64,000 nucleotides of DNA from an uncultured Clostridia bacterium. Lineage in GTDB: Bacteria; Bacillota; Clostridia; TANB77; CAG-508. The translations under genes were made by a program, and so were the position numbers. The notes under the pieces were generated by a model. That model saw nothing but the letters and a program-made list of their open reading frames with translations. It did not search any database and was not told the origin of the DNA. How positions within the stretch are numbered: position 1 is the stretch's first letter; the number at the start of each line of letters is the position of its first letter. The stretch covers positions 124,001-188,000 of the forward strand of contig CASYFC010000003.1 in assembly GCA_949482135.1 (NCBI GenBank), in the 5' to 3' direction. This document shows positions 1 through 64,000 of the stretch, piece after piece.

Positions 1-80
1 AATTTTCTTGAATGTTATAATTTAAATTGTATAAAAGTTTGTACTTAAAATTTTAAAAATAGAAAGTTAATAGGTAAATT

Positions 81-833
81 ATGGTTACTATATATGATTT
101 ATTAGAAGTAGATGAAAAAGCTTCTAAAGAAGAAATTGAAAAATCTTATCAAAGATTAATTTTAGAGTATGGTCAAGATCCAAAGTTAACACCTAAAGAA
201 AATGCTGATAATGAAATTATTTTAAATAAAGTTAAAATTGCATATGAAATATTAATTAATGATGAAAAAAGAGCTATATATGATAAAGATTTATCTAAAA
301 AAAGAGCTGAAGAACTTATAAAAAACGTTTCAGTAAGCGAAGAAAAAGTAAAAGAAGAACCTAAGGTTCAAGAAAAAAAATTAAATGAAATTAATAACTC
401 TAATCAGTATAATGAGGATGAATACGATGATAGTGAAGATGAAGAAGAGTTAAATTTTGAGGATAATCAAGAAGAAATTACATTATCAAAAGAAGAACAA
501 AAAAGAGTTCAAAAAGCTGCTCAAAATGAATTTAAAGCTAATTTGAAAAAGGCTAAGAAAGCAGAGGAAGAATATAATAAAGCATATAATGAGGCTTATA
601 ATAGCTACATGAGAAAAATGGGTTATAAGGTTAAAGAACCAATGTCATTAAAAAGAATAATGAATATTGTTATATTTATTATTGCAACTATAATAGTATG
701 TGCTATAGCTTGGATAATACCTCCTATCAGAAATTTACTTATAAATTTATACGATGAAAATATTATCATAAAAGCTTTAGTAGATATTGTAGGAATGCTA
801 TTTGAAGCTATAATAAGTGTATTTAAAAAGTAA
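81..833 (+). CDS. J-like domain membrane protein lacking HPD
   Basis: A 250-residue protein. Residues 1-70 resemble a DnaJ domain: an opening IYDLLEVDEKAS, a second helix ending LILEY, and AYEILINDEKRAIYD at the end. Where J-proteins carry His-Pro-Asp, this one reads YGQDPK, so the tripeptide that stimulates Hsp70 ATPase is absent. Residues 85-190 are a charged, acidic then Lys/Glu-rich linker, probably coiled. Two hydrophobic segments (about 196-216 and 228-247) suggest C-terminal membrane anchoring with the J-like domain in the cytoplasm. It lies 3 bases before a class B PBP gene, so the two are probably co-transcribed; a scaffold role near the wall machinery is inference. The ribosome binding site is weak. 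Confidence 0.7.
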   Translation: MVTIYDLLEVDEKASKEEIEKSYQRLILEYGQDPKLTPKENADNEIILNKVKIAYEILINDEKRAIYDKDLSKKRAEELIKNVSVSEEKVKEEPKVQEKKLNEINNSNQYNEDEYDDSEDEEELNFEDNQEEITLSKEEQKRVQKAAQNEFKANLKKAKKAEEEYNKAYNEAYNSYMRKMGYKVKEPMSLKRIMNIVIFIIATIIVCAIAWIIPPIRNLLINLYDENIIIKALVDIVGMLFEAIISVFKK

Positions 834-836
834 AGA

Positions 837-3101
837 GTGGTGATTAAAATAAAGAAAGCTACAAAGAAAACTAAAAGTATAAATTGGATGAATATTAGGT
901 TATGTATTGTTATTGTTTTTGCTATATTATGTTTCATAATAATCGTTGGTCACTTAGCTATAATACAATTTGTACGAGGTAAGGAACTTAAAGAGAAAGC
1001 GTATTCACAGCAAATAGAAAATAAAATATTAAGTCCAAGTAGAGGAACAATTTATGATGCTAAAGGGGAAATATTGGCTCAAAGTGTAAAAGTTGATACA
1101 ATATCAATAAATCCAGGAAAAATAAAGAATGCTCAAAATAAGAAAGTATCAGATGATATTGTTGCCAAAGGCTTATCAGAAATTTTTAATGTCACTTATG
1201 AAAAATTACTTGAAGATTTAAAATCCAATAAGTCTGTTATTGTAATTGAAAGAAAAGTTGAAAAAGATAAAGTTGATAAGCTAAAAAAATGGATGACTGA
1301 ACAAAAAATAACTGCAGGAATTAATATAGATGATGATGCAAAAAGATATTACCCATATGATACATTAGCGTCAAATTTAATAGGATTTTGTGGAACAGAT
1401 AACATAGGGCAAAATGGTTTAGAACAAAGATGGAATAGTGTGTTAACAGGAACAATAGGAAAAATTGTTACAGTTACAGATGTTCATAAACAAGCAATAT
1501 CAGATGAAAATGAGCAATATATTGCAACAGAAAATGGAAGTAATATTTATTTAACAATAGATGCTTCTATTCAAGTGATTGCAGAAAAGTATTTAGATCA
1601 AGCCATGATAGAAAATCCAACAGCAACTGCTGGAAATGTAATTATAATGAATCCTCAAACTGGTGATATTCTTGCAATGGCATCAAATCCATATTACAAT
1701 TTAAATCAACCATCAAATTATACAAACTTAGGATATACAGAAGAAGATTGGAACGCAATAGAAAAAACAGAGAGATCAAATATTCTACAAGATGTATGGA
1801 AAAACCGAGCAGTTTCTGGAACATATGAACCTGGATCAACATTTAAATTATTGGTGGCTTCAATAGGTTTAGAAGAAGGAATTGTTCAAACAGATACAGA
1901 AAATGATTTTTTATGTACAGGCCCATACTTAGTTGCAGAAGAAAATGGTGAACCGCGTTATATTAGTTGTTGGAGAAAAATACCACATGGTTATAATTCT
2001 TTAAGAGGAGCTTTAGAAGGATCATGCAACCCAGCGTTTATGCAACTTGGACAAAGAATAGGGCCACAAATTTTATATAAATATTTTGAAGCTTTTGGAC
2101 TATTTGAACCAGTAGGAAATGATATTGCAAGAGCTTATAAAGGAACCTTTACAGAATTAGATTCAATAGGGCCAGTAGAATTAGCAACAACTTCATTTGG
2201 ACAAAGATTTGAAATTTCTCCATTACAATTAATTACAGCAGTTTCTGCTATTTGTAATGATGGAATTTTAGTAAAACCCAAAATAGTTAAACAAATAGAA
2301 AATACTGATACCAAAAGTATTGAAGTTATAGAAACAGAACAAATTAGACAAGTAATTTCTAAGTCTACATCAGGAAAAGTAAAAGATATGATGCAATCTG
2401 TAGTAACAGATGGAACAGGAAAACACGCAGCAATTGAAGGATATTCAATTGGTGGTAAAAGCGGAACATCAGAACCAAGACAAGGGCATGAAGAAGACGG
2501 ATATGTTGCATCATTTATAGGAATCTCTCCTATTGAAAATACACAAGTTGTGTGTTTAGTTACATTATATGGAATAAAAGACCCAGAACACCATCAAGGT
2601 GGTCAGCAAGCAGGACCTGTTGTAAGCCAAATTCTAACAGAAATATTACCAATTTTAGGTGTGACATCAGATTCTACTGAACAACCACAAGAAAATGAAG
2701 ATAGACAAGTGGCAGTAATAAATGTAAAAGATATGACAATTGCTGAAGCTAATAGTAAGTTATTTTCTCTTGGATTCAATGTAATTTACAATACAGCAGA
2801 AGATCCTAATGTTGCAATAGTAGCAGATCAAGTTCCAAAATCTGGAATAGCATTACCTGAAAATTCTACAATATGTTTATATACAGCAAGTGAAACAGAT
2901 AGAATAAAAGTACAAGTTCCAAATATAAAAGGAATGACAGCAGAACAAGCTACCAATATTCTAAAATCTAAAAATTTAAATGTTTCTATAGATGGAACAA
3001 AAGGAATTGTAGTAACACAAGAACCTACATTTGAAACAGAAGTTGAAGAAGGAACTGTTATAAATATAGTAGTAAAAGAAGAATTAAAAGATGGACAATA
3101 A
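837..3101 (+). CDS. Class B penicillin-binding protein with PASTA domains (SpoVD/FtsI type)
   Basis: A 754-residue peptidoglycan transpeptidase that would cross-link stem peptides outside the membrane. One N-terminal membrane helix (about 20-43) precedes a PBP dimer domain starting near SRGTIYDAKG. The penicillin-binding domain holds all three motifs: STFK (serine near residue 333), SCN, and KSGT. Two PASTA domains follow from about residue 620 (the second begins VPNIKGMTAEQA). PASTA domains occur in clostridial SpoVD and Gram-positive PBP2x. It resembles the PBP at 56628-58409, which lacks PASTA. The GTG start is chosen because it follows the J-like gene directly; the ribosome site is not clear and GTG at 840 is equally possible. 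Whether it serves division or spore cortex cannot be told here. Confidence 0.92.
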   Translation: MVIKIKKATKKTKSINWMNIRLCIVIVFAILCFIIIVGHLAIIQFVRGKELKEKAYSQQIENKILSPSRGTIYDAKGEILAQSVKVDTISINPGKIKNAQNKKVSDDIVAKGLSEIFNVTYEKLLEDLKSNKSVIVIERKVEKDKVDKLKKWMTEQKITAGINIDDDAKRYYPYDTLASNLIGFCGTDNIGQNGLEQRWNSVLTGTIGKIVTVTDVHKQAISDENEQYIATENGSNIYLTIDASIQVIAEKYLDQAMIENPTATAGNVIIMNPQTGDILAMASNPYYNLNQPSNYTNLGYTEEDWNAIEKTERSNILQDVWKNRAVSGTYEPGSTFKLLVASIGLEEGIVQTDTENDFLCTGPYLVAEENGEPRYISCWRKIPHGYNSLRGALEGSCNPAFMQLGQRIGPQILYKYFEAFGLFEPVGNDIARAYKGTFTELDSIGPVELATTSFGQRFEISPLQLITAVSAICNDGILVKPKIVKQIENTDTKSIEVIETEQIRQVISKSTSGKVKDMMQSVVTDGTGKHAAIEGYSIGGKSGTSEPRQGHEEDGYVASFIGISPIENTQVVCLVTLYGIKDPEHHQGGQQAGPVVSQILTEILPILGVTSDSTEQPQENEDRQVAVINVKDMTIAEANSKLFSLGFNVIYNTAEDPNVAIVADQVPKSGIALPENSTICLYTASETDRIKVQVPNIKGMTAEQATNILKSKNLNVSIDGTKGIVVTQEPTFETEVEEGTVINIVVKEELKDGQ

Positions 3102-3155
3102 AATAGAATAAATTAAATTTAAGGGCATACAATTACTTAAGAAAGAGGTGATTGT

Positions 3156-4004
3156 ATGTTCTTTTTTTCTAAAATGCAAGCTACAGGAAATGATTTTATT
3201 ATTATAAATAATTTAGAAAATGAGTTCGAATATAGTTTTAAATTATTAGCAAAATATTTATGTGATAGACATTTTGGAGTTGGAGCAGATGGAGTATTAA
3301 TATTAGATAAAGGCAGTAAAGCAGATTACAAAATGAGAATTTTTAATAAAGATGGAACAGAAGCAGAAATGTGTGGGAATGGAATTAGATGTTTTGCAAA
3401 ATTTCTTTATGAGAAAAAAATCATTAATGATACAGAATTTGAAATTGAAACAATGGATGGAATAAAAAATATAAAACTAGAAGTTGAAGGTAATACAGTT
3501 GTTTTAGTAGAAGTTAATATGGGAATGCCTATTTTTAAATTTAGTCAGATAGGTGTATATTATGAAAATAATGCAAAAGATACATATAGCGAAAATAGTT
3601 TAATTAATGGTATACAAGTAGAAGATTTTATAGTATATCCGATTTCTATGGGAAATCCACATTGTGTATGTTTTATTGATAATATAGATGAAATAGATAT
3701 CAAACAAGTAGGAAAGCTAATCGAAAATTATAAATACTTTCCTAATAGAACTAATGTTGAATTTGTACAAATAAAAAATAATAGTACTTTAAAAGTTAGA
3801 GTATGGGAAAGAGGTGTAGGGGAAACACTTAGTTGTGGTACAGGAGCTTGTGCAGCAGCAATAATGTCTAATTTATGCAAATCCACAGAAAGAGAAGTAA
3901 TTGTGGAATTAAAAGGTGGAAATTTAAAAATTAATTATGATGGAGAAAATGTTTTTATGCAAGGAAGTGCAGAATTTGTGTATGAAGGGGAGATGAACAT
4001 ATAA
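3156..4004 (+). CDS. dapF: Diaminopimelate epimerase
   Basis: Interconverts LL- and meso-diaminopimelate in the cytoplasm, giving the meso form used for lysine and as the third residue of the stem peptide. Its 282 residues match the family length. The opening KMQATGNDF is typical. The two catalytic cysteines lie in EMCGNGIRC (about residue 72) and ETLSCGTGACAA (about residue 226). A strong AAGAGGTG ribosome site precedes the ATG. It follows the PASTA PBP and converges with a MurE-like gene; repeat element A sits between them. Function is confident. Confidence 0.96.
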   Translation: MFFFSKMQATGNDFIIINNLENEFEYSFKLLAKYLCDRHFGVGADGVLILDKGSKADYKMRIFNKDGTEAEMCGNGIRCFAKFLYEKKIINDTEFEIETMDGIKNIKLEVEGNTVVLVEVNMGMPIFKFSQIGVYYENNAKDTYSENSLINGIQVEDFIVYPISMGNPHCVCFIDNIDEIDIKQVGKLIENYKYFPNRTNVEFVQIKNNSTLKVRVWERGVGETLSCGTGACAAAIMSNLCKSTEREVIVELKGGNLKINYDGENVFMQGSAEFVYEGEMNI

Positions 4005-4087
4005 ATATCAATTTCAAAAAAAGTCTAAGACATAGCTTCCTGCAATACAGCAATTTTATAACAACTAAGTAATGTCTTAGGATTTTC
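4005..4087 (+). other. dapF 3' flank with a long-loop hairpin
   Basis: CTAAGACAT near 4025 can pair with ATGTCTTAG near 4073, giving a 9-bp stem with a loop of about 40 bases. No T-run follows, so it is not a convincing terminator. It lies just outside the left arm of element A and has no counterpart beside copy B. Confidence 0.35.
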
Positions 4088-4384
4088 AAATTGCTTTTTT
4101 GTGTGAGCAAATTACTGTCTTTATATAACTAATAGCATACTTTTAATAATATATTTTCTTTGCTACGAATTCTCGGCAATCCGACGTGTTTCATAGTAGA
4201 TTGTTAAATTTTAAAAGAAGTAGCGCTCTCAAAAGACAAGTTTGAGATTCCCTACTTCTTTTAAAATTAATTTACTAATAAAACACTCTGTTTACATTCG
4301 AATTCTTCACTCAGAGAATATATTATTAAAAGTATGCAAATAATTAAATATCAAAATATAATTTACTCACACAAATAACAATTT
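4088..4384 (+). repeat. Structured inverted-terminal-repeat element, copy A
   Basis: About 297 bases, non-coding, between convergent dapF and the MurE paralogue. The outer arms (4088-4155 and 4317-4384) are imperfect inverted repeats of about 68 bases; both end in a form of AAATTG..TTTGTGTGAG. Inside are three hairpins. H1 has CTAC/GTAG (4163-4166 with 4196-4199) around TCGG-CAAT-CCGA. H2 is a perfect 17-bp stem (4207-4223 with 4252-4268) capped by an internal loop and CTCAAA-AGACAAG-TTTGAG. H3 pairs CTCTG (4286-4290) with CAGAG (4312-4316). Copy B has the same plan in the same orientation. The right arm just overlaps the MurE stop codon. No clear target duplication was seen. The family is not recognised. 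Confidence 0.85.
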
Positions 4385-5888
4385 ATTGTATAGGTTTTCT
4401 TTCTCCTGATGCAATCATTTCATCAATTAATTTAGTTATAACTTTTCTCTCATCATAAGGATATTTAACTCCATTTTTTTCAAGATATAAGTCATGTCCA
4501 AGTCCTGGAATAACAATAATGTCTCCAGGATTTGCAATTGATATAGCATATCTAATTCCTTCTGTTCTATCAACAATAATTTTATAAGGCTTTCCAGTTG
4601 GAATAATTCCAACTTCAATTTCTTTCAATATTTTTAGCGGATCTTCTGTACGAACTTGATCTGACATTAAAACTGTGTAATCAGCTAAACGCCCAGAAAT
4701 TTCACCCATTACAGGACGTTTTGCGGCATCTCTGTCTCCACCAACACCCCATGCACAAATTATTTTTCCTTTGGCATAAGATTTTACTGCTGTTAAAATA
4801 CTTTCTAAGCTTGATGGAGTATGTGCATAGTCTATCATAATTGTTAAGCCAAGTTTATTTTCTACTAATTCACTTCTTCCTAAAACTTTAAGAGTTTTTA
4901 AAGCAGATCTTATTTCATCTGCTGTTACATCAAAATATGAACAAACAGCAATAGCACCAGCACTATTATAAACGCTGAATTTTCCTGGTATACAGGCTTC
5001 AATTCTTTCTTCTTTTCCACTGAACATAATTGAAAAATCTATATATGAATCAGTAATTATAATGTTATGTGGATTTACTTTGAAATTAGAATTATTTTCA
5101 AGAGAAAAAGATCGAATATCTTTCTCAGGAAGTAAATCTTTAACCTTTTTTACTGTTTCATCATCATTATTTATTACTGCATGTTTTGAGATTTTTAATA
5201 GTTCTAACTTACAATTAAAATAATCTTCCATTGATGGATGTTCTTTTGGACTTATATGATCTTCTGTTAAATTTGTAAATAATCCTACATCAAATTCACA
5301 ACCTGTAACTCTGTCAAGTTTCATAGCTTGTGATGAAACTTCTATAATTGCTACATCAACATTTTTTTCAACCATCATAGATAAATATTTTTGGATTTCG
5401 ATACTTTCAGGAGTTGTCCTATCGGTATCTTCAATTTTTTCATCATTAATATAAATTGCGATACTTCCAATTAAACCAACATTTAAACCATGTTTTTGTA
5501 AAATTGATTTTACCATGAAAGTAGTTGTTGTTTTTCCTTTTGTTCCTGTAATTCCGATAAGTTTTAATTTTTTTGAAGGATTATCATAGAAATTACAAGC
5601 AGTTTGTGCTAATGCTTTTCTAGTATTTTTAACAGAAATAGCAGGCATGTTGGCTGGAATGTTTATGGAATTTAAATCAACATCAGGTTCAACAATTACT
5701 GCTGTAGCACCATTTTTTATAGCATCTGGAATAAATTCAATACCATTTTTGGTAAATCCATTAATTGCTATAAAAAGTCCTCCTTCTTTAATTTTTCTTG
5801 AGTCAGAATGTATATTAGTTATATCTAAATTTAGATCACCAACTTTATTTATTACTTCTACCTCAGAAATTAATTTATTAAGTAACAT
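4383..5888 (-). CDS. MurE-like UDP-MurNAc-tripeptide ligase, variant specificity motif
   Basis: A 501-residue Mur ligase that would add the third stem-peptide residue to UDP-MurNAc-L-Ala-D-Glu. It shows the MurE N-terminal UDP-binding domain, the ATP loop GTKGKTTTT, RTTPES, the magnesium/carbamyl-lysine region around YFNCKLELL, and a C-terminal domain. The specificity site reads SDQVRTEDP where meso-diaminopimelate enzymes have DNPRTEDP; the second MurE at 58494 has the standard DNPR. The substrate may therefore differ, or the gene may serve a special pathway. Start: GGAGGG precedes ATG-ACT-ATG, and the second ATG (5888) has proper spacing. A consensus promoter lies just upstream. Confidence 0.85.
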   Translation of the reverse strand: MLLNKLISEVEVINKVGDLNLDITNIHSDSRKIKEGGLFIAINGFTKNGIEFIPDAIKNGATAVIVEPDVDLNSINIPANMPAISVKNTRKALAQTACNFYDNPSKKLKLIGITGTKGKTTTTFMVKSILQKHGLNVGLIGSIAIYINDEKIEDTDRTTPESIEIQKYLSMMVEKNVDVAIIEVSSQAMKLDRVTGCEFDVGLFTNLTEDHISPKEHPSMEDYFNCKLELLKISKHAVINNDDETVKKVKDLLPEKDIRSFSLENNSNFKVNPHNIIITDSYIDFSIMFSGKEERIEACIPGKFSVYNSAGAIAVCSYFDVTADEIRSALKTLKVLGRSELVENKLGLTIMIDYAHTPSSLESILTAVKSYAKGKIICAWGVGGDRDAAKRPVMGEISGRLADYTVLMSDQVRTEDPLKILKEIEVGIIPTGKPYKIIVDRTEGIRYAISIANPGDIIVIPGLGHDLYLEKNGVKYPYDERKVITKLIDEMIASGERKPIQ

Positions 5889-5927
5889 AGTCATCCCTCC
5901 AATTCTTACAAAGGTTACTATGCGTGG

Positions 5928-5956
5928 ATTATATAACTAAATAGAACGATTTGCAA
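5928..5956 (-). promoter_or_regulatory. Promoter of the MurE-like gene
   Basis: On the minus strand TTGCAA (5951-5956), a 17-base spacer and a perfect TATAAT (5928-5933) lie about 40 bases before the start at 5888. Confidence 0.75.
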
Positions 5957-5961
5957 GCAAA

Positions 5962-6009
5962 AGTGTCCACAAATGTTTCGAGGCGATACCTCTAACAGAT
6001 GTGGACACT
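5962..6009 (-). terminator. Branched hairpin, probable terminator of the small membrane gene
   Basis: AGTGTCCACA (5962-5971) pairs perfectly with TGTGGACACT (6000-6009). Inside, TGTT/AACA and GAGG/CCTC form a second stem. Read on the minus strand it ends in TTTT, so it can terminate the gene at 6047-6226. The GC content is higher than its surroundings. Confidence 0.6.
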
Positions 6010-6046
6010 CTTGTGCTGGCTATAATTATTTGCCAGCAAGGAATTG

Positions 6047-6226
6047 CTAAAAGATTTTTGCCAGCAGAATAATAATTATCAGGATTACTGCTGTGATGAA
6101 CTTGTGGTCCATCATGACTGAGAACAGCCATAAGATGGGAGTGAGCAAAAGCGCCCAAAGGGACAGGAAGATTTCCAGCGCTACAGGGGCGACGATGATA
6201 AAAAGTACGAGATAAAGCAACCACAT
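6047..6226 (-). CDS. Small hydrophobic membrane protein
   Basis: 59 residues, nearly all hydrophobic, with two predicted membrane helices (about 1-35, perhaps kinked at the proline in APVAL, and 42-59) joined by a short MMDHKF turn. The ATG at 6226 is preceded by AAAGGAGCT at good spacing. Base composition and codon use (CTG, GCC, CTC) are clearly GC-richer than neighbouring genes, as for five other isolated genes in the window. It has its own upstream TATAAT and downstream hairpin. No family recognised and no function can be assigned. An overlapping longer minus-strand frame is discarded because it lacks a start signal. Confidence 0.6.
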   Translation of the reverse strand: MWLLYLVLFIIVAPVALEIFLSLWALLLTPILWLFSVMMDHKFITAVILIIIILLAKIF

Positions 6227-6450
6227 AATAATAGCTCCTTTCAAAATTGTGAACGTACAACTTATATAAATATTATACCATATTTATATAAAAAAATATA
6301 TAGTATAGTAATGTTTTAGTAAAATAACTAATAAAATAAAAAAAAAATAGTGTTTTTTATAGACATTTTTTATAAATTTATATATAATAATGAAAAATGT
6401 TGACGAATTGTCACTGCAACATTTTAATAACTTTAGGGGGCAGTATTTAT

Positions 6451-8385
6451 ATGTATGAGAGAAGTGCTATCGTATTAGAAAGATATTTCGATAATTTACT
6501 TAATTATAGAAGAGAATGTAATTTAAGAGATAATTACAATAATTACTGTGAACTTGTTGAAAAATTAGAAAAATATCAAATTAATTATCAAAAAGAAGTT
6601 GCTGCGACAAAAGAGTATAATACAAGTTTAGAGAAAATAAAACAGATTCAATTAGCGCAAAAAGGGTTATACAAAAAAAGTGCTAAATTAGAATATGATA
6701 GAAATTTGCTATTTAATAACTTAGATGGAAAAATTGAAGATATAAGAAAATGTATTGAAAAAATAGAAGAAGATGTTCAAGAAAATAATGCATCAATGCA
6801 AGAAACAAAAGAAAATTTGTTGAGTGCATTAGAAGATTATAATGAAAAAAGATTTGAACTATCAAAATGCAAGAGATATAAAAAAATGGCTGAAAATGAT
6901 TATAATGAATTATATGAAATTTCAAAAAATAATTATGATGGCATAACTGCAGAGAATATTGCCGAGGCTAAAGCATTTGCAAAGTTTGATGATGAATCTG
7001 ATATTATAGAAACATTATCACAAAATGGTAAAGATGAAAAAATACCATTTAATGAGGAAGTAATCGAATGTGCAACAAAATTTGGAATAGAAATTGCAAA
7101 AAAAGAGGCTGCATCATATTTAGTTATATACGATAAAATGACTAAATTATTATCAGATATAGATGATGGAACAGCAAAAATAAATCTACATAAAAAATAT
7201 GTTAGAAATGAAAAAGCAAAAATAGATTTTATATTATCAGTAAAAGAATACCAAGTACAATTTTTAGATTATGAAAGAATGACAGTTATACATGGTAGAA
7301 AATCTCATAATAGATTGATGAGTGAAGCTTGTGAAAACTTTAATACAGATATTGCTCAAATAGATAATTTATATGAACTATTATTAAAAGAAATTTCTAA
7401 CAAGGCTACCAAAAAAGCTTATAAGGAACTTTATAATAAATCATATTTAACAGACATAAAAGAAAAGGAAGAGAAATTCAAAAAAGAAAAAAATCGTGTA
7501 AATTTAAATACTGCAACATTAATAAATTCAAACTATTGGAGAATTGATGGAATAAAAGGTATTTATACAACATTTTATAAAAATGTATCTGAAGTATTTG
7601 GAAGAGATGTTGCTGAATTTGATATTCCTAAAGAATTTGATTCAGATAATATTTTTGAAGAAACAACAGCACCTGTAGAAGAAGAACAAAATGAAGAAAC
7701 AGAAGTAGAAGCAGAAGTTGTAGAAAAAATTCCATTCCAAATAGAGGAAGTATATGAAGAAGAATTTGATGAATATGTAGATGATGATATTGCAGAAATT
7801 CTTAAAGAAGATAATAATGTACAAGAAAATATTGAAGATGATGAAGAAGAAACACAAACTTATAATAAAAAAGATATTTTCGCTACAATAGATTTCTCAG
7901 AAGAAGATGATGATATAGACGAAGAAGAGGATGAAGATGATGAAGAAAATACACCATTTTCTTCCAATAATGTTACTCCAATTAAATTTGGTTTTGATAA
8001 TGATGAAGAAATAGATGAAGAGTTTGACATTTTTGGAGATAAATATAAAGAAATTGATTTTACAGAAGCTAATGTAATTGCGGCAAAATCAAAAGTAGAA
8101 GAAGAACTAAATGTTGAAGCTAAAAAAGTAGTTAGAATTCCAAAAAAAGTAAAAAGTGAAAATATTTTTAAAAAAGTTGAATTAGATGATGATTTACCAT
8201 ATGAAGTTGAAGAAGATGAAGTAAAATTATTTGATAATTTAAATCAAGCACAAAACAATGATTTAAATGAAATTGAAGATTTTGATTTAACTAAAGAAAC
8301 TGCTAAAAGAAGTGGTGGAGTATTTGGTAAATTGAAGAAAATAACTGGAAGCAAGAAAAATAAATTTACAGATGATATATGGTAG
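6451..8385 (+). CDS. Large acidic coiled-coil protein, unknown function
   Basis: 644 residues from an ATG eight bases after TAGGGGG. Residues 1-400 are rich in Lys, Glu, Asn and Tyr, with heptad-like stretches suggesting long coiled coils. About 410-560 are extremely acidic and probably disordered, with runs of Glu/Asp. The last 70 residues turn basic, ending GGVFGKLKKITGSKKNKF. No signal peptide or membrane helix, so presumably cytoplasmic. The alternation of coiled coil, acidic linker and basic tail resembles scaffold proteins, but no family is recognised. It ends at a terminator, so it is probably monocistronic. Confidence 0.75.
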   Translation: MYERSAIVLERYFDNLLNYRRECNLRDNYNNYCELVEKLEKYQINYQKEVAATKEYNTSLEKIKQIQLAQKGLYKKSAKLEYDRNLLFNNLDGKIEDIRKCIEKIEEDVQENNASMQETKENLLSALEDYNEKRFELSKCKRYKKMAENDYNELYEISKNNYDGITAENIAEAKAFAKFDDESDIIETLSQNGKDEKIPFNEEVIECATKFGIEIAKKEAASYLVIYDKMTKLLSDIDDGTAKINLHKKYVRNEKAKIDFILSVKEYQVQFLDYERMTVIHGRKSHNRLMSEACENFNTDIAQIDNLYELLLKEISNKATKKAYKELYNKSYLTDIKEKEEKFKKEKNRVNLNTATLINSNYWRIDGIKGIYTTFYKNVSEVFGRDVAEFDIPKEFDSDNIFEETTAPVEEEQNEETEVEAEVVEKIPFQIEEVYEEEFDEYVDDDIAEILKEDNNVQENIEDDEEETQTYNKKDIFATIDFSEEDDDIDEEEDEDDEENTPFSSNNVTPIKFGFDNDEEIDEEFDIFGDKYKEIDFTEANVIAAKSKVEEELNVEAKKVVRIPKKVKSENIFKKVELDDDLPYEVEEDEVKLFDNLNQAQNNDLNEIEDFDLTKETAKRSGGVFGKLKKITGSKKNKFTDDIW

Positions 8386-8390
8386 AATAT

Positions 8391-8422
8391 AAAGTGCATT
8401 TCTATATGAAATGCACTTTTTT
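8391..8422 (+). terminator. Intrinsic terminator
   Basis: Perfect 12-bp stem (8391-8402 with 8408-8419), loop TATAT, then a T-run; ends the coiled-coil gene. Confidence 0.88.
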
Positions 8423-8538
8423 AGTAAATAAATCTAAAATTTCTATAAAATTCTATTAAAATAAATATAAAAACCACTTGATAAGCAAAAGTATAGATGT
8501 TATAATTATTATGATAAATTGTATAGAAAGGCAAAAAA

Positions 8539-9282
8539 ATGAACCAAATTCTAGTTTCTGAGAAATTGTATATTACACCAGAACTAAAAAGGAAAAAAAG
8601 AATGTACAAAATAGACTTCTTTATTTCCATTTTTTTAGTGTGCATTTTATTCTCTTATTATATATATGCAGAATATGATAAAAACAAAAATGAAGCAATT
8701 TCACAAGAAATATTATCTAATTTATCATTTGAAGATAATGTTGTTGATAATACAACAATAAAATTTGCAAACAATTCAATTGTTGTCATATTAAATACTG
8801 AAGATCCAACTGAAGTTGTATATACACAACCAGTAGAAGACCAAGATCCAACAGATAATAAACAATGGAGAACAACACAAAATGGAACAAGATATTATGC
8901 TATGGCATCAATAAAAATACCTTCAATAGATTGTGAATATCCTATATTAAATGAAACAACAGATGAATTATTAAAAATTGCACCTTGTAAATTCTGGGGA
9001 GCAGATCCAAATGAAGTGGGTAACTTTTGTATAGTTGGACACAATTATAGAAGTGATAAATTCTTTAGTCATGTACCAGAATTACATATAGGAAATAATA
9101 TAGAAATAACAGATTTAACTGGTCAAACAATTATATATAAAGTATATGATAAATATGTAGTTGAACCAGATGATACAGATTGTACAACACAAAGAACAAA
9201 TGGCTTAAAAGAAATAACATTAATAACATGTACTGATGATAGTAAACAAAGGGTTATAGTAAAAGCGAGAGAGGCTGAATAA
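8539..9282 (+). CDS. Sortase, class D-like
   Basis: 247 residues. A cytoplasmic N-tail and one membrane helix (about 30-48) leave the catalytic domain outside the cell, where it would cleave a sorting signal and link the protein to peptidoglycan. The domain begins near ASIKIPSIDCEYPIL. Catalytic histidine is in VGHNYRSDKFF (about residue 172), cysteine in LITCTDD (about 235), followed by the arginine in KQRVIV. Single-gene setting, one helix and a short C-terminus fit class D rather than pilus class C. No LPxTG substrate is adjacent; the nearest candidates are in the pilus locus 14 kb away. Confidence 0.85.
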   Translation: MNQILVSEKLYITPELKRKKRMYKIDFFISIFLVCILFSYYIYAEYDKNKNEAISQEILSNLSFEDNVVDNTTIKFANNSIVVILNTEDPTEVVYTQPVEDQDPTDNKQWRTTQNGTRYYAMASIKIPSIDCEYPILNETTDELLKIAPCKFWGADPNEVGNFCIVGHNYRSDKFFSHVPELHIGNNIEITDLTGQTIIYKVYDKYVVEPDDTDCTTQRTNGLKEITLITCTDDSKQRVIVKAREAE

Positions 9283-9300
9283 AACATTCTAATAAATATT

Positions 9301-9337
9301 AAAGGACTTAGCGAAAATTTTTCGTTAAGTCCTTTTT
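9301..9337 (+). terminator. Intrinsic terminator
   Basis: A 15-bp stem starting AAAGGACTTA with one G-T pair, ending in TTTTT; follows the sortase gene. Confidence 0.9.
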
Positions 9338-9735
9338 GGTAGTTACAAATTAAATTATATGTATTTATTTACGAACAAACATTCTTTTTTATAAAGAAAA
9401 ATAAAATAGGAATTATTATTGTTTTCTTTTACAAATATAATAAAATGTAAGTGAAAATTTAATAAAAATAATTTTTGTACTTAAAAATGTAATATATTTG
9501 AAATAGAAAAACTTGTGATCTTACAGTTACAATAGGTATGAATTTTTAACAAAATTTAACAAAGAAAATAATGTAAAAAGTAACTAGCAAATAATGCTTA
9601 TATATCAAGACTTAGTAAGAATTGGAAACATAAAAAGTATGAATTTGACATTACTTTTTAAAGTGTTAAAATCTAATCATGAGTTGAATACAAAAGATTA
9701 TAAAAATAAAGGTTCTATAGTGGAGGAAAATTGAA
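9338..9735 (+). promoter_or_regulatory. nrdD upstream region with promoter
   Basis: About 400 AT-rich bases without a credible gene. A promoter is visible at 9645-9672: TTGACA, a 16-base spacer, TAAAAT. It would give a 5' leader of about 60 bases ending in TGGAGGA before nrdD. I looked for paired NrdR boxes and for a cobalamin riboswitch and saw neither. The rest shows nothing I can name. Confidence 0.55.
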
Positions 9736-11877
9736 ATGAAAGTAATCAAAAGAGATGGAAGAAAAGTTGAATATAATAGTGATAAAATAGTAATTGCTAT
9801 TAGTAATGCAAACAAAGAAGTTGGTGGAAAAGATAAAATATCTAGATCATCAATTGAATTTATAACAAAATATATAGAAAGTTTGAACAAACCATCAATG
9901 TCTGTTGAGGAAATACAAGACATTATAGAACGTAAATTAATGGAATTTGGTAAATTTACATTAGCGAAAAAATATATATTATATAGAGATAAACATGCGA
10001 TGATTCGTGAAGCAAATTCAACAGATGAAAGTATATTAAGTTTAGTAAGAAATGCAAATAAAGAAACAATGGAAGAAAACAGTAATAAAAATGCTGTATT
10101 AGTTTCAACACAAAGAGATTTAATTGCAGGTGAATGTTCAAAAGATTTAGCAGATAGATTAATGCTTCCTGAAAGAATTGTTAAAGCTCATAATGATGGA
10201 GTTTTACATTTCCATGATAAAGATTACTTTGTTCAACCAATGCATAACTGCTGTTTAGTAAACATAGGAGATATGCTTGATAATGGAACAGTTATGAATG
10301 GAAAGATGATTGAAAGTCCAAAAAGCTTCCAAGTTGCTTGTACAGTTATGACACAAATAATTGCAGCAGTAGCTAGTAGTCAATATGGTGGACAATCAGT
10401 AGATATACGTCATTTAGGTAAATATTTAAGAAAAACATATGATAAAGTATATAAAAAGAGATTTTTAGGATATGTTGAAAAAGGATATTCTAAAGAAGAA
10501 GCAAATGAGAGAGCTAGAGAAGATGCAATAGAAAGAAGACAAGAAGATTTATCTTCTGGTGTTCAAACAATTCAATATCAAATCAACACTTTAATGACTA
10601 CAAATGGACAAAGCCCATTTGTTACAATATTCATGTTCTTAGATAAAGATGATGAATACATTGAAGAAAATGCAATGATTATTGAAGAAATTTTAAAACA
10701 AAGACTACAAGGTATAAAGAATGATAAAGGTGTATATATAACACCTGCATTCCCAAAATTAATATATGTATTAGATGAAAATAACTGCTTAAAAGGTGGA
10801 AAATATGATTATTTAACAAAACTTGCAGTTAAATGTTCATCAAAGAGATTATATCCAGATTATATCTCAGCAAAAATAATGAGAGAAAACTATGAAGGAA
10901 ATGTATTCAGTCCAATGGGATGTAGAAGTTTCTTATCTCCATGGAAAAATGAAAAAGGAGAATATGTTTTCGAATCTAGGTTTAATCAAGGTGTTGTAAG
11001 TATAAACTTACCACAAATAGGAATTATAGCAAATGGTGACGAAGAGAAGTTCTGGAAACTATTTAATGAAAGATTAGAATTATGCAAAGATGCATTAATG
11101 TGCAGACATGAAGCATTACTTGGAACAATGTCAGATGCTTCTCCAATTCATTGGCAATATGGAGCTATAGCTAGACTTGCAAAAGGTGAAAAAATTGATA
11201 AATTACTAAATTCATGTTTCTCTACAGTTTCTTTAGGATATATAGGACTTTATGAACTTACAAAATTAATGAAAGGTGTAAGCCATACAAATCCTGTTGG
11301 GGAAGAATTCTCTGTTAGAGTTATGCAACATATGAGAGATACTGTAGATAAATGGAAACAAGAAACAGGACTAGGATTTGCATTATATGGAACACCAGCA
11401 GAAAGTTTATGTTATAGATTTGCAAGAGTAGATAAAGAAAGATTTGGAGATATAGAAGATATTACAGATAAAGGATATTATACAAATTCATATCATGTTG
11501 ATGTTAGAGAAAAAATTAATGCATTTGATAAATTAAAATTTGAATCAAAATATCAACCAATTTCTTCAGGTGGAGCTATATCATATGTAGAAATACCAAA
11601 TATGAAAAACAATCTAGAAGCATTAGAAGAAATTGTTAAATTTATTTACGATAATATTCAATATGCTGAATTTAATACAAAATCAGATTATTGTCATGTT
11701 TGTGGATTTGATGGAGAAATAACAATTAATGAACAAAATGAATGGGAATGTCCACAATGTGGTAATAAAGACCACAACAAAATGAATGTTACTAGAAGAA
11801 CATGTGGTTACTTAGGAGAAAACTTCTGGAATGTAGGAAAAACAAAAGAAATAAAATCAAGAGTACTTCACATTTAA
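9736..11877 (+). CDS. nrdD: Anaerobic ribonucleoside-triphosphate reductase
   Basis: 713 residues. Reduces ribonucleoside triphosphates to deoxy forms by a glycyl radical, supplying DNA precursors without oxygen. Residues 1-90 are an ATP-cone allosteric domain (opening VIKRDGRKVEYNSDKI). The active-site region holds the expected HFHDKDYF and GCRSF segments. The C-terminus has a zinc site CHVCGF..CPQCG and the glycyl radical loop RRTCGYLGENFW. Length matches the family. The activase NrdG is next. Implies an anaerobic or facultative lifestyle. Confidence 0.97.
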   Translation: MKVIKRDGRKVEYNSDKIVIAISNANKEVGGKDKISRSSIEFITKYIESLNKPSMSVEEIQDIIERKLMEFGKFTLAKKYILYRDKHAMIREANSTDESILSLVRNANKETMEENSNKNAVLVSTQRDLIAGECSKDLADRLMLPERIVKAHNDGVLHFHDKDYFVQPMHNCCLVNIGDMLDNGTVMNGKMIESPKSFQVACTVMTQIIAAVASSQYGGQSVDIRHLGKYLRKTYDKVYKKRFLGYVEKGYSKEEANERAREDAIERRQEDLSSGVQTIQYQINTLMTTNGQSPFVTIFMFLDKDDEYIEENAMIIEEILKQRLQGIKNDKGVYITPAFPKLIYVLDENNCLKGGKYDYLTKLAVKCSSKRLYPDYISAKIMRENYEGNVFSPMGCRSFLSPWKNEKGEYVFESRFNQGVVSINLPQIGIIANGDEEKFWKLFNERLELCKDALMCRHEALLGTMSDASPIHWQYGAIARLAKGEKIDKLLNSCFSTVSLGYIGLYELTKLMKGVSHTNPVGEEFSVRVMQHMRDTVDKWKQETGLGFALYGTPAESLCYRFARVDKERFGDIEDITDKGYYTNSYHVDVREKINAFDKLKFESKYQPISSGGAISYVEIPNMKNNLEALEEIVKFIYDNIQYAEFNTKSDYCHVCGFDGEITINEQNEWECPQCGNKDHNKMNVTRRTCGYLGENFWNVGKTKEIKSRVLHI

Positions 11878-11934
11878 TCTAAGATACTTAAGATGAATAT
11901 GATGAAGTATACAAAAGTTAATTAGTTACAAAGG

Positions 11935-11999
11935 AGCCGTTTGAATTATTAATAATTTTGTATATAAAATTAAATTCAAACGGCTTAATTTATTTTTTT
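11935..11999 (+). terminator. Terminator-like hairpin between nrdD and nrdG
   Basis: A perfect 13-bp stem, AGCCGTTTGAATT (11935-11947) with its complement at 11973-11985, is followed by a T-rich tail ending in TTTTTTT. Since nrdG needs nrdD, partial termination may lower activase expression relative to the reductase, or nrdG may have its own promoter. Confidence 0.75.
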
Positions 12000-12016
12000 A
12001 CAGCGAGGTAAGAAAA

Positions 12017-12778
12017 ATGAACTATGCAGATATAAAAACAATAGATGTACAAGATGGAACAGGTGTTAGAGTTTCAATATATGTAAGTGGATGTCACTTT
12101 CATTGTAAAGGATGTCATAATAAAGAGGCTTGGGATTTTAACTATGGAAAAAAATTTGAAGATAGTACAATAGAGTATATATTGGAGCAAATGGATCATG
12201 ACTATATTGCAGGTCTTTCAATTTTAGGTGGAGAACCATTAGAGCTTGTTAATCAACAAGGATTAGTTAAATTAGTTGAAAAAGTAAAAGCAAAATATCC
12301 GGAAAAAACAATATGGTGTTATACTGGATATGATTTTGAAAAAGATGTTTATGGAAAGATGTATAAAGAATATGATTTTACAAAAAAGTTTCTAGAAAAT
12401 ATAGATATAATGGTAGATGGCGAATTTGTAGAAGAACAAAAACTTGTTAACTTGAAATTTAGAGGTTCTACTAATCAAAAGAAAATTGACGTGCAAGCAA
12501 GTTTAAAAGAAGGAAAAGTCGTACAATTAAAATTTGGTGATGAAGCAAGATATGAACAAACAGAAGAAACTAAAAATCCAAAAGTATTATTCTTTCATGA
12601 ATTTAAAAATGAAAACAGTGAAGTTATAGAGGAAGAACATGAAATTATTGCTGTTGCAAATAGCATAATTGCTAAAGATGAAAAAGTTACTGCTATTTCT
12701 CCAGCATTTGAAACAAAAGAAGTAGAAGAAAAAATTGCTGCTAAAGGTATTGGGACAAACAATGACAGTAATTTATAA
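12017..12778 (+). CDS. nrdG: Anaerobic RNR-activating radical SAM protein
   Basis: Radical SAM enzyme that installs the glycyl radical on NrdD using S-adenosylmethionine and a 4Fe-4S cluster. The cluster motif is CHFHCKGCHN near residues 26-35 (CxxxCxxC); GGEPLE follows as in the family. At 253 residues it is longer than usual NrdG (about 150-180). The extra C-terminal region of some 90 residues, from about KIDVQASL onward, is charged, has no recognised domain and keeps host-like codon use. GAGGT precedes the ATG. Confidence 0.93.
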   Translation: MNYADIKTIDVQDGTGVRVSIYVSGCHFHCKGCHNKEAWDFNYGKKFEDSTIEYILEQMDHDYIAGLSILGGEPLELVNQQGLVKLVEKVKAKYPEKTIWCYTGYDFEKDVYGKMYKEYDFTKKFLENIDIMVDGEFVEEQKLVNLKFRGSTNQKKIDVQASLKEGKVVQLKFGDEARYEQTEETKNPKVLFFHEFKNENSEVIEEEHEIIAVANSIIAKDEKVTAISPAFETKEVEEKIAAKGIGTNNDSNL

Positions 12779-12840
12779 ATATGGTATTAATGTTTTTAAT
12801 TTATAAAATTGCCTATTAGGCACAAAAGATGGAGGTATTA

Positions 12841-13788
12841 ATGGAAAAATTAAAAGTATTTGCATGCAGTAGTTCTGCAGAAAAATTTACAGATGAAATT
12901 TGTGAATATCTTAAAATTGAAAAAGGAAAAATCAATAGAATGAAATTTAAAAATGATAATAATTTTGTTCAGATTTTAGAATCAGTTAGAGATCAAGACA
13001 TATTTTTAGTTCAAACCACAGAACCACCAGTGAATGAAAGAATAATGGAATTACTAATTACTATAGATGCAGTAAAAAGAGCATCTGCAAAAAGAATTAC
13101 AGTAGTTTTACCATACTATATGTACGCAAGATCAGATAAAAAAGATCAACCAAGAATACCAGTTACAGCAAAATTATTTGCTAATTTAATTGAAGCAGCA
13201 GGAGCTGATAGGGTTCTTACATGCGACTTACACAACAATGCAATACAAGCATACTTTAATATAAACTGTGATGTTTTAACTGGACAAAGTTTACTTCAAA
13301 AGTATTTTGATAGTAAGAATATAGATAACAAAGTTGTTGTTGCTACAGATGCAGGAAGTTCAAAAAAAGCATACAAATATGCAAAGCATTTTGGTTGCCC
13401 AATTGCACTTGTAGATAAACGTAGAGATGGAAACGATGATAGAGCTATAGCAACAAGTGTTATAGGTGAGATAAAAGGAAAAAATGCTTTAGTATTTGAT
13501 GATGAGGTAGATACAGCTGGATCAATTATGGAAACTGCGGAAGTAATCAAAAGTTTTGGAGCAAATAAAGTTTATGTAGGATGTACACATGGAGTACTTT
13601 CTGGACCAGCAATTGAAAGAATACAGAACTCAGAAGTAGAAGAACTAGTTATGACTAGTACAATACCTCTACCAAAAGAAAAACAAATAGATAAAATAAC
13701 TGTTGTTTCAATTTCTGAGCTGTTTGGAGAAGCTATAAAAAGAATTCATGAAGAAACTTCAATAGGGGAACTATTTGAAACAAATTAA
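12841..13788 (+). CDS. prs: Ribose-phosphate pyrophosphokinase
   Basis: Makes PRPP from ribose 5-phosphate and ATP for purine, pyrimidine, NAD, His and Trp synthesis. 315 residues, the usual length. Visible are the CDLHNN metal/ATP histidine region, the VVATDAGSSKKAYKYAK segment and the PRPP loop VFDDEVDTAGS. The first ATG (12829) overlaps the GGAGG site, so the ATG at 12841 is chosen. The sequence departs from classical Bacillus-type Prs in several places (for example ACSSSAEKFTDEI at the start), suggesting a divergent subgroup. Probably transcribed alone or with nrdG. Confidence 0.93.
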   Translation: MEKLKVFACSSSAEKFTDEICEYLKIEKGKINRMKFKNDNNFVQILESVRDQDIFLVQTTEPPVNERIMELLITIDAVKRASAKRITVVLPYYMYARSDKKDQPRIPVTAKLFANLIEAAGADRVLTCDLHNNAIQAYFNINCDVLTGQSLLQKYFDSKNIDNKVVVATDAGSSKKAYKYAKHFGCPIALVDKRRDGNDDRAIATSVIGEIKGKNALVFDDEVDTAGSIMETAEVIKSFGANKVYVGCTHGVLSGPAIERIQNSEVEELVMTSTIPLPKEKQIDKITVVSISELFGEAIKRIHEETSIGELFETN

Positions 13789-13791
13789 GTA

Positions 13792-13821
13792 TTGACAATT
13801 TGCACTATTGTAATGTATAAT
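13792..13821 (+). promoter_or_regulatory. rpsU promoter
   Basis: TTGACA (13792-13797), 18-base spacer, TATAAT (13816-13821). It begins right after the prs stop codon and leaves a leader of about 95 bases before rpsU, ending in GGAAGGAGGGG. Confidence 0.85.
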
Positions 13822-13922
13822 ATTAAACAGTTAAATGATTCTAGAGGATTAATTACATATAAAAAAATATAAAATCAATCCCACAAGATCAAGTTTTTTA
13901 GGCTTCGGAAGGAGGGGAAAAC

Positions 13923-14093
13923 ATGTCAGAGGTAAAAGTTAATAATGGAAATATAGAAGACGCTCTTAAAAGATTTAAGAGACAATGCGCTAGAAATGGA
14001 GTTATTCAAGAAGTAAGAAAAAGAGAACATTATGAAAAACCTAGTGTAAGAAGAAAGAAAAAATCAGAGGCTGCAAGAAAAAGAAAATATTAA
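13923..14093 (+). CDS. rpsU: 30S ribosomal protein S21
   Basis: 56 residues, very basic. It opens [18 protein letters not shown], contains the S21 signature [20 protein letters not shown], and ends in a lysine/arginine tail [13 protein letters not shown]21 sits near the anti-Shine-Dalgarno end of 16S rRNA and helps initiation. A strong GGAGGGG site precedes the ATG. It has its own consensus promoter and terminator and so is a single-gene unit. Confidence 0.95.
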
Positions 14094-14100
14094 TAAAGTG

Positions 14101-14130
14101 AAGGATAGTTTTAACTATCCTTTATTTTGT
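14101..14130 (+). terminator. rpsU terminator
   Basis: Perfect 10-bp stem AAGGATAGTT (14101-14110) with its complement at 14113-14122, then TTATTTT. Confidence 0.85.
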
Positions 14131-14151
14131 ATATAAGAAAAGGAGAGTATT

Positions 14152-15157
14152 GTGATTGCAATAATATTAGCAATAGTAAATACAATAATTGTATATTTTA
14201 TATGTAGGCGGATATTACAAAGAATATAAAAAAAGTGGACTTATTATAGGAATATTTATTGGATTAACTATATTATTTTATATTATTATATCAAATGAAG
14301 AGAGCATAAAAAAAATATGTTTAACTAGTGAAGTTCCAATCTATGATAACATTATAATACTTTTACTTAGTATGGCAATTTCAATTAATTTAGATGGAAT
14401 AATTGCTATTTTCCTTCAAAAAATATATGAAAAAAGAATTATAAATCAATTTGAAAAAAAGTATAATGTAGAAGCATATGATTATTATAGAGATATTTTG
14501 AAAAACGAATCACCAGCAATACTTTCATATTGTTATAACAAAAAAATAAATGTTGAAGATGAAGTTGTAGCTACATTGTTAAATTTAAGACAAAAAAATA
14601 TTATTGAAATAAATGAAAATCAATTAAAAATTATTGGAGATATTAATCTTTTAGCAGAACATGAAAAATATATATTAAATAATTTCAAAAACATAGATAA
14701 AAAAGAATTCAAATATCGATTATTAAATGATTTAAAAAAACAAAGATATGTTTGTGAAAGAGATAAAAAGAAAGTAGATATTGTTTCTGTTATGGAAATA
14801 TTTATGATATGGATGATTTTTTATATACTTATGGTTATACCATTTTTTATGAATACTACTCTTTTAGGAGTTCTTGTATTTATGGCATATTTTTTAACTT
14901 TTGCAGGAATTGCAATATATAAATTTATACAATCAAAAATGAATTCTGTTACTAGAACTAGAAAAGCATTAGAATTAAGTGGAAAACTTTCCGGATTAAA
15001 AAAATATATACAAGATTATTCAAATATAAAAAATACAGGAATTGAAAACATAAATTTATTTGATGATTATGTTATATATGCAATTATTTTTGATATGAAA
15101 GGAAAACTTGATGATGATTGTAAAAAAATATATTTAAATATGAAAAATATTAGCTAA
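14152..15157 (+). CDS. DUF2207-like membrane protein, 5' end probably frameshifted
   Basis: The long frame (from 14189) encodes about 322 residues resembling the C-terminal part of DUF2207 proteins: membrane helices near the start (about 20-33 and 45-75), a cytoplasmic segment with LLNLRQKNIIEI and EKYILNNF, two helices near 205-250, then LSGLKKYIQDYSNI and a YAIIFDM end. The proper start signal is elsewhere: AAGGAGAG precedes GTG at 14152, in another frame, encoding a hydrophobic stretch that stops after 25 codons. A single-base indel around 14190-14210 would join them. Otherwise translation would need the poor TTG at 14189. Role of DUF2207 proteins is unknown. Confidence 0.65.
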
Positions 15158-15163
15158 AACAAA

Positions 15164-15208
15164 AAAAGAATATTTGAAGTATTTTCTTACTTCAAATATT
15201 CTTTTTTA
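15164..15208. terminator. Bidirectional terminator
   Basis: AGAATATTTGAAGTA (15167-15181) pairs with its complement at 15188-15202, flanked by A-run and T-run. It serves both the DUF2207-like gene and the convergent CAP gene. Confidence 0.88.
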
Positions 15209-15209
15209 T

Positions 15210-15959
15210 TTATTTTCCAATAAATAATTCAACAATAATTTTGCCATATGCAATACTATCTACAACTCCAATACCAGTGTAGTTATAATCATTACTTAAA
15301 ATGTTTTCTTTATGAGAATCTGAAGATATCCAAGCATCAAAAGCAGATTTAATACTAGAGTTCCCAGCAATATTTTCGCTTGCAGTTTTATAAGAAATAT
15401 TATGAGTTTTTAACATTTCAAATGGTGTACCATATGTTGGTGATATATGAGAAAAATAATTGTTTTGAGCAATATCTGTTGCTTTTAGTTTTGCAACATT
15501 TTGTAATTGCTCATCAATCTCAAGATTTGGTAAATTATTTTTTTGTCTTTCAGAATTTATTATTGATAGTAATTCTGATTCATCAGAAGTAAGGTTTATA
15601 TTGGAAACTTCTTCAATTGCTTCTGTATTAGTCGCAGCTGCCTTCATGTCATTTGTTGGCGTGATGTATTTACTATGTGCTGTACCTATTTTATTTTCCT
15701 CATTTTGAATTATATACCAATCACCTATTTTTCCAAAAATTCGTACATATTCATTTTTATTAAGTAAGTCTATAGATGAGAATGTAATTCCAGTTCCACT
15801 CCTCATATTTAAATAATCTGTATTTACAATTCCGAGAGAATAGTCAACTTGCTGGTAATCCTCCATACCAAAGCTTTTTGCAAATAAGCTTATTAATAAT
15901 ATTAAACTTATGAACACAAAAACTATTGTAATTTTATTTTTTACTAAAAATGATTTCAT
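15210..15959 (-). CDS. Secreted SH3-CAP domain protein (YkwD-like)
   Basis: 249 residues. An N-terminal membrane segment (about 9-28) acts as signal or anchor. Residues 42-100 form a bacterial SH3 domain (TDYLNMRSGTG..GDWYII..GTAHSKYI), typically a wall-binding module. Residues 125-249 are a CAP/SCP domain: LLSIINSERQKNNLP, the histidine in YFSHISP, SENIAG, WISSDSHKENIL and YTGIGV. Bacterial CAP proteins of this type occur in sporulation and envelope contexts; their biochemical role is unsettled. AAAGGAGGGA precedes the ATG. Repeat element B occupies most of the upstream region. Confidence 0.9.
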   Translation of the reverse strand: MKSFLVKNKITIVFVFISLILLISLFAKSFGMEDYQQVDYSLGIVNTDYLNMRSGTGITFSSIDLLNKNEYVRIFGKIGDWYIIQNEENKIGTAHSKYITPTNDMKAAATNTEAIEEVSNINLTSDESELLSIINSERQKNNLPNLEIDEQLQNVAKLKATDIAQNNYFSHISPTYGTPFEMLKTHNISYKTASENIAGNSSIKSAFDAWISSDSHKENILSNDYNYTGIGVVDSIAYGKIIVELFIGK

Positions 15960-16015
15960 AAAATCCCTCCTTTTATATTAAAATTTTAGACAGTTGAGGG
16001 AATTTTTAAACGTAC

Positions 16016-16370
16016 AATTTGTTATTTGTGTGAATAAATTATTGTTCATATTTAATTATTAGCATATTTTGTATAATATATGTTTTCATTACAAATTCTC
16101 GGTATTCCGCCGTATTTGCTGAAGCTGTTAAACTTTAGTTTCTACAGATTCAGTACTTCTATATTTATTTCATAAATATAGAAGCTACATTATTTTTTCA
16201 AAAAACAGTGCCCTCAAAAGACAAGTTTGAGATTCCCTCTTTTTTGAAAAAATATTCTACTAATAAAACACTTTGTTTACATTTGAATTTTTCATTCAAA
16301 TAATATATTATACAAAATTATGCTATCAGTTATATAGAAGAAATAATTTATTCATACAAATAGCAATTTT
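16016..16370 (+). repeat. Structured inverted-terminal-repeat element, copy B
   Basis: About 355 bases, non-coding, between divergent genes. Outer arms (16016-16082 and about 16303-16370) are imperfect inverted repeats ending in AATTTGTTATTTGTGTGA and AAATTGCTATTTGTATGA (right arm read in reverse). Shared with copy A: the segment starting AATTCTCGG (16094-16117), H2 with a 17-bp stem (16192-16208 with 16237-16253, one mismatch) capped by CTCAAA-AGACAAG-TTTGAG and ATTCC, the linker ACTAATAAAACAC, and H3 (TTTG 16272-16275 with CAAA 16297-16300). About 60 extra bases near 16119-16190 form an additional branch with a perfect 12-bp hairpin (16158-16169 with 16175-16186). Only short promoter regions remain on either side, which suggests insertion. 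Confidence 0.85.
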
Positions 16371-16395
16371 TTGCATAAAAAGGTAAATTTTTGTG

Positions 16396-16424
16396 TTTAC
16401 AAGAAAATAGCCTTATGATATAAT
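16396..16424 (+). promoter_or_regulatory. Promoter of the Ig-like protein gene
   Basis: TTTACA (16396-16401), 17-base spacer, TATAAT (16419-16424), just outside element B and about 38 bases before the start codon. Confidence 0.75.
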
Positions 16425-16461
16425 TTTCCTTGAAGTTAAAATAAGATGAGGAGTTATGTTT

Positions 16462-17688
16462 ATGAACCAAATATTAGAGTATAGTCCAAATAAAAATTCT
16501 GGTGGTAGTTCATCAAGATCAGATAAAATAGTTAGAATATTTGCATTAATACTTATTGTTTTTGCGCTATGCTTTATTGGAATTGGCGGATATGGCTTTG
16601 TAAAGAAAAATAAAAATGTAACTGATGTTGGAGCAGTTACGCAAACAGAGGCAAAAATAGAAGTTGAAAAATTAGAAACAACAGCTATAATAAAAGTTAG
16701 TCATGACAAAGCAATTGAAAAGGTTATTTATAGTTGGGATAATGATAAAGAAATTGTAGATAAAGGAAATGGAACTTCAACAAAAGAAATTGAGATACCA
16801 CTTCCAGCAGGACAACATACATTAACTGTAAAAGTAGTAGATGTTGATGGAGTTGAGACATCTTACAAAAAAGATATCAATTCAGAAAATGGAACAGATA
16901 TTATTAGTCCAGAAATTAAAATAGAAGTTACAGATGAGAAAAAAATAAAAATAACAGCAACAGATGAAACAGAAATTGCATATGTTACATATAAATGGAA
17001 TGATGATGAAGAAATCGTTGTAAATGAAAGAGATGAAGAAAAGAAAAAAATAGAATTTGAAATAGATATATTAAAAGGAAAAAATGATTTAACAGTTATT
17101 GCAGTGGATGCTAATAATAGAACAACAACAGAAAATAATTCTTTCTCAGGTGTTACAAAACCAGAAGTAAAAGTAACAGTTTCATCAGATAAAAAATCAA
17201 TAAATGTAAATTGTTCTCATGAAAATGGATTGAAAAAAGTTATGTTAACAGTAAATGGCACAGAATATGAAGTTGGTATTGGCGATGGAACTCCAACGAA
17301 TGCGGTTTTTGATTACAATCTACCAGAAGGAAATACAACAGTAAAAGTAACAGCAACAAGTATTGATGATACAGTCACAGAGGCGACAGAAGAAATTGTT
17401 CCAGATGAACCTGAAGAACCAGCTTATAATGAAAACATAATGATTAGCATTGGTAGATCAACAGAAAATAGTAATAAAGCTGTAATTTCAGCAGAATATA
17501 GTGAAGGTATAAAAGATTTAAAATTAAATGTTAATGATTTAGATTATACAGTACAATTGCCAGAGGAAAATCCAACAAATGTTTCATTTGAATTAGATTT
17601 AGTTGAAGGAAATAATAGAATTACAGTTACAGTTATAGGAATTAATGATACAGAAAATAGTAAAGTAGAAGAAATATCAGGTGAATAA
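16462..17688 (+). CDS. Membrane-anchored Ig-like repeat protein
   Basis: 408 residues. A cytoplasmic N-tail of about 23 residues is followed by one membrane helix (about 24-46), placing the rest outside. The exterior part holds four imperfect repeats of roughly 85-90 residues. Each carries a core such as KVIYSWDNDKE, YVTYKWNDDEE, KVMLTVNGTEYEV or KDLKLNVNDLDYTV, and an LxxGxNxLTV-type ending, as in bacterial Ig-like domains. There is no sorting signal. ATG at 16462 is preferred over 16456 because GAGGAG is then 8 bases away. It is followed by a GGDEF gene 25 bases on, probably in the same operon. Specific role unknown. Confidence 0.75.
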   Translation: MNQILEYSPNKNSGGSSSRSDKIVRIFALILIVFALCFIGIGGYGFVKKNKNVTDVGAVTQTEAKIEVEKLETTAIIKVSHDKAIEKVIYSWDNDKEIVDKGNGTSTKEIEIPLPAGQHTLTVKVVDVDGVETSYKKDINSENGTDIISPEIKIEVTDEKKIKITATDETEIAYVTYKWNDDEEIVVNERDEEKKKIEFEIDILKGKNDLTVIAVDANNRTTTENNSFSGVTKPEVKVTVSSDKKSINVNCSHENGLKKVMLTVNGTEYEVGIGDGTPTNAVFDYNLPEGNTTVKVTATSIDDTVTEATEEIVPDEPEEPAYNENIMISIGRSTENSNKAVISAEYSEGIKDLKLNVNDLDYTVQLPEENPTNVSFELDLVEGNNRITVTVIGINDTENSKVEEISGE

Positions 17689-17713
17689 AATATAGCAATT
17701 TATAGGAGTTTAT

Positions 17714-18643
17714 ATGGTTCAAGATGTATATATAATAGATAATAATAATGAACTAATTGAAAAACTAAGAGAAAGCTTTAAAAGAGAGCTTGATGAATAC
17801 AAGTTTAAGTCAGTTAAAACCTCTGAAATAGAGCTTGCTCTTAGAAATATTCCTGCTCTTATAATTATTGATGAAGATACTGCTGATGCAAATATAGTGG
17901 AATTTTGTAAATCAATTAGGTCAAATGAAGATAATAGTATTACGCCAATTATAGTAGTAAGTTCTAATAGAGATAAAGAACATGTAATTGATGTATTAAA
18001 AACAGATGTTGAATATTATATAAAAAAACCAATTAATGAAGAATATTTATATTATACAATAAAAAATATAGTTGGTTTGTTAACTAAAAATAGAAGAGTT
18101 AGTCCTCTTACAGGATTGCCTGGAAATGTTCAAATTCAGGCTGAGATGAAGAAAAGATTATTAAATAAAGAAACATTTGCAATTCTTTATTTCGACTTAG
18201 ATAATTTTAAGGCATATAATGATGTTTATGGATTTGCAAATGGTGATGAAATAATAAAATTTACGGCAAGAACAATAACCAAACATATACATCAAATACA
18301 AAATAGTGAGAATTTTGTTGGGCATGTTGGAGGAGATGATTTTGTTGCGATAATTAGTCAAGCTGATTATGATTCTGTTTGTCAAAATATTATTGCAGAG
18401 TTTGATAAATTTTCTCCTGGATTTTATAATGATGTAGATGTTGAAAGAGGATATGTTGAAGTAGCAAATCGCCGTGGAATAATAGAACAGTTTCCACTTA
18501 CTTCAATTTCAATTGCAGTACTTGAAATTGATTCAAAAATTTATAAAAATACATTAGAGATTGGAGAAATCGCAGGACAAGTAAAACATAAAGCTAAAGC
18601 AGTTTTAGGCAGTACATATGTAGTAAATAAAAGAAGATTTTAA
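17714..18643 (+). CDS. Receiver-GGDEF diguanylate cyclase
   Basis: 309 residues. Residues 1-125 form a response regulator receiver: acidic pocket DNNNE, phospho-acceptor in LIIIDEDT (about residue 53) and the conserved lysine in YIKKPINEEY. Residues 130-309 form a GGDEF domain opening SPLTGLPGN, with substrate site FDLDNFKAYNDVYGF and the signature GGDDF in place of GGDEF, a substitution usually compatible with activity. It would make the second messenger c-di-GMP when phosphorylated. No RxxD inhibitory site is seen just before GGDDF. No partner kinase is adjacent. The Ig-like surface protein upstream may be its co-regulated partner, by inference. Confidence 0.92.
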   Translation: MVQDVYIIDNNNELIEKLRESFKRELDEYKFKSVKTSEIELALRNIPALIIIDEDTADANIVEFCKSIRSNEDNSITPIIVVSSNRDKEHVIDVLKTDVEYYIKKPINEEYLYYTIKNIVGLLTKNRRVSPLTGLPGNVQIQAEMKKRLLNKETFAILYFDLDNFKAYNDVYGFANGDEIIKFTARTITKHIHQIQNSENFVGHVGGDDFVAIISQADYDSVCQNIIAEFDKFSPGFYNDVDVERGYVEVANRRGIIEQFPLTSISIAVLEIDSKIYKNTLEIGEIAGQVKHKAKAVLGSTYVVNKRRF

Positions 18644-18646
18644 GAA

Positions 18647-18688
18647 AACACAAGATCCCTTGATATTCAAGGGATTTTGTGTTATAAT
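18647..18688 (+). terminator. Terminator with embedded promoter
   Basis: AACACAAGATCCCTT (18647-18661) pairs with 18669-18683, one G-T pair. The same bases also hold a good promoter for the next gene: TTGATA (18660-18665) in the loop side, 17-base spacer, TATAAT (18683-18688). The hairpin ends the GGDEF gene while transcription restarts for the small membrane gene. Confidence 0.7.
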
Positions 18689-18739
18689 ATTAATCATACC
18701 TAGCTATAAAATCCAATTTAAGAAGAAAGGAATGTGCTT

Positions 18740-18979
18740 ATGAAACGGTTAATTGGTTTACTGTTACTCGTGGTTGCAATTGTTGGAGGAGTCTATGTTG
18801 GCGGTTGGCTGTTCTTTGTTAAGGCAATCGTGGACATAATTGAGGCAGTTAAGGCTGGTTTTGTGGCAATGGATATTGCCATAGCTATTGGAAAAATGGT
18901 TATTGGTATACCCATTGTGGAAATAATCGCCTTTGCCATAGGCTCAACTGGTATTGCCATGATGGTGTCCGGAGATTAA
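18740..18979 (+). CDS. Small GC-richer membrane protein
   Basis: 79 residues, almost entirely hydrophobic and glycine-rich, beginning MKRLIGLLLLVVAIVGG. Two or three membrane segments can be drawn (about 4-30, 40-58, 60-76). AAAGGA sits 8 bases before the ATG. Codons such as CTG, GGC, GCC and CGG make it stand out from its AT-rich neighbours. It has its own promoter and a strong terminator. No family recognised; a small phage or cargo protein is possible but unsupported. Confidence 0.65.
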   Translation: MKRLIGLLLLVVAIVGGVYVGGWLFFVKAIVDIIEAVKAGFVAMDIAIAIGKMVIGIPIVEIIAFAIGSTGIAMMVSGD

Positions 18980-18991
18980 TCTTATTTTGGT

Positions 18992-19038
18992 AAAGAGCCC
19001 TCTCAAATTCTAGAAATAGTTTTTGAGAGGGCTCTTTT
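18992..19038 (+). terminator. Intrinsic terminator
   Basis: A 15-bp stem (AAGAGCCCTCTCAAA with its complement from 19022), loop of about 14 bases, then TTTT; ends the small membrane gene. Confidence 0.9.
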
Positions 19039-19134
19039 GTATTGAGATAAATATAAAAACTATGGTTTATTCTTTACTTTTATACATAAATAAGTATATA
19101 ATATATTTTAAGTAAATAATGGAGAATGAAAGAA

Positions 19135-20424
19135 ATGTTTAGAAACAAAAGAACGTATTTAATTCCAATAATAGGATTTGCATTTATAATTCTAGTAGCT
19201 TCAATAATTTTAACATTACCAATATGTAATTATAAAGAAATTTCATTTAGAGATGCTTTATTTACAGCTACATCAGGACTTACTACAACAGGATTTACAA
19301 AGGGACCATTGGTAGAACAATTTAATTTTGGAGGACAACTTATACTTGCAATGTTAATGGAAATAGGAGCAATGGGATTTATAATATTTGTATCTTATTT
19401 TTGGAGTATAAAAAACAAAAAAATCAAGATGTCAGATATATTAGTAATAAATGATAATATTAGCAGTGATAGTTATGGTCAAATTAAAGAACATTCTTTA
19501 TTTATAGGAAAACTTATGCTCGAAGTACAAACTGTAGGGATTATATTACTTTCCATAAAGTTTATTCCTTTAATGGGATTTTTTAAAGGTTTATGGTATA
19601 GTATTTTTCATACAATATCAGCATTTAGTAATACAGGATTTGATTTATTTAATGGACATAGCTTAAGAGCTTTCGCAAATGATATTTATATTCAAGTAGT
19701 ATTAATAATTTTAATGATATTAGGTAGTATAGGTATTCTTGTAATAGAAGACTTAAAAAAGAACAGAAAAGGAAAATTAAGTAAATTAAAGTTACAAACT
19801 AAAATTATTTTAACTTATTCAATAGGTCTTTTATTATTTCCAATGATTGTTATGAAGCTATTAGAACCTAATATAAGTATATTAAATAGTTTATTTATGT
19901 CTGCTACTTCACGTTCAACTGGTTTTTCTGTTGTAGACTTAGCAAACTTTACATTTGAAAGTAAATTTATATTAATTATTTTAATGTTTATTGGTGGATC
20001 ACCAACATCGACCTCAGGTGGTGTAAAGATAGTAACAGTTGCTATTTTGATTTCAACAATTATAGCTACATTAAAAGGAAAAAATGAAACTGTTATGTTT
20101 TGGAAACAAATACCAAATTCTTCTATAAGGAGAGCATTTACAATATTTACTTTATTTGCACTAATAGTTGTTATAGCATGTACAATTTTTTATCATTATA
20201 ATCCAATTAATCTACTTAATATTGTATTTGAAGCAGTATCAGCTATTAGTAACACTGGGTTAACTATAACAGAATATAGTACAATTAATATAATAGGTGA
20301 AAATATTTTATTATTATTAATGTTTATAGGTAGAGTGAGTCCATTATCATTAGTATTAGTATTTATAAATGAAAATAGAAAAGATAAATATATAGAATAT
20401 CCAAGTGAAAATGTAATATTATAA
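19135..20424 (+). CDS. KtrB/TrkH-type potassium transporter subunit
   Basis: 429 residues, integral membrane. Four M1-P-M2 repeats are visible through their filter segments: TSGLTTTGFT, SAFSNTGFDLF, SRSTGFSVV and AISNTGLTIT, each carrying the conserved glycine. A flexible loop GGSPTSTSGGVK lies between repeats 3 and 4, as in KtrB. It would import K+ (often Na+-coupled) with a cytoplasmic RCK subunit, encoded 20 bases downstream. The ATG at 19135 is preferred to 19126, which is too near GGAG. Confidence 0.93.
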   Translation: MFRNKRTYLIPIIGFAFIILVASIILTLPICNYKEISFRDALFTATSGLTTTGFTKGPLVEQFNFGGQLILAMLMEIGAMGFIIFVSYFWSIKNKKIKMSDILVINDNISSDSYGQIKEHSLFIGKLMLEVQTVGIILLSIKFIPLMGFFKGLWYSIFHTISAFSNTGFDLFNGHSLRAFANDIYIQVVLIILMILGSIGILVIEDLKKNRKGKLSKLKLQTKIILTYSIGLLLFPMIVMKLLEPNISILNSLFMSATSRSTGFSVVDLANFTFESKFILIILMFIGGSPTSTSGGVKIVTVAILISTIIATLKGKNETVMFWKQIPNSSIRRAFTIFTLFALIVVIACTIFYHYNPINLLNIVFEAVSAISNTGLTITEYSTINIIGENILLLLMFIGRVSPLSLVLVFINENRKDKYIEYPSENVIL

Positions 20425-20444
20425 TTAAAGGAGAATAAATTTTA

Positions 20445-20855
20445 ATGAAAAAACAATGTGTAATAGTTGGTTTAGGAAAATATGGAATGAGTATAGCCAA
20501 AAAGTTATCAGACTCAAAAGTTGAAGTATTAGCTATAGATAATGATATAAAAGTAGTAGAAAGGGTTAGTAACTATGTTACTAAAGCTATTTGTATAGAT
20601 GTAACTTCAGAAGAAGCATGGAGCAAATTGCCATTAAAAGATTTTGATGTTGGAGTTGTTGGATTTGGTGAAAATGTAACAGCGAGTATATTATCTTGTA
20701 TGGCATTACAAGAGGCAGGAGTAAAATACATAATTGCTAAAGCAGGAGATAGATATCATAGGCAAGTTTTAAATAAATTAAATATTGATGAAGTTGTTTT
20801 TCCAGAGGAATTTGTTGGAGAATTAACAGCAAAACAAATTCTTGAAATGGAATAA
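20445..20855 (+). CDS. KtrA-like RCK_N subunit lacking RCK_C
   Basis: 136 residues forming only the nucleotide-binding RCK_N (TrkA_N) domain: GLGKYGMSIAKKL for the dinucleotide loop, LAIDND at the end of strand 2, and AKAGDRYHRQVL. It would gate the KtrB-like channel in response to ATP/ADP or NAD(H). Family members such as B. subtilis KtrA have about 220 residues with a C-terminal RCK_C domain that binds c-di-AMP. That domain is absent; the stop is clean and the next gene starts 17 bases on, so this looks like a genuine short form. Confidence 0.9.
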   Translation: MKKQCVIVGLGKYGMSIAKKLSDSKVEVLAIDNDIKVVERVSNYVTKAICIDVTSEEAWSKLPLKDFDVGVVGFGENVTASILSCMALQEAGVKYIIAKAGDRYHRQVLNKLNIDEVVFPEEFVGELTAKQILEME

Positions 20856-20872
20856 AAATTAGGAGGAAAAAT

Positions 20873-21394
20873 ATGAGTGAAAAAATAGTAGGAGCAATGA
20901 TAGGAGCTTTTGGTGGCTTAACTTCTATTGCTTATGGAAAAGAAATATTAGTATTTATTATATCATTATTACCAATTCTTGAACTTAGAGGTGGATTATT
21001 AGCAGCAGCTTTAATAGGATTAGATCCAATAAAAAGTTATATAATTAGTATTGTTGGAAATGTATTACCAGTTCCATTTATATTATTGTTAATTACAAAA
21101 ATATTGGCTTGGATGAGAGAAAGTAAAGTTAAATTATTTAATAAAGTTGCAAATTGGTTAGATGAAAAAGTAGAAAAACATAAAGGACAAATTGAAAAAT
21201 TTGGATATTTAGGTGTAATATTATTTGTTGGTATTCCACTTCCTGGAACTGGAGCGTGGACGGGTTCATTAATTGCTTCTGTTCTTAATATGGATAGAAA
21301 GAAAACATTTTTAGCGGTTATGCTTGGAATTTTTATGGCAAGTATTATTATGATGTTAGTATCTTTTGGATTTCTTGCTAATATAATTCATTAA
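20873..21394 (+). CDS. Small multidrug export family membrane protein
   Basis: 173 residues matching the Sm_multidrug_ex family (PF06695) by the LELRGGLLAAALIGLDP and GNVLPVPFI segments and the PLPGTGAWTGSLIA segment in the second half. Four to five membrane helices. Despite the family name, transport substrates are not well established. GGAGG precedes the ATG. It closes the operon with the K+ uptake genes and ends in a terminator. Confidence 0.8.
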   Translation: MSEKIVGAMIGAFGGLTSIAYGKEILVFIISLLPILELRGGLLAAALIGLDPIKSYIISIVGNVLPVPFILLLITKILAWMRESKVKLFNKVANWLDEKVEKHKGQIEKFGYLGVILFVGIPLPGTGAWTGSLIASVLNMDRKKTFLAVMLGIFMASIIMMLVSFGFLANIIH

Positions 21395-21437
21395 TAAATT
21401 TTTTTAACTGTTAAAGATTGAAGAATATAAGTTTTAT

Positions 21438-21469
21438 AAAATGAGGGTCAAATGGATCCTCATTTTTTT
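21438..21469 (+). terminator. Intrinsic terminator
   Basis: AAATGAGG (21439-21446) pairs with CCTCATTT (21458-21465), followed by a T-run. Confidence 0.82.
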
Positions 21470-21482
21470 GTATTATTAATAC

Positions 21483-21511
21483 TTGAATTGTTTTTTACAA
21501 CATAGTATAAT
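21483..21511 (+). promoter_or_regulatory. Promoter upstream of the orphan 301-residue gene
   Basis: TTGAAT (21483-21488), 17-base spacer, TATAAT (21506-21511). It implies a leader of about 120 bases; a weak hairpin ATTGATG..CATAAT lies in it. Confidence 0.55.
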
Positions 21512-21640
21512 AAAATTGATGTTTTATATATCATAATTTTACCTTATGTGTTCATAGCATAATATGAATAAAATAGGTATACGTAGACACAAATCAGTTT
21601 TGTTACAGTCAAAAAAAATACAATATGGAGGTAATGACAT

Positions 21641-22546
21641 ATGGCTAAAACGATTGAAGAATTTGGTGTGAATAAGAAGATGCTGGAGCGGTTAACCTGG
21701 AAATCTACGTTTGCTAATTATATCAGCAAGCTGGTCGGGTATCCTATGAGCAAAGAGCATGTGCACTCTGACAAGAATGGATGGGATTATTTCGTGACGT
21801 CAAAGAGTCTTATGCCCAACTGTCCGCTTTTACTGGTGCATCATACGGGGTCTCTTATGGCCATTATTCCCCATAAGGACTACATGGAGCTAGAAAATGG
21901 GGAAGTATATCCTCTTGCATACATTGCTAGCGCTCAATGGTGTTATGGCAAGTATTCTGGAGGAGAAGATGTGAAAACAGGTATTTTCTGGCAACCGCTT
22001 GAAAGTAGGGAGGGAATTTGTGATTCTGAAAAGATCAGTAGGTTCCTGAATCAGATTGGAAGAATTCAAATTCATCCTGAGGACTACCGCCAGAAGCTTT
22101 TTGTGGCAATGGAGGATCGTATAAGAGAAGAGTTAGAGCTTGAGGTGAGAGCCTTCATGAGTTACAATGGCGAAAATGCACTTTTAATTGCTAATCCAAA
22201 TAAAAGAGATATGGTAACATGCTATTTGCCAGCAATTCTGCTTAATGATATTCTCTATCATCCAGGTGAGAGAGAATGGACAGAGTTTGCAGAAAGTTTC
22301 ACATTTGAGTTGGGAGTTACCAACAATAAGAAGAGGTATATTATTCCAGACAACTATGTAGGAAACCGGGCCGAGTTCTGCCGTAAAATGTGGAGAAAGC
22401 TTGGATTTTCTAATCGTTGGTACGATAGCCAGCCGATTGAAGTTAAAGAGAAAAGACATGCGCATCGTCACACACATCATCATGAACGTAATGGAGAAGG
22501 CTTTGCAGTCTTCGGATTTATGAAGAAGTTTCTTCCGAAGAAATAA
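21641..22546 (+). CDS. Orphan GC-richer protein, unknown function
   Basis: 301 residues from an ATG after GGAGG. No membrane segment or signal peptide. The sequence is globular (WKSTFANYISKLVGYPM near the start, several Trp and Tyr), and the C-terminus carries a histidine cluster AHRHTHHHE near residue 280 that may bind metal, followed by a basic hydrophobic tail GFMKKFLPKK. Codon use is markedly GC-richer than the flanking genes. It has its own promoter and terminator. I do not recognise the family. Horizontal acquisition is inferred from composition. Confidence 0.7.
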   Translation: MAKTIEEFGVNKKMLERLTWKSTFANYISKLVGYPMSKEHVHSDKNGWDYFVTSKSLMPNCPLLLVHHTGSLMAIIPHKDYMELENGEVYPLAYIASAQWCYGKYSGGEDVKTGIFWQPLESREGICDSEKISRFLNQIGRIQIHPEDYRQKLFVAMEDRIREELELEVRAFMSYNGENALLIANPNKRDMVTCYLPAILLNDILYHPGEREWTEFAESFTFELGVTNNKKRYIIPDNYVGNRAEFCRKMWRKLGFSNRWYDSQPIEVKEKRHAHRHTHHHERNGEGFAVFGFMKKFLPKK

Positions 22547-22569
22547 GCAAGGTGGAAGTGTCAACGTGG

Positions 22570-22603
22570 GAGAGGGGATCTGAATTGGTCACCTCTCTTT
22601 CTT
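22570..22603 (+). terminator. Intrinsic terminator
   Basis: GAGAGG (22570-22575) pairs with CCTCTC (22592-22597), extended by GATC/GGTC past one mismatch, then TTTCTT. Ends the orphan gene. Confidence 0.72.
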
Positions 22604-22677
22604 CTAAAATACCCTTAGCTTGAAATGTTAATAAGAATATGTTATTATAATATATATTAAAAAGAAAGAGGTAAGTC

Positions 22678-23214
22678 ATGACAAAAAAAGAAAAAAAATT
22701 TGAAGACTACTTTAAAATAATAAAACATAAAATACCATATTGGGATGAATTGCCAGAAATAGATTTATATATGGATCAGGTAATTGCTTTAATGGATAAA
22801 TATTTATCATTTCATAAAACAGATGAAAACTCTGTAATTGTTACTCACTCAATGATAAATAACTATGTAAAATTAGGAATTATGCCAGCTCCTGTGAAGA
22901 AAAAGTATTCGAGAGAACATATCGCATATTTAATAATGATATGCACATTAAAACAATGTTTACCTATTTCAGAAATAAAACATTTAATTAATTTAAGAAT
23001 TCAAAGAACATCAGTAGAAGAAACATTAAACTTTTTTAGTAATTTATATGACTCAACATTTAATACAGTTATTGCTATTGGAAAAAAATTTAGTTTAAAA
23101 GAAGCTGCTGATGATGAATTTCTTTCAGATACAGCTTTATATATGGCAATAGGATCAAGTGCAAGTAAATATATTGCATCACAAATATCTGAAATTAATA
23201 AAGAAAAAAAGTAA
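22678..23214 (+). CDS. DUF1836 putative regulator
   Basis: 178 residues. The segment SMINNYVKLGIMPAPVKKKY followed by SREHIAYLIMICTLKQ is the DUF1836 signature, reminiscent of a MerR-like winged helix with an HTH and a strand turn. Such proteins are common in Clostridia and are presumed DNA-binding, without known targets. AAGAGGT precedes the ATG. It is monocistronic, ended by a strong terminator, and lies directly upstream of the pilus locus; a regulatory link to that locus is only a positional guess. Confidence 0.82.
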   Translation: MTKKEKKFEDYFKIIKHKIPYWDELPEIDLYMDQVIALMDKYLSFHKTDENSVIVTHSMINNYVKLGIMPAPVKKKYSREHIAYLIMICTLKQCLPISEIKHLINLRIQRTSVEETLNFFSNLYDSTFNTVIAIGKKFSLKEAADDEFLSDTALYMAIGSSASKYIASQISEINKEKK

Positions 23215-23229
23215 TATCAGAATAAATTA

Positions 23230-23275
23230 AAAAGACTTAGAAATCAATTTCTATTTGGTTTCTAAGTCTTTTTTT
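23230..23275 (+). terminator. Intrinsic terminator
   Basis: AAGACTTAGAAA (23232-23243) pairs perfectly with TTTCTAAGTCTT (23259-23270), followed by a T-run. Confidence 0.9.
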
Positions 23276-23395
23276 ACTGTTTTTAAAAGACTTATTTTAC
23301 CTTTTTAAACAGAAATTTCCATGTAAAACTTAATAAAAAAGTTTTAATATAATATTAGATATAATTATTAAAATATCTAAAAGAGGTATTAGAAT

Positions 23396-26300
23396 ATGCA
23401 AAAGAAAAGTAAATTATTGAAAAAGGTAACTTTAGTTATATTTCTTATAATTATCATACTTTTTAGTACAATTCAATATAATTTCGAGATAAGAGGCAGG
23501 CCTTATAATGCAAAAGTAGTGCAAGCAATGGCTTCAAAAGCACTTAATAGGCCCTCAAATGGAAGTGAAATAAGTATTAATAAAGTTGATAGCCAAACAA
23601 AAGAACCATTAGAAAATGTTGAATTTGAATTAACACCAATAGAAGAAAACATTACAGATGATTTAACACCATTAATCAAATATGTAGTTAGATACTGGAA
23701 TTCAGGTCGTAGGATAAGTTCACAGATTTGCTATGGGGAGTCAGATGTAACTATAACAGACTGTAACTTAGAAAATCTAAAAGGTTGGGCAACTGAGGAG
23801 AATTCAAATAAAGTATCAATCTTACCCAAAGATATTATTCATGTAAATCAAGATATAGACCTTTATGCAGTAAAATATGAACTAGATATATTTGATAAAG
23901 AATTAATAAAAGATAAGTCTGAATTACCATCAAATACACCAGAAACATTACCAATGATAACATATGTAGGATATGAGGGTAAAGTCGAATTTTCGGAAGT
24001 TGCTTCAAAAGTAACACTATTATATAAATTAACAGCAATAGGAGAACCTGGATTTAAATATCGAATTACAGATGAAGGGGCAGAATATGCTTTTGGTGAT
24101 CCATTAAATGGAACAATTCCCGAAAGTGGTGAGATAAATTGCTATGTTACAAAAACATTCTTACCAACAGATATAAACTCTGAAGGAAATTTAAGAAATA
24201 CAGCTCGTATAAGTCCAGGTATAAGTGATACTAGTAGTTCATCATCAACAGCAATTATTCCTGCAGAAGATAATAGTCCAACTTATACTGTTACATATTC
24301 TGATGGTACACCAGATGGCTCTGTATTTGGAGAAAAAAATTTTTCTGGAATCAAATTTGGACAAAATACACCTGAATTTACAGAAAGTTTAACTAGAGAA
24401 GGATATGAATTTATATGTTGGACACCTCCATTAAATGAAACAGTTAAAGAGGATATTATATATATTGCTACATGGATAAAACGTGCAGAGCTAGTAGTAT
24501 ACATAGTGCCCAAAGTACTTGAAGCTAATGTTGGAGATACAATTTTATGGGATGTAGAAATACATAACAGCAATTGGGCAGATACCAATAATGTAAAACT
24601 AGAGCTTAAATTAAATGATGGAAATATGATATATACACAAGAAAACATAGCTTTAAAAGCTGGAGAGTTATTTAAAACAACAGTTGAATATGTTGTTTCA
24701 GAAGATGATGCTGGTAAAACATTAAAATGTAATGCAAAAATTACAGATTATGCTGATGAATCAAAAACTGCAAAACCACTAACATGTTCAGGCTCTCATA
24801 ATAGAGGTATAGTGATTGGAGGAGCTGAATCTAGATTAAGTACAGTAACATCTCTAAGTAAATCGTCACCTCTATTAAAGTCTTTTAATACTGAAAGAGC
24901 AATAAATAGAGATGAATACTTAAATAATTATACATTCGTAAAAGATAAAAACGGTGTATATAAGTCAAATAATCAAGGAATATCAAGTTCAGAAGCAGTA
25001 TCATATATACCAATAGATTTAAGTAATTATACAGGGAGCTATGCAATTAAAATTAATGCTAGAATTTCATGTGAACAAAATTATGATTATGGGTTTGTAC
25101 GAATAACTGAAGATATAGGAAATGGAATTAATTATGCAGATATGTCAAGAGAGATTATTAATATAACAGGAATAACTGAAGACGAAGATTATATGGCAAT
25201 ATTAGAAGCAGGAAAAAAGTACAATATAATTTTTGGATACTTAAAAGATAGCAGTATGGATAATGGGGAAGATACCTTTTATATTAATAGTGTAAAATTA
25301 GTTTTTAACTCAGAAGGAATTACAGATAAAATTAATTTAAAAACTGATAGTACAGGAAAAATAGTAACTAATATTCCTGATGGAAGATATATTTTAACAG
25401 AAACAAAATCACAAGAAGGGTATAAAATTTTGGAATATCCAATTACTATAGAAGTTATAAATAATGAAATTAAGATATTAGAAAATAAAAATTTAGAAAG
25501 TATTACAATATCAAATAATAATGAAATAACAATAGAAAATATAACTTGTAGAGTAATTGTACATTATTACTTAAAAAATAGTGATGGTGAATATACAAAA
25601 GATAAATTAAAAGATGATGAAATAAAAAAAGGAATAGAAGGAACAGAATACAAGATAGAGCCATTACTTACTATAGAAAAAGATGGAATAATTTACGAAT
25701 TAGAATATGAAATACAAGATGGAGTAAAAAAATATATAACACCAGAAGAAGAAAATGGAATTTTTAGAAAGGAGGATATAAATGTAAATTATTATTATCA
25801 AGCTAAAAAGCAAATAGTAACAAATAAAGTATGGGTAGACAATGATGATATTTTAGGAATAAGACCAGATTCTATAAATGTAAAATTAACTGCAACAGTA
25901 GAAAATGAAAATGGTGAAGTAATAGAGCATCCTATAGAAAATGTAAATACTATAGTTACTTTAAGAAGTAAAAATGGAAATGATAATGGAGATAATTGGA
26001 CATATGAATGGGTAAACCTAGACTCTTATGATGAGAATGGGAATGAAATAATGTATATGGTAGAAGAAATAGAAGTACCAAAGGAATACTATAGTGTAGG
26101 ATCATTTATTGATTATGAACATTTTGAAATAACTAATTATAAATACGGAAGTATTAAAATTATAAAAGTAGATAGCAAAGATAATAATATAAAACTTGGA
26201 GGAGCAGAGTTTAAATTAGAAAAAATAGTAGAAAATAATGGAGAAATTAATATAGACGAAAATTTTGAACCTATAGTTTTAATAACTAAAACAGAAGAAG

Positions 26301-26554
26301 AAACCTTAGGTGAAGCAAGTTGTGAAAATTTAGAATATGGAAAATATAGATTAACAGAAACAAAAGCACCTAATGGATATAGTATACAAAAGAAACCTAT
26401 TGATATTGAAATAACAGAAATTACTCCAGATTATGTGGGTGAAGTTATAAATAAGGAAAAAACAGTATTACCAGACACTGGTGGAACTGGAAGTATAGTT
26501 TTAACAATGCTTGGAGTATTTTGTATAGCAATAGCAATTAGAATTAAAGAATAA
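23396..26554 (+). CDS. Large LPxTG surface adhesin / ancillary pilin
   Basis: 1052 residues. N-terminal signal segment (about 10-27). Domains in order: a SpaA/Cna_B-like segment starting SEISINKVDSQTKEPLENV (about 57); an InlB B-like repeat near 297-360 (REGYEFICWTPPL); a repeat-like beta domain (VGDTILWDVEIHNSN) near 380; a MucBP-like region near 717; a Cna_B domain from about 807 (NKVWVDNDD); a final SpaA domain from about 917 (SIKIIKVDSKDN). Sorting signal LPDTG near 1025, then a hydrophobic stretch and basic tail. It would be linked to the wall or pilus by the sortases downstream, probably as tip or accessory pilin. TATAAT lies at 23348-23353. Confidence 0.88.
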   Translation: MQKKSKLLKKVTLVIFLIIIILFSTIQYNFEIRGRPYNAKVVQAMASKALNRPSNGSEISINKVDSQTKEPLENVEFELTPIEENITDDLTPLIKYVVRYWNSGRRISSQICYGESDVTITDCNLENLKGWATEENSNKVSILPKDIIHVNQDIDLYAVKYELDIFDKELIKDKSELPSNTPETLPMITYVGYEGKVEFSEVASKVTLLYKLTAIGEPGFKYRITDEGAEYAFGDPLNGTIPESGEINCYVTKTFLPTDINSEGNLRNTARISPGISDTSSSSSTAIIPAEDNSPTYTVTYSDGTPDGSVFGEKNFSGIKFGQNTPEFTESLTREGYEFICWTPPLNETVKEDIIYIATWIKRAELVVYIVPKVLEANVGDTILWDVEIHNSNWADTNNVKLELKLNDGNMIYTQENIALKAGELFKTTVEYVVSEDDAGKTLKCNAKITDYADESKTAKPLTCSGSHNRGIVIGGAESRLSTVTSLSKSSPLLKSFNTERAINRDEYLNNYTFVKDKNGVYKSNNQGISSSEAVSYIPIDLSNYTGSYAIKINARISCEQNYDYGFVRITEDIGNGINYADMSREIINITGITEDEDYMAILEAGKKYNIIFGYLKDSSMDNGEDTFYINSVKLVFNSEGITDKINLKTDSTGKIVTNIPDGRYILTETKSQEGYKILEYPITIEVINNEIKILENKNLESITISNNNEITIENITCRVIVHYYLKNSDGEYTKDKLKDDEIKKGIEGTEYKIEPLLTIEKDGIIYELEYEIQDGVKKYITPEEENGIFRKEDINVNYYYQAKKQIVTNKVWVDNDDILGIRPDSINVKLTATVENENGEVIEHPIENVNTIVTLRSKNGNDNGDNWTYEWVNLDSYDENGNEIMYMVEEIEVPKEYYSVGSFIDYEHFEITNYKYGSIKIIKVDSKDNNIKLGGAEFKLEKIVENNGEINIDENFEPIVLITKTEEETLGEASCENLEYGKYRLTETKAPNGYSIQKKPIDIEITEITPDYVGEVINKEKTVLPDTGGTGSIVLTMLGVFCIAIAIRIKE

Positions 26555-26570
26555 GAAAGGACAAAAGAAT

Positions 26571-28388
26571 ATGATAAAATCCAAAAGAATAGTAGCATTA
26601 CTTTTATCTGTAATGCTGATAATTTCAAGTATGTTTACAGTTGTAAATGCAGCTGGAGACGATGCTGCAGGTATAGCATTTGGGGCATTAACAATTACTA
26701 AATTGGAAAATGGTAGAACAGATGAAGAGGGTAATAAATTACCACTTGCAGGAGTAAAATTTAAAATTTATAAAGTAGATGATGATGAATCAATATTGCA
26801 AATTCCTGATAAATATTTACAAGAAAACTATGATTCATCAAGTGATGAAAATTATTATACATCTGAAGCTATAACTGGTCTAGATGGAAAAGTAAATTTT
26901 TCTGATTTAAAATTAGGAAGATATTTAGTTATAGAAGCTGAAGCACCAATTAACGTTGTAGAAAAAACAGCTAACTTTTTAGTAGATATTCCTACAACTA
27001 ATCCAGAAGGTAATGGATTAATTTATAATGTTGAAGTAACACCAAAAAATGATACAGTTTATGGAGGAATAACATTAACAAAATTAAATGAAAACAAAGA
27101 ACCGATGGCAGGAGTTAATTTTAAAGTACAAAAGAAAAATGGAGAGACTTGGGAAGACTATGAATTAGAAAAAACATTGGTAACAAATGAAAGTGGAACA
27201 ATTACACTTGAAGGATTACCAGCAGGTGATTATAGATTTATAGAGACAAAAACATTGGAAGGATATATTTTAGATAATAATGCAACATATGATTTTTCTG
27301 TATCACTTGCAGAAGATGGAAATACAAGAGTTTATCCAGATGCATTAACTGTAATAAATGAAAAACCAACAATAAACAAAGAAATAACATCTATTTCTAG
27401 AAATGAAAATAATACAAATTCAATTAAAGACGGAATCAATAGTGCAGATATTGGAGATATTATTTCTTATAAAGTAGTAGTAGATGTTCCAATGATAATA
27501 AATAAATTAAACACTTTTGTTATATCAGACAAAATGGATGAAGGATTAACATTTATAGAGAACAGCTTTTCTATAAATGGAACAATAAGAAATTTAGATC
27601 AAGGCGGACAAGAAATGGTAGACTCTAGAGCATTAGATAATAATCAGATAACACCAGATGATTATGTGTTAACATCAGATAATCATTCATGGAGTTTAGA
27701 GTTTACTGAACAAGGTAAAGAAAAATTAATGAAATATGAATCATTAGAAATTACATATAATGCAATATTAAACAGCAATGCAGTAGCGAATACTAGTGGA
27801 AATAACAATAAAGTAACTTTAAAATATTCAAATATAGTTAAAGTAGATTATGATGGAATACCAAATCCAGATGATATTGAAAATGAATCAAAAAATGAGA
27901 GTGATGAAAAGGTTTATACAGGTGGATTTAATATTGAAAAACATGCTCTTTCAAAAGATGGAGAACTTCTAGGTGGAGCTGTATTTAAAATTGCAATATC
28001 AGAAACAGAAGCAAGAAAAGGAAACTTTATAAAAGATGCAAATGGAAATGAAATAGTATTAACAACAGGTAATGGCGAAAATGGGACAGAACTTGGAAAG
28101 ATTTCTTATAAAGGTTTGTCTTATGGAATATATTATTTGCTAGAAGTACAAGCACCTACATATGAAGAAAATGGAGAAATTAAATATTATAACTTACTAA
28201 AAGATCCTATTAAAATTGCTGTAGGAGAAGATACATATGAAGGATTAGCAAATGTTATAGTTAATAAAAAAGGAACATTATTACCATCAACAGGTGGTAT
28301 GGGGGCATTAATATTTATTGTAGCAGGTGTATTATTTATAGTACTAGGAGTAACATATTATAGAAAAAATAGAAAAGAAGAATTTTAA
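26571..28388 (+). CDS. Major pilin subunit, isopeptide-forming
   Basis: 605 residues. Signal peptide 1-28 ending VNAA. First SpaA-type domain from about 35 (LTITKLENG..LPLAGVKFKIYKV). A TPKN sequence near residue 158 corresponds to the pilin motif whose lysine links subunits. A second Cna_B domain follows (ITLTKLNENKEPMAGVNFKV), then a fimbrial D2-type domain (GDIISYKVVVDVP), a last SpaA domain (GGFNIEKHALSKDGELLGGAVFK would be its start, quoted in two parts: GGFNIEKHALS and LGGAVFK) and LPSTG near 573 with membrane helix and basic tail. The arrangement fits a shaft pilin polymerised by class C sortase. Confidence 0.92.
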   Translation: MIKSKRIVALLLSVMLIISSMFTVVNAAGDDAAGIAFGALTITKLENGRTDEEGNKLPLAGVKFKIYKVDDDESILQIPDKYLQENYDSSSDENYYTSEAITGLDGKVNFSDLKLGRYLVIEAEAPINVVEKTANFLVDIPTTNPEGNGLIYNVEVTPKNDTVYGGITLTKLNENKEPMAGVNFKVQKKNGETWEDYELEKTLVTNESGTITLEGLPAGDYRFIETKTLEGYILDNNATYDFSVSLAEDGNTRVYPDALTVINEKPTINKEITSISRNENNTNSIKDGINSADIGDIISYKVVVDVPMIINKLNTFVISDKMDEGLTFIENSFSINGTIRNLDQGGQEMVDSRALDNNQITPDDYVLTSDNHSWSLEFTEQGKEKLMKYESLEITYNAILNSNAVANTSGNNNKVTLKYSNIVKVDYDGIPNPDDIENESKNESDEKVYTGGFNIEKHALSKDGELLGGAVFKIAISETEARKGNFIKDANGNEIVLTTGNGENGTELGKISYKGLSYGIYYLLEVQAPTYEENGEIKYYNLLKDPIKIAVGEDTYEGLANVIVNKKGTLLPSTGGMGALIFIVAGVLFIVLGVTYYRKNRKEEF

Positions 28389-28400
28389 AATATAATTATA

Positions 28401-28443
28401 TGAGCCACTTAAATTATCTGAAAATTAAGTGGCTCTCATTTTT
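28401..28443 (+). terminator. Terminator between pilin and sortase genes
   Basis: GAGCCACTTA (28402-28411) pairs with its complement at 28426-28435, then TCATTTTT. Probably partial, so that pilin is made in excess over sortase. Confidence 0.78.
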
Positions 28444-28453
28444 GGAGATACAT

Positions 28454-29305
28454 ATGAAAAAGAAAATAATAGAAATTTTATTTATTTTTACAGGAATAAT
28501 ATTAATTGCATATCCAATTATATCAGCGTGTTTATCTGCATTTAATCAAACAGTTGCAATTTCTAATTATCAAGATGCAATTAATACTTTATCAAATGAA
28601 GAAAAAGAAAAAGAGTTACAAAAAGCAAGAGATTATAATAGTGAAATGGAGGGGATTGTTTCTGTAGATATTTCAATGTCTAGTAGTGAAAGTGAAGATG
28701 AACTGGTTAGTTATTTAAATGTATTAAATATTGGAGATGCTATGGCATATATAAGCATTCCTAAAATAGATGTATATTTGCCGATATATCACGGATTATC
28801 AGAAGAAGTTTTACAATCAGGTGTTGGACATTTAGATACTACTTCTTTTCCTGTTGGTGGTGAAGGAACACATGCGGTTTTGGCAGGTCATACAGGGCTT
28901 ATTAGAACCAAAATTTTTGATGATATAAATAAACTTAAAGAAAAGGATAAGTTTTATATAGATGTTTTAGGTGAAACATTGGCTTATGAAGTTGATAAAA
29001 TTGATGTAGTTCTTCCAGATGATACAGATACAATAGTTGTAGAACAGAACAAAGATTATGTTACACTTATTACTTGTACTCCTTATATGATTAATACTCA
29101 CAGACTTTTAGTCAGAGGCAGTAGAGTTGATTTAGAAGAAATAGAAGATAAAGAAAACATTGAATTAGAAACAAATATAAATAATATAAGTTCAAAAAGA
29201 AAAAATAATATTTTTATTAGTATAGCTATTTTTATTTTTATAATAGTTGTTTTTGTAATATATTCTTTTAAAGGAAAAAATAAAAAGGTTAGAAAAGGAG
29301 GATAA
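28454..29305 (+). CDS. Class C pilus sortase (first)
   Basis: 283 residues. An N-terminal membrane helix (about 5-25), a linker, the sortase domain opening AYISIPKIDVYLPIY, catalytic His in LAGHTGLI (about 142), Cys in LITCTPY (about 207) and Arg in HRLLVRG, then a C-terminal membrane helix (about 255-274) and basic tail. Two membrane segments plus position beside the pilin identify a pilus-polymerising class C enzyme. The usual DP(W/F) lid motif is not evident. Start at the ATG after TTGGAG; an upstream in-frame ATG lies inside the terminator hairpin. Confidence 0.92.
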   Translation: MKKKIIEILFIFTGIILIAYPIISACLSAFNQTVAISNYQDAINTLSNEEKEKELQKARDYNSEMEGIVSVDISMSSSESEDELVSYLNVLNIGDAMAYISIPKIDVYLPIYHGLSEEVLQSGVGHLDTTSFPVGGEGTHAVLAGHTGLIRTKIFDDINKLKEKDKFYIDVLGETLAYEVDKIDVVLPDDTDTIVVEQNKDYVTLITCTPYMINTHRLLVRGSRVDLEEIEDKENIELETNINNISSKRKNNIFISIAIFIFIIVVFVIYSFKGKNKKVRKGG

Positions 29306-29306
29306 T

Positions 29307-30215
29307 ATGAGAAATAAAATAAAAAGAATTATTGCAATATGTATAACTTTTTTTGGAATTTTACTTCTTGTATATCCATACTTTATAAGTAAAATAACTT
29401 CAAAACAAATAGAAGAGTCTATAAATGATTTTTTAGATATAGTTGATGAAACAGAATATAGTGAGAATATAATTAGTGATATTTATATTAATCGAGATAA
29501 AGAGAATGATATTCAAATTGATGATTATGAAGAAAAGAAAATAGTTCAAAGTTATAACACTAATAATAAAAAAAGTATAAGTAAACAATCTAGTAAAACA
29601 TATAATAAATCGAATGTTCATAATAATAGTAATTCTAAAAAGAATGATACAACAGTAAATGAGACAAGGAAAATAAATAGCGAAATATTAGATTATTTAT
29701 ACACTAAAATGCAAGAATATAATAGAAATCTTAATGAAAAAGGCCAAAATATAGTTGATGCATTTTCTTATGAAACTCCAAGTTTTGATTTAACACAATA
29801 TGGATTAAAAGATAATATAATAGGAATAATAGAAATACCTAAAATTAATGTTAATCTTCCAATTTATTTGGGGGCAACAAAAGAAAATTTAAACAAAGGT
29901 GCAACTCATCTTTCTCAAACATCTATACCTTTGGGAGGAAAAAACTCTAATACAGTAATTGCTGCACACAGAAGTTTAGTTAGGAATCCTTTTTTTAAGA
30001 ACCTAGATAAATTAGATATAGGAGATGAAGTAAAAATAAAAACACTTTGGAAAACATTAACATATATTGTAGCTGAAAGAAGAGTAATTTCTCCTTATGA
30101 TTCTTCTAAAATATTAATTCAAAAAGATAGAGATTTAGTTACTCTTATAACTTGTCATCCCTATGGTGAAACTTCTGAAAGATATGTGGTGTATTGTGAA
30201 AGAAAAACAATATAA
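29307..30215 (+). CDS. Class C-like pilus sortase (second)
   Basis: 302 residues, starting one base after the previous stop with AAAGGAGG upstream. Membrane helix about 8-27; a long polar Asn/Ser/Lys-rich linker (about 35-125); sortase domain opening IGIIEIPKINVNLPIY. Catalytic His in AAHRSLVR (about 219), Cys in LITCHPYGE (about 282), Arg in SERYVV. It lacks the C-terminal membrane helix of the first sortase. Two sortases in one pilus locus often divide labour between polymerisation and accessory incorporation or wall attachment; which does what cannot be told from sequence. Confidence 0.9.
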   Translation: MRNKIKRIIAICITFFGILLLVYPYFISKITSKQIEESINDFLDIVDETEYSENIISDIYINRDKENDIQIDDYEEKKIVQSYNTNNKKSISKQSSKTYNKSNVHNNSNSKKNDTTVNETRKINSEILDYLYTKMQEYNRNLNEKGQNIVDAFSYETPSFDLTQYGLKDNIIGIIEIPKINVNLPIYLGATKENLNKGATHLSQTSIPLGGKNSNTVIAAHRSLVRNPFFKNLDKLDIGDEVKIKTLWKTLTYIVAERRVISPYDSSKILIQKDRDLVTLITCHPYGETSERYVVYCERKTI

Positions 30216-30291
30216 AATATTAGATATTAATTGACTTAAATGATAATATAATATATAATAGTTTTGAAAACTAGATGAAGAGGTGGTAAAA

Positions 30292-32001
30292 ATGAAAAAG
30301 GATGAATATTTTTTTGAATATCCGGATTTCAATAATATAAAAGAGATTGTATACTATGTGGCGCAAAAATATTCTAGCCATACTGCCTTTATTTTAAAAA
30401 ATAAAAAAGGAAAAGAAACAAATTATATATATAAAACTTTTACAGATTTTTTAGAAGATACAAATAATTTTGGTGCTGGACTTTTTGGAGCAGGTCTAAA
30501 CGATAAAAAAATAGCTATAATCGGAAAAAACAGATATGAATGGATTTTAAGCTTTACAACGACCTTACTTGGTAATATGGTAGTAATTCCTTTAGATAAA
30601 GGTCTTACAGAAATTGAAATAGAAAATAGTATTAATAAAAGTACACCTGATGTAATTATTTTTGATGAATCAGTTAAAGAAACAATAGAGAATATCAAAA
30701 AAAATAATAAAACACAAATACAGGAATATATTTGTATGGATAAAACGGAAGAATATAAATACTTATATGATATTTTAGATGAAGGTAAAAAATCGAGGGA
30801 ATCAGGAAATAAAGAATTTGAGAATGTTGAAATAGATTCTAATAAACCAAGTGAATTATGTTTTACTTCAGGAACAAGTAGCACATCAAAAATTGTTATG
30901 CTTTCACAAAGAAATATTGCTTTTGATATTTGTGCAATGCATGCAACAGAAGACTTTAGAGATACAGATGTTAATTTGGCATTTTTACCATTACATCATA
31001 CATTTGGTTCAACTGGAGTTCTATTTATACTTAGTTATGGAGCTGCAACAGCTTTTCCAGATGGGTTAAGATATATTGCTCAAAATTTAAAAGAATATGG
31101 AGTATCAGTATTTATTGGAGTTCCACTTTTAGTAGAATCAATGTATAAGAAACTAACTAAAGAAATAGAAAAACAAGGTAAAACAAAATTAATAAATATA
31201 ATGAGAAAACTTACAAATCTAATACCATTTACTAAAAGAAAAGTATTTAAACCAATTATAGATCAATTAGGTGGAAAACTTAGACTTATAATAAGTGGAG
31301 CAGCTGGACTTGATAAAGATGTTTGGAAAGGATTTAATGAACTAGGAATAAAAATTATACAAGGATATGGTTTAACAGAAGCATCTCCAGTTGTTGCAGC
31401 AGAAAACGCAAAATATGGAAAAAAGGGTTCAATAGGATTTCCAATAAAAGGTGTAGATGTAAAAATATTAAATAAAAATGAACTAGGAATTGGAGAACTT
31501 GCTGTAAAAGGTGAAAATGTTATGCTTGGATATTATGAAGATGAAGAAGCAAATAAAAACATATTTACAGAAGATGGATGGATGCTTACAGGAGATTTGG
31601 CTTATATAGACCCAGAAGGATTTATATTTATAACAGGTAGAAAGAAAAATGTAATAGTATTAAAAAATGGTAAAAATATATATCCAGAAGAAATCGAAAC
31701 TTTAGTTAATAAAATTCCTTTAGTAAAAGAATCAATGGTATTTGGATTACCAAAAGCAGATGATATGGTTTTATCAATAAAAGTTCAATATGATATTGAA
31801 TATGTTAATGAAAAATATCCAAATGTAGATTTTAGTAAAATAGATCTTATTTTATGGGAAAGAATAAAAGAAATAAATAAAACATTACCAACATATAAAT
31901 ACATTAAAAATTTAATTACAACAAAAGATGAGTTTATAAAAACAACAACAGCCAAAATTAAAAGATATGAAGAAATAAAAAAACTTCAACAAAACGTATA
32001 A
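30292..32001 (+). CDS. AMP-dependent acyl-CoA synthetase (long-chain fatty acid ligase type)
   Basis: 569 residues of the ANL superfamily. Motifs in order: the P-loop-like LCFTSGTSSTSK, FLPLHHTFG, the adenylate motif GYGLTEASPVVA, LTGDLAYIDPEGF, and the hinge GRKKNVIVLKNGKNIYPEE, with a C-terminal lysine region near TTTAKIKR. It would activate a fatty acid with ATP and CoA (or pass the acyl group on). The substrate is not determined by the sequence. GAGGTGG before ATG 30292 sets the start. It stands alone and ends at a palindromic repeat that can act as terminator. Confidence 0.88.
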   Translation: MKKDEYFFEYPDFNNIKEIVYYVAQKYSSHTAFILKNKKGKETNYIYKTFTDFLEDTNNFGAGLFGAGLNDKKIAIIGKNRYEWILSFTTTLLGNMVVIPLDKGLTEIEIENSINKSTPDVIIFDESVKETIENIKKNNKTQIQEYICMDKTEEYKYLYDILDEGKKSRESGNKEFENVEIDSNKPSELCFTSGTSSTSKIVMLSQRNIAFDICAMHATEDFRDTDVNLAFLPLHHTFGSTGVLFILSYGAATAFPDGLRYIAQNLKEYGVSVFIGVPLLVESMYKKLTKEIEKQGKTKLINIMRKLTNLIPFTKRKVFKPIIDQLGGKLRLIISGAAGLDKDVWKGFNELGIKIIQGYGLTEASPVVAAENAKYGKKGSIGFPIKGVDVKILNKNELGIGELAVKGENVMLGYYEDEEANKNIFTEDGWMLTGDLAYIDPEGFIFITGRKKNVIVLKNGKNIYPEEIETLVNKIPLVKESMVFGLPKADDMVLSIKVQYDIEYVNEKYPNVDFSKIDLILWERIKEINKTLPTYKYIKNLITTKDEFIKTTTAKIKRYEEIKKLQQNV

Positions 32002-32011
32002 AATCACAAAG

Positions 32012-32040
32012 TGAAATTTAGGGACGCTCCAAAAATTTCA
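32012..32040 (+). repeat. Palindromic GGGACG repeat, copy 1 (terminator-like)
   Basis: A 29-base near-palindrome starting TGAAATTTAGGGACGCTCC and ending AAATTTCA, followed by a run of eight or nine T, so it can terminate the ligase gene. An exact reverse complement is at 33711-33739. Such GGGACG hairpins are widespread dispersed repeats in clostridial genomes. Confidence 0.8.
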
Positions 32041-32050
32041 CTTTTTTTTA

Positions 32051-32079
32051 TGAAATTTAGGGACGCACGAAAAGTTTCA
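32051..32079 (+). repeat. Palindromic GGGACG repeat, copy 2
   Basis: TGAAATTTAGGGACGCACG then AAAAGTTTCA, a diverged direct copy of copy 1, ten bases after it. Confidence 0.75.
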
Positions 32080-32103
32080 TTTTAGATATTATAGGAGGAA
32101 AAA

Positions 32104-32473
32104 ATGATTAAATTATCAGAAACTGAAATACACATTATGCAAATAATTTGGAAAAATGGTAAAACTACTTCTTTTGATATTTTAGATGAAATAAAAGATG
32201 ATGATTCTATTTCAGAAAATACAATAAGAACACTGCTTGGAAGAATGGTAAAAAAGAGCAATAAAAATAACAGAGAAGTCTGGTAAAACGTATATTTATG
32301 AAGCACTTATAGATAAAGAAGAATTTTTAATAGAAAGAGGAAATGGTTTTCTAGAAAATATTTATCAAGGTGCTATTAATTCCATGTTATTAAATTTTGT
32401 AAAACAAAATAAATTAACAAAAGAAGATGTACAAGAATTACTAAAGAGAATAGATGATGAAAGTGAGAATTAA
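32104..32473 (+). pseudogene. blaI: BlaI/MecI-type repressor, frameshifted
   Basis: The first 50 codons encode a BlaI-like winged helix (LSETEIHIMQIIWKNGKTTS, then ISENTIRTLLGRMVKK). An extra base within 32251-32257 shifts the frame; the rest continues in the next frame with ITEKSGKTYIYEALIDKEEF and a C-terminal dimer region ending IDDESEN. As written, translation stops after 60 residues. BlaI represses beta-lactam response genes until cleaved by BlaR1, whose remnant follows 2 bases on. Good AGGAGG site upstream. Sequencing error is possible, but the neighbour is also damaged. Confidence 0.85.
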
Positions 32474-32475
32474 AA

Positions 32476-33215
32476 ATGAAAAATTTAATAGATTTGATGT
32501 ATATATTGGAACCAATATTTTATGAAATTGTTTATATGTCAATAATAGCAAGTGTTATAGGAATACTAATTTTAATAATAAGAAAATTATTTAAAAAACA
32601 AATATCATCAAAATGGATAAGTAGAATATGGATAATATTTATAATAAGTTTAACTATACCAATTCAAATTAAAAGTAATGTAAGTATATATAACGCTATT
32701 CCAATAAATTTAGAAAAATAGAAGAAGTATCATTTGCAAAAGAGAATATTCTTGAGGAAAATAAAAATGGAAATCAAGAACTTATAAATTTAGCAAATAA
32801 AGGAGAGTATTCTAATAATGATGAGATAGAAATATCTTTTAATATATTATGCTTTTTGCCATTAGTATGGATTGCATTAGTATTAGCAAGTTTTATTGCA
32901 TATGTACTAACATATATTTCTTTTGAAAAAAAGATAAAGAATAAAGTGTTAGAAGATGAAAAAGTAAATAGCATTTTGAATAAATGTAAAGAAAAACTAA
33001 ACATAAAAAAGAATATAAAATTAGTAAAGCAAGATATTGTAAAAATGGCATCAATTTTTGGAATGTTTAATATAAGAATTTTAGTAAGTGATGATGTTTT
33101 AAAACTATCAGAAAAGGAAATCGAATATATATTTTTACATGAATTATCATATTATAAAAGAAAAGACAACATCTTAAATATGATAATAACAATATTAAGA
33201 TGTATTTACATAAGA
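32476..33215 (+). pseudogene. blaR1: BlaR1/MecR1-type M56 sensor, frameshifted and truncated
   Basis: Starts with membrane helices (IVYMSIIASVIGILILIIRK). One A appears lost from an A-run at 32714-32718, causing a stop after 81 codons; the frame resumes at EEVSFAKENI. A later part has another membrane helix and the M56 protease region, but the zinc motif reads HELSY instead of HELSH. Similarity ends near ILRCIYI (about 33210), where the convergent small gene begins, and the sensor domain is missing. This is a decayed gene by three independent lesions. Confidence 0.85.
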
Positions 33216-33500
33216 ATAAGCAATTGTAAGCATCTGAAAATCACCACTACTTCTTGATGGTCTTTCAATAGTACATCTATTATCCAAGGTGAAATTTCCT
33301 TTGACATAGCCATGAGTAGATTTGAAGAGAACACTAGTGATACGAGGAGTAATTGCTTCGTTTACATCACTTGCCAGAGGCAAATCCTGTGCCTCAGCAG
33401 CAAAAGCAGTGGTATTTCCGAACATGCCGATTGCAAAAGCAAACACTAACGCAAAAGCCCAGAGTCGACGTACTGCAAAGTTGTTTTTAAAATTTTTCAT
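33195..33500 (-). CDS. Small secreted protein, GC-richer
   Basis: 101 residues. A clear signal peptide: basic MKNFKNNFAVRRLW, hydrophobic core FALVFAFAIGMFG, likely cleavage after AFAAEA near residue 37. The mature part of about 64 residues is hydrophilic, with a single cysteine (TLDNRCTIERPSRSS). TGGAGG precedes the ATG at 33500. Codon use is GC-richer than the surroundings. Its 3' end abuts the truncated blaR1 remnant. No family recognised; a secreted peptide or small adhesin are both possible. Confidence 0.7.
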   Translation of the reverse strand: MKNFKNNFAVRRLWAFALVFAFAIGMFGNTTAFAAEAQDLPLASDVNEAITPRITSVLFKSTHGYVKGNFTLDNRCTIERPSRSSGDFQMLTIAYSYVNTS

Positions 33501-33534
33501 AGTAATGCCTCCATTATAGTGTTGGAATGGATTG

Positions 33535-33645
33535 ATAGTTGCGAGATACGTTTTGAATTCCATCTCTAGACCATTTTCAAAAAACAATATTTTGCTTGAA
33601 GTTATTTTGAAAATGGTAGTGCCATATATTTGCATAGGCAACTAT
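33535..33645 (-). promoter_or_regulatory. Structured leader of the small secreted protein gene
   Basis: An outer stem ATAGTTGC/GCAACTAT (33535-33542 with 33638-33645) encloses a perfect 12-bp stem, CCATTTTCAAAA/TTTTGAAAATGG (33571-33582 with 33605-33616). On the minus strand this lies in the 5' untranslated region and ends about 35 bases before the start codon. A cis-regulatory RNA or remnant palindrome are both possible; no known riboswitch class is recognised. Confidence 0.5.
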
Positions 33646-33710
33646 GCGAGTATACTACGGAATTTCTAATTTGTATATAATAGTAATAATTATATGGAGT
33701 TGCTTTCAAA

Positions 33711-33739
33711 TGAAATTTTTGGAGCGTCCCTAAATTTCA
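33711..33739 (-). repeat. Palindromic GGGACG repeat, copy 3 (inverted)
   Basis: Exact reverse complement of the 29 bases at 32012-32040, so the two bracket about 1.7 kb holding the blaI-blaR1 remnants and the small secreted gene. Confidence 0.85.
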
Positions 33740-33814
33740 TTTTATTTTTTATTGAAAAATTTATATTTTATATATAAAATATAAAGAAGAAATTTTATAT
33801 TAAATGAGGTATAA

Positions 33815-34516
33815 ATGAGAAAATTTTTAAAAAGATTAATTATATTAATAATTTTAATAATAATAGCAATAATAGGTGTATTTACATATCAAGGATATTC
33901 TTTGTATAAAGAAGCAATTAATGAAATGAGTATAGAAGATAAAGTAAATGAGATAAAATCAGGAGTTACAGAATATATAGAATATAAAGAATTGCCAGAA
34001 GATTATATAAATGCTGTAATTGCTGTTGAGGATAGAAGATTCTTTAGTCATAATGGAGTTGATGCAATATCAATTACAAGAGCAATTTTAAAGGATATTC
34101 AAACAATGAGTTTAGCAGAGGGTGGAAGTACAATTACTCAACAATTGGCAAAAAATGTTTATTTTACACAAAGAAAAGAATTTACAAGAAAAATTGCAGA
34201 AATTTTTATGGCATTTGAATTTGAGAAAAATTGCTCAAAAGAAGAAATTTTTGAATTATATGTAAATACAATTTATTTTGGAGATGGATATTATTGTGTA
34301 TATGATGCTGCAAAAGGATATTTTGATAAAATACCTAAAGATATGAATTTATATGAATCAACACTTTTAGCAGGAATTCCAAATGCACCATCAGTATATT
34401 CACCAAGTGTAAATCCAGAGCTCTCAAAACAAAGACAAGCTCAAGTTTTGTATAAAATGTTAAAATATAATTTTATTTCACAAGATCAAGCAAATAAAAT
34501 TTTGAATGAAATGTAA
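33815..34516 (+). CDS. Monofunctional peptidoglycan glycosyltransferase (GT51)
   Basis: 233 residues. Polymerises lipid II into glycan strands outside the membrane. An N-terminal membrane helix (about 6-24) is followed by the GT51 domain with VEDRRFFSHNGVD (catalytic Glu), GGSTITQQLAKN, and RKIAEIFMAFEFEK. No transpeptidase domain follows; length fits monofunctional MGT enzymes. GAGG precedes the ATG. The V-ATPase operon begins 14 bases later, so it may be co-transcribed. Confidence 0.93.
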   Translation: MRKFLKRLIILIILIIIAIIGVFTYQGYSLYKEAINEMSIEDKVNEIKSGVTEYIEYKELPEDYINAVIAVEDRRFFSHNGVDAISITRAILKDIQTMSLAEGGSTITQQLAKNVYFTQRKEFTRKIAEIFMAFEFEKNCSKEEIFELYVNTIYFGDGYYCVYDAAKGYFDKIPKDMNLYESTLLAGIPNAPSVYSPSVNPELSKQRQAQVLYKMLKYNFISQDQANKILNEM

Positions 34517-34530
34517 AGGAGTTATATATT

Positions 34531-34857
34531 TTGGAAGAAATTTTTAATAAGATTATTGAAATAGATAAAAACGCAAAAGAAATTACTAATATTGAAAAAG
34601 AAAAAAAAATAAATATGGATGAATTTATAGAAAGTGAATTTGGAATAAAAAAAGTTGTAATTGATATGGAATTCAAAGATGAAATAGATTTTCAAAAAAG
34701 AAAATATGATGAAATGTTTCAAGAAAAAAAACAAGAGATAGATCAAAATGTAAATGAAGAAATAAAAAAAATAGAAAAAAAATATTCAGAAAAAGAAAAT
34801 GAAATTATAGAAAAAATTATTACTGATATAAAAAAGGGGAAAAATTTTGAGTGTTAA
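34531..34857 (+). CDS. V-type ATPase peripheral stalk subunit (G/H-like)
   Basis: 108 residues, highly charged, almost wholly helical coiled coil with Lys/Glu/Asp/Ile. Position as first gene of the V-ATPase operon and composition fit the small peripheral stalk subunit that pairs with subunit E. Start TTG after AAAGGAGTT. The 3' end overlaps the subunit C gene by 11 bases. Assignment rests mainly on context. Confidence 0.65.
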   Translation: MEEIFNKIIEIDKNAKEITNIEKEKKINMDEFIESEFGIKKVVIDMEFKDEIDFQKRKYDEMFQEKKQEIDQNVNEEIKKIEKKYSEKENEIIEKIITDIKKGKNFEC

Positions 34858-35851
34858 TGTAAAATATCCTGCTTTAAATGCCAAAATGAAGTGCATGTAC
34901 TCAAACAACCTATCTAAAGAAGAATTTGAAGAACTACTAAGGCAAAGTAATTTAAAAGAAGCAATAAGCTTTATAAAATCTAAATTTCCATTTTTAGAAA
35001 ATTTAAATGAAAAAATGCACAGAAAAGAATTAGAGCAAGAATTAAATAATTTATTTATATATGATATTTTAAAAATTTTTAAATATTTAAATAAAAATGA
35101 AATTAAAATTCTTATGCAATTTTTATCTAAATATGAATTAAATTGTGTAAAAAATGTTTTTAGAAATGTTACTACAAACAGAGATTCAAGAGAATATTTA
35201 AAAAATATAGATAATTGGACTGCCAAAATGTTTAAAAACATTGATGGAATTAATGAAATTACTGAAGAAACAGAATTTTTAGAATTAATCAAAAGTGAAG
35301 ATTATTATAAAGTATTTGCAGAATATGAAGAAATAATTGAAAATGCACCATTAGAAGAAATTGAAGTAAAATTAGATAAATTTTATTTTGAAAAAATTTT
35401 TAATTTATCAAAAAAATATAATAAAAATTTACTATATTTAATTGGAACAGAAATTGATTTATTAAATATAATTTGGATTTATAGAGCAAAAAAATATTTT
35501 AAATACTCTGAAAATGAAATAAAAGAAATTCTAATTCCAATTAATTATAAAATAAGTAAAAAGGTTTTAGAGGATTTATTAAATTCTGAAGACTTTAATG
35601 ATATGAAAATAGTATTAAATGAGACAAAATATAGAAAAGTTTTTTCAGATGAGTCTAAAATTGAGTATGATAAAAATAAATATTTATATGATATAAATAT
35701 TAAATTGTTTAGAACAAAACTATTTGATATTTGTACAGTTTTTTGCAATATAAATTTACTAGATATAGAAATAAAAAATATAATTAATATTATAGAAGGA
35801 ATAAGATATAAACTAGATAAATCAGAAATACAAAAGAAAATTATTGTTTAG
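34847..35851 (+). CDS. ntpC: V-type ATPase subunit C
   Basis: 334 residues. Helical central-stalk cap that links the rotor ring to subunit D (bacterial/archaeal subunit C, d-like). The opening VKYPALNAKMKCMYSNNLS and DLLNIIWIYRAKKYFKYS in the middle are typical. TTG start after GGGG at seven bases. Second gene of the operon; translation is probably coupled to the preceding gene through the overlap. Confidence 0.88.
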   Translation: MSVNVKYPALNAKMKCMYSNNLSKEEFEELLRQSNLKEAISFIKSKFPFLENLNEKMHRKELEQELNNLFIYDILKIFKYLNKNEIKILMQFLSKYELNCVKNVFRNVTTNRDSREYLKNIDNWTAKMFKNIDGINEITEETEFLELIKSEDYYKVFAEYEEIIENAPLEEIEVKLDKFYFEKIFNLSKKYNKNLLYLIGTEIDLLNIIWIYRAKKYFKYSENEIKEILIPINYKISKKVLEDLLNSEDFNDMKIVLNETKYRKVFSDESKIEYDKNKYLYDINIKLFRTKLFDICTVFCNINLLDIEIKNIINIIEGIRYKLDKSEIQKKIIV

Positions 35852-35865
35852 GAGGCGGAATATAA

Positions 35866-37758
35866 GTGGCTGTTGAAAAAATGAAACTTCTCAGCATAAC
35901 TGGAAAAGAAGAAAATATAGATGGTTTTATAGCAGAATATCTTTTAGATAGTGGAATTCAAACAGAAGATGCAGTTAAAGTATATGAAAAAAGTTGGAAT
36001 TTAACAAATTTTAGTTATGATTCAACTGCAAAAGATATGCTAAAAGAATGTAAAGGAATTTTGGATAAATATAAAATCAAATATAATGTAAATCTAGAAA
36101 GTGAAAAAATTGAAAAAAATTTAGATTATATAAATAGAATTTTAACTGATATAAAAACTACTCTAGATGGTTTTGAAACAACTATTCAAGAAAAGAAAAC
36201 ACAGCTTGAAGAATATAAAAGAAAATCAGAGCTGTTTAATAATGCCAAAGATTTGGATATAGATTTAAATAAATTATACAATTTAGAATATATCAGGTTT
36301 AGATATGGAAAAATTTTAAGAGAAAATTATGGAAAGCTAGAAAATAGTATAAAGGATTTAAATGCATTTTTGGTTAAAGCCTCAGATGATGGAACTTCAA
36401 AGTATATATGGGTAATGTGTTTTTCAAGTAAAGAAAATAGTGCTAAAGTAGATAGTTACTTAAATGTATATAAATTTGAAAGATTTAACTTGCCAGCAGA
36501 GCTAGATGGAAATCCTAAAGATATTTGGATGGAATGTGAAAAAGAAATTCATAAATTAAATTTCGAAATTGAAAACAAAGAAGATGAATTGGTAAGAATT
36601 GTAGATAGAGATGCTGAGGAATTAATAGAGTTATATGCTCAAATAAATTTATATATAAAAATAAATAATGTAAAAAAGTTTATGGCATATGATGAAAACG
36701 GATTATTTTATATTATCGGGTGGATACCTGCAAAAGAATTAACTACAGTATTACCCAAACTTTCAAAAGAAAAAGATGTTAAATATGTAGTAAAAAATCA
36801 TGATGAAGTTGCAAGTATTCCACCAACAAAATTAAAAAATAATAGAATAGTAAGACCTTTTGAAACAATAGTAAAAATGTATGGATTACCAAATTATACA
36901 GAATTGGATCCAACTACTTTTGTTGCTATAACAGCTTTTCTATTATTTGGATTTATGTTTGGTGATGTTGGACATGGTCTAGTTATATTTTTAATTGGTA
37001 TATTAATGGCAAAAAAGAAAATAGTAATGGGATCAGTTTTTGAAGCAGGAGGAATTGCTTCAATGATTTTTGGAATGCTTTATGGAAGTATTTTTGGAAA
37101 TGAAGAAATAATTCCAGCATTATTTATAAGACCAATGGAAAGTATACAAACAATGCTAGTTTATGGTATTGCAATTGGAGTAGTATTAATACTTTTAGCT
37201 ATGATACTTAATATTAGAAATGGTATTAAAAACAAAGATAAGAAAAAAATATTTTTAGATACAAATGGATTAGCTGGATTAATTTTTTATATAGTAGTTC
37301 TTGGAACTGGAGTATATTTTATTTTAAAAGGAAAAATGATTGCATCTTTAGGAATATTAAGTATATTTGTTATAATCCCATTACTTGCAATTATGTTTAA
37401 AGATTCAATAGCAAAAATAATATTTAAAGAAGAGAAAGAAGAAAAAAGTTCTTTATTTGAAAAGATATTTCATATTGTAGAAATTCTATTATCATTTGCA
37501 AGTAACACAATATCTTTTGTTAGAATTTCAGCATTTGCTATAAACCATGTAGGTTTATGTATGGCAATATATATATTATCAGATATGTTTTCAGGAACAG
37601 GAAGTTTAGCTGTTACTATATTTGGAAATTGCTTGGTAATAGTGTTAGAAGGGCTAATAGTAGGAATTCAGGTATTAAGACTAGAATACTACGAATTATT
37701 TAGCAGATTTTATACAGGTGATGGGAAAGAATATAAACCATTAAGAGAAAAAATTTAA
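35866..37758 (+). CDS. ntpI: V-type ATPase subunit I (a)
   Basis: 630 residues. The N-terminal half (about 1-330) is a cytoplasmic peripheral arm with long helices; the C-terminal half has seven or eight membrane helices, with PFETIVKMYGLPNYTELDPT at the junction and FGFMFGDVGHGL in the first helices. Ion pathway arginine expected in the segment GLIVGIQVLRLEYYELFSRF (R of VLRLEYYE). It forms the stator channel against the K ring. GTG start after AGGAGG. Confidence 0.94.
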   Translation: MAVEKMKLLSITGKEENIDGFIAEYLLDSGIQTEDAVKVYEKSWNLTNFSYDSTAKDMLKECKGILDKYKIKYNVNLESEKIEKNLDYINRILTDIKTTLDGFETTIQEKKTQLEEYKRKSELFNNAKDLDIDLNKLYNLEYIRFRYGKILRENYGKLENSIKDLNAFLVKASDDGTSKYIWVMCFSSKENSAKVDSYLNVYKFERFNLPAELDGNPKDIWMECEKEIHKLNFEIENKEDELVRIVDRDAEELIELYAQINLYIKINNVKKFMAYDENGLFYIIGWIPAKELTTVLPKLSKEKDVKYVVKNHDEVASIPPTKLKNNRIVRPFETIVKMYGLPNYTELDPTTFVAITAFLLFGFMFGDVGHGLVIFLIGILMAKKKIVMGSVFEAGGIASMIFGMLYGSIFGNEEIIPALFIRPMESIQTMLVYGIAIGVVLILLAMILNIRNGIKNKDKKKIFLDTNGLAGLIFYIVVLGTGVYFILKGKMIASLGILSIFVIIPLLAIMFKDSIAKIIFKEEKEEKSSLFEKIFHIVEILLSFASNTISFVRISAFAINHVGLCMAIYILSDMFSGTGSLAVTIFGNCLVIVLEGLIVGIQVLRLEYYELFSRFYTGDGKEYKPLREKI

Positions 37759-37821
37759 CTGCATCTTTAAAGATACAGATGAGAGGCACATTAAAGTGCA
37801 ATTGAAAGGGGACAAAAGAAA

Positions 37822-38256
37822 ATGAAAAGAAAAATTTTAATAGTAGTTTTAGGAATGATTTTATTATTAGGAGTTTTATCAACAACAACTTTAGCAACAA
37901 GCAGAAATTCCAAAAATGAAGTTACACAAGAAATGGTCCAATCAATGGTAGATGAAAAAGTTAGTACAGCAGTATCTTCTGCAGTATCACAAATGCAAGC
38001 AGAAGTTCAAGCCAAGGATGAAAATGAAAAGCAAGAAAATAAATCAAATGGAATAGGAATGATAGCAGCAGCAATTGCTACAGGCCTTGGATGTATTGGC
38101 GCTGGTATAGCAGTTGCAGTAGTTGCTTCTAGTGCTGTTGGAGCGATAAGTGAAAATCCATCACTTTTAGGTAAAACAATAATATTTGCAGGTCTTGCTG
38201 AAGGTATTGCGATATATGGGCTTATTATAGCAATCATGATTTTAAATAAAGTTTAG
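37822..38256 (+). CDS. ntpK: V-type ATPase subunit K (c ring) with N-terminal extension
   Basis: 144 residues. The last 70 form one helical hairpin: IGMIAAAIATGLGCIGAGIA, the loop SENPSLLG, and FAGLAEGIAIYGLIIA with the ion-binding glutamate. Preceding it is an unusual extension: a hydrophobic segment resembling a signal peptide (about 5-24, then TTTLAT) and some 45 polar residues with MVDEKVSTAVSSAVSQMQAE. The Gln and Ser/Thr ligands usual in sodium-binding c subunits are not seen beside the glutamate, so proton use is more likely, by inference. GGGG precedes the ATG. Confidence 0.9.
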   Translation: MKRKILIVVLGMILLLGVLSTTTLATSRNSKNEVTQEMVQSMVDEKVSTAVSSAVSQMQAEVQAKDENEKQENKSNGIGMIAAAIATGLGCIGAGIAVAVVASSAVGAISENPSLLGKTIIFAGLAEGIAIYGLIIAIMILNKV

Positions 38257-38267
38257 GAGAAAATATT

Positions 38268-38513
38268 ATGAGAATGGTTTGCATTAGCAGAAGTAATGAT
38301 ATAGCAATAGGATTAAGGCTTGCAGGAGTACAAAGCTTTTTTATTAGAGATGAAAATAAAATAAAAGAAAAAATTGCAGAGCTTTCAAAAGATGCAGATG
38401 TTGGGATTCTTAATGTTACTGAAGAGGTTTATGAAATGGCAAAAATCGAATTAGATGAAATTTCAAAAATTCAAGACTTACCATTAGTAGTTAAAATTCC
38501 AAATTCAAAATAA
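38268..38513 (+). CDS. ntpF: V-type ATPase subunit F
   Basis: 81 residues, somewhat short for subunit F (about 100). Rossmann-like small protein on the central stalk beside subunit D: RSNDIAIGLRLAG, then DVGILNVTEEVYEM, and PLVVKIPNS at the end, all typical. TAGGAGA precedes the ATG, 11 bases after the K gene. Confidence 0.9.
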   Translation: MRMVCISRSNDIAIGLRLAGVQSFFIRDENKIKEKIAELSKDADVGILNVTEEVYEMAKIELDEISKIQDLPLVVKIPNSK

Positions 38514-38553
38514 TACTTATTTTTAATGAAATCAGAAAGGAATAAACTTTTAA

Positions 38554-39165
38554 ATGACTGATATTACAAAAAAGATAGAAAAAATAGAAAAAAATTGTAT
38601 AGATACAGCAAAAAAAGAACTTGCTTTATTAAAAAACAAAAATGACCAAATTTCTGAAGAAAAGATTTCAGAAAAAGTAAATAATTATAAAACTGAACTT
38701 GCTGAAAAATATCAAGAAGAACTTAATAAATTAAAAAGAGAGTTTAATAAAAATATTTTCGATTATGAAATAGAAGGTAAAAAGAAAGTAAGTGAAAAAA
38801 GAGAAGAACTATTACAAAAAATAGAAAATAGAATAGTAGAAGAATTTAAAAACTTTGTAAATACACCAGAATATGATAAATTTTTAGAATCTAAAATTCA
38901 AGAAGCCAAAACTCCTGAAATATATTTTCAACCTGTAGAATATACGATATATATAACAGAAAATGATTACAACAAGTATTATGAAAAAATACGAAATACT
39001 GAATTATTTAGCCAAGATATGAACTCAAAATCTAATGTAACTATAGAGAGAATCAGTAATAGCTATATAGGCGGATGTATTATTTTAGATAGAAAAAACA
39101 ATATGTATATAGATAATACAATTAGAACTGATATATCACAAAAAATAAAAGAGATTAATATATAA
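38554..39165 (+). CDS. ntpE: V-type ATPase subunit E
   Basis: 203 residues. Peripheral stalk subunit: the first 110 residues are a Lys/Glu coiled coil, the remainder a globular head with YIGGCIILDRKNNMYIDNT, the conserved C-terminal segment of subunit E. GAAAGG precedes the ATG. It pairs with the G/H-like subunit encoded first in the operon. Confidence 0.88.
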   Translation: MTDITKKIEKIEKNCIDTAKKELALLKNKNDQISEEKISEKVNNYKTELAEKYQEELNKLKREFNKNIFDYEIEGKKKVSEKREELLQKIENRIVEEFKNFVNTPEYDKFLESKIQEAKTPEIYFQPVEYTIYITENDYNKYYEKIRNTELFSQDMNSKSNVTIERISNSYIGGCIILDRKNNMYIDNTIRTDISQKIKEINI

Positions 39166-39189
39166 TTTCAAAAGATAGAGGTGAACAAA

Positions 39190-40965
39190 TTGCAGGAAAA
39201 AACTATAATTTCAATAAATGGACCAGTTGTAAAAGCTAGAGGTGAAGCAGATTTTGCTATGCACGATTTAGTAATAGTAGGAGCATCTCAATTGGTAGGT
39301 GAAGTTATAAAATTAGATAGAGATGTTGCTACAATACAGGTTTATGAAGAAACAAGTGGACTAAAAATAGGAGATAAAGTTTTAGGTACAGGTGAACCTT
39401 TAAGTGTTGGTTTAGGACCAGGTCTTATAGGAAATGTATATGATGGTATGGGAAGATCTTTAAAAGGCTTTGGAGAAGCTTTTGGGGATTTTTTGAAGTC
39501 TGAAAACGCTATTAATATTGGAACATTAGATAAAAATCGTAAATGGCATTTTTGGCCTAAGCTTCAAATTGGAAGTACAGTTTCTTTTAATACTATTTTA
39601 GGAGAAGTAAAAGAAACAGAAGTAATAAATAATAAAATAATGAATCCTCATAATTTTGATGGGGAATTAACCTATATAGCATTAGAAGGAGATTATACAA
39701 TATCAGATGTAATCGCAAAAATAAAAATAGAAAATAAAGAATATGAAATTACAATGGCTCAAAAATGGCCAGTAAGACATCAAAGGCCATATAAAGAAAG
39801 ATTAACTGCAAGTACACCTTTAATAACTGGTCAAAGAGTTATAGATACAATGTTTCCAATTGCAAAAGGAGGAACAGCAATGATACCAGGAGGATTTGGA
39901 ACTGGTAAAACTATGCTTCAACATCAAATTGCAAAATGGTCAGATAGTGATATTATAGTTTATATAGGTTGTGGTGAAAGAGGAAATGAGATGACAGAAG
40001 TTTTAGAAGATTTCCCAAAACTTATTGATCCAAAAACAGGAAGACCATTAATGGAAAAAACTATTTTAATTGCTAATACTTCAAATATGCCTGTTGCAGC
40101 AAGAGAAACATCAATTTATACAGGGATAACAATTGCAGAATACTATAGAGACATGGGATATCATGTTGCAATAATGGCAGATTCAACTTCAAGATGGGCA
40201 GAAGCTTTAAGAGAAATATCGGGACGTTTGGAAGAAATGCCAGCAGAAGAGGGATATCCATCATATTTGCCATCAAGATTATCACAAGTATATGGTAGAG
40301 CAGGATTAGTAAAAAGCTTTAATAATGAGATTGGTTCTGTATCTATGATTGGTGCTGTATCGCCACAAGGATCAGACTTTTCAGAACCTGTAACCCAAAA
40401 CACAAAAAGATTTGTTCATGTATTTTGGGGATTAGATAGAGAGTTAGCATATTCAAGACATTATCCAGCAGTAAATTGGAAAATAAGTTATAGTGAATAT
40501 TTAGATAGACTAGAAGATTGGTTTATAACTAATATAAACGAAAATTTTACAAAGGATAGAATAGAAATTGTTAAATTGCTTCAAGAAGAAAATGAACTCC
40601 AAGAAATAGCAAAAGTAGTAGGACAAGATGTTTTATCAGATACAAAAAAATTAGTTTTAGAAACTTGTAGAGCAATAAGATTAGGATTTTTGCAACAAAG
40701 TGCTGTAAGTGAAAATGATACTTATGTACCAATTGAAAAACAATATAAAATGATGAGTACAATTTTAAAATTATACACAATATCTTTAAAACTTGTAGAA
40801 AAAGGAGTTCCACTTTCAAGAATTAAAGGAATAGGACTTTTTGATGAATATATAAAATTAAAATTTAATGTTAGAAATGATCAATTATTTAAGTTTGATG
40901 AATTTAATAATAAAGTAGTAAAAGAATTAAAACAGGTAAATGAAGAATATAAAGAGCATTGCTAA
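39190..40965 (+). CDS. ntpA: V-type ATPase catalytic subunit A
   Basis: 591 residues. Catalytic subunit, with the N-terminal beta barrel, the non-homologous insert, and the nucleotide domain. The Walker A loop is GGFGTGKTM near residue 236, slightly varied from GPFGSGKT. IVYIGCGERGNEMTEVL holds the catalytic glutamate and ADSTSRWAEALREISGRLEE the Walker B region. GAGGTG six bases before TTG at 39190 sets the start; the in-frame GTG at 39181 lies inside that site. Confidence 0.96.
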   Translation: MQEKTIISINGPVVKARGEADFAMHDLVIVGASQLVGEVIKLDRDVATIQVYEETSGLKIGDKVLGTGEPLSVGLGPGLIGNVYDGMGRSLKGFGEAFGDFLKSENAINIGTLDKNRKWHFWPKLQIGSTVSFNTILGEVKETEVINNKIMNPHNFDGELTYIALEGDYTISDVIAKIKIENKEYEITMAQKWPVRHQRPYKERLTASTPLITGQRVIDTMFPIAKGGTAMIPGGFGTGKTMLQHQIAKWSDSDIIVYIGCGERGNEMTEVLEDFPKLIDPKTGRPLMEKTILIANTSNMPVAARETSIYTGITIAEYYRDMGYHVAIMADSTSRWAEALREISGRLEEMPAEEGYPSYLPSRLSQVYGRAGLVKSFNNEIGSVSMIGAVSPQGSDFSEPVTQNTKRFVHVFWGLDRELAYSRHYPAVNWKISYSEYLDRLEDWFITNINENFTKDRIEIVKLLQEENELQEIAKVVGQDVLSDTKKLVLETCRAIRLGFLQQSAVSENDTYVPIEKQYKMMSTILKLYTISLKLVEKGVPLSRIKGIGLFDEYIKLKFNVRNDQLFKFDEFNNKVVKELKQVNEEYKEHC

Positions 40966-40995
40966 TGCACATGATAAAAAGGAAGAGGTGAAATC

Positions 40996-42330
40996 TTGAA
41001 AATACAATACTTAGGATTAGAACATATTAATGGTCCATTAGTATATTTAAAAACACCAAAGGATATTTCATATAATGAACAAGTAGAATTAGTGTTAAAA
41101 TCAGGCGAAAAAAGAATAGGCAATGTAATTGCAGTAGATGAAAATGTTACTGTAATTCAGGTTTATGAAGGAACAGAAGGATTAAACATAACAGGAGTAA
41201 AAACTGAATTAAAAGGAAAAGCTCTACAAGTTAAGCTTTCTAGAAATGTTTTAGGTAGAGTTTTTAATGGAGTTGGTGAACCAATAGATGGTCTTGGTGA
41301 ATTAGAAGAATATGTTGAAAGAGATATAAACGGACAACCAATGAATCCTATTGCAAGAAAATATCCAAGAAATTATATAGAAACAGGTATATCAGCAATA
41401 GATGCTTTAATGACATTAATTCGTGGTCAAAAACTACCAATATTTTCAGGAAGTGGTATAAACCATAATGATTTAGCAGAACAAATTATTAGGCAAGCAA
41501 ATATTAAAGATGATGAAAATTTTGCAATAATTTTTGGTCTTATGGGAGCTGAATATGAAACAGCAGAATTTTTCAAAAAAAGTTTTCAAGAAAATGGAGT
41601 TCTATCAAAAGTTGCAATTTTTCAAAACTTATCTAATGATCCATCAATAGAAAGAATTTTAACTCCTAAAGTTGCATTAACTTGTGCAGAATATTTAGCC
41701 TTTGATTTAGATATGCATGTATTAGTTATTTTAACAGATATGACAGCATATGCAGAAGCTTTAAGAGAAGTTTCAACTCTAAAAGGAGAAATTCCAAGTA
41801 GAAAAGGTTATCCTGGATACTTATATAGTGATTTAGCTTCAATATATGAAAGAGCTGGAATGCTTAAAAATAAAAAAGGTTCAATAACACAAATTCCAAT
41901 TCTTACAATGCCAAATGATGATATTTCACATCCAATTCCAGATTTAACAGGTTATATAACAGAAGGTCAAATTGTTTTGGGTAGAGAATTATATATGCAA
42001 GGAGTAAATCCTCCAATTAATATATTAGATTCACTTTCGAGATTAATGAAAGATGGAATTGGCAAAGGATATACAAGAGAAGACCATCAAAAAATATCAA
42101 ATCAATTATTTGCCTCATACTCTAAAGTACAAGATGTTAGAGCATTAGCTAAAGTATTAGGTGAGAATGATTTATCAGAGACAGATAAAAAATATATGGA
42201 ATTTGGAGAAGTTTTTGAAAAAAGATTTTTAAGTCAAGGAAAATTTAAGAATAGAACAATAAACGAAACACTCGATTTAGCTTTAGAAATTTTGCATATA
42301 TTACCAAAAGAAGAATTAACTAATTTATGA
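40996..42330 (+). CDS. ntpB: V-type ATPase regulatory subunit B
   Basis: 444 residues, non-catalytic nucleotide-binding partner of A, without a Walker A motif ([14 protein letters not shown] in its place). [15 protein letters not shown] and [15 protein letters not shown] are typical. TTG start after AGAGGTG. Thirty bases downstream of ntpA. Confidence 0.96.
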
Positions 42331-42343
42331 TTAAAGAGGGATT

Positions 42344-42958
42344 ATGAGTAATAGTTATTTACCAACTAAAAGTAATTTAATAAAATTGCAAGAGTCATTA
42401 AAAATTACTAAACAAGGACATGAATTACTTGAAAGAAAAAGATTAATTTTATCAAAAGAGCTTGAAAAATATATAGATAAAACAAAACAAGTATATAATG
42501 AACTTTATAATATGATGAATGAAGGAAAAAAACTTGTAAGAAATGTTAATACAGATATAGGAATTGATAATTTTACTAATATTTCTAATGGAGTAAAAAT
42601 TGATAATTATATTGATATAAAAAATAAAACCCTAATGGGGTGTGAAATTCCTTCAGCGGTGCATAAAAGAGAAATTATAAAAAGAAATTATGGGTTTTAT
42701 AATACAACAAATACAGTTGATGAAGCGATTTTTAAGTTTAATGAAATACAAGAAAAGTTAATTGAATATGCAATATTAGAAAATACAGTATCAAGATTAA
42801 AAACTGAAATAAATAGAGTAGGAGAAAGGGCAAATGCGCTTCAAAATATTATAATTCCAGAAAATGAAAAAAATTTAAAACAAATATCAAATATACTTGA
42901 TGAACGTGAAAGAGAAGAGTTTGCTAGACTTAAAGTTATTAAAAAAAGGATGAATTAA
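42344..42958 (+). CDS. ntpD: V-type ATPase subunit D
   Basis: 204 residues. Central rotor axle: two long helices, the first around PTKSNLIKLQESLKITKQGH and the second from about 130 to the end, with TEINRVGERANALQNIIIP as the family signature. AGAGGG precedes the ATG. Last gene of the operon, followed by a terminator. Operon order is G/H-like, C, I, K, F, E, A, B, D. Confidence 0.93.
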   Translation: MSNSYLPTKSNLIKLQESLKITKQGHELLERKRLILSKELEKYIDKTKQVYNELYNMMNEGKKLVRNVNTDIGIDNFTNISNGVKIDNYIDIKNKTLMGCEIPSAVHKREIIKRNYGFYNTTNTVDEAIFKFNEIQEKLIEYAILENTVSRLKTEINRVGERANALQNIIIPENEKNLKQISNILDEREREEFARLKVIKKRMN

Positions 42959-42965
42959 AATGTAA

Positions 42966-43006
42966 TAAAAGAAGTACTTAAAATATTTTAGGTACTTCTT
43001 TTTATA
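42966..43006. terminator. Bidirectional terminator
   Basis: AAGAAGTAC (42969-42977) pairs with GTACTTCTT (42992-43000), extended by further A-T pairs, with T-run on the plus side and A-rich left flank. Between ntpD and convergent mscL. Confidence 0.85.
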
Positions 43007-43010
43007 ATTT

Positions 43011-43490
43011 TTATTCATTTACAGTAGTTGTGACATTTTCAAGCGTAGAAGTACAATGAGCACATCTAGTAGCTTTATATGGAATTTCGCTATAGCAGTA
43101 AGGACAAATTTTAACGGTAGGTTCTAAAGCAGGTTCTTCTTTTTTTGTCTTTCCTAATTTTTTATTTAATTTTTCTGCTTGTCCTAAACTGATTGCTTCC
43201 ATTTTTTTATTAAATTTATTTAAATATGTAATAGCCAAAAAAATGGAAAATGCAATTATTAAAAAGTTAACAATAGCAGTAATAAAATTTCCATATTTTA
43301 TAGAAACATTACCAACAGTAAACATCATATCTGAAAAATCAATTCTTCCTGTAAATATAGATACTGCAGGCATTATAATATCTGATACTAATGAATTAAT
43401 TATAGATTGAAATGCACCACCGATTACAACACCAACTGCTAAATCCATAATATTTCCACGTGTAGCAAATTTTTTGAATTCTTTTAACAT
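43011..43490 (-). CDS. mscL: Large-conductance mechanosensitive channel with zinc ribbon
   Basis: 159 residues. Residues 1-100 are MscL: LKEFKKFATRGNIMDLAVGV with gate helix VGVVIGGAFQSIINSLVSDI, a periplasmic loop, and a second helix FITAIVNFLIIAFSIFLA. It releases solutes on hypo-osmotic shock. The C-terminal end carries a zinc ribbon, CPYC..CAHC, beyond the usual helical bundle. GGGGGA before ATG 43490 defines the start. Confidence 0.94.
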   Translation of the reverse strand: MLKEFKKFATRGNIMDLAVGVVIGGAFQSIINSLVSDIIMPAVSIFTGRIDFSDMMFTVGNVSIKYGNFITAIVNFLIIAFSIFLAITYLNKFNKKMEAISLGQAEKLNKKLGKTKKEEPALEPTVKICPYCYSEIPYKATRCAHCTSTLENVTTTVNE

Positions 43491-43637
43491 ATTAAAATCC
43501 CCCATATATTTTTATAACTACAAAATTATATATACTAATTGTCGTTTTTGTCAATAATGCAATTAGAAATTATAGTTTACAAAGTAACAAATTGTATATA
43601 TAATAAGCTTAATATTAAATTAGAAAGAGGGTTTTTT

Positions 43638-44204
43638 ATGAAAAAAGTAGCTGTTTTACTTGCGGAAGGATTTGAAGAAATAGAAGCATTAACAGTAGTT
43701 GATGTTTTAAGAAGAGCAAAGATTACTTGTGATATGGTTAGTATAAAAAATCAAACAGTTTATGGAGCTCATAGTATAGAAGTAAAAGCAGATAAGATAA
43801 TTGATGAAAATTTAAATAAGTATGATATGGTGGTTTTACCTGGTGGACTTCCAGGAGCAGAGAATTTAGCAAAAGATGAGAGAGTTTTAGAAGTACTTAG
43901 AAATTTTAGTAATGATAAAACAAAATATATAGGAGCCATTTGTGCTTCACCAGCAATAGTTTTATCTAAAGCAGAAATAGAGAAAGGAAAATTTATTACT
44001 TCATATCCAGACTCAGAATATGAACAAATGCTTGAAAAGGCAAATTATGTTGATGAGCTTGTAGTTGTTGATAACAATTTAATTACAAGTCGTGGACCAG
44101 CTACAACAATGTTGTTTGCATATAAATTAGTAGATGTTTTAGATGGAGATAGTAAAAAGTTAAAAGAAGGAATGCTTTGGAATAAATTAGAAGAGGAAGA
44201 GTAG
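43638..44204 (+). CDS. DJ-1/PfpI family protein (YajL-like)
   Basis: 188 residues. Glutamate in AEGFEEIEA, and nucleophilic cysteine in GAICASPAIVL (about residue 105), with PGGLPGAENL before it and TSRGPATTM after. Relatives act as chaperones or glyoxalase-like repair enzymes; substrate is uncertain. GAGGG precedes the ATG. Monocistronic; a perfect promoter for the next gene starts 14 bases after its stop. Confidence 0.9.
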   Translation: MKKVAVLLAEGFEEIEALTVVDVLRRAKITCDMVSIKNQTVYGAHSIEVKADKIIDENLNKYDMVVLPGGLPGAENLAKDERVLEVLRNFSNDKTKYIGAICASPAIVLSKAEIEKGKFITSYPDSEYEQMLEKANYVDELVVVDNNLITSRGPATTMLFAYKLVDVLDGDSKKLKEGMLWNKLEEEE

Positions 44205-44217
44205 ATTAACATAAATA

Positions 44218-44246
44218 TTGACAAAGTAAAAAAATGATGTTATTAT
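44218..44246 (+). promoter_or_regulatory. Consensus promoter of the DUF5662-like gene
   Basis: TTGACA (44218-44223), exactly 17 bases, TATTAT (44241-44246). Leader of about 65 bases ending in AAAGGAGGG. Confidence 0.85.
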
Positions 44247-44320
44247 TGCACCTATAGAAGCATAGGAATTAGTGAGATATGAAGTTTATATCTTACGCCA
44301 ACATATTAAAGGAGGGTACT

Positions 44321-45334
44321 ATGTTAAAAATTGGCTGTGAGGATATCAAAGTTGGGAATCGGGTAATTTTACCTGAAGCATGGCATGAAAAGGTTATGGA
44401 CTTTGGAAATCTTAAGAGCTGTGCATATGAATTTGAGGTTGAAGAGATTGTCAAACATAAGGCAAATAAAGAAACCTACTATTTATGCAAGCCAGCCAAA
44501 AAGGAAAAAAGTGTAAAGATTGCATTTTCTGAAACTGCAATAAAATATTTATTTGGTCAGGAAGTGCAGGACCAGAATATTGGTCTGTCTTTTAAAGATT
44601 TTCTTCCTTTTGAAGATACACACCTTTTGGTAACTAGCGTGAGAAACCCGAATGAAGTTATTCCTGGTATTTTTAAAATTGAAACAGAACTGGTTCAGAT
44701 AAAAGAAGATGCAGTTGAAGTAATCTGTTTGAATTTTAAACTGGACTTCACCAATGGTAGTGGTTTTTCTTCCATTCGTTTGTTTTGCGATGGTAATAAG
44801 AAATCCACTTGGAAGTTGTTGTATAGCACAGACATTTCCTGTATGACTGAGTATGAGCAGATGTTCCAAGATACAATGATTCACAAAATGTATGTAGAAA
44901 GAAGCTGTGATAAGCTTGCTGCTTATCTTGAAAGGGAAGGCGCTGTAGAGCATGCAAAGGCACTACGGGAACGTGCAAAGGTTCACGATAACAGTAAAAT
45001 TTGCTATGAGGATGAGTTGAGTGCTTTGTCCAGAATCATTAATGACAAATCATGTCTTAAGGATTCTTCTAAGCAGTTGTCTCCTATTAAACAGGATTCA
45101 ATCAAACTGCATTGGAAACACAATTCGCACCACCCAGAGCATTTCAAGACAGCAATTGATATGAGCAAATTGGATATCATGGAAATGTGCTGTGATTGGC
45201 ATGCCAGGTCTACTCAGTATGGCACTGATTTTTTGGAGTTTGTGGAAAAGCGTCAGGCAGACCGTTTTCACTTCCCAGAGTGGATGTTTGCAGAAATTTG
45301 GCACTATTGTAAAGTGCTGGCTGCTGAAATTTAA
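44321..45334 (+). CDS. DUF5662-type protein with unknown N-terminal domain, GC-richer
   Basis: 337 residues. The last 130 match what I know of DUF5662: a region around HAKALRERAKVHDNSK, then LHWKHNSHHPEHF and IMEMCCDWHARSTQYG, with several histidines and an aspartate that could coordinate metal as in HD-type proteins. DUF5662 is frequent in phages and mobile regions. The N-terminal 200 residues are not recognised. Codon use is GC-richer than neighbours. ATG follows AAAGGAGGG; it has its own promoter and terminator. Confidence 0.75.
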   Translation: MLKIGCEDIKVGNRVILPEAWHEKVMDFGNLKSCAYEFEVEEIVKHKANKETYYLCKPAKKEKSVKIAFSETAIKYLFGQEVQDQNIGLSFKDFLPFEDTHLLVTSVRNPNEVIPGIFKIETELVQIKEDAVEVICLNFKLDFTNGSGFSSIRLFCDGNKKSTWKLLYSTDISCMTEYEQMFQDTMIHKMYVERSCDKLAAYLEREGAVEHAKALRERAKVHDNSKICYEDELSALSRIINDKSCLKDSSKQLSPIKQDSIKLHWKHNSHHPEHFKTAIDMSKLDIMEMCCDWHARSTQYGTDFLEFVEKRQADRFHFPEWMFAEIWHYCKVLAAEI

Positions 45335-45346
45335 TATGTAAATATA

Positions 45347-45384
45347 AAAGGGTAGACTCATAACTCTGAGTCTACCCTTTTTAT
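45347..45384 (+). terminator. Intrinsic terminator
   Basis: AAAGGGTAGACTCA (45347-45360) pairs with its complement at 45367-45380, then TTTT. Confidence 0.9.
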
Positions 45385-45410
45385 ATAAAGATAATCTTTT
45401 ACATAATATC

Positions 45411-45439
45411 TTGCAAAATGTTAAAAATAGTATTATAAT
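45411..45439 (+). promoter_or_regulatory. ldh promoter
   Basis: TTGCAA (45411-45416), 17-base spacer, TATAAT (45434-45439), about 43 bases before the ldh start. Confidence 0.8.
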
Positions 45440-45482
45440 AATCAATTGAGAAAATTATTTTAAATATAAGGAGAAGATTATT

Positions 45483-46451
45483 ATGATAGGAAAAAGAAAA
45501 GTTGTATTAGTAGGAACAGGTTTTGTAGGAATGAGTATGGCATATGCTATATTAAGTCAAGGGACAGCTAGTGGAGTAAATGAACTAGTTTTAATAGATG
45601 TTCTAAAAGATAAAGCTATTGGAGAAGCAATGGATTTATGTCATGGATTACCATGTTCTTCAAGTCATATGAAAATAAAAGCAGGAGAGTATGATGAATG
45701 TTCAGATGCTGACATAGTTGTTATTACAGCAGGATTAAATCAAAAACCAGGACAAACAAGATTAGAACTTTCAGAAGCAAATGCAAAAATAATGAAGGAT
45801 ATTACAATTCAAGTTGTAAATAGTGGATTTAAAGGAATATTCTTAATTGCGTCAAATCCAGTAGACTTAATGACTAAAGTTGTACAAGAAGTTTCAAAAT
45901 TTCCAACAAGTAGAGTAATTGGATCAGGAACAACACTAGATACAGCAAGATTAAGATTTATGGTAGGAGAATATTTAAATGTATCTGATAAAAACGTACA
46001 TGCTTACATTATGGGAGAACATGGAGATTCTTCATTTGTTCCATGGGAACATGCTTATGTTGGATGTAAAAAGGTTACAGATATATTAGAAGATGCAGGA
46101 AAGAATTTAAGTGATTTGGATCAAATATATGTTGAAGTTAGAGATGCAGCATATGAAATTATAAATAGAAAAAAAGCTACTTATTATGGAATTGGATTAG
46201 GGTTGGCAAAGATTGTTAGAACAGTTATGAATGATACAAACGAAATTCTTACAGTTTCTGCTTATTTAAGAAATCAATATGGACAAAATGATCTTTATAT
46301 TGGTGTTCCTGCTATAATAAATAGTAATGGTGCAAGAGAACTATTAGAACTTGAATTGTCAGAAGAAAATCAAGAAAAGTTAAATTCCAGTGCAAAAATT
46401 CTAAAAGAAAATATGAACAATATAAGAAAAGTATTAAATAATGAAAAATAG
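45483..46451 (+). CDS. ldh: L-lactate dehydrogenase
   Basis: 322 residues. Reduces pyruvate to L-lactate with NADH, regenerating NAD+ in fermentation. Dinucleotide fold GTGFVGMSMAYAI, LIDVLKDKAIGEAMDL, substrate loop KPGQTRLEL (arginine), ASNPVDLMT, and catalytic histidine in GEHGDSSF. The loop and length separate LDH from malate dehydrogenase. GGAGAAG precedes the ATG. Single-gene unit with promoter and terminator. Confidence 0.95.
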   Translation: MIGKRKVVLVGTGFVGMSMAYAILSQGTASGVNELVLIDVLKDKAIGEAMDLCHGLPCSSSHMKIKAGEYDECSDADIVVITAGLNQKPGQTRLELSEANAKIMKDITIQVVNSGFKGIFLIASNPVDLMTKVVQEVSKFPTSRVIGSGTTLDTARLRFMVGEYLNVSDKNVHAYIMGEHGDSSFVPWEHAYVGCKKVTDILEDAGKNLSDLDQIYVEVRDAAYEIINRKKATYYGIGLGLAKIVRTVMNDTNEILTVSAYLRNQYGQNDLYIGVPAIINSNGARELLELELSEENQEKLNSSAKILKENMNNIRKVLNNEK

Positions 46452-46461
46452 AACTATAATT

Positions 46462-46497
46462 AAAAGATAGTTAGATATTACATGGCTATCTTTTTTA
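46462..46497 (+). terminator. ldh terminator
   Basis: AAAGATAG (46463-46470) pairs with CTATCTTT (46486-46493), followed by a T-run. Confidence 0.8.
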
Positions 46498-46526
46498 TTG
46501 CAATATTATGTAAATTATGTTATAAT
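46498..46526 (+). promoter_or_regulatory. Promoter of the GNAT gene
   Basis: TTGCAA (46498-46503), 17-base spacer, TATAAT (46521-46526); it starts at the tail of the ldh terminator. Confidence 0.8.
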
Positions 46527-46558
46527 AAAATGGTAAAAAATATAGGAGGTTTACTTAA

Positions 46559-46996
46559 ATGAAATTACGGATGGCTGATTTAACAAGAGGAGACTATGAA
46601 ACTTTCAAACAAATGCACCTCCAATTTCGATATGCGGAATTGGATGCCGCCCAAGAAATGGAGCGTCAGGCAGTAATAAAGAACTATGAAGACTACTACG
46701 AGTATGCCCAAAACGAATGGATTTACTTTGCTGTAAAAGATGGTGAAGAAGTGGGCTATGTTGTTTTGACAGCATATGAAGATATGACTGTAAAACTCGA
46801 GGAAGTCTACATCAGGAAGGACTGCCAGCGTAAGGGACATGGCAAGAAGTTTGTGAAGAAGATCATTGAGTTCCTAAGGGAAAATGGGATGGAAAAGGTT
46901 GAGGTTTTCTCTGCAACTATGGCGACAGATTGTTTCTGGAGTGAATGCTGGTTTAAATCTGTTGGAGGTTCCGAAATGTTTGAATATGTAATTTAG
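46559..46996 (+). CDS. GNAT acetyltransferase, GC-richer
   Basis: 145 residues. The acetyl-CoA motif appears as LEEVYIRKDCQRKGHGKKFV (beta4 then the QRKGHG pyrophosphate loop), followed by the helix IIEFLRENGMEKVEVF. Transfers an acetyl group to an unknown amine. Codon use (CTC, GCC, CGG) is GC-richer than neighbours, as for the other isolated genes. GGAGG is nine bases before the ATG. Own promoter and hairpin terminator. Confidence 0.85.
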   Translation: MKLRMADLTRGDYETFKQMHLQFRYAELDAAQEMERQAVIKNYEDYYEYAQNEWIYFAVKDGEEVGYVVLTAYEDMTVKLEEVYIRKDCQRKGHGKKFVKKIIEFLRENGMEKVEVFSATMATDCFWSECWFKSVGGSEMFEYVI

Positions 46997-47010
46997 GTAA
47001 GCAAAAAAAA

Positions 47011-47036
47011 AGACCGCCCTGGCTACAGGGTGGTCT
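47011..47036. terminator. Bidirectional GC-rich terminator
   Basis: AGACCGCCCTG (47011-47021) pairs with CAGGGTGGTCT (47026-47036). An A-run precedes it, giving a T-run on the minus strand, so it chiefly terminates the minus-strand gene that ends at 47045, and probably also the GNAT gene. Confidence 0.82.
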
Positions 47037-47044
47037 GCAACATT

Positions 47045-47959
47045 TTATCTAGCATCATTTTCTGATTGTAATTCTTTTGGATTTATATGTTTTGCATTTG
47101 TATTTTGTGATGAAGTTATATCTTGTTTTAAACCAACTCTATTTTCTCTTTCTTCCTTTAATTGATGTGCAAATGTTAGTACACCAATTTTATTCTTTTT
47201 ACCATCAAATTGTTTAATAGTTATTTTCTTTTTAGCAAATTCAGACTGTTCTTGTAGTGGAAGAGAAGCATATTTTTCTAAAAATATATTTAATTCAGAA
47301 AGAACAAAAGTATCTTCTATTTTGCATGCTTTAGAAAAATCAGAAGAATCTATTAATTTAGCAAGATTATCTTGATACTCTAGCAATTGTTCCTGTAAAG
47401 GAATTTCATCAGAATAGCTATCTCTTGAGGATAAACATTTTTTAAATTTAGATTTATTTTGTTTATAAAATTCTAAATCTTCAGGTGAAATTTTCTGATT
47501 CATATTACGACAAAAATCAGGATAAACTTCTCTAATGCTATCATATAAATCTAATCTAGACTTTGAATGTACATCTAATTTTTTACTAAGTTTAACATTC
47601 TTTTTTAAATATTCATTTGAAAACTCTGTATCAGCATGAAATTGTTCCTCAAATTTTTGGGCATTTTTTCCTGAGTGATGTATTTTATATGGGTGAGGCA
47701 AATAAAAAGAATTATCTGCTGTTGCAGCAACATAAGCCATATCAAAAAGATATATTAATTCACTTGTTTGTTTTGATGCAATATTTGAATGTATAGCAAA
47801 TGGGGTTGGACTTTCATATATACTTTTTGGTTGTTCAAGCGCTTCTTGTTCTAATTGATCAATTGCGCTGAAAGTGTTAATCTTAACAGGCTCTGACAAA
47901 GTTTTTTTATTTGTTAATTTATTTTTTATACTACTAAAAAAATCACTTAAAAAGCTCAT
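47045..47959 (-). CDS. Hypothetical charged protein
   Basis: 304 residues, hydrophilic, no signal or membrane segment. Mixed helical content; SELIYLFDMAYVAATADNSF near 65-90 is its most hydrophobic part. Ends in a polar Asn/Gln/Ser tail. AGGAGG precedes the ATG. Host-like codon use. No family recognised. A class B sortase gene lies upstream on the same strand, 63 bases away, so co-transcription is possible, but without a sorting signal this is not an obvious sortase substrate. Confidence 0.7.
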   Translation of the reverse strand: MSFLSDFFSSIKNKLTNKKTLSEPVKINTFSAIDQLEQEALEQPKSIYESPTPFAIHSNIASKQTSELIYLFDMAYVAATADNSFYLPHPYKIHHSGKNAQKFEEQFHADTEFSNEYLKKNVKLSKKLDVHSKSRLDLYDSIREVYPDFCRNMNQKISPEDLEFYKQNKSKFKKCLSSRDSYSDEIPLQEQLLEYQDNLAKLIDSSDFSKACKIEDTFVLSELNIFLEKYASLPLQEQSEFAKKKITIKQFDGKKNKIGVLTFAHQLKEERENRVGLKQDITSSQNTNAKHINPKELQSENDAR

Positions 47960-48022
47960 TTTAAAAACCTCCTAAACAAGAAGTATACTCTTATAACTAT
48001 TAAATGTCAACAAATTTCGACA

Positions 48023-48814
48023 TTAATTTATTTTTTCTAATTTTGCATGTATAACTATACGAAATTTATTATTATTATCACAGGTACATAGTGTTATAAT
48101 ATTATCTTCATAAGAAACATTTAAATTAAAATCATAGATACTTTTTTGGCTAATACTTGTTATAAAATTATTGAAAGTTTCTTCATTTTCAAAAGAGTTA
48201 TATAATACTAGTTTATTTTGATTAATTTTGTATACAGAAAAGATTTTAGCAATATAATTTGAATCTTTAGTGCAAAAATAAAAATACTTGTTTGAATCTT
48301 TGTTAAACCATTCAGGATTTAATAAAGATTTTAAATTGCTAAACATAGTATTATTACGCCTGTTATGTCCATAAATAAGCGTATTTTTATCTAATGTTTC
48401 AAAATTATTTGTATAGTCTGCAAAAATCCATCCAGCACTATTATATTGTTTCTTAAAATTGTGCTTTAAATAAAAACTATTATTATTTGTTTTAACAATT
48501 GGAAAATTTATATTTGTATTATTAACTTTTATCCATCCAACAGTATCTTCATTTTGTTTTAGCAATTCTTGAAAATTTATTTCAAGAGTTTCATAAGAAT
48601 TATCTAAATTATTATTTTCGTTGTTTTGTGAGTGTGATTCTGATTCAGTTACAAATTCTTCAGCTAAGTTATCTGCTAATTTAGCATTTTCATTGTTTTC
48701 ATTATTCCAACGATATAATAGAAATAAACAAAGTAAAATAATAATTAAAGAAATTAATCTAAATAAAAATATTCCTAGACTAAATTTTTTTTCTTTTTTC
48801 AAATCAATCACCAA
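48023..48814 (-). CDS. Class B sortase
   Basis: About 263 residues. A membrane helix near 14-34, a polar linker, and a class B domain: VGWIKVNNTNINFPIV, NSFYLKHNFKKQYNSAGWIF, catalytic histidine in IYGHNRRNNTMF (about 150), cysteine in ITLCTCDNN (about 246) and arginine in KFRIVIHAK. Class B sortases often anchor haem-uptake proteins or specialised pilins; no such partner is adjacent. Start is uncertain: GTG at 48814, or TTG at 48802 after GGTGAT. Confidence 0.88.
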   Translation of the reverse strand: MVIDLKKEKKFSLGIFLFRLISLIIILLCLFLLYRWNNENNENAKLADNLAEEFVTESESHSQNNENNNLDNSYETLEINFQELLKQNEDTVGWIKVNNTNINFPIVKTNNNSFYLKHNFKKQYNSAGWIFADYTNNFETLDKNTLIYGHNRRNNTMFSNLKSLLNPEWFNKDSNKYFYFCTKDSNYIAKIFSVYKINQNKLVLYNSFENEETFNNFITSISQKSIYDFNLNVSYEDNIITLCTCDNNNKFRIVIHAKLEKIN

Positions 48815-48924
48815 TTTAATTATAATTAATAATAAATTTTAAATCAAGAACAAATAATTACAATTAGATATAAGTATTATAAATAGTTATTTGGTAATAA
48901 TATGTTAAAGTAGAGGTAATAAAT

Positions 48925-49866
48925 ATGTTTTTAAATTTTATATTAATAATATTAGGATTTGCTTTATTAGTTAAAGGAGCAGATTTTTTAGTTGATGGTT
49001 CAACAATAATTGCAAAAAAATTTCATATCAAAGAAATTGTAATTGGTCTTACAATTGTTTCAATAGGTACATCATTTCCTGAACTAATGGTTAGTTTAAC
49101 ATCTGCTTTAAATAATCATGCTGATATGGCAATAGGAAATGTGGTTGGAAGTAATATTTCCAATTTATTTTTGATATTAGGAATTTGTGCAATAATAAAA
49201 CCATTGAAATTTCAAGAGGAAACAGCAAGGTTAGAAATTCCAATAGTAATCTTTTTAACCGCATTACTATATATTTTAGGAAATAATTCTTATGAAAAAG
49301 TAATTACTAGGATAGAAGGTACTATTTTATCATTATTTTTTATTTTATTTATAATATATAATTTATGGATTGTTAAAAAAGATAATATTACAGATGAAAA
49401 AGTAAACGATTATACAAATAAGGAAATTATAAATGGTGTTGTAAAAATATTTATTGGAATAATAGGATTAAAGTTTGGAAGTGACTTTATTGTAAATAAT
49501 TCATCTGAATTAGCTGAGAGTTTTGGCGTTAGCGAAAAAATAATAAGTTTAACTATAATTGCAATTAGCACAAGTCTTCCTGAACTAATAACTTCTGCTA
49601 CAGCAACACTAAAAGGTGAGATAAATATGGCTATAGGAAATGTAATTGGCTCAAATATATTTAATATAGTATTAATTGTAGGTGTTACTGCATTAATAAG
49701 TCCAATAAATTATTCAGTATCTTACAATAAAGATATTATATTTTTTTTGATAGGAATGATTATTTTAGCTATTTTGCCAATGATTGGTAAAAAAAGAATG
49801 TCAAGGTTTGCTGGTATGCTTTATTTTTCAGCATATGTTGTGTATATGATAGATTTGATAAAATAA
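48925..49866 (+). CDS. Calcium/sodium antiporter family (CaCA, YrbG-like)
   Basis: 313 residues, about ten membrane helices in two inverted halves. The alpha repeats are IGTSFPELMVSLTSAL with GNVVGSNISNLFLILG, and ISTSLPELITSATATL with GNVIGSNIFNIVLIVG, carrying the paired glutamates and asparagines that bind Ca2+/Na+. Ion specificity is not proved by sequence. Weak AGAGGT precedes the ATG. Confidence 0.93.
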   Translation: MFLNFILIILGFALLVKGADFLVDGSTIIAKKFHIKEIVIGLTIVSIGTSFPELMVSLTSALNNHADMAIGNVVGSNISNLFLILGICAIIKPLKFQEETARLEIPIVIFLTALLYILGNNSYEKVITRIEGTILSLFFILFIIYNLWIVKKDNITDEKVNDYTNKEIINGVVKIFIGIIGLKFGSDFIVNNSSELAESFGVSEKIISLTIIAISTSLPELITSATATLKGEINMAIGNVIGSNIFNIVLIVGVTALISPINYSVSYNKDIIFFLIGMIILAILPMIGKKRMSRFAGMLYFSAYVVYMIDLIK

Positions 49867-50049
49867 TTAATAAATTCACATAAAATTTACGAAAAACTAT
49901 TTAAATCTGTCACAATCTGTGATATAATTAAAACGTTGATTGCGTGATTAAATATCAACATACAGATGTTATACAAACACATATGAAAAAAAGGCATTAT
50001 ATGCTTATTTAAAATCTATAAATGTAAAATTACATATATAGGAGGAAGT

Positions 50050-51186
50050 ATGAGTAAATCAAATATGAACTTTGCAGTTGACGGAACTGCTGTGGCTTAT
50101 AATATGCTAGATGGGGAAATTAGAGCAAGAATTGCTACTAGAAATAATCCTCAGAAAAAGGCATTATATAGAGAGAAAGGTGTAATAGATTCATCACCAG
50201 CAATTACAAGATTTATGGTTAAGTATCCAAGCGTTTTTGGAAACAAAAAGTTAATACATTCAGACGGAAGTAATTTCTTTGGTGGAATTTTATCATTATC
50301 ACCTTTGGCAGGAACTAATTCTCAAAAAGACATGTTAAGAAATCGAATGAAATATGAATATAACTTATCTGATAGTGAACTACAAGGAATGGATGGATTT
50401 TTTGATGATTTAAATCACTTAAAAGATGCACCAGAAATTCAAGAAATAGTTGGAAAAACAGTAAGCTATAAGAATTATATAAAAAGTGTATGGGATACAC
50501 ATGAACCAAGTGTTATGAGACATATTAAGTCTGTATTAGGATATGAACCAGAAGTAATTGGAAGTGTTAATACATACGTAATGTACCCTAATTTTGATAC
50601 ACATAGAAGTTGTCAACTTACAGATAAAAAAATATATATGTATTTTGGAAAATGTAAAAGGACTGCAAGTAAAGATGAATCATATGAAGCCAAAGTTGTC
50701 TCAGCGCTTGCCCACCAAGCAGTACATCAACCAATGTTACCATACAAACCATTTATGACTAGACAAGAAAAAGAAACATTTCATGCGTTTATAAAATATT
50801 TAACAGATAAAGATGTATATAATATGATTTCTGGAAGAAGTTATTTAGATATTACTACTCAAAATGAAGACTGTAAATTAATGGCAAAAATGTACCCATT
50901 TTGGTTAGGATATAGATATAGAAATGCTGATAGAGAAGGAAAAAATTCTATTATAGAGGTAAAAAAAGCAATAGCTAGGGATAAAGATTATTATGATAGC
51001 CTACCAGAAGGAAGTAAAAAGAAAAAAGCACTATCTACATATAATTTTGAAAAGTTAGATGCAGAAAAAATAGTTAATCTTTTTAAAGGAAAAAGAGCGA
51101 TTACACCATATGAGTTTGTAAAAATAGATATAGATGACAGATCACAAGTTTATAAAGGAAGATATATTTCAGACTCAGTTAGATAG
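50050..51186 (+). CDS. Hypothetical protein with HQxxH motif
   Basis: 378 residues, soluble and basic. The middle has YVMYPNFDTHRSC, KKIYMYFGKCKRT, then SALAHQAVHQPMLPYK near residue 220, followed by a helix-rich region YNMISGRSYLDITTQNEDC. AHQAVHQ is close to a zincin HExxH helix with Glu replaced by Gln. This hints at an inactive or altered peptidase fold but is not proof. AGGAGG precedes the ATG. A leader hairpin GTTGAT/ATCAAC lies near 49934-49958. No family recognised. Confidence 0.7.
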   Translation: MSKSNMNFAVDGTAVAYNMLDGEIRARIATRNNPQKKALYREKGVIDSSPAITRFMVKYPSVFGNKKLIHSDGSNFFGGILSLSPLAGTNSQKDMLRNRMKYEYNLSDSELQGMDGFFDDLNHLKDAPEIQEIVGKTVSYKNYIKSVWDTHEPSVMRHIKSVLGYEPEVIGSVNTYVMYPNFDTHRSCQLTDKKIYMYFGKCKRTASKDESYEAKVVSALAHQAVHQPMLPYKPFMTRQEKETFHAFIKYLTDKDVYNMISGRSYLDITTQNEDCKLMAKMYPFWLGYRYRNADREGKNSIIEVKKAIARDKDYYDSLPEGSKKKKALSTYNFEKLDAEKIVNLFKGKRAITPYEFVKIDIDDRSQVYKGRYISDSVR

Positions 51187-51198
51187 TTAAATAAAATA

Positions 51199-51247
51199 AA
51201 CCTAAATTATTAGATTATAAAGTTTAATAATTTAGGTTATTTTTTTC
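51199..51247 (+). terminator. Intrinsic terminator
   Basis: AACCTAAATTATTA (51199-51212) pairs with its complement at 51225-51238, then a T-run. Confidence 0.88.
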
Positions 51248-51305
51248 TTGAAAAAAGATATTCTTATTGTTAAAATCAAGAAAGATAAACAATATGGGAG
51301 TATTT

Positions 51306-52316
51306 ATGGGAAGAAGAAGTAAAAAGACAAAAAAGATTTTAACACAATGGCTAATAGCAATAATTATAATTATTTTGTGGATAATTGCAGATAAATATGG
51401 AATACTTGCTAAAATAGATAAACAAATAGCAGAAACAGGGTTAGCAAATATAGTAGATACATCGAGTACATCAGTTGTTTCTACAATACCAAGAGTAAAA
51501 GATAATATAGATATAATAACAAGTGCTTCTGAAAATATAGTTATCGAGCCATCAAAATTAAATATATTATTTTTTGATGTTGGTCAGGCGGATTGTGAAT
51601 TGATTATTTGTAATAGCCAAACTCTTTTAATTGATGCAGGAAATAATAAAGATGGAGAAAAGATTGTTAATGCAATTAGAGGATTAGGAATAACAAAATT
51701 AGATTATGTTGTGGGAACACATGTACATGAGGATCACATTGGTGGTATGAGTTATATTATAGATTCATTTGATATAGGAAATTTTTATTTACCATATAAT
51801 ACAACATCAACAACAAATTTTTATAAAAGATTATTAACATCACTTACAAATAAAGAACTTGAAATTACAGAAGCAAATGTTGGAGATAAATTTCAATTAG
51901 GAGAAAGTATTTGTGAGATAATGTCAATTGATAATAGTGAGCCTGAAAATATTAATGAAGAATCAATAGTTATAGAATTAAGTTATGGTAGTCAAAAATA
52001 TTTATTTATGGGAGATGCAGAAAAAGAAAACGAAGAAATGAGAAACTGGAATGATATAGATGTTTTAAAAGTAGGACATCATGGATCAAATACAAGTAGT
52101 TCTCAAAAATTTTTAAATCAAGTATTACCTGAAATTGCTGTAATTTCAGTTGGTGAAGGAAATAGTTATGGACTTCCAAAAGACCAAATTTTAGATAGGT
52201 TAAATAAACTAGGAAGTACAATATATAGAACAGATAGAGATGGGACGATTCATTTAGTAAGTGATGGGGAAAATAATGAAATTATAAAAGTAAAATTGAG
52301 TTTAGATGGAAATTAG
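51306..52316 (+). CDS. ComEC/Rec2-like metallo-beta-lactamase fold hydrolase
   Basis: 336 residues. One N-terminal membrane helix (about 14-33), then a metallo-beta-lactamase domain from about residue 80: LFFDVGQADCELI, metal ligands THVHEDHIGGM, GDAEKENEE, and VGHHGSNTSSS. This matches the hydrolase domain of ComEC and its stand-alone relatives, but there are no ComEC channel helices, so a DNA uptake pore role is not implied. Start ATG 51306 with GGGAG upstream. Overlaps the convergent DUF3006 gene by 4 bases. Confidence 0.9.
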   Translation: MGRRSKKTKKILTQWLIAIIIIILWIIADKYGILAKIDKQIAETGLANIVDTSSTSVVSTIPRVKDNIDIITSASENIVIEPSKLNILFFDVGQADCELIICNSQTLLIDAGNNKDGEKIVNAIRGLGITKLDYVVGTHVHEDHIGGMSYIIDSFDIGNFYLPYNTTSTTNFYKRLLTSLTNKELEITEANVGDKFQLGESICEIMSIDNSEPENINEESIVIELSYGSQKYLFMGDAEKENEEMRNWNDIDVLKVGHHGSNTSSSQKFLNQVLPEIAVISVGEGNSYGLPKDQILDRLNKLGSTIYRTDRDGTIHLVSDGENNEIIKVKLSLDGN

Positions 52317-52618
52317 TTTTTCTTTCTAAATAAACTATTTACCATACATTTAATTTCATCTTGTTCAGTATTAGTAGTGATTTTATCTATTACATATACT
52401 CCGTTTTCTAATTTTAAAATATCACCTTCTTTACTATTTTCTGGAATTAAAGAACAGTGTATATTAATCATTTCGTTTGTTTCTTTATTTTCGCAAATTG
52501 CAAATTCACCTTCAAATCTATCAATAGAAAAACGAGGAGCTTTTTCTATTGATTTTTTTAATTCCTTTGAAAAAGAGTTATTAAGTTTTGTATTATTATT
52601 TTCAATATTTAAATTCAT
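52313..52618 (-). CDS. DUF3006 domain protein
   Basis: 101 residues. The last 75 match DUF3006: FSIDRFEGEFAICE, then EGDILKLENGVYVIDK. DUF3006 proteins frequently lie next to ComEC-like hydrolases, as here, though normally on the same strand; here they converge with overlapping ends. N-terminal 25 residues are polar. Start taken as the third ATG (52618), properly spaced from AAAGGA. Function unknown. Confidence 0.8.
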   Translation of the reverse strand: MNLNIENNNTKLNNSFSKELKKSIEKAPRFSIDRFEGEFAICENKETNEMINIHCSLIPENSKEGDILKLENGVYVIDKITTNTEQDEIKCMVNSLFRKKN

Positions 52619-52787
52619 AGTCATCATCCTTTCTTAGATAAAAAGCATGTTTGAGTAATAGTCTCAATGTTTTAGAACAACTCTAGTATAGCATGATTTG
52701 TCGAAAAGTTCAATTGATATTTATATTTACAAAATAATTAAATATTGATACAATTTATAAGAAATTTACAAAAGAATAGGAGAAAAA

Positions 52788-53459
52788 ATGAAAGAAAAGA
52801 AAAATATAAGCTTACTTATTTTTGCATTAATATTTTTTGTTATTGCATTTGCATTTTTTATATGGAGTTTTTTTGGAGAACATAATACCAATATTCAAAT
52901 TGGAGATATATTTGATAATAATAGTATCATTAAAACTGAAGAAGATATAAATAAAAATCCGAATGTTAATGAAGTTAATAGAGAAATAGAAAATGATTCA
53001 GAGGATGAAAAAGATAATTTAGGAAATACTGAAGTTTCAAACACACAAGATGTTGAAAATGTTTCTTATACAGATATAACAGTATATAGTGAAAATAATA
53101 CAGAAATTTCTTTATCTCAATATTCTGGTAAACCAGTAATGCTATTATTTTGGAGTCCAGAAAATCAAGATTCTATAGAAGTATTAAAAAAAGTAAATGA
53201 AATGCATGATAAGTATATTGATAAAGTTGAATTTTTAATGGTAAGTAATTCAAAAGATATTCCAGAAGAATTAAAAAATGAGATATCTATTGATATCTAT
53301 TATGATTTGAATAATGAATATCAAACAAAATATAATGTTGAAGTAATTCCAACAATGATATATATAGATAAAGAAAACTCAGTTATGAATGCTAAAAGTG
53401 GTATGCCAAGTAGCGATGCAATTGAAGCAAATCTTGATATATTAGCAGACAATTTTTAA
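52788..53459 (+). CDS. TlpA/thioredoxin-like extracytoplasmic protein without CxxC
   Basis: 223 residues. Membrane anchor about 7-27, a polar acidic linker (about 30-95), then a thioredoxin-like domain: SLSQYSGKPVMLLFWSPENQ, KVEFLMVSNSKD, and YNVEVIPTMIYIDKE with the cis-proline. The active-site position after FWSP reads ENQDS, where TlpA/ResA proteins have WCxxC; no cysteine remains in the protein, so disulfide chemistry is impossible. Probably a binding or structural role. AGGAG precedes the ATG. Confidence 0.82.
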   Translation: MKEKKNISLLIFALIFFVIAFAFFIWSFFGEHNTNIQIGDIFDNNSIIKTEEDINKNPNVNEVNREIENDSEDEKDNLGNTEVSNTQDVENVSYTDITVYSENNTEISLSQYSGKPVMLLFWSPENQDSIEVLKKVNEMHDKYIDKVEFLMVSNSKDIPEELKNEISIDIYYDLNNEYQTKYNVEVIPTMIYIDKENSVMNAKSGMPSSDAIEANLDILADNF

Positions 53460-53912
53460 AATATATAAAATATAAAATATAAAATCACAAATAGGAAATG
53501 CAAATAAAAATCCTTTTGTACTAAATAAAATATAACAGATAATACAAGAAATTATTGTAATAACGATTTTTGCTAAAACAAGGATCGTTATTTTTTTTGT
53601 CTTGTTTAAGTATGAAGGAACAAGAATTTTTAATGCAAATAAACTACTTGATATAAACAGTATTTTGGAAGCATATACTGAAAAATTTATTATTCCTGAT
53701 TTATTTGTAAATAGTGAAAAAATCTTTTCTGGAATTAGAAATACTATAAAAGAAAGAATTATTTCTAAAAAAGTACAATAAATTAAAGTTGTTAGGAATT
53801 TTTTTTTAGTATAAAAAAAGTTTTTATTCAAGGCAATAATTGTAACAGGAGTAATCATTACAATATAAATTATTAAATTTAAAAATAATCCTTTGATTTG
53901 TACTTCGTTCAT
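53442..53912 (-). CDS. Short MATE-like membrane protein (C-terminal part only)
   Basis: 156 residues with four or five membrane helices. The segment PEKIFSLFTNKSGIINFSVY followed by ASKILFISSSLFALKILVPS resembles the second half of MATE efflux proteins, which are normally about 450 residues. AAAGGA precedes the ATG, so it is a translated short gene rather than an obvious fragment, yet it may be a remnant. Its end overlaps the TlpA-like gene by 18 bases in convergent orientation. Confidence 0.6.
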   Translation of the reverse strand: MNEVQIKGLFLNLIIYIVMITPVTIIALNKNFFYTKKKFLTTLIYCTFLEIILSFIVFLIPEKIFSLFTNKSGIINFSVYASKILFISSSLFALKILVPSYLNKTKKITILVLAKIVITIISCIICYILFSTKGFLFAFPICDFIFYILYILKIVC

Positions 53913-53924
53913 AAATATCCTTTC

Positions 53925-53984
53925 TAAAATTGCTATTTTGTAAGAAAATCATACAATAATTTTCTCATAGAAATAGCAATTTTA
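53925..53984. repeat. Minimal hairpin with the same termini as elements A and B
   Basis: A 60-base hairpin: perfect 14-bp outer stem (53925-53938 with 53971-53984), an inner 7-bp stem (53943-53949 with 53959-53965) and loop CATACAATA. Its right arm, read in reverse, begins AAATTGCTATTTCTATGAGA and so closely follows the right terminus of copy B (AAATTGCTATTTGTATGAAT). It has none of the internal hairpins H1-H3. Best explained as an internally deleted family member. Confidence 0.7.
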
Positions 53985-54037
53985 CAATAGATATATTAAT
54001 TGCTAATAATTTTTTTTGAAAAAAATGAAAAAAATAC

Positions 54038-54066
54038 TTGCAAAAGAAAATTTTATATATTAAAAT
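54038..54066 (+). promoter_or_regulatory. mraZ promoter
   Basis: TTGCAA (54038-54043), 17-base spacer, TAAAAT (54061-54066), immediately upstream of the MraZ boxes. Confidence 0.72.
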
Positions 54067-54075
54067 TTAATTGAA

Positions 54076-54110
54076 GTGGAGAGAAGTGGAACAAAGTGGT
54101 AGAAAAGTGG
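54076..54110 (+). promoter_or_regulatory. MraZ operator boxes
   Basis: Four direct GTGG repeats at 54076, 54086, 54096 and 54107, spaced 10, 10 and 11 bases, so on one face of the helix. This is the known arrangement of MraZ binding sites before mraZ, placed over the transcription start, consistent with autorepression of the dcw operon. Confidence 0.88.
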
Positions 54111-54126
54111 AAGGAGATGTAGCCTA

Positions 54127-54552
54127 GTGTTAATTGGTGAATTTGAACATTCTCTAGATGCTAAAGGTAGACTTATAATGCCTGCAAAGCTTAGAGAAGA
54201 CATTGGTGAAAAGTTCATAATAACTAAAGGTCTAGACGGATGTTTATTTGCATTTTCACTTGAAGAGTGGAAAAACTTTGAACAAAAATTAAGAACACTT
54301 CCAATTTCTAATAAGGATGCAAGAGCATTCTCAAGATTTTTCTTCGCTGGAGCAATCGATTGTGAAATCGATAAACAAGGTAGATTCCTAATTTCAAGTA
54401 ATTTAAGAGAATTTGCAGAATTCATAAAAGATGTTGTTATAGTTGGTATGGATTCTAGAATTGAAATTTGGAGTAAAGAAAAATGGCAACAATGTAATGA
54501 AGACATTTCCGCAGATGAAATTGCAGAAAAAATGGAAATGTTGGGAATATAA
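54127..54552 (+). CDS. mraZ: Transcriptional regulator MraZ
   Basis: 141 residues. Ring-forming DNA-binding protein of the AbrB-like fold, with two DxxxR repeats: [12 protein letters not shown] and [12 protein letters not shown]. It represses the division and cell wall cluster through the GTGG boxes just upstream. GTG start ten bases after AAGGAG. First gene of the dcw cluster; an unusual A-rich spacer of about 370 bases separates it from rsmH. Confidence 0.96.
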
Positions 54553-54603
54553 GTATATAACTTGCTAAAGTTTATATAGATGCCAAAGATAAAATTTCAA
54601 AGT

Positions 54604-54833
54604 ACAAAAGATTATTAATTTACAAATGAAAAAAGTATACAAAAGATAAAATTTAAAAATACTAAAGAAAAAATACACAAAAGACAAAAACTTTAGTTTC
54701 ACTAAAGAAAAAGTAAAATAACTACAAAAGAAATTTTGTAAACAAAAGAAAAGATATATAATTTACTAAGGTAAAAATATATAGTACAAAAGATTAAAGA
54801 ATACGAAGGATAAAGTTTTAAAAGTACAAAAGA
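54604..54833 (+). repeat. Interspersed ACAAAAGA array
   Basis: The mraZ-rsmH spacer (54553-54925) holds no gene but contains seven exact ACAAAAGA octamers at 54604, 54639, 54677, 54724, 54742, 54786 and 54826, plus weaker forms (ACTAAAGAAA). Spacing is irregular (18-47 bases). Surroundings such as AGATAAAATTT recur, suggesting decayed tandem duplication. All copies are on the plus strand. A short hairpin, ACAGTTGGTA/TACCAACTGT, follows near 54862-54889. Confidence 0.7.
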
Positions 54834-54925
54834 AAAACTACAATTTGGCAAAGACAGTTGGTATAAATTTACCAACTGTTTATGCTATATAGGAAAACAA
54901 AACGTTTTATCGAGAGGTAAATATT

Positions 54926-55854
54926 TTGGAATTTAATCACAAATCGGTTATGTTAGCAGAATGCATTGAAGGTCTAAATATTAAACCTGATGGTATATAT
55001 GTTGACGGAACAATGGGTCGGAGCTGGTCACAGCAAAGAAATAGTAAAAAGAATATCTAAGAGTGGGCTTCTTGTCGGAATTGATAGAGACGAAGAGGCT
55101 ATTTGTGTTGCTAAACAAAGATTAAGTGATTTTAAAAACGTTATTTTTGTACATGATAATCATGATAATATAAAAAATATTTTAAGAGAACAAAAAATTT
55201 CAGAAGTAGATGGGATTTTGTTGGATTTAGGAGTTTCTTCATATCAACTTGATGAGAGAAATAGAGGCTTTAGCTATATGGGAGAAGCTGAGCTTGATAT
55301 GAGAATGGATAAATCACAGAATTTCACAGCAAAAGATGTTGTAAATAAATATAGTGAAGAAGATTTAGCTAGAATAATTTTTGAATATGGTGAAGAAAAA
55401 TATTCTAGAAAAATAGCAAGAAAAATTGTAGAACAAAGAAAAAGTAAAGAAATTGTAACAACAGAAGAATTAGTAAACATTATAAAAAGTGTTATTCCTT
55501 TTTCAAAATGTGATGGACATCCTGCTAAAAGAACATTCCAAGCAATAAGAATAGAAGTAAATGATGAAATAAAACCTTTATATAATACTATAATTGACTG
55601 TATAGATAGCCTAAAAAGGAGTGGCAGATTATGTGTTTTAACCTTTCACTCTTTAGAAGATAGGGCAGTAAAGAAAGCTTTTAATGATTCTGTGCGGAAA
55701 ATGTATTTGTCCACCAGGATTACCATATTGTGTATGTGGAGCAAAAACTAAAGGAAAGGTAATTACAAGAAAACCATTGCTTCCATCAGAAGAAGAAATG
55801 AATGAAAATTCAAGAAGTAAAAGTGCAAAATTAAGGATTTTTGAAAAGATATAA
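54926..55854 (+). pseudogene. rsmH: 16S rRNA m4C1402 methyltransferase RsmH with two frameshifts
   Basis: Full-length RsmH (about 308 residues) if two bases are removed. It starts at TTG after [23 protein letters not shown], then VDGTMG, where an extra C at 55019 breaks the SAM site GGAGHS. The middle frame runs through [14 protein letters not shown] and [13 protein letters not shown] second extra C at 55695 breaks the frame before [13 protein letters not shown]; the end reads [10 protein letters not shown]. Both extra bases are C directly before GGA. Since the rest is fully conserved, sequencing or assembly error, very recent decay, or programmed shifting are all open. Confidence 0.85.
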
Positions 55855-55899
55855 TATGGATATTAATATAGATTACAAATGAAAGGAGGAAAGAAAAGT

Positions 55900-56493
55900 A
55901 TGGCAAATAACTATAGTTATCAATATGATACAAACCCTCGAAAATTAGATACTAATTACTCAAGACCAGAAAAGAAAAATATTTCAAGCAAAAAGAAAAA
56001 AAGTGTAACTACAAAAACTAAAAAAACAGTGTCAAAACAATCACAGAAAACATTAAAAAAGAATGATAACAAATCTAATGAAAAGAAAAATGAAATTAAA
56101 AAAGAAAAACTGGCTAATTTTAAAATAAAATTTTCTATTGGATGTAAAACAGTATTAATATTTGCTGCATTTTTCTTTATAATCTTTAGAGAAGCTCAAA
56201 TAAATGAATTATTTTCAAATATTCAAAAACTAAAAACATCAATAACTACTATTCAAAAAGCAAATGACCAGTTAGAAATAAATATTCAAAATAGTATAAA
56301 TGCAAATAATATAGAACAGGCAGCAAAAGAGTTGTTGGGGATGCAAAAATTAACTTCTAAGCAAACAGTATATATTTCTTTACCAAAAGAAGATTATGTT
56401 GAACATAGTACTGAGGAAGTAATAATAGGAGAAGAAAAAAACTGGTTTGAATTATTTATAGATAGTGTAAAAAACGTAAGTCAAAAAAAATAA
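55900..56493 (+). CDS. ftsL: FtsL-like division protein
   Basis: 197 residues. A long basic Lys/Ser/Asn-rich cytoplasmic tail (about 1-80), one membrane helix (CKTVLIFAAFFFIIF, about 85-103), and an extracellular leucine-zipper-like coiled coil followed by LLGMQKLTSKQTVYISLPKE. This plan and its place between rsmH and the PBP identify FtsL, which recruits the septal FtsW-PBP complex. The tail is longer than usual. ATG 55900 follows AAAGGAGG; the earlier in-frame ATG lies before that site. Confidence 0.85.
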   Translation: MANNYSYQYDTNPRKLDTNYSRPEKKNISSKKKKSVTTKTKKTVSKQSQKTLKKNDNKSNEKKNEIKKEKLANFKIKFSIGCKTVLIFAAFFFIIFREAQINELFSNIQKLKTSITTIQKANDQLEINIQNSINANNIEQAAKELLGMQKLTSKQTVYISLPKEDYVEHSTEEVIIGEEKNWFELFIDSVKNVSQKK

Positions 56494-56532
56494 AACATTA
56501 TTATACAAAGCAAAGTATAATAATGTTTTTTT
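56492..56532 (+). terminator. Terminator inside the dcw cluster
   Basis: Perfect 15-bp stem (56492-56506 with 56515-56529), then TTTTTT... It overlaps the ftsL stop codon and would split ftsL from the PBP gene, or attenuate transcription. Confidence 0.85.
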
Positions 56533-56543
56533 GTTGAGAAAGT

Positions 56544-56572
56544 CAAATTTGAGGGATGTTCCGAAATTTCAG
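56544..56572 (+). repeat. Diverged GGGACG-type palindrome, copy 4
   Basis: CAAATTTGAGGGATGTTCC then GAAATTTCAG followed by T-run: related to the 29-base palindrome at 32012 but with several changes. Confidence 0.55.
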
Positions 56573-56627
56573 TTCTTTTTTTTAGAATATACTAATAAAA
56601 TTAAATAACAAAAATATTGGAGGCAAT

Positions 56628-58409
56628 ATGATTAATAGTAATTTAGATTCTAAGAAAAAGATGATTCTTATTTTAATCATTTGTACAATTATATGGTTTA
56701 TAATTATTTCAAGATTAGTATTTATACAATTAATAGAAGGTGAGAAATGGACTACAAAAGCAAATAACCAATTATATATAAGTAGAATAATTACAGCCAA
56801 TAGAGGAACCATATATGATGCAAGTGGTAAAGTTGTTCTGGCTCAGAGTAGCTCTGTAGAAACTGTTTCAGTAAATCCACTAAATATCGCAAAAGAAAAT
56901 AAGGAAAAAGTTGCAAAAGCTTTTTCAGAAATATTTGAATTAGATTATGATAAAGTTTTAAAAAAAGTTAATAAAAAAAGTTCTATTGAAACAATTATAA
57001 AAAGAGTAGACAAAGAAAAAACAGATAGTTTAAGAATTTGGATGCAAGATAATAATATTTATACAGGAATTAATATAGATGAAGATACAAAAAGATATTA
57101 TCCATATTCTACTTTAGCATCACATATTATAGGATTTGTAGGGAGTGATAATCAAGGATTAGATGGAATTGAAGCAAAATATGATGAAATCTTAACTGGT
57201 GAAAATGGTAGTATAAGTAAAATGATGGATGCAAAAGGAAATATTATAGGCGATAATGGGGAGAATTATGAAGATTCAAATAGAGGAAATGATTTAGTAT
57301 TAAGCATAGATATGAATATTCAAGCAATAGTTGAGAAATACTTAGAAGAGGCATGCATAGAAAATATTTGTACAGATGGTGGAAATATAATTATTATGGA
57401 TCCTAACAACGGTGATATATTAGCAATGGCAACATATCCTTATTATGATTTAAATAATCCTTATGAAATAACAGATGAAACAATAGCAAGTATGTGGGGA
57501 GAATTAGATAGCGGGGAAAAAAATAAATATTTACAATCAATGTGGAGAAATAAGGCTGTTGCTGATACATATGAACCAGGTTCAACTTTTAAATTAGTAA
57601 CAGCTTCAGCATCACTTGAAGAAGGAATTGCTGAAACAGATAGACAGGGGTCATATAATTGTGGTGGAAGTATTGAAATAGCAGGTGTAAAAATAAAATG
57701 TTGGAGATATTATAGACCACATGGAGGTCAAAGTTTAAGAGAAGCATTAATGAATTCATGTAATCCAGTTTTTATTGGATTAGGACAGAAATTAGGAGTT
57801 TCTAAATATTATGAATATTTAAAAAAATTCGGATTTTTAGAAAAAACAGGAATTGATTTAATTGGAGAAGCCAGATCAATATTTTTAAAAGAAGAAAAGG
57901 TAGGACCAGTTGAACTTGCAACAATAAGTTTTGGTCAGAGATTTGAAGTTACACCGATACAAATGATTACAATGGTTTCATCAATTGCAAATGATGGCAT
58001 ATATGTAAAACCAAGAATAGTAAAAGCTATTATAGATTCAAAAACAGGAGAAAGAAACGATTTAGAACCAATTTTTAAAGATGAAGTAATATCTAAAGAA
58101 ACTTCAGAAAAAGTTCTAAGCATGATGACATCTGTTGTTTCAGAAGGAACTGGAAAAAATGCAAGAGTTCAAGGTTTCAATGTGGGAGGAAAAACAGGAA
58201 CATCAGAAGACGGTGTAAATACAGGAAAGTATGTAACATCGTTTATAGGAGTTGCACCAACAGATGATCCAAAAGTAACTATTTTGGTTACTTTATATAA
58301 TCCAACAGGAGAATCTGGACATCAAGGAGGAACAGTAGCAGCACCTGTTGCAGGAAAAGTTTTAAATGAAGTAATAAACTATTTAGAGATTTCACCTACA
58401 GAAGAATAA
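56628..58409 (+). CDS. Class B penicillin-binding protein (FtsI-like)
   Basis: 593 residues. Membrane helix about 10-30, dimer domain opening ANRGTIYDASGKVVLAQ, and transpeptidase motifs STFK (near 320), SCN and KTGT. No PASTA domain follows. In the dcw cluster, between ftsL and murE, this is the expected septal transpeptidase partner of FtsW. It is clearly a paralogue of the 754-residue protein at 837. TGGAGG precedes the ATG. Confidence 0.94.
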   Translation: MINSNLDSKKKMILILIICTIIWFIIISRLVFIQLIEGEKWTTKANNQLYISRIITANRGTIYDASGKVVLAQSSSVETVSVNPLNIAKENKEKVAKAFSEIFELDYDKVLKKVNKKSSIETIIKRVDKEKTDSLRIWMQDNNIYTGINIDEDTKRYYPYSTLASHIIGFVGSDNQGLDGIEAKYDEILTGENGSISKMMDAKGNIIGDNGENYEDSNRGNDLVLSIDMNIQAIVEKYLEEACIENICTDGGNIIIMDPNNGDILAMATYPYYDLNNPYEITDETIASMWGELDSGEKNKYLQSMWRNKAVADTYEPGSTFKLVTASASLEEGIAETDRQGSYNCGGSIEIAGVKIKCWRYYRPHGGQSLREALMNSCNPVFIGLGQKLGVSKYYEYLKKFGFLEKTGIDLIGEARSIFLKEEKVGPVELATISFGQRFEVTPIQMITMVSSIANDGIYVKPRIVKAIIDSKTGERNDLEPIFKDEVISKETSEKVLSMMTSVVSEGTGKNARVQGFNVGGKTGTSEDGVNTGKYVTSFIGVAPTDDPKVTILVTLYNPTGESGHQGGTVAAPVAGKVLNEVINYLEISPTEE

Positions 58410-58493
58410 ATAATTTGAAGATTTTCTGTACAAAAGAAATTTTTTACTATATAATAACATAGAATAAAAAGAGATTTTGGAGGTAAATTCTAA

Positions 58494-59972
58494 ATGGAAT
58501 TGAAAAAACTTTTAAATGGATTAGAAAATTATAAATCTAAAGGTGATTTAAGTATAGATATAAAAAAGGTTGAATGTAATTCAAAAAAAGTTACAGCAAA
58601 CTCATTATTTATTGCCATTAAAGGTTATGATTTTGATGGGCATGAATATGTAGAAGAAGCGATTGAAAATGGTGCTGTTGCAGTTGTTTTAGATATGTCT
58701 GCAGATCTTAAGAAGATAAAAATATCTAAAACTGGTGTAACTATAATAATTATAGATGATAGTAGAAAAGCTTTAGCTAAAATATCTTGTAATTATTTTG
58801 GAAATCCTTCAAAATATTTTAAACTTATTGGTGTTACAGGCACAAAAGGAAAAACAACAACAACATATATGATAAAATCAATTTTAGAAAAGGCAGGTTT
58901 TAAAGTAGGATTAATAGGAACTGTTGCAAATTACATAGGAGATGATTGTTTGGGATATAGTAATAGAACAACTCCTGAAAGTTTAGAATTACAAGGACTA
59001 TTTTATAAAATGGCAAAATCAAAATGTGATTATGTTGTAATGGAAGTATCTTCTCAAAGTTTAAAATTAAATAGAGTAGATGGATGCTATTTTGATTATG
59101 CTATTTTTACAAATCTTTATAAAGATCATATCAGTTTAAAAGAACATAGTGATATGAATGAATATTTTGAATCTAAACTAAAACTATTTACAATGGCACC
59201 AAGAGGATTTGTAAATAGTGATGATTTTAAATGCAATAAAATAATAAAAGGTGCTCCAAATTGCAATATAAGTACTTATGCAGTAGATAATAAAGCAGAT
59301 TTACTTGCAAAGGATATTACTATAACTAATACAAGTGTTGATTTCAAAGTAAAAATCGGCATGAGAAATGAAAGAATAAAAGTAAACATCCCAGGAAGAT
59401 ATAGTGTGTATAATGCACTAGCTGCAATTTCTTTAGTTAATGCAATTGGTGGAATTGATGTAGAAAAAATAAAAGAAGGATTAGAAGAAATTGTAGTTCC
59501 AGGAAGAAATGAATTAGTACCAAACAAAAAAGAACTTGCTATTATGATTGATTATGCTCATACAGCAGAAAGTTTAGAAAATATTTTACAAGCAGCTAAA
59601 ACATATACACCAGGAAAAGTTATATGTTTATTTGGTTGCGGTGGAGATAGAGATAAAGAGAAGAGACCTCGTATGGGCGAAGTTGCTGGAAGACTGGCTG
59701 ATTATACTGTTGTTACTACAGATAATCCTAGAACAGAAAAACCAGAAGATATAATTAGTGAAATTGAAGAGGGAATTTCAAAAACAAAAGGAAAATATGA
59801 AATTGTTGTTGATAGAAAGGAAGCTATAAAAGTAGCTATAAAACTTACAAATAAAAGAGATTTACTTATTTTAGCGGGAAAAGGACATGAAACAACACAA
59901 GAAATCAATGGAAAAAAATATCCTTTTGATGAAAGAGAAATTGTTAAAGAAATATTAGGAGAGAAGAATTAA
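58494..59972 (+). CDS. murE: UDP-MurNAc-tripeptide ligase (meso-DAP type)
   Basis: 492 residues. Adds meso-diaminopimelate to UDP-MurNAc-L-Ala-D-Glu. ATP loop GTKGKTTTTYM, NRTTPESLELQ, the lysine region YFESKLKLF, and the specificity motif TTDNPRTEKP with the DNPR that recognises meso-DAP. The end GKGHETTQ.. is also typical. TGGAGG precedes the ATG. Its last base overlaps the mraY start. It is the standard MurE, in contrast with the paralogue at 4383. Confidence 0.95.
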   Translation: MELKKLLNGLENYKSKGDLSIDIKKVECNSKKVTANSLFIAIKGYDFDGHEYVEEAIENGAVAVVLDMSADLKKIKISKTGVTIIIIDDSRKALAKISCNYFGNPSKYFKLIGVTGTKGKTTTTYMIKSILEKAGFKVGLIGTVANYIGDDCLGYSNRTTPESLELQGLFYKMAKSKCDYVVMEVSSQSLKLNRVDGCYFDYAIFTNLYKDHISLKEHSDMNEYFESKLKLFTMAPRGFVNSDDFKCNKIIKGAPNCNISTYAVDNKADLLAKDITITNTSVDFKVKIGMRNERIKVNIPGRYSVYNALAAISLVNAIGGIDVEKIKEGLEEIVVPGRNELVPNKKELAIMIDYAHTAESLENILQAAKTYTPGKVICLFGCGGDRDKEKRPRMGEVAGRLADYTVVTTDNPRTEKPEDIISEIEEGISKTKGKYEIVVDRKEAIKVAIKLTNKRDLLILAGKGHETTQEINGKKYPFDEREIVKEILGEKN

Positions 59973-60943
59973 TGATTATACAAATAGTTTATTTACTACT
60001 AGCATTTATTTTAACTGCATTTTTAGGTAAAATTATTATTCCTATTTTAAAGAAACTTAAAGTGGGTCAAAGTGAAAGAAGTGATGGGCCTAGAGCTCAT
60101 CTGAAAAAACAAGGAACTCCTACTATGGGTGGAATAATGATGATTATTTCTATCATTTTAATTGTTGGAATATATTGTTTTATAACACATGATTTAGAAA
60201 AGATAACTCCAATTCTTGCTGTTGCTTTAACAAGTATAGGATTTGGAATTGTAGGATTTATAGATGATTTTAAAAAAGTTGTTTTAAAAAATACAGATGG
60301 TTTAAGTCCTAAGTTAAAAATGTTGGGACTTCTAGTAATTGCTACTAGCTATACACTTTTCTTAACTAATTATATAGGAATAGGAACAGATATAATAATT
60401 CCAATAATAAACTATAATTTGATGTTACCAATTTGGATATTTATTCCTTTTACAATTCTTGTTATGTTATCAGCTACAAATGCAGTTAATTTAACAGATG
60501 GAGTAGATGGATTAGCAGGAAGTGTAACAGCAATAATGGTAACAGCAATATCAATAATTGCAATAAAATTAGGGTATGAAAGCATATCAATATTTGGAAG
60601 TATAGTTGTAGGATGTTGTGCTGGATTTTTAATATATAATTTTTATAGAGCCAAAGTAATGATGGGAGATACAGGATCGTTATTATTAGGCGGAGTAATT
60701 GCAAGTATGACAATCTATATGAAATTACCATTGATTTTATTAATAATTGCAATAATTCCAATATTAGAAACATTATCAGATATTTTGCAAGTGATTTATT
60801 TTAGAAGAACTGGAAAAAGATTATTTAGAATGGCTCCATTACACCATCATTTTGAATTAAGTGGATGGAGAGAAAATAAAGTTGTTGCAATATTTTCATT
60901 AGTTACCTTTATAGCTTCAACTATTGCAGTTATTATTATTTAA
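59972..60943 (+). CDS. mraY: Phospho-MurNAc-pentapeptide transferase
   Basis: 323 residues, ten membrane helices. Transfers phospho-MurNAc-pentapeptide to undecaprenyl phosphate, making lipid I. Motifs: GTPTMGG, GFIDDFKKVVLKNTDGLSPK, NAVNLTDGVDGLAG, MGDTGSL and the cytoplasmic PLHHHFELSGW. Its ATG overlaps the murE stop (TAATG), indicating coupling. Confidence 0.96.
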   Translation: MIIQIVYLLLAFILTAFLGKIIIPILKKLKVGQSERSDGPRAHLKKQGTPTMGGIMMIISIILIVGIYCFITHDLEKITPILAVALTSIGFGIVGFIDDFKKVVLKNTDGLSPKLKMLGLLVIATSYTLFLTNYIGIGTDIIIPIINYNLMLPIWIFIPFTILVMLSATNAVNLTDGVDGLAGSVTAIMVTAISIIAIKLGYESISIFGSIVVGCCAGFLIYNFYRAKVMMGDTGSLLLGGVIASMTIYMKLPLILLIIAIIPILETLSDILQVIYFRRTGKRLFRMAPLHHHFELSGWRENKVVAIFSLVTFIASTIAVIII

Positions 60944-60997
60944 TTAAATTACAATCAGAAAAAACACTTAAAATTTAGGAAGGAATGATAACGAAAG

Positions 60998-62161
60998 ATG
61001 GCTAAAAAACAGAAAAAGTTTGGTTTACTACTGAATGGAAAATTTGATTATTCAATAGTAATAATAACATTATTATTGTTATCTGTTGGATTGATTGTGC
61101 TTCTTTCAGCAAGTGCGCCAAAAGCTATATCAGAAGAAAGTAGTAGCTATGAATATTTTAAAAGACAAAGTTTATTTGCTCTTCTTGGAATTGTTTGCAT
61201 GATTATATTATCCAAAATGGATTATAGAATTCTAAAAATAAAAAGTCTTAGATGGTTAATATATTTCATAACTATAGGTATATTAGTAGCTGTTGGTCTT
61301 ACTGGACTAGAAGAAGGTGGTGGAAGAAGATGGATAAAAATTTTAGGATTTTCATTTCAACCATCAGAATTCGCGAAAGTATCCTTGCTAGTAGTATTTG
61401 CGGGTATTTTAAGTGATGCAAAAGAAAATGGGAAAATAAAAAGTATCTTTTCAGGTTTTTTAACTCCAATAATTTTACTTGCTCCAATTGCATTTACAAT
61501 ATTGATATTGCAAAACCATTTTAGTGCTACTTTTATAATAGCGGCAATAGTATGTATACAAATGTTTGTTGTTGGAACAAGACTTACATATTTTGTTGGT
61601 GCTGGAGGAATTGGAGGAATTGCTCTTGCAGTTTATTTAATGATATCATCAGCTTCATCTGAAGGAGAGGATTTCAGATTTGATAGAATTCAAACATGGC
61701 TTAATCCAGAAGCTGATTTTATCGGAAAAGGTTGGCAAATAAATCAAAGTTTATTTGCTATTGGTTCTGGAGGAATGTTTGGACTTGGTCTCGGAAATAG
61801 TAAACAAAAATATTTGTATTTACCAGAACCACAAAATGATTTCATTTTTTCTGTTTTAGCAGAAGAACTAGGATTTTTTGGAAGTGTTTTAGTAATATTA
61901 TTATTTATGCTATTTATATGGAGAGGTGTTGTAATAGCAATGAAAGCACAAGATATTTTTGGGAGTTTAATTGCTATTGGTGTAACAACAATGATTGGGC
62001 TTCAAGCAGTTATAAATCTTGCAGTTGTTACAAACACAATACCAGTAACAGGAATGCCACTACCATTTTTTAGTTATGGTGGATCTGCTATGATTGCAAA
62101 TCTAATGGCAATTGGATTGTTGCTAAGTGTTTCAAGAAATAGTAAAGCAAATTCAAATTAA
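60998..62161 (+). CDS. ftsW: SEDS glycosyltransferase FtsW/SpoVE
   Basis: 387 residues, ten membrane helices. Lipid II polymerase partner of the class B PBP. Segments RRWIKILGFSFQPSEFAKVS, QNHFSATFII, and at the end TGMPLPFFSYGGSAMIANL are diagnostic; GLGNSKQKYLYLPEPQNDF carries the expected catalytic loop, with the aspartate of QNDF. GAAGGA lies upstream of the ATG. murD, which commonly separates mraY and ftsW, is absent. Confidence 0.94.
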   Translation: MAKKQKKFGLLLNGKFDYSIVIITLLLLSVGLIVLLSASAPKAISEESSSYEYFKRQSLFALLGIVCMIILSKMDYRILKIKSLRWLIYFITIGILVAVGLTGLEEGGGRRWIKILGFSFQPSEFAKVSLLVVFAGILSDAKENGKIKSIFSGFLTPIILLAPIAFTILILQNHFSATFIIAAIVCIQMFVVGTRLTYFVGAGGIGGIALAVYLMISSASSEGEDFRFDRIQTWLNPEADFIGKGWQINQSLFAIGSGGMFGLGLGNSKQKYLYLPEPQNDFIFSVLAEELGFFGSVLVILLFMLFIWRGVVIAMKAQDIFGSLIAIGVTTMIGLQAVINLAVVTNTIPVTGMPLPFFSYGGSAMIANLMAIGLLLSVSRNSKANSN

Positions 62162-62192
62162 AATTAAAATAGATAAGAAAGGACTAAAAAAG

Positions 62193-63308
62193 ATGAGAGT
62201 TATAATTTCAGCAGCAGGAACAGGAGGACACATAAATCCTGGAATTGCAATAGCTAATAAAATAAGAGAAAAAGATAAAAAGTCTGAAATTATATTTATA
62301 GGAACTAATAGAGGTCTTGAAAATGACTTAGTTCCAAGAGCCGGATATAAATTAAAAACGATAGATGCTTATGGATTAAAAAAGGAATTTTCAATACAAA
62401 ATTTGAAACATATAATCTTAACAATAAGAAGTAGAAAAGATGTAGAAAAAATTTTTGATGAATTTAAACCTGATTTAGTTCTTGGCACAGGTGGATATAT
62501 ATGTGGACCTGTATTTAATGTTGCTGTAAAAAGAAAAATACCAACTATTCTTCATGAAAGCAATGCATATCCTGGAAAAGCAGTAAAAATGTTTTCTAAA
62601 AAAGTTGATAAAATATTAGTTGGGTTTGAAGATACAAAATATAGATTAGAAGGCTGTAAAAGTGTTGTTGTAACAGGAACTCCTACTAAAATTAAAAAGT
62701 TAAATATATCTAATGAAAAAAAGAAGAAAATATTAGAAGAATTGGGTATAAAAAATGGTTTACCAATAGTGTTAGTTTTTGGAGGAAGTCAAGGTGCTCA
62801 AAGAATAAATGAAGCTGTTACAGAATTAATTAAAAATCATAAAAACGAGAAATATCAAATTATTTGGGCTACAGGAACAAAACAATTTGATATTGTTAAA
62901 GAAGAATTTGAAAAAAGCAGTATAAATATTAATAACATAAAAAATGTGAAAGCTGTTCCATATATTTATAATATGGAAGAATTAATAAACATAGCAGATT
63001 TACTAGTTTGCAGAAGTGGAGCAATGACAATAACAGAAATTAGTATAGTTGGAAAACCAGCGGTATTTATTCCACTTCCATCAATGTCAGCAAATAGGCA
63101 GGAAGATAATGCGCTAGTATTAAAAAAGATTGGTGCAGCAAAAATTATTTTGAACAAAGATGTAAATGGAAATAATCTATCTGAGGAAATAGATAGTATT
63201 ATTGAAGATAAACAAGAATTAGAAGAAATGGGAAAGGTTGCAAATTCGATTGCACCAAACAATGTAGAAGAAAAAATTTATGGTGAAATAAAACAATTAC
63301 TTAGCTAG
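62193..63308 (+). CDS. murG: UDP-GlcNAc transferase MurG
   Basis: 371 residues. Adds GlcNAc to lipid I, forming lipid II on the inner membrane face. GT-B fold with ISAAGTGGHINPGIAIA, GTGGYICGPV, HESNAYPG, VFGGSQGAQRIN and the donor site CRSGAMTITEI; PLPSMSANRQEDNA matches the usual C-terminal motif with a slight change. AAAGGA precedes the ATG; the longer in-frame extension overlaps ftsW and lacks a ribosome site. Confidence 0.96.
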   Translation: MRVIISAAGTGGHINPGIAIANKIREKDKKSEIIFIGTNRGLENDLVPRAGYKLKTIDAYGLKKEFSIQNLKHIILTIRSRKDVEKIFDEFKPDLVLGTGGYICGPVFNVAVKRKIPTILHESNAYPGKAVKMFSKKVDKILVGFEDTKYRLEGCKSVVVTGTPTKIKKLNISNEKKKKILEELGIKNGLPIVLVFGGSQGAQRINEAVTELIKNHKNEKYQIIWATGTKQFDIVKEEFEKSSININNIKNVKAVPYIYNMEELINIADLLVCRSGAMTITEISIVGKPAVFIPLPSMSANRQEDNALVLKKIGAAKIILNKDVNGNNLSEEIDSIIEDKQELEEMGKVANSIAPNNVEEKIYGEIKQLLS

Positions 63309-63339
63309 ATGAAACTATTATAATAATAGGAGATGAACT

Positions 63340-64000
63340 ATGAGTGGAGAAAAAAAAGACGAATTAAATGAACAAGCTAAAAATAAAGACGTTAGCAATT
63401 TAGTAGTAGATGAAAAAAGTCATATTAAAGATATATATGACATAATAGAAGAATATAAATATAGTAGTAAAACATCAACTGTGGGTAAAATAAATAAACT
63501 AACAGAATATGGAGGAAGTATAGCACAAGTAGTTGAAAAGTACAATGAGGTATCTGGTGGTAATGTTTCTAATGTTGATCAAGCATTAGAATATTTGGAG
63601 CAAGCATATAGAATTGTTGCTCAAATCATAAGTGAAGTTCCAAATGGGTATGTTATAGATTTAGAAACAGGAAATTTAAATGAAGAAAAAAGTAAAGAAC
63701 AAAGAATAAGGTATGGAATTGATGAAGGAGAACATGTTGCTGAAAAAAATAACATTGATAATTTTGGTTTATTTGAATCTATGCAAGAAGAAAATCAAAA
63801 AACATATGATAATATAGAAACAGTTACATATGAAAATATTTTTGAAGATTCATTTTGTGATTTATATGGTTTTGCAAATGATAATAATTTTATTAATGAA
63901 GCTTTTTTGGAAGACAATTCTAGAGTTGAACTTCCAAAAGAGTTAATGAAAGAATATAATGAAGCAGAAGAAAATATACAGAGTAAAGATGCTATAGAGA
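63340..64000 (+). CDS. Hypothetical protein, partial at window end
   Basis: At least 220 codons, open at the edge. It starts at ATG after AGGAGATG, 31 bases past murG. The visible part is acidic and soluble: charged beginning MSGEKKDELNEQAKNKD, a helical stretch QALEYLEQAYRIVAQIISEV, and PNGYVIDLETGNL. No signal or membrane segment. Close spacing suggests membership of the dcw operon. Not recognised. Confidence 0.65.
   Translation, partial: MSGEKKDELNEQAKNKDVSNLVVDEKSHIKDIYDIIEEYKYSSKTSTVGKINKLTEYGGSIAQVVEKYNEVSGGNVSNVDQALEYLEQAYRIVAQIISEVPNGYVIDLETGNLNEEKSKEQRIRYGIDEGEHVAEKNNIDNFGLFESMQEENQKTYDNIETVTYENIFEDSFCDLYGFANDNNFINEAFLEDNSRVELPKELMKEYNEAEENIQSKDAIE

What the first reader, a model, noticed from the sequence alone, without database searches (positions are those of the whole stretch)
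4088..16370. Unrecognised family of structured, inverted-terminal-repeat elements
Seen: two non-coding elements (4088-4384 and 16016-16370), same orientation, share termini, an AATTCTCGG segment, an identical apical hairpin, the linker ACTAATAAAACAC and a third hairpin. The outer arms, about 68-70 bases, pair with each other, closing a multi-branched fold. One copy lies between convergent genes, the other between divergent genes, so they are not tied to one neighbour. No transposase or reverse transcriptase is present. Inference: a MITE-like element moving by hairpin recognition, or a repeated large structured RNA. I cannot match it to a known RNA family from memory.
Basis: partly seen in the sequence, partly recalled or inferred. 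Interest (0 to 1): 0.85.

Follow-up and report, generated by a model that had tools for sequence, protein, structure and literature searches.

The report
Palindromic mobile elements sharing one core
Two non-coding elements in this bacterial genome belong to a large family of palindromic DNA elements of Clostridia, with no match in Rfam, that share one conserved hairpin core inside several unrelated kinds of ends; relatives bear the footprints of DNA transposition, they are likely moved by borrowed transposases, and the core would likely act in the transcripts they sit in.

Summary
Window copies 4088-4384 and 16016-16369 are members of a family of palindromic elements. A covariance model of their core hits 18 of 53 genomes of the genus and 53 of 191 sampled from the order. 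In 245 genomes of the class it hits 3, all in one taxonomic family (the window's genome is counted in each). No Rfam family matches. The conserved part is an imperfect hairpin of about 150 nt with strong covariation and a near-invariant internal loop. It sits at the centre of long palindromes whose outer ends differ: three terminal-repeat classes plus GGGGACG-type outer palindromes. Two classes show 8-bp target duplications, so the family moves as DNA. In one genome the same inner unit of about 330 bp lies inside two unrelated outer palindromes, with a sharp border. The arms show no RNA-type G.U excess, so their pairing is probably kept at DNA level. Yet core-bearing copies lie in the sense of tandem flanking genes 60 to 20 and are enriched between convergent genes, pointing to an inferred transcript-level effect. 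I file it as a new, modular variant of the MITE kind; the mobilising enzyme was not found.

The parts
4088..4384 (+). Element copy 1 (terminal class C), between convergent DAP epimerase and Mur ligase genes; its last bases touch the Mur ligase stop codon
   Evidence: empty orthologous sites in G023 and G008
4088..4117 (+). 5' terminal repeat of copy 1 (AAATTGCTTTTTTGTGTGAG...)
   Evidence: shared ends of several copies in the genome
4355..4384 (+). 3' terminal repeat of copy 1 (...CTCACACAAATAACAATTT)
4161..4316 (+). Conserved core of copy 1
   Evidence: covariance model R2, 81.8 bits, E 5.4e-15; this copy is one of the 39 sequences the model was built from
4222..4253 (+). Apical hairpin with internal loop A (AGCGCTCTCA ... 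TTGAGATTCCCT)
   Evidence: near-invariant motif in 39 aligned family members; 37 of them were collected with a pattern that requires this motif
16016..16369 (+). Element copy 2 (terminal class C), between divergent CAP-domain and Big_7 genes
16207..16238 (+). Apical hairpin with internal loop A of copy 2 (AGTGCCCTCA ... TTGAGATTCCCT)
   Evidence: R2 match 16154-16301, 48.0 bits, E 1.9e-7, disturbed by the nested repeat
16118..16190 (+). Foreign two-hairpin repeat nested in the core of copy 2 (about 59-74 bp; edges uncertain)
   Evidence: absent from copy 1 and from the other G000 copies read; relatives at G000 C4, C6, C2 and in G033, G007
53926..53983 (.). Probable core-less mini-element with class C terminal repeats
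   Evidence: 29-base match to the 3' terminal repeat, E 6e-4; palindrome read by eye

Best explanation
The two window elements are copies of a family of palindromic, MITE-like DNA elements whose centre is a conserved, asymmetric hairpin core; they are likely mobilised in trans by transposases that recognise their outer terminal repeats, while the core likely acts in the host transcripts they sit in. SHOWN: the family, its core and covariation, its taxonomic range, three terminal-repeat classes plus GGGGACG-type outer palindromes around the same core, 8-bp target duplications for two classes, core-less relatives that also carry the duplication, orientation and position bias. INFERRED: a DDE-type transposase supplied by another element (none found). 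The terminal repeats suffice for movement, because 5 of 9 core-less class A elements (47-108 bp) carry target duplications. The two arms are kept complementary by DNA-level template switching between arms (quasi-palindrome correction). The core is a cargo module selected on the RNA sense strand, for example by making insertion next to a gene end or inside an operon tolerable through its effect on transcript ends or read-through.
For: Covariation of the core: 189 cells with both sides changed against 61.5 +/- 6.3 in shuffles, score 0.397 against 0.129 shuffled and 0.070-0.125 for slid partners. Range. Target duplications: class A, 12 of 22 terminal-repeat pairs have at least 7 of 8 identical flanking bases (0.5% in mismatched controls), with identity peaking at k=8, offset 0; class B, 7 of 24 against 1 of 552. 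DNA-level palindrome: over 141 copies G.U 368, A.C 452, against G.U 21, A.C 0 in 14 tRNAs of the same loci; one copy (L102) whose 3' arm holds the exact reverse complement of 48 nt of its 5' arm, while in a sister copy a 25-nt test stretch of that is found in the 5' arm only. Core conserved above arms: mean pairwise difference among 11 class B copies of one genome is core 1.6%, outer arms 11%, ends 20%. Same inner unit within two unrelated outer palindromes. Orientation 60 same, 20 opposite in tandem gaps (p 9e-6); convergent 40, divergent 19 against 28 and 62 in control gaps. Empty sites for copy 1 in two relatives.
Against: No autonomous element was seen among the terminal-repeat sites listed for G113 and G002 and the loci fetched; an IS1595-type transposase occurs in only 1 of 10 copy-rich genomes; other transposase families were not searched. 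The window copies (class C) show no clear target duplication (read by eye). No transcript data. In G113 alone G.U (42) exceeds A.C (24), and of the copy-pair comparisons at varying stem pairs 676 lose a Watson-Crick pair against 601 that keep one with both sides changed. Replication strand was not separated from transcription as the cause of the orientation bias (convergent and divergent sites: 18 agree, 12 disagree, 14 without a majority strand). Six of 22 class A pairs show at most 3 of 8 matching flanking bases, so some copies are old or their ends were misread.
Confidence: 0.62

Rival explanations
1. The core unit is itself a hairpin-seeking mobile module: it inserts into the centre (loop) of pre-existing palindromes such as MITEs, REP-like GGGGACG hairpins and terminators, and is then carried on by whatever terminal repeats surround it.
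For: In G113 the same ~330-bp inner unit (84-100% identical between classes in 15-nt steps, best of 13 shifts) lies within class A and class B palindromes, and identity falls to 0.45-0.68 (unrelated control 0.48) about 150 nt from the core motif on both sides (5 class A and 9 class B copies). Divergence among class B copies jumps from 0-7% to 16-26% near that border. GGGGACG hairpins exist without a core (L122, L184, L196) and with a core at their centre. Locus-specific outer stems flank near-identical units in other genomes.
Against: No filled and empty pair of the same palindrome was found; gene conversion between copies, or internal deletions between direct repeats (G002 L285 against L287), could give the same picture. 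The loci were chosen around cores, so the GGGGACG enrichment (22 of 44 sites within 450 bp of a core) is partly by design, and only 4 of the 22 far sites were seen to be paired.
Confidence: 0.3
2. A family of functional structured RNAs (regulatory or 3'-end RNAs) that happen to be multi-copy; the stems are kept by selection on RNA.
For: Strong covariation, near-invariant internal loop, sense-strand bias and gene-end enrichment, copies next to rpoC in G016 and G031, apparently between rpoB and rpoC (genes recognised by recalled motifs), copy 2 shared at the same place with G018, G.U above A.C in G113 alone.
Against: No pooled G.U excess over A.C (368 against 452) where tRNAs give 21 to 0; target duplications and copy-number bursts; complementary arms extend far outside the core and vary hugely between copies.
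Confidence: 0.2
3. Retroelement or RNA-mediated mobility (for example an intron-like or retron-like RNA).
For: Sense-strand bias in transcribed gaps; hairpin structure.
Against: Paired terminal inverted repeats with 8-bp target duplications in two classes; no Rfam match of any family at the element in the window or 12 loci. Reverse transcriptase presence was not tested.
Confidence: 0.04

Closest known systems
BOX and RUP elements of Streptococcus pneumoniae (PMC3049150, passages read)
   Same: Small intergenic repeats with terminal inverted repeats that hybridise to each other, extensive predicted secondary structure, modular build (BOX), over-representation between convergent genes, presumed mobilisation by IS elements.
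   Different: Different hosts. Here one core is shared by elements with several unrelated end classes, arms are long, variable and complementary, and the core carries asymmetric internal loops conserved across genera. Sequence relatedness to BOX or RUP was not tested.
bcr1-bcr18 repeats of the Bacillus cereus group (PMC3446304, passages read)
   Same: MITE-like intergenic repeats (bcr1-bcr3), some with conserved secondary structure (bcr10, bcr18), often part of UTRs or operon gaps.
   Different: Different host group; in the passages read no shared core across unrelated ends is described. Sequence not compared.
REP / BIME palindromes (start of the abstract of PMC3733652 in a search listing)
   Same: Palindromes; GGGGACG-type REP-like hairpins form the outer arms of some copies here (REP likeness is my recall).
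   Different: REPs are 20-40 bp; these elements are about 50-500 bp with terminal repeats and 8-bp duplications. RAYT (Y1) transposase presence was not tested.
Quasi-palindrome template switching (PMC7202029, abstract and passages read)
   Same: A known process that makes imperfect inverted repeats more perfect; would explain complementary, fast-changing arms and the L102 copy.
   Different: A mutational process, not an element; it does not explain the conserved asymmetric core.

Membership tests
MITE (non-autonomous DNA transposon) | Terminal inverted repeats | tested here: met
   Class A, B and C ends; GGGGACG outer inverted repeats in other genomes
MITE (non-autonomous DNA transposon) | Target site duplication | tested here: met
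   8 bp; class A 12 of 22, class B 7 of 24 pairs at 7 or more of 8. Not seen for the window's own class C copies
MITE (non-autonomous DNA transposon) | No transposase gene, short, multi-copy | tested here: met
   No ORF of 80 aa or more in the window copies; about 50-500 bp; up to at least 16 copies per genome (where only 16 candidates per genome were scored)
MITE (non-autonomous DNA transposon) | A transposase-bearing element with matching terminal repeats | tested here: inconclusive
   None seen among terminal-repeat sites listed and loci fetched in G113 and G002; IS1595 family in 1 of 10 genomes; other transposase families not tested
Known Rfam RNA family | Match at the curated gathering score | tested here: not met
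   No match in the window or at the element in 12 related loci; only weak hits far below gathering scores at E up to 5
Structured RNA maintained by selection on RNA | G.U pairs tolerated more than A.C mismatches in stems | tested here: not met
   Pooled G.U 368, A.C 452; tRNA control 21 to 0; but in G113 alone 42 to 24
REP / BIME with RAYT transposase | Y1 (RAYT) transposase gene in the genome | not tested
Group II intron or retron RNA | Reverse transcriptase partner and family-specific RNA motifs | tested here: inconclusive
   No Rfam match at the element; reverse transcriptase not searched

The most novel reading that the evidence does not exclude
A mobile 'palindrome-centre' module: a ~150-330-bp hairpin core that invades the centres of unrelated palindromes (MITEs, REP-like hairpins, terminators), turns them into larger mobile hairpins, rides on whatever transposase reads their outer ends, and protects the host transcript in the sense orientation - a parasite of hairpins.
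Probability: 0.28. Interest if true: 0.82.

Novelty: new variant of a known kind. Interest (0 to 1): 0.6.

Why it matters
Bacterial MITEs are usually defined by their ends. Here the conserved thing is the middle, shared by elements with unrelated ends across genera of uncultured Clostridia, so the unit of inheritance may not be the transposon. The family gives a natural set of well over a hundred long palindromes in which arm complementarity, core conservation and strand bias can be separated, and so makes two questions testable: how bacterial palindromes keep their arms matched, and whether hairpins are a landing site for mobile DNA. It also warns that covariation alone does not prove a functional RNA: this family passes covariation tests while its pooled stems fail the G.U test.

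Tried and rejected
A hit to a known RNA family was sought at gathering and at permissive thresholds and rejected. Phage, plasmid and viral-contig origins were sought and not found. An exact-pattern scan of named genome contigs for the linker found nothing. An early structural-RNA reading was dropped after the G.U against A.C count. Insertion solely into terminator loops was considered from the outer stems of several loci between L124 and L182, but no empty palindrome of the same locus was available, so it is kept only within a rival. A replication-strand explanation of the orientation bias was tried and left undecided. A first attempt at class B target duplications with a shorter end gave a blurred signal; the longer end resolved it, though several of its 24 pairs (from 31 loci given) have poor ends. 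Autonomous partners were sought between terminal-repeat pairs; the two wide spans looked into in G002 (L296, L297) hold what look by eye like ordinary genes (no domain search). The first tRNA control parsed nothing and was rewritten. Rows dropped: 20 copies at locus edges and 2 inside long ORFs of 161; ORF calls there are crude, and unlabelled loci were counted as separate genomes in the 34-to-7 genome tally, so that tally overstates independence. In one search the DAP epimerase end was not located by the script in three of seven relatives (L367, L368, L370) and one (L369) ends at a contig end; the model found no core in any of these four loci. The motif used to collect copies for favours canonical cores. 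Two remarks in my notebook are wrong or too wide: CAOJQV is G242, not G063, and 'all of gut/rumen' is not borne out by the titles.
Full report
What is there. Copy 1 (4088-4384) and copy 2 (16016-16369) are real, without an ORF of 80 aa or more, on the same strand, and fold far below shuffled sequence (z about -12 each). They align over their whole length apart from a 59-column stretch in copy 2. That stretch is part of another repeat of about 70 bp, with relatives in the same genome and in G033 and G007. The core model finds seven copies in the genome, and BLAST finds end fragments besides. One further palindrome in the window, 53926-53983, probably has the same ends without a core.

A family with a conserved core. 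Relatives in the genus keep the centre of the element but not the sequence of the stems. The alignment used for the model holds 39 sequences: 37 of 38 representatives (one truncated, L130, was left out) of 77 usable among 81 pattern matches, plus two G000 copies. It shows an imperfect hairpin with internal loops. Loop A is AGCGCC-CTCA / TGAG-ATTCCCT; 37 of the 39 were collected by a pattern that requires this motif, so its invariance there is partly by selection, although the search with the shorter model, built before that scan, also found it in other genomes. Loop B, nearer the base, has by eye TCGG opposite CATTC in many members. Of 32 named pairs 25 have a change on both sides; 189 cells changed on both sides against 61.5 +/- 6.3 in shuffles; score 0.397 against 0.129 shuffled and 0.070-0.125 with slid partners. 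No match was found in viral contigs with that motif or, with copy 2, in the phage and plasmid collections. The full core model R2 hits 18 of 53 genomes of the genus, 53 of 191 in an even sample of the order, all but one in one family, and 3 of 245 in an even sample of the class, all three in that family; the window's genome is among each. Only 16 candidates per genome were scored.

It moves as DNA. In G113 core-bearing elements are about 460-500 bp palindromes with two kinds of ends in one genome. Class A begins GTTACAATTCACA and class B TTTAAGTTTCGGTATTTTT; both strings are far above the reversed-pattern control in the genomes that bear them. For class A, 12 of 22 end pairs from G113 and G002 have at least 7 of 8 identical flanking bases, against 0.5% of mismatched pairs; identity peaks at eight bases and zero offset. 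Seven of the 12 contain a core. For class B (G113 and G242), 7 of 24 against 1 of 552, all seven with a core. Five of nine core-less class A elements (47-108 bp) also carry the duplication, so the core is not needed for movement. G113 also has class B elements that lost the core by different internal deletions. The window's own class C copies show no clear duplication. Copy 1 is missing in G023 and G008 between the same two genes (by reading). The relative with the most similar two flanking proteins, G065, has a truncated match of another subtype next to DAP epimerase at a contig end. Copy 2 has a counterpart at the same place in G018; the model found none within the loci of G016, G033, G057, G012, G066 and G065, though G065 starts another element about 500 bp away at a contig end.

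Modular build. In G113, class A and class B elements share an inner unit that is 84-100% identical in 15-nt steps out to about 150 nt from the core motif on each side; identity then drops to 0.45-0.68, near the unrelated control of 0.48 (5 and 9 copies). Among 11 class B copies the mean pairwise difference is 1.6% in the core, about 3% in the inner arms, 11% in the outer arms and 20% in the ends. In other genomes the outer arms are GGGGACG-type palindromes, which also occur without any core (L122, L184, L196), or locus-specific stems. In G000 one copy (C1:129027) lies inside a further outer inverted repeat (by eye).

DNA-level or RNA-level pairing. Over 141 copies the aligned arms hold 12,790 Watson-Crick pairs, 368 G.U, 452 A.C and 2,453 other mismatches (outer arms 224 G.U and 224 A.C; inner 144 and 228). 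Fourteen tRNAs from the same loci hold 268, 21, 0 and 0. This speaks against selection on RNA pairing as the cause of the covariation, though in G113 alone the count is 42 to 24. In G113, 68 of 206 stem pairs vary among 11 copies and 37 show two or more Watson-Crick types; 601 copy-pair comparisons keep a Watson-Crick pair with both sides changed and 676 lose it. One copy in G018 holds in its 3' arm the exact reverse complement of 48 nt of its 5' arm, while a sister copy has a 25-nt test stretch in the 5' arm only. Template switching at quasi-palindromes is a known process that produces this (PMC7202029, abstract and passages).

Where it sits. Of 161 distinct copies, 139 could be placed between two ORFs: 80 tandem, 40 convergent, 19 divergent. 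Gaps of 120-900 bp without an element in the same loci are 140, 28 and 62. In tandem gaps the core's reference strand has the sense of the genes in 60 and the opposite in 20 (p 9e-6). Copies in G016 and G031 lie next to rpoC, apparently between rpoB and rpoC, co-directional (genes recognised from recalled motifs). Convergent over-representation is reported for pneumococcal repeats (PMC3049150, passages). Replication strand was not cleanly separated from transcription, but neighbouring copies on G012 contigs C1 and C4 point opposite ways within about 10 kb, which argues for local gene direction.

Mechanism. I take the elements to be MITE-like palindromes moved in trans by transposases that read their outer ends (inferred; IS1595 was found in 1 of 10 copy-rich genomes, and no autonomous partner was seen). 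The arms are kept complementary by template switching (inferred). The core is retained because it has an effect on the transcript in one orientation (inferred from orientation, position and conservation). What that effect is was not tested.

Novelty. Searches of the held papers surfaced no description of this family; the library lacks most subscription papers. As a kind it belongs with MITE-like interspersed repeats such as BOX and bcr1. What is unusual is that the shared part is the middle, found inside several unrelated ends.

Noticed in passing
window 16118-16190; G000 C4:24670-24739, C6:79001-79054, C2:358047-358100, C2:359308-359351; L036, L057, L040: A second, smaller repeat family of two hairpins (TGCTGAAGCTGTTAAACTTTAG... 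/ CTTCTATATTTA..TAAATATAGAAG) spread in G000, G033 and G007; one copy is nested in the core of window copy 2.
   Followed up: partly
L120, L157, L183, L187 (CANRMR contigs): Near-identical elements lie just 5' of repeated short ORF cassettes rich in GGGGCGGACGCCT..GTCCGCCC-like palindromic repeats.
   Followed up: no
L137:5303-5660: Two cores in opposite orientation about 200 bp apart, a tail-to-tail pair resembling a BIME.
   Followed up: no
G065 contigs C2, C6, C26, C33, C35; several G113 contig ends: Several contigs of copy-rich MAGs end within or near these palindromes, so copy numbers may be underestimated.
   Followed up: no
L140:2123-2200 (-): Skipping-rope RNA (RF02924, 53.5 bits) on a contig that also carries a core element; not overlapping.
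   Followed up: no
G000 C15:2918-3066 (L270) and G002 L287, L288, L294, L295: A variant of loop A (GGCACCCTTCC / GAACTCTTTCC) in place of AGCGCCCTCA / TGAGATTCCCT.
   Followed up: partly
L358, upstream of the CAP-domain gene in G016: A (GA)n microsatellite in the region where window copy 2 sits in G000.
   Followed up: no
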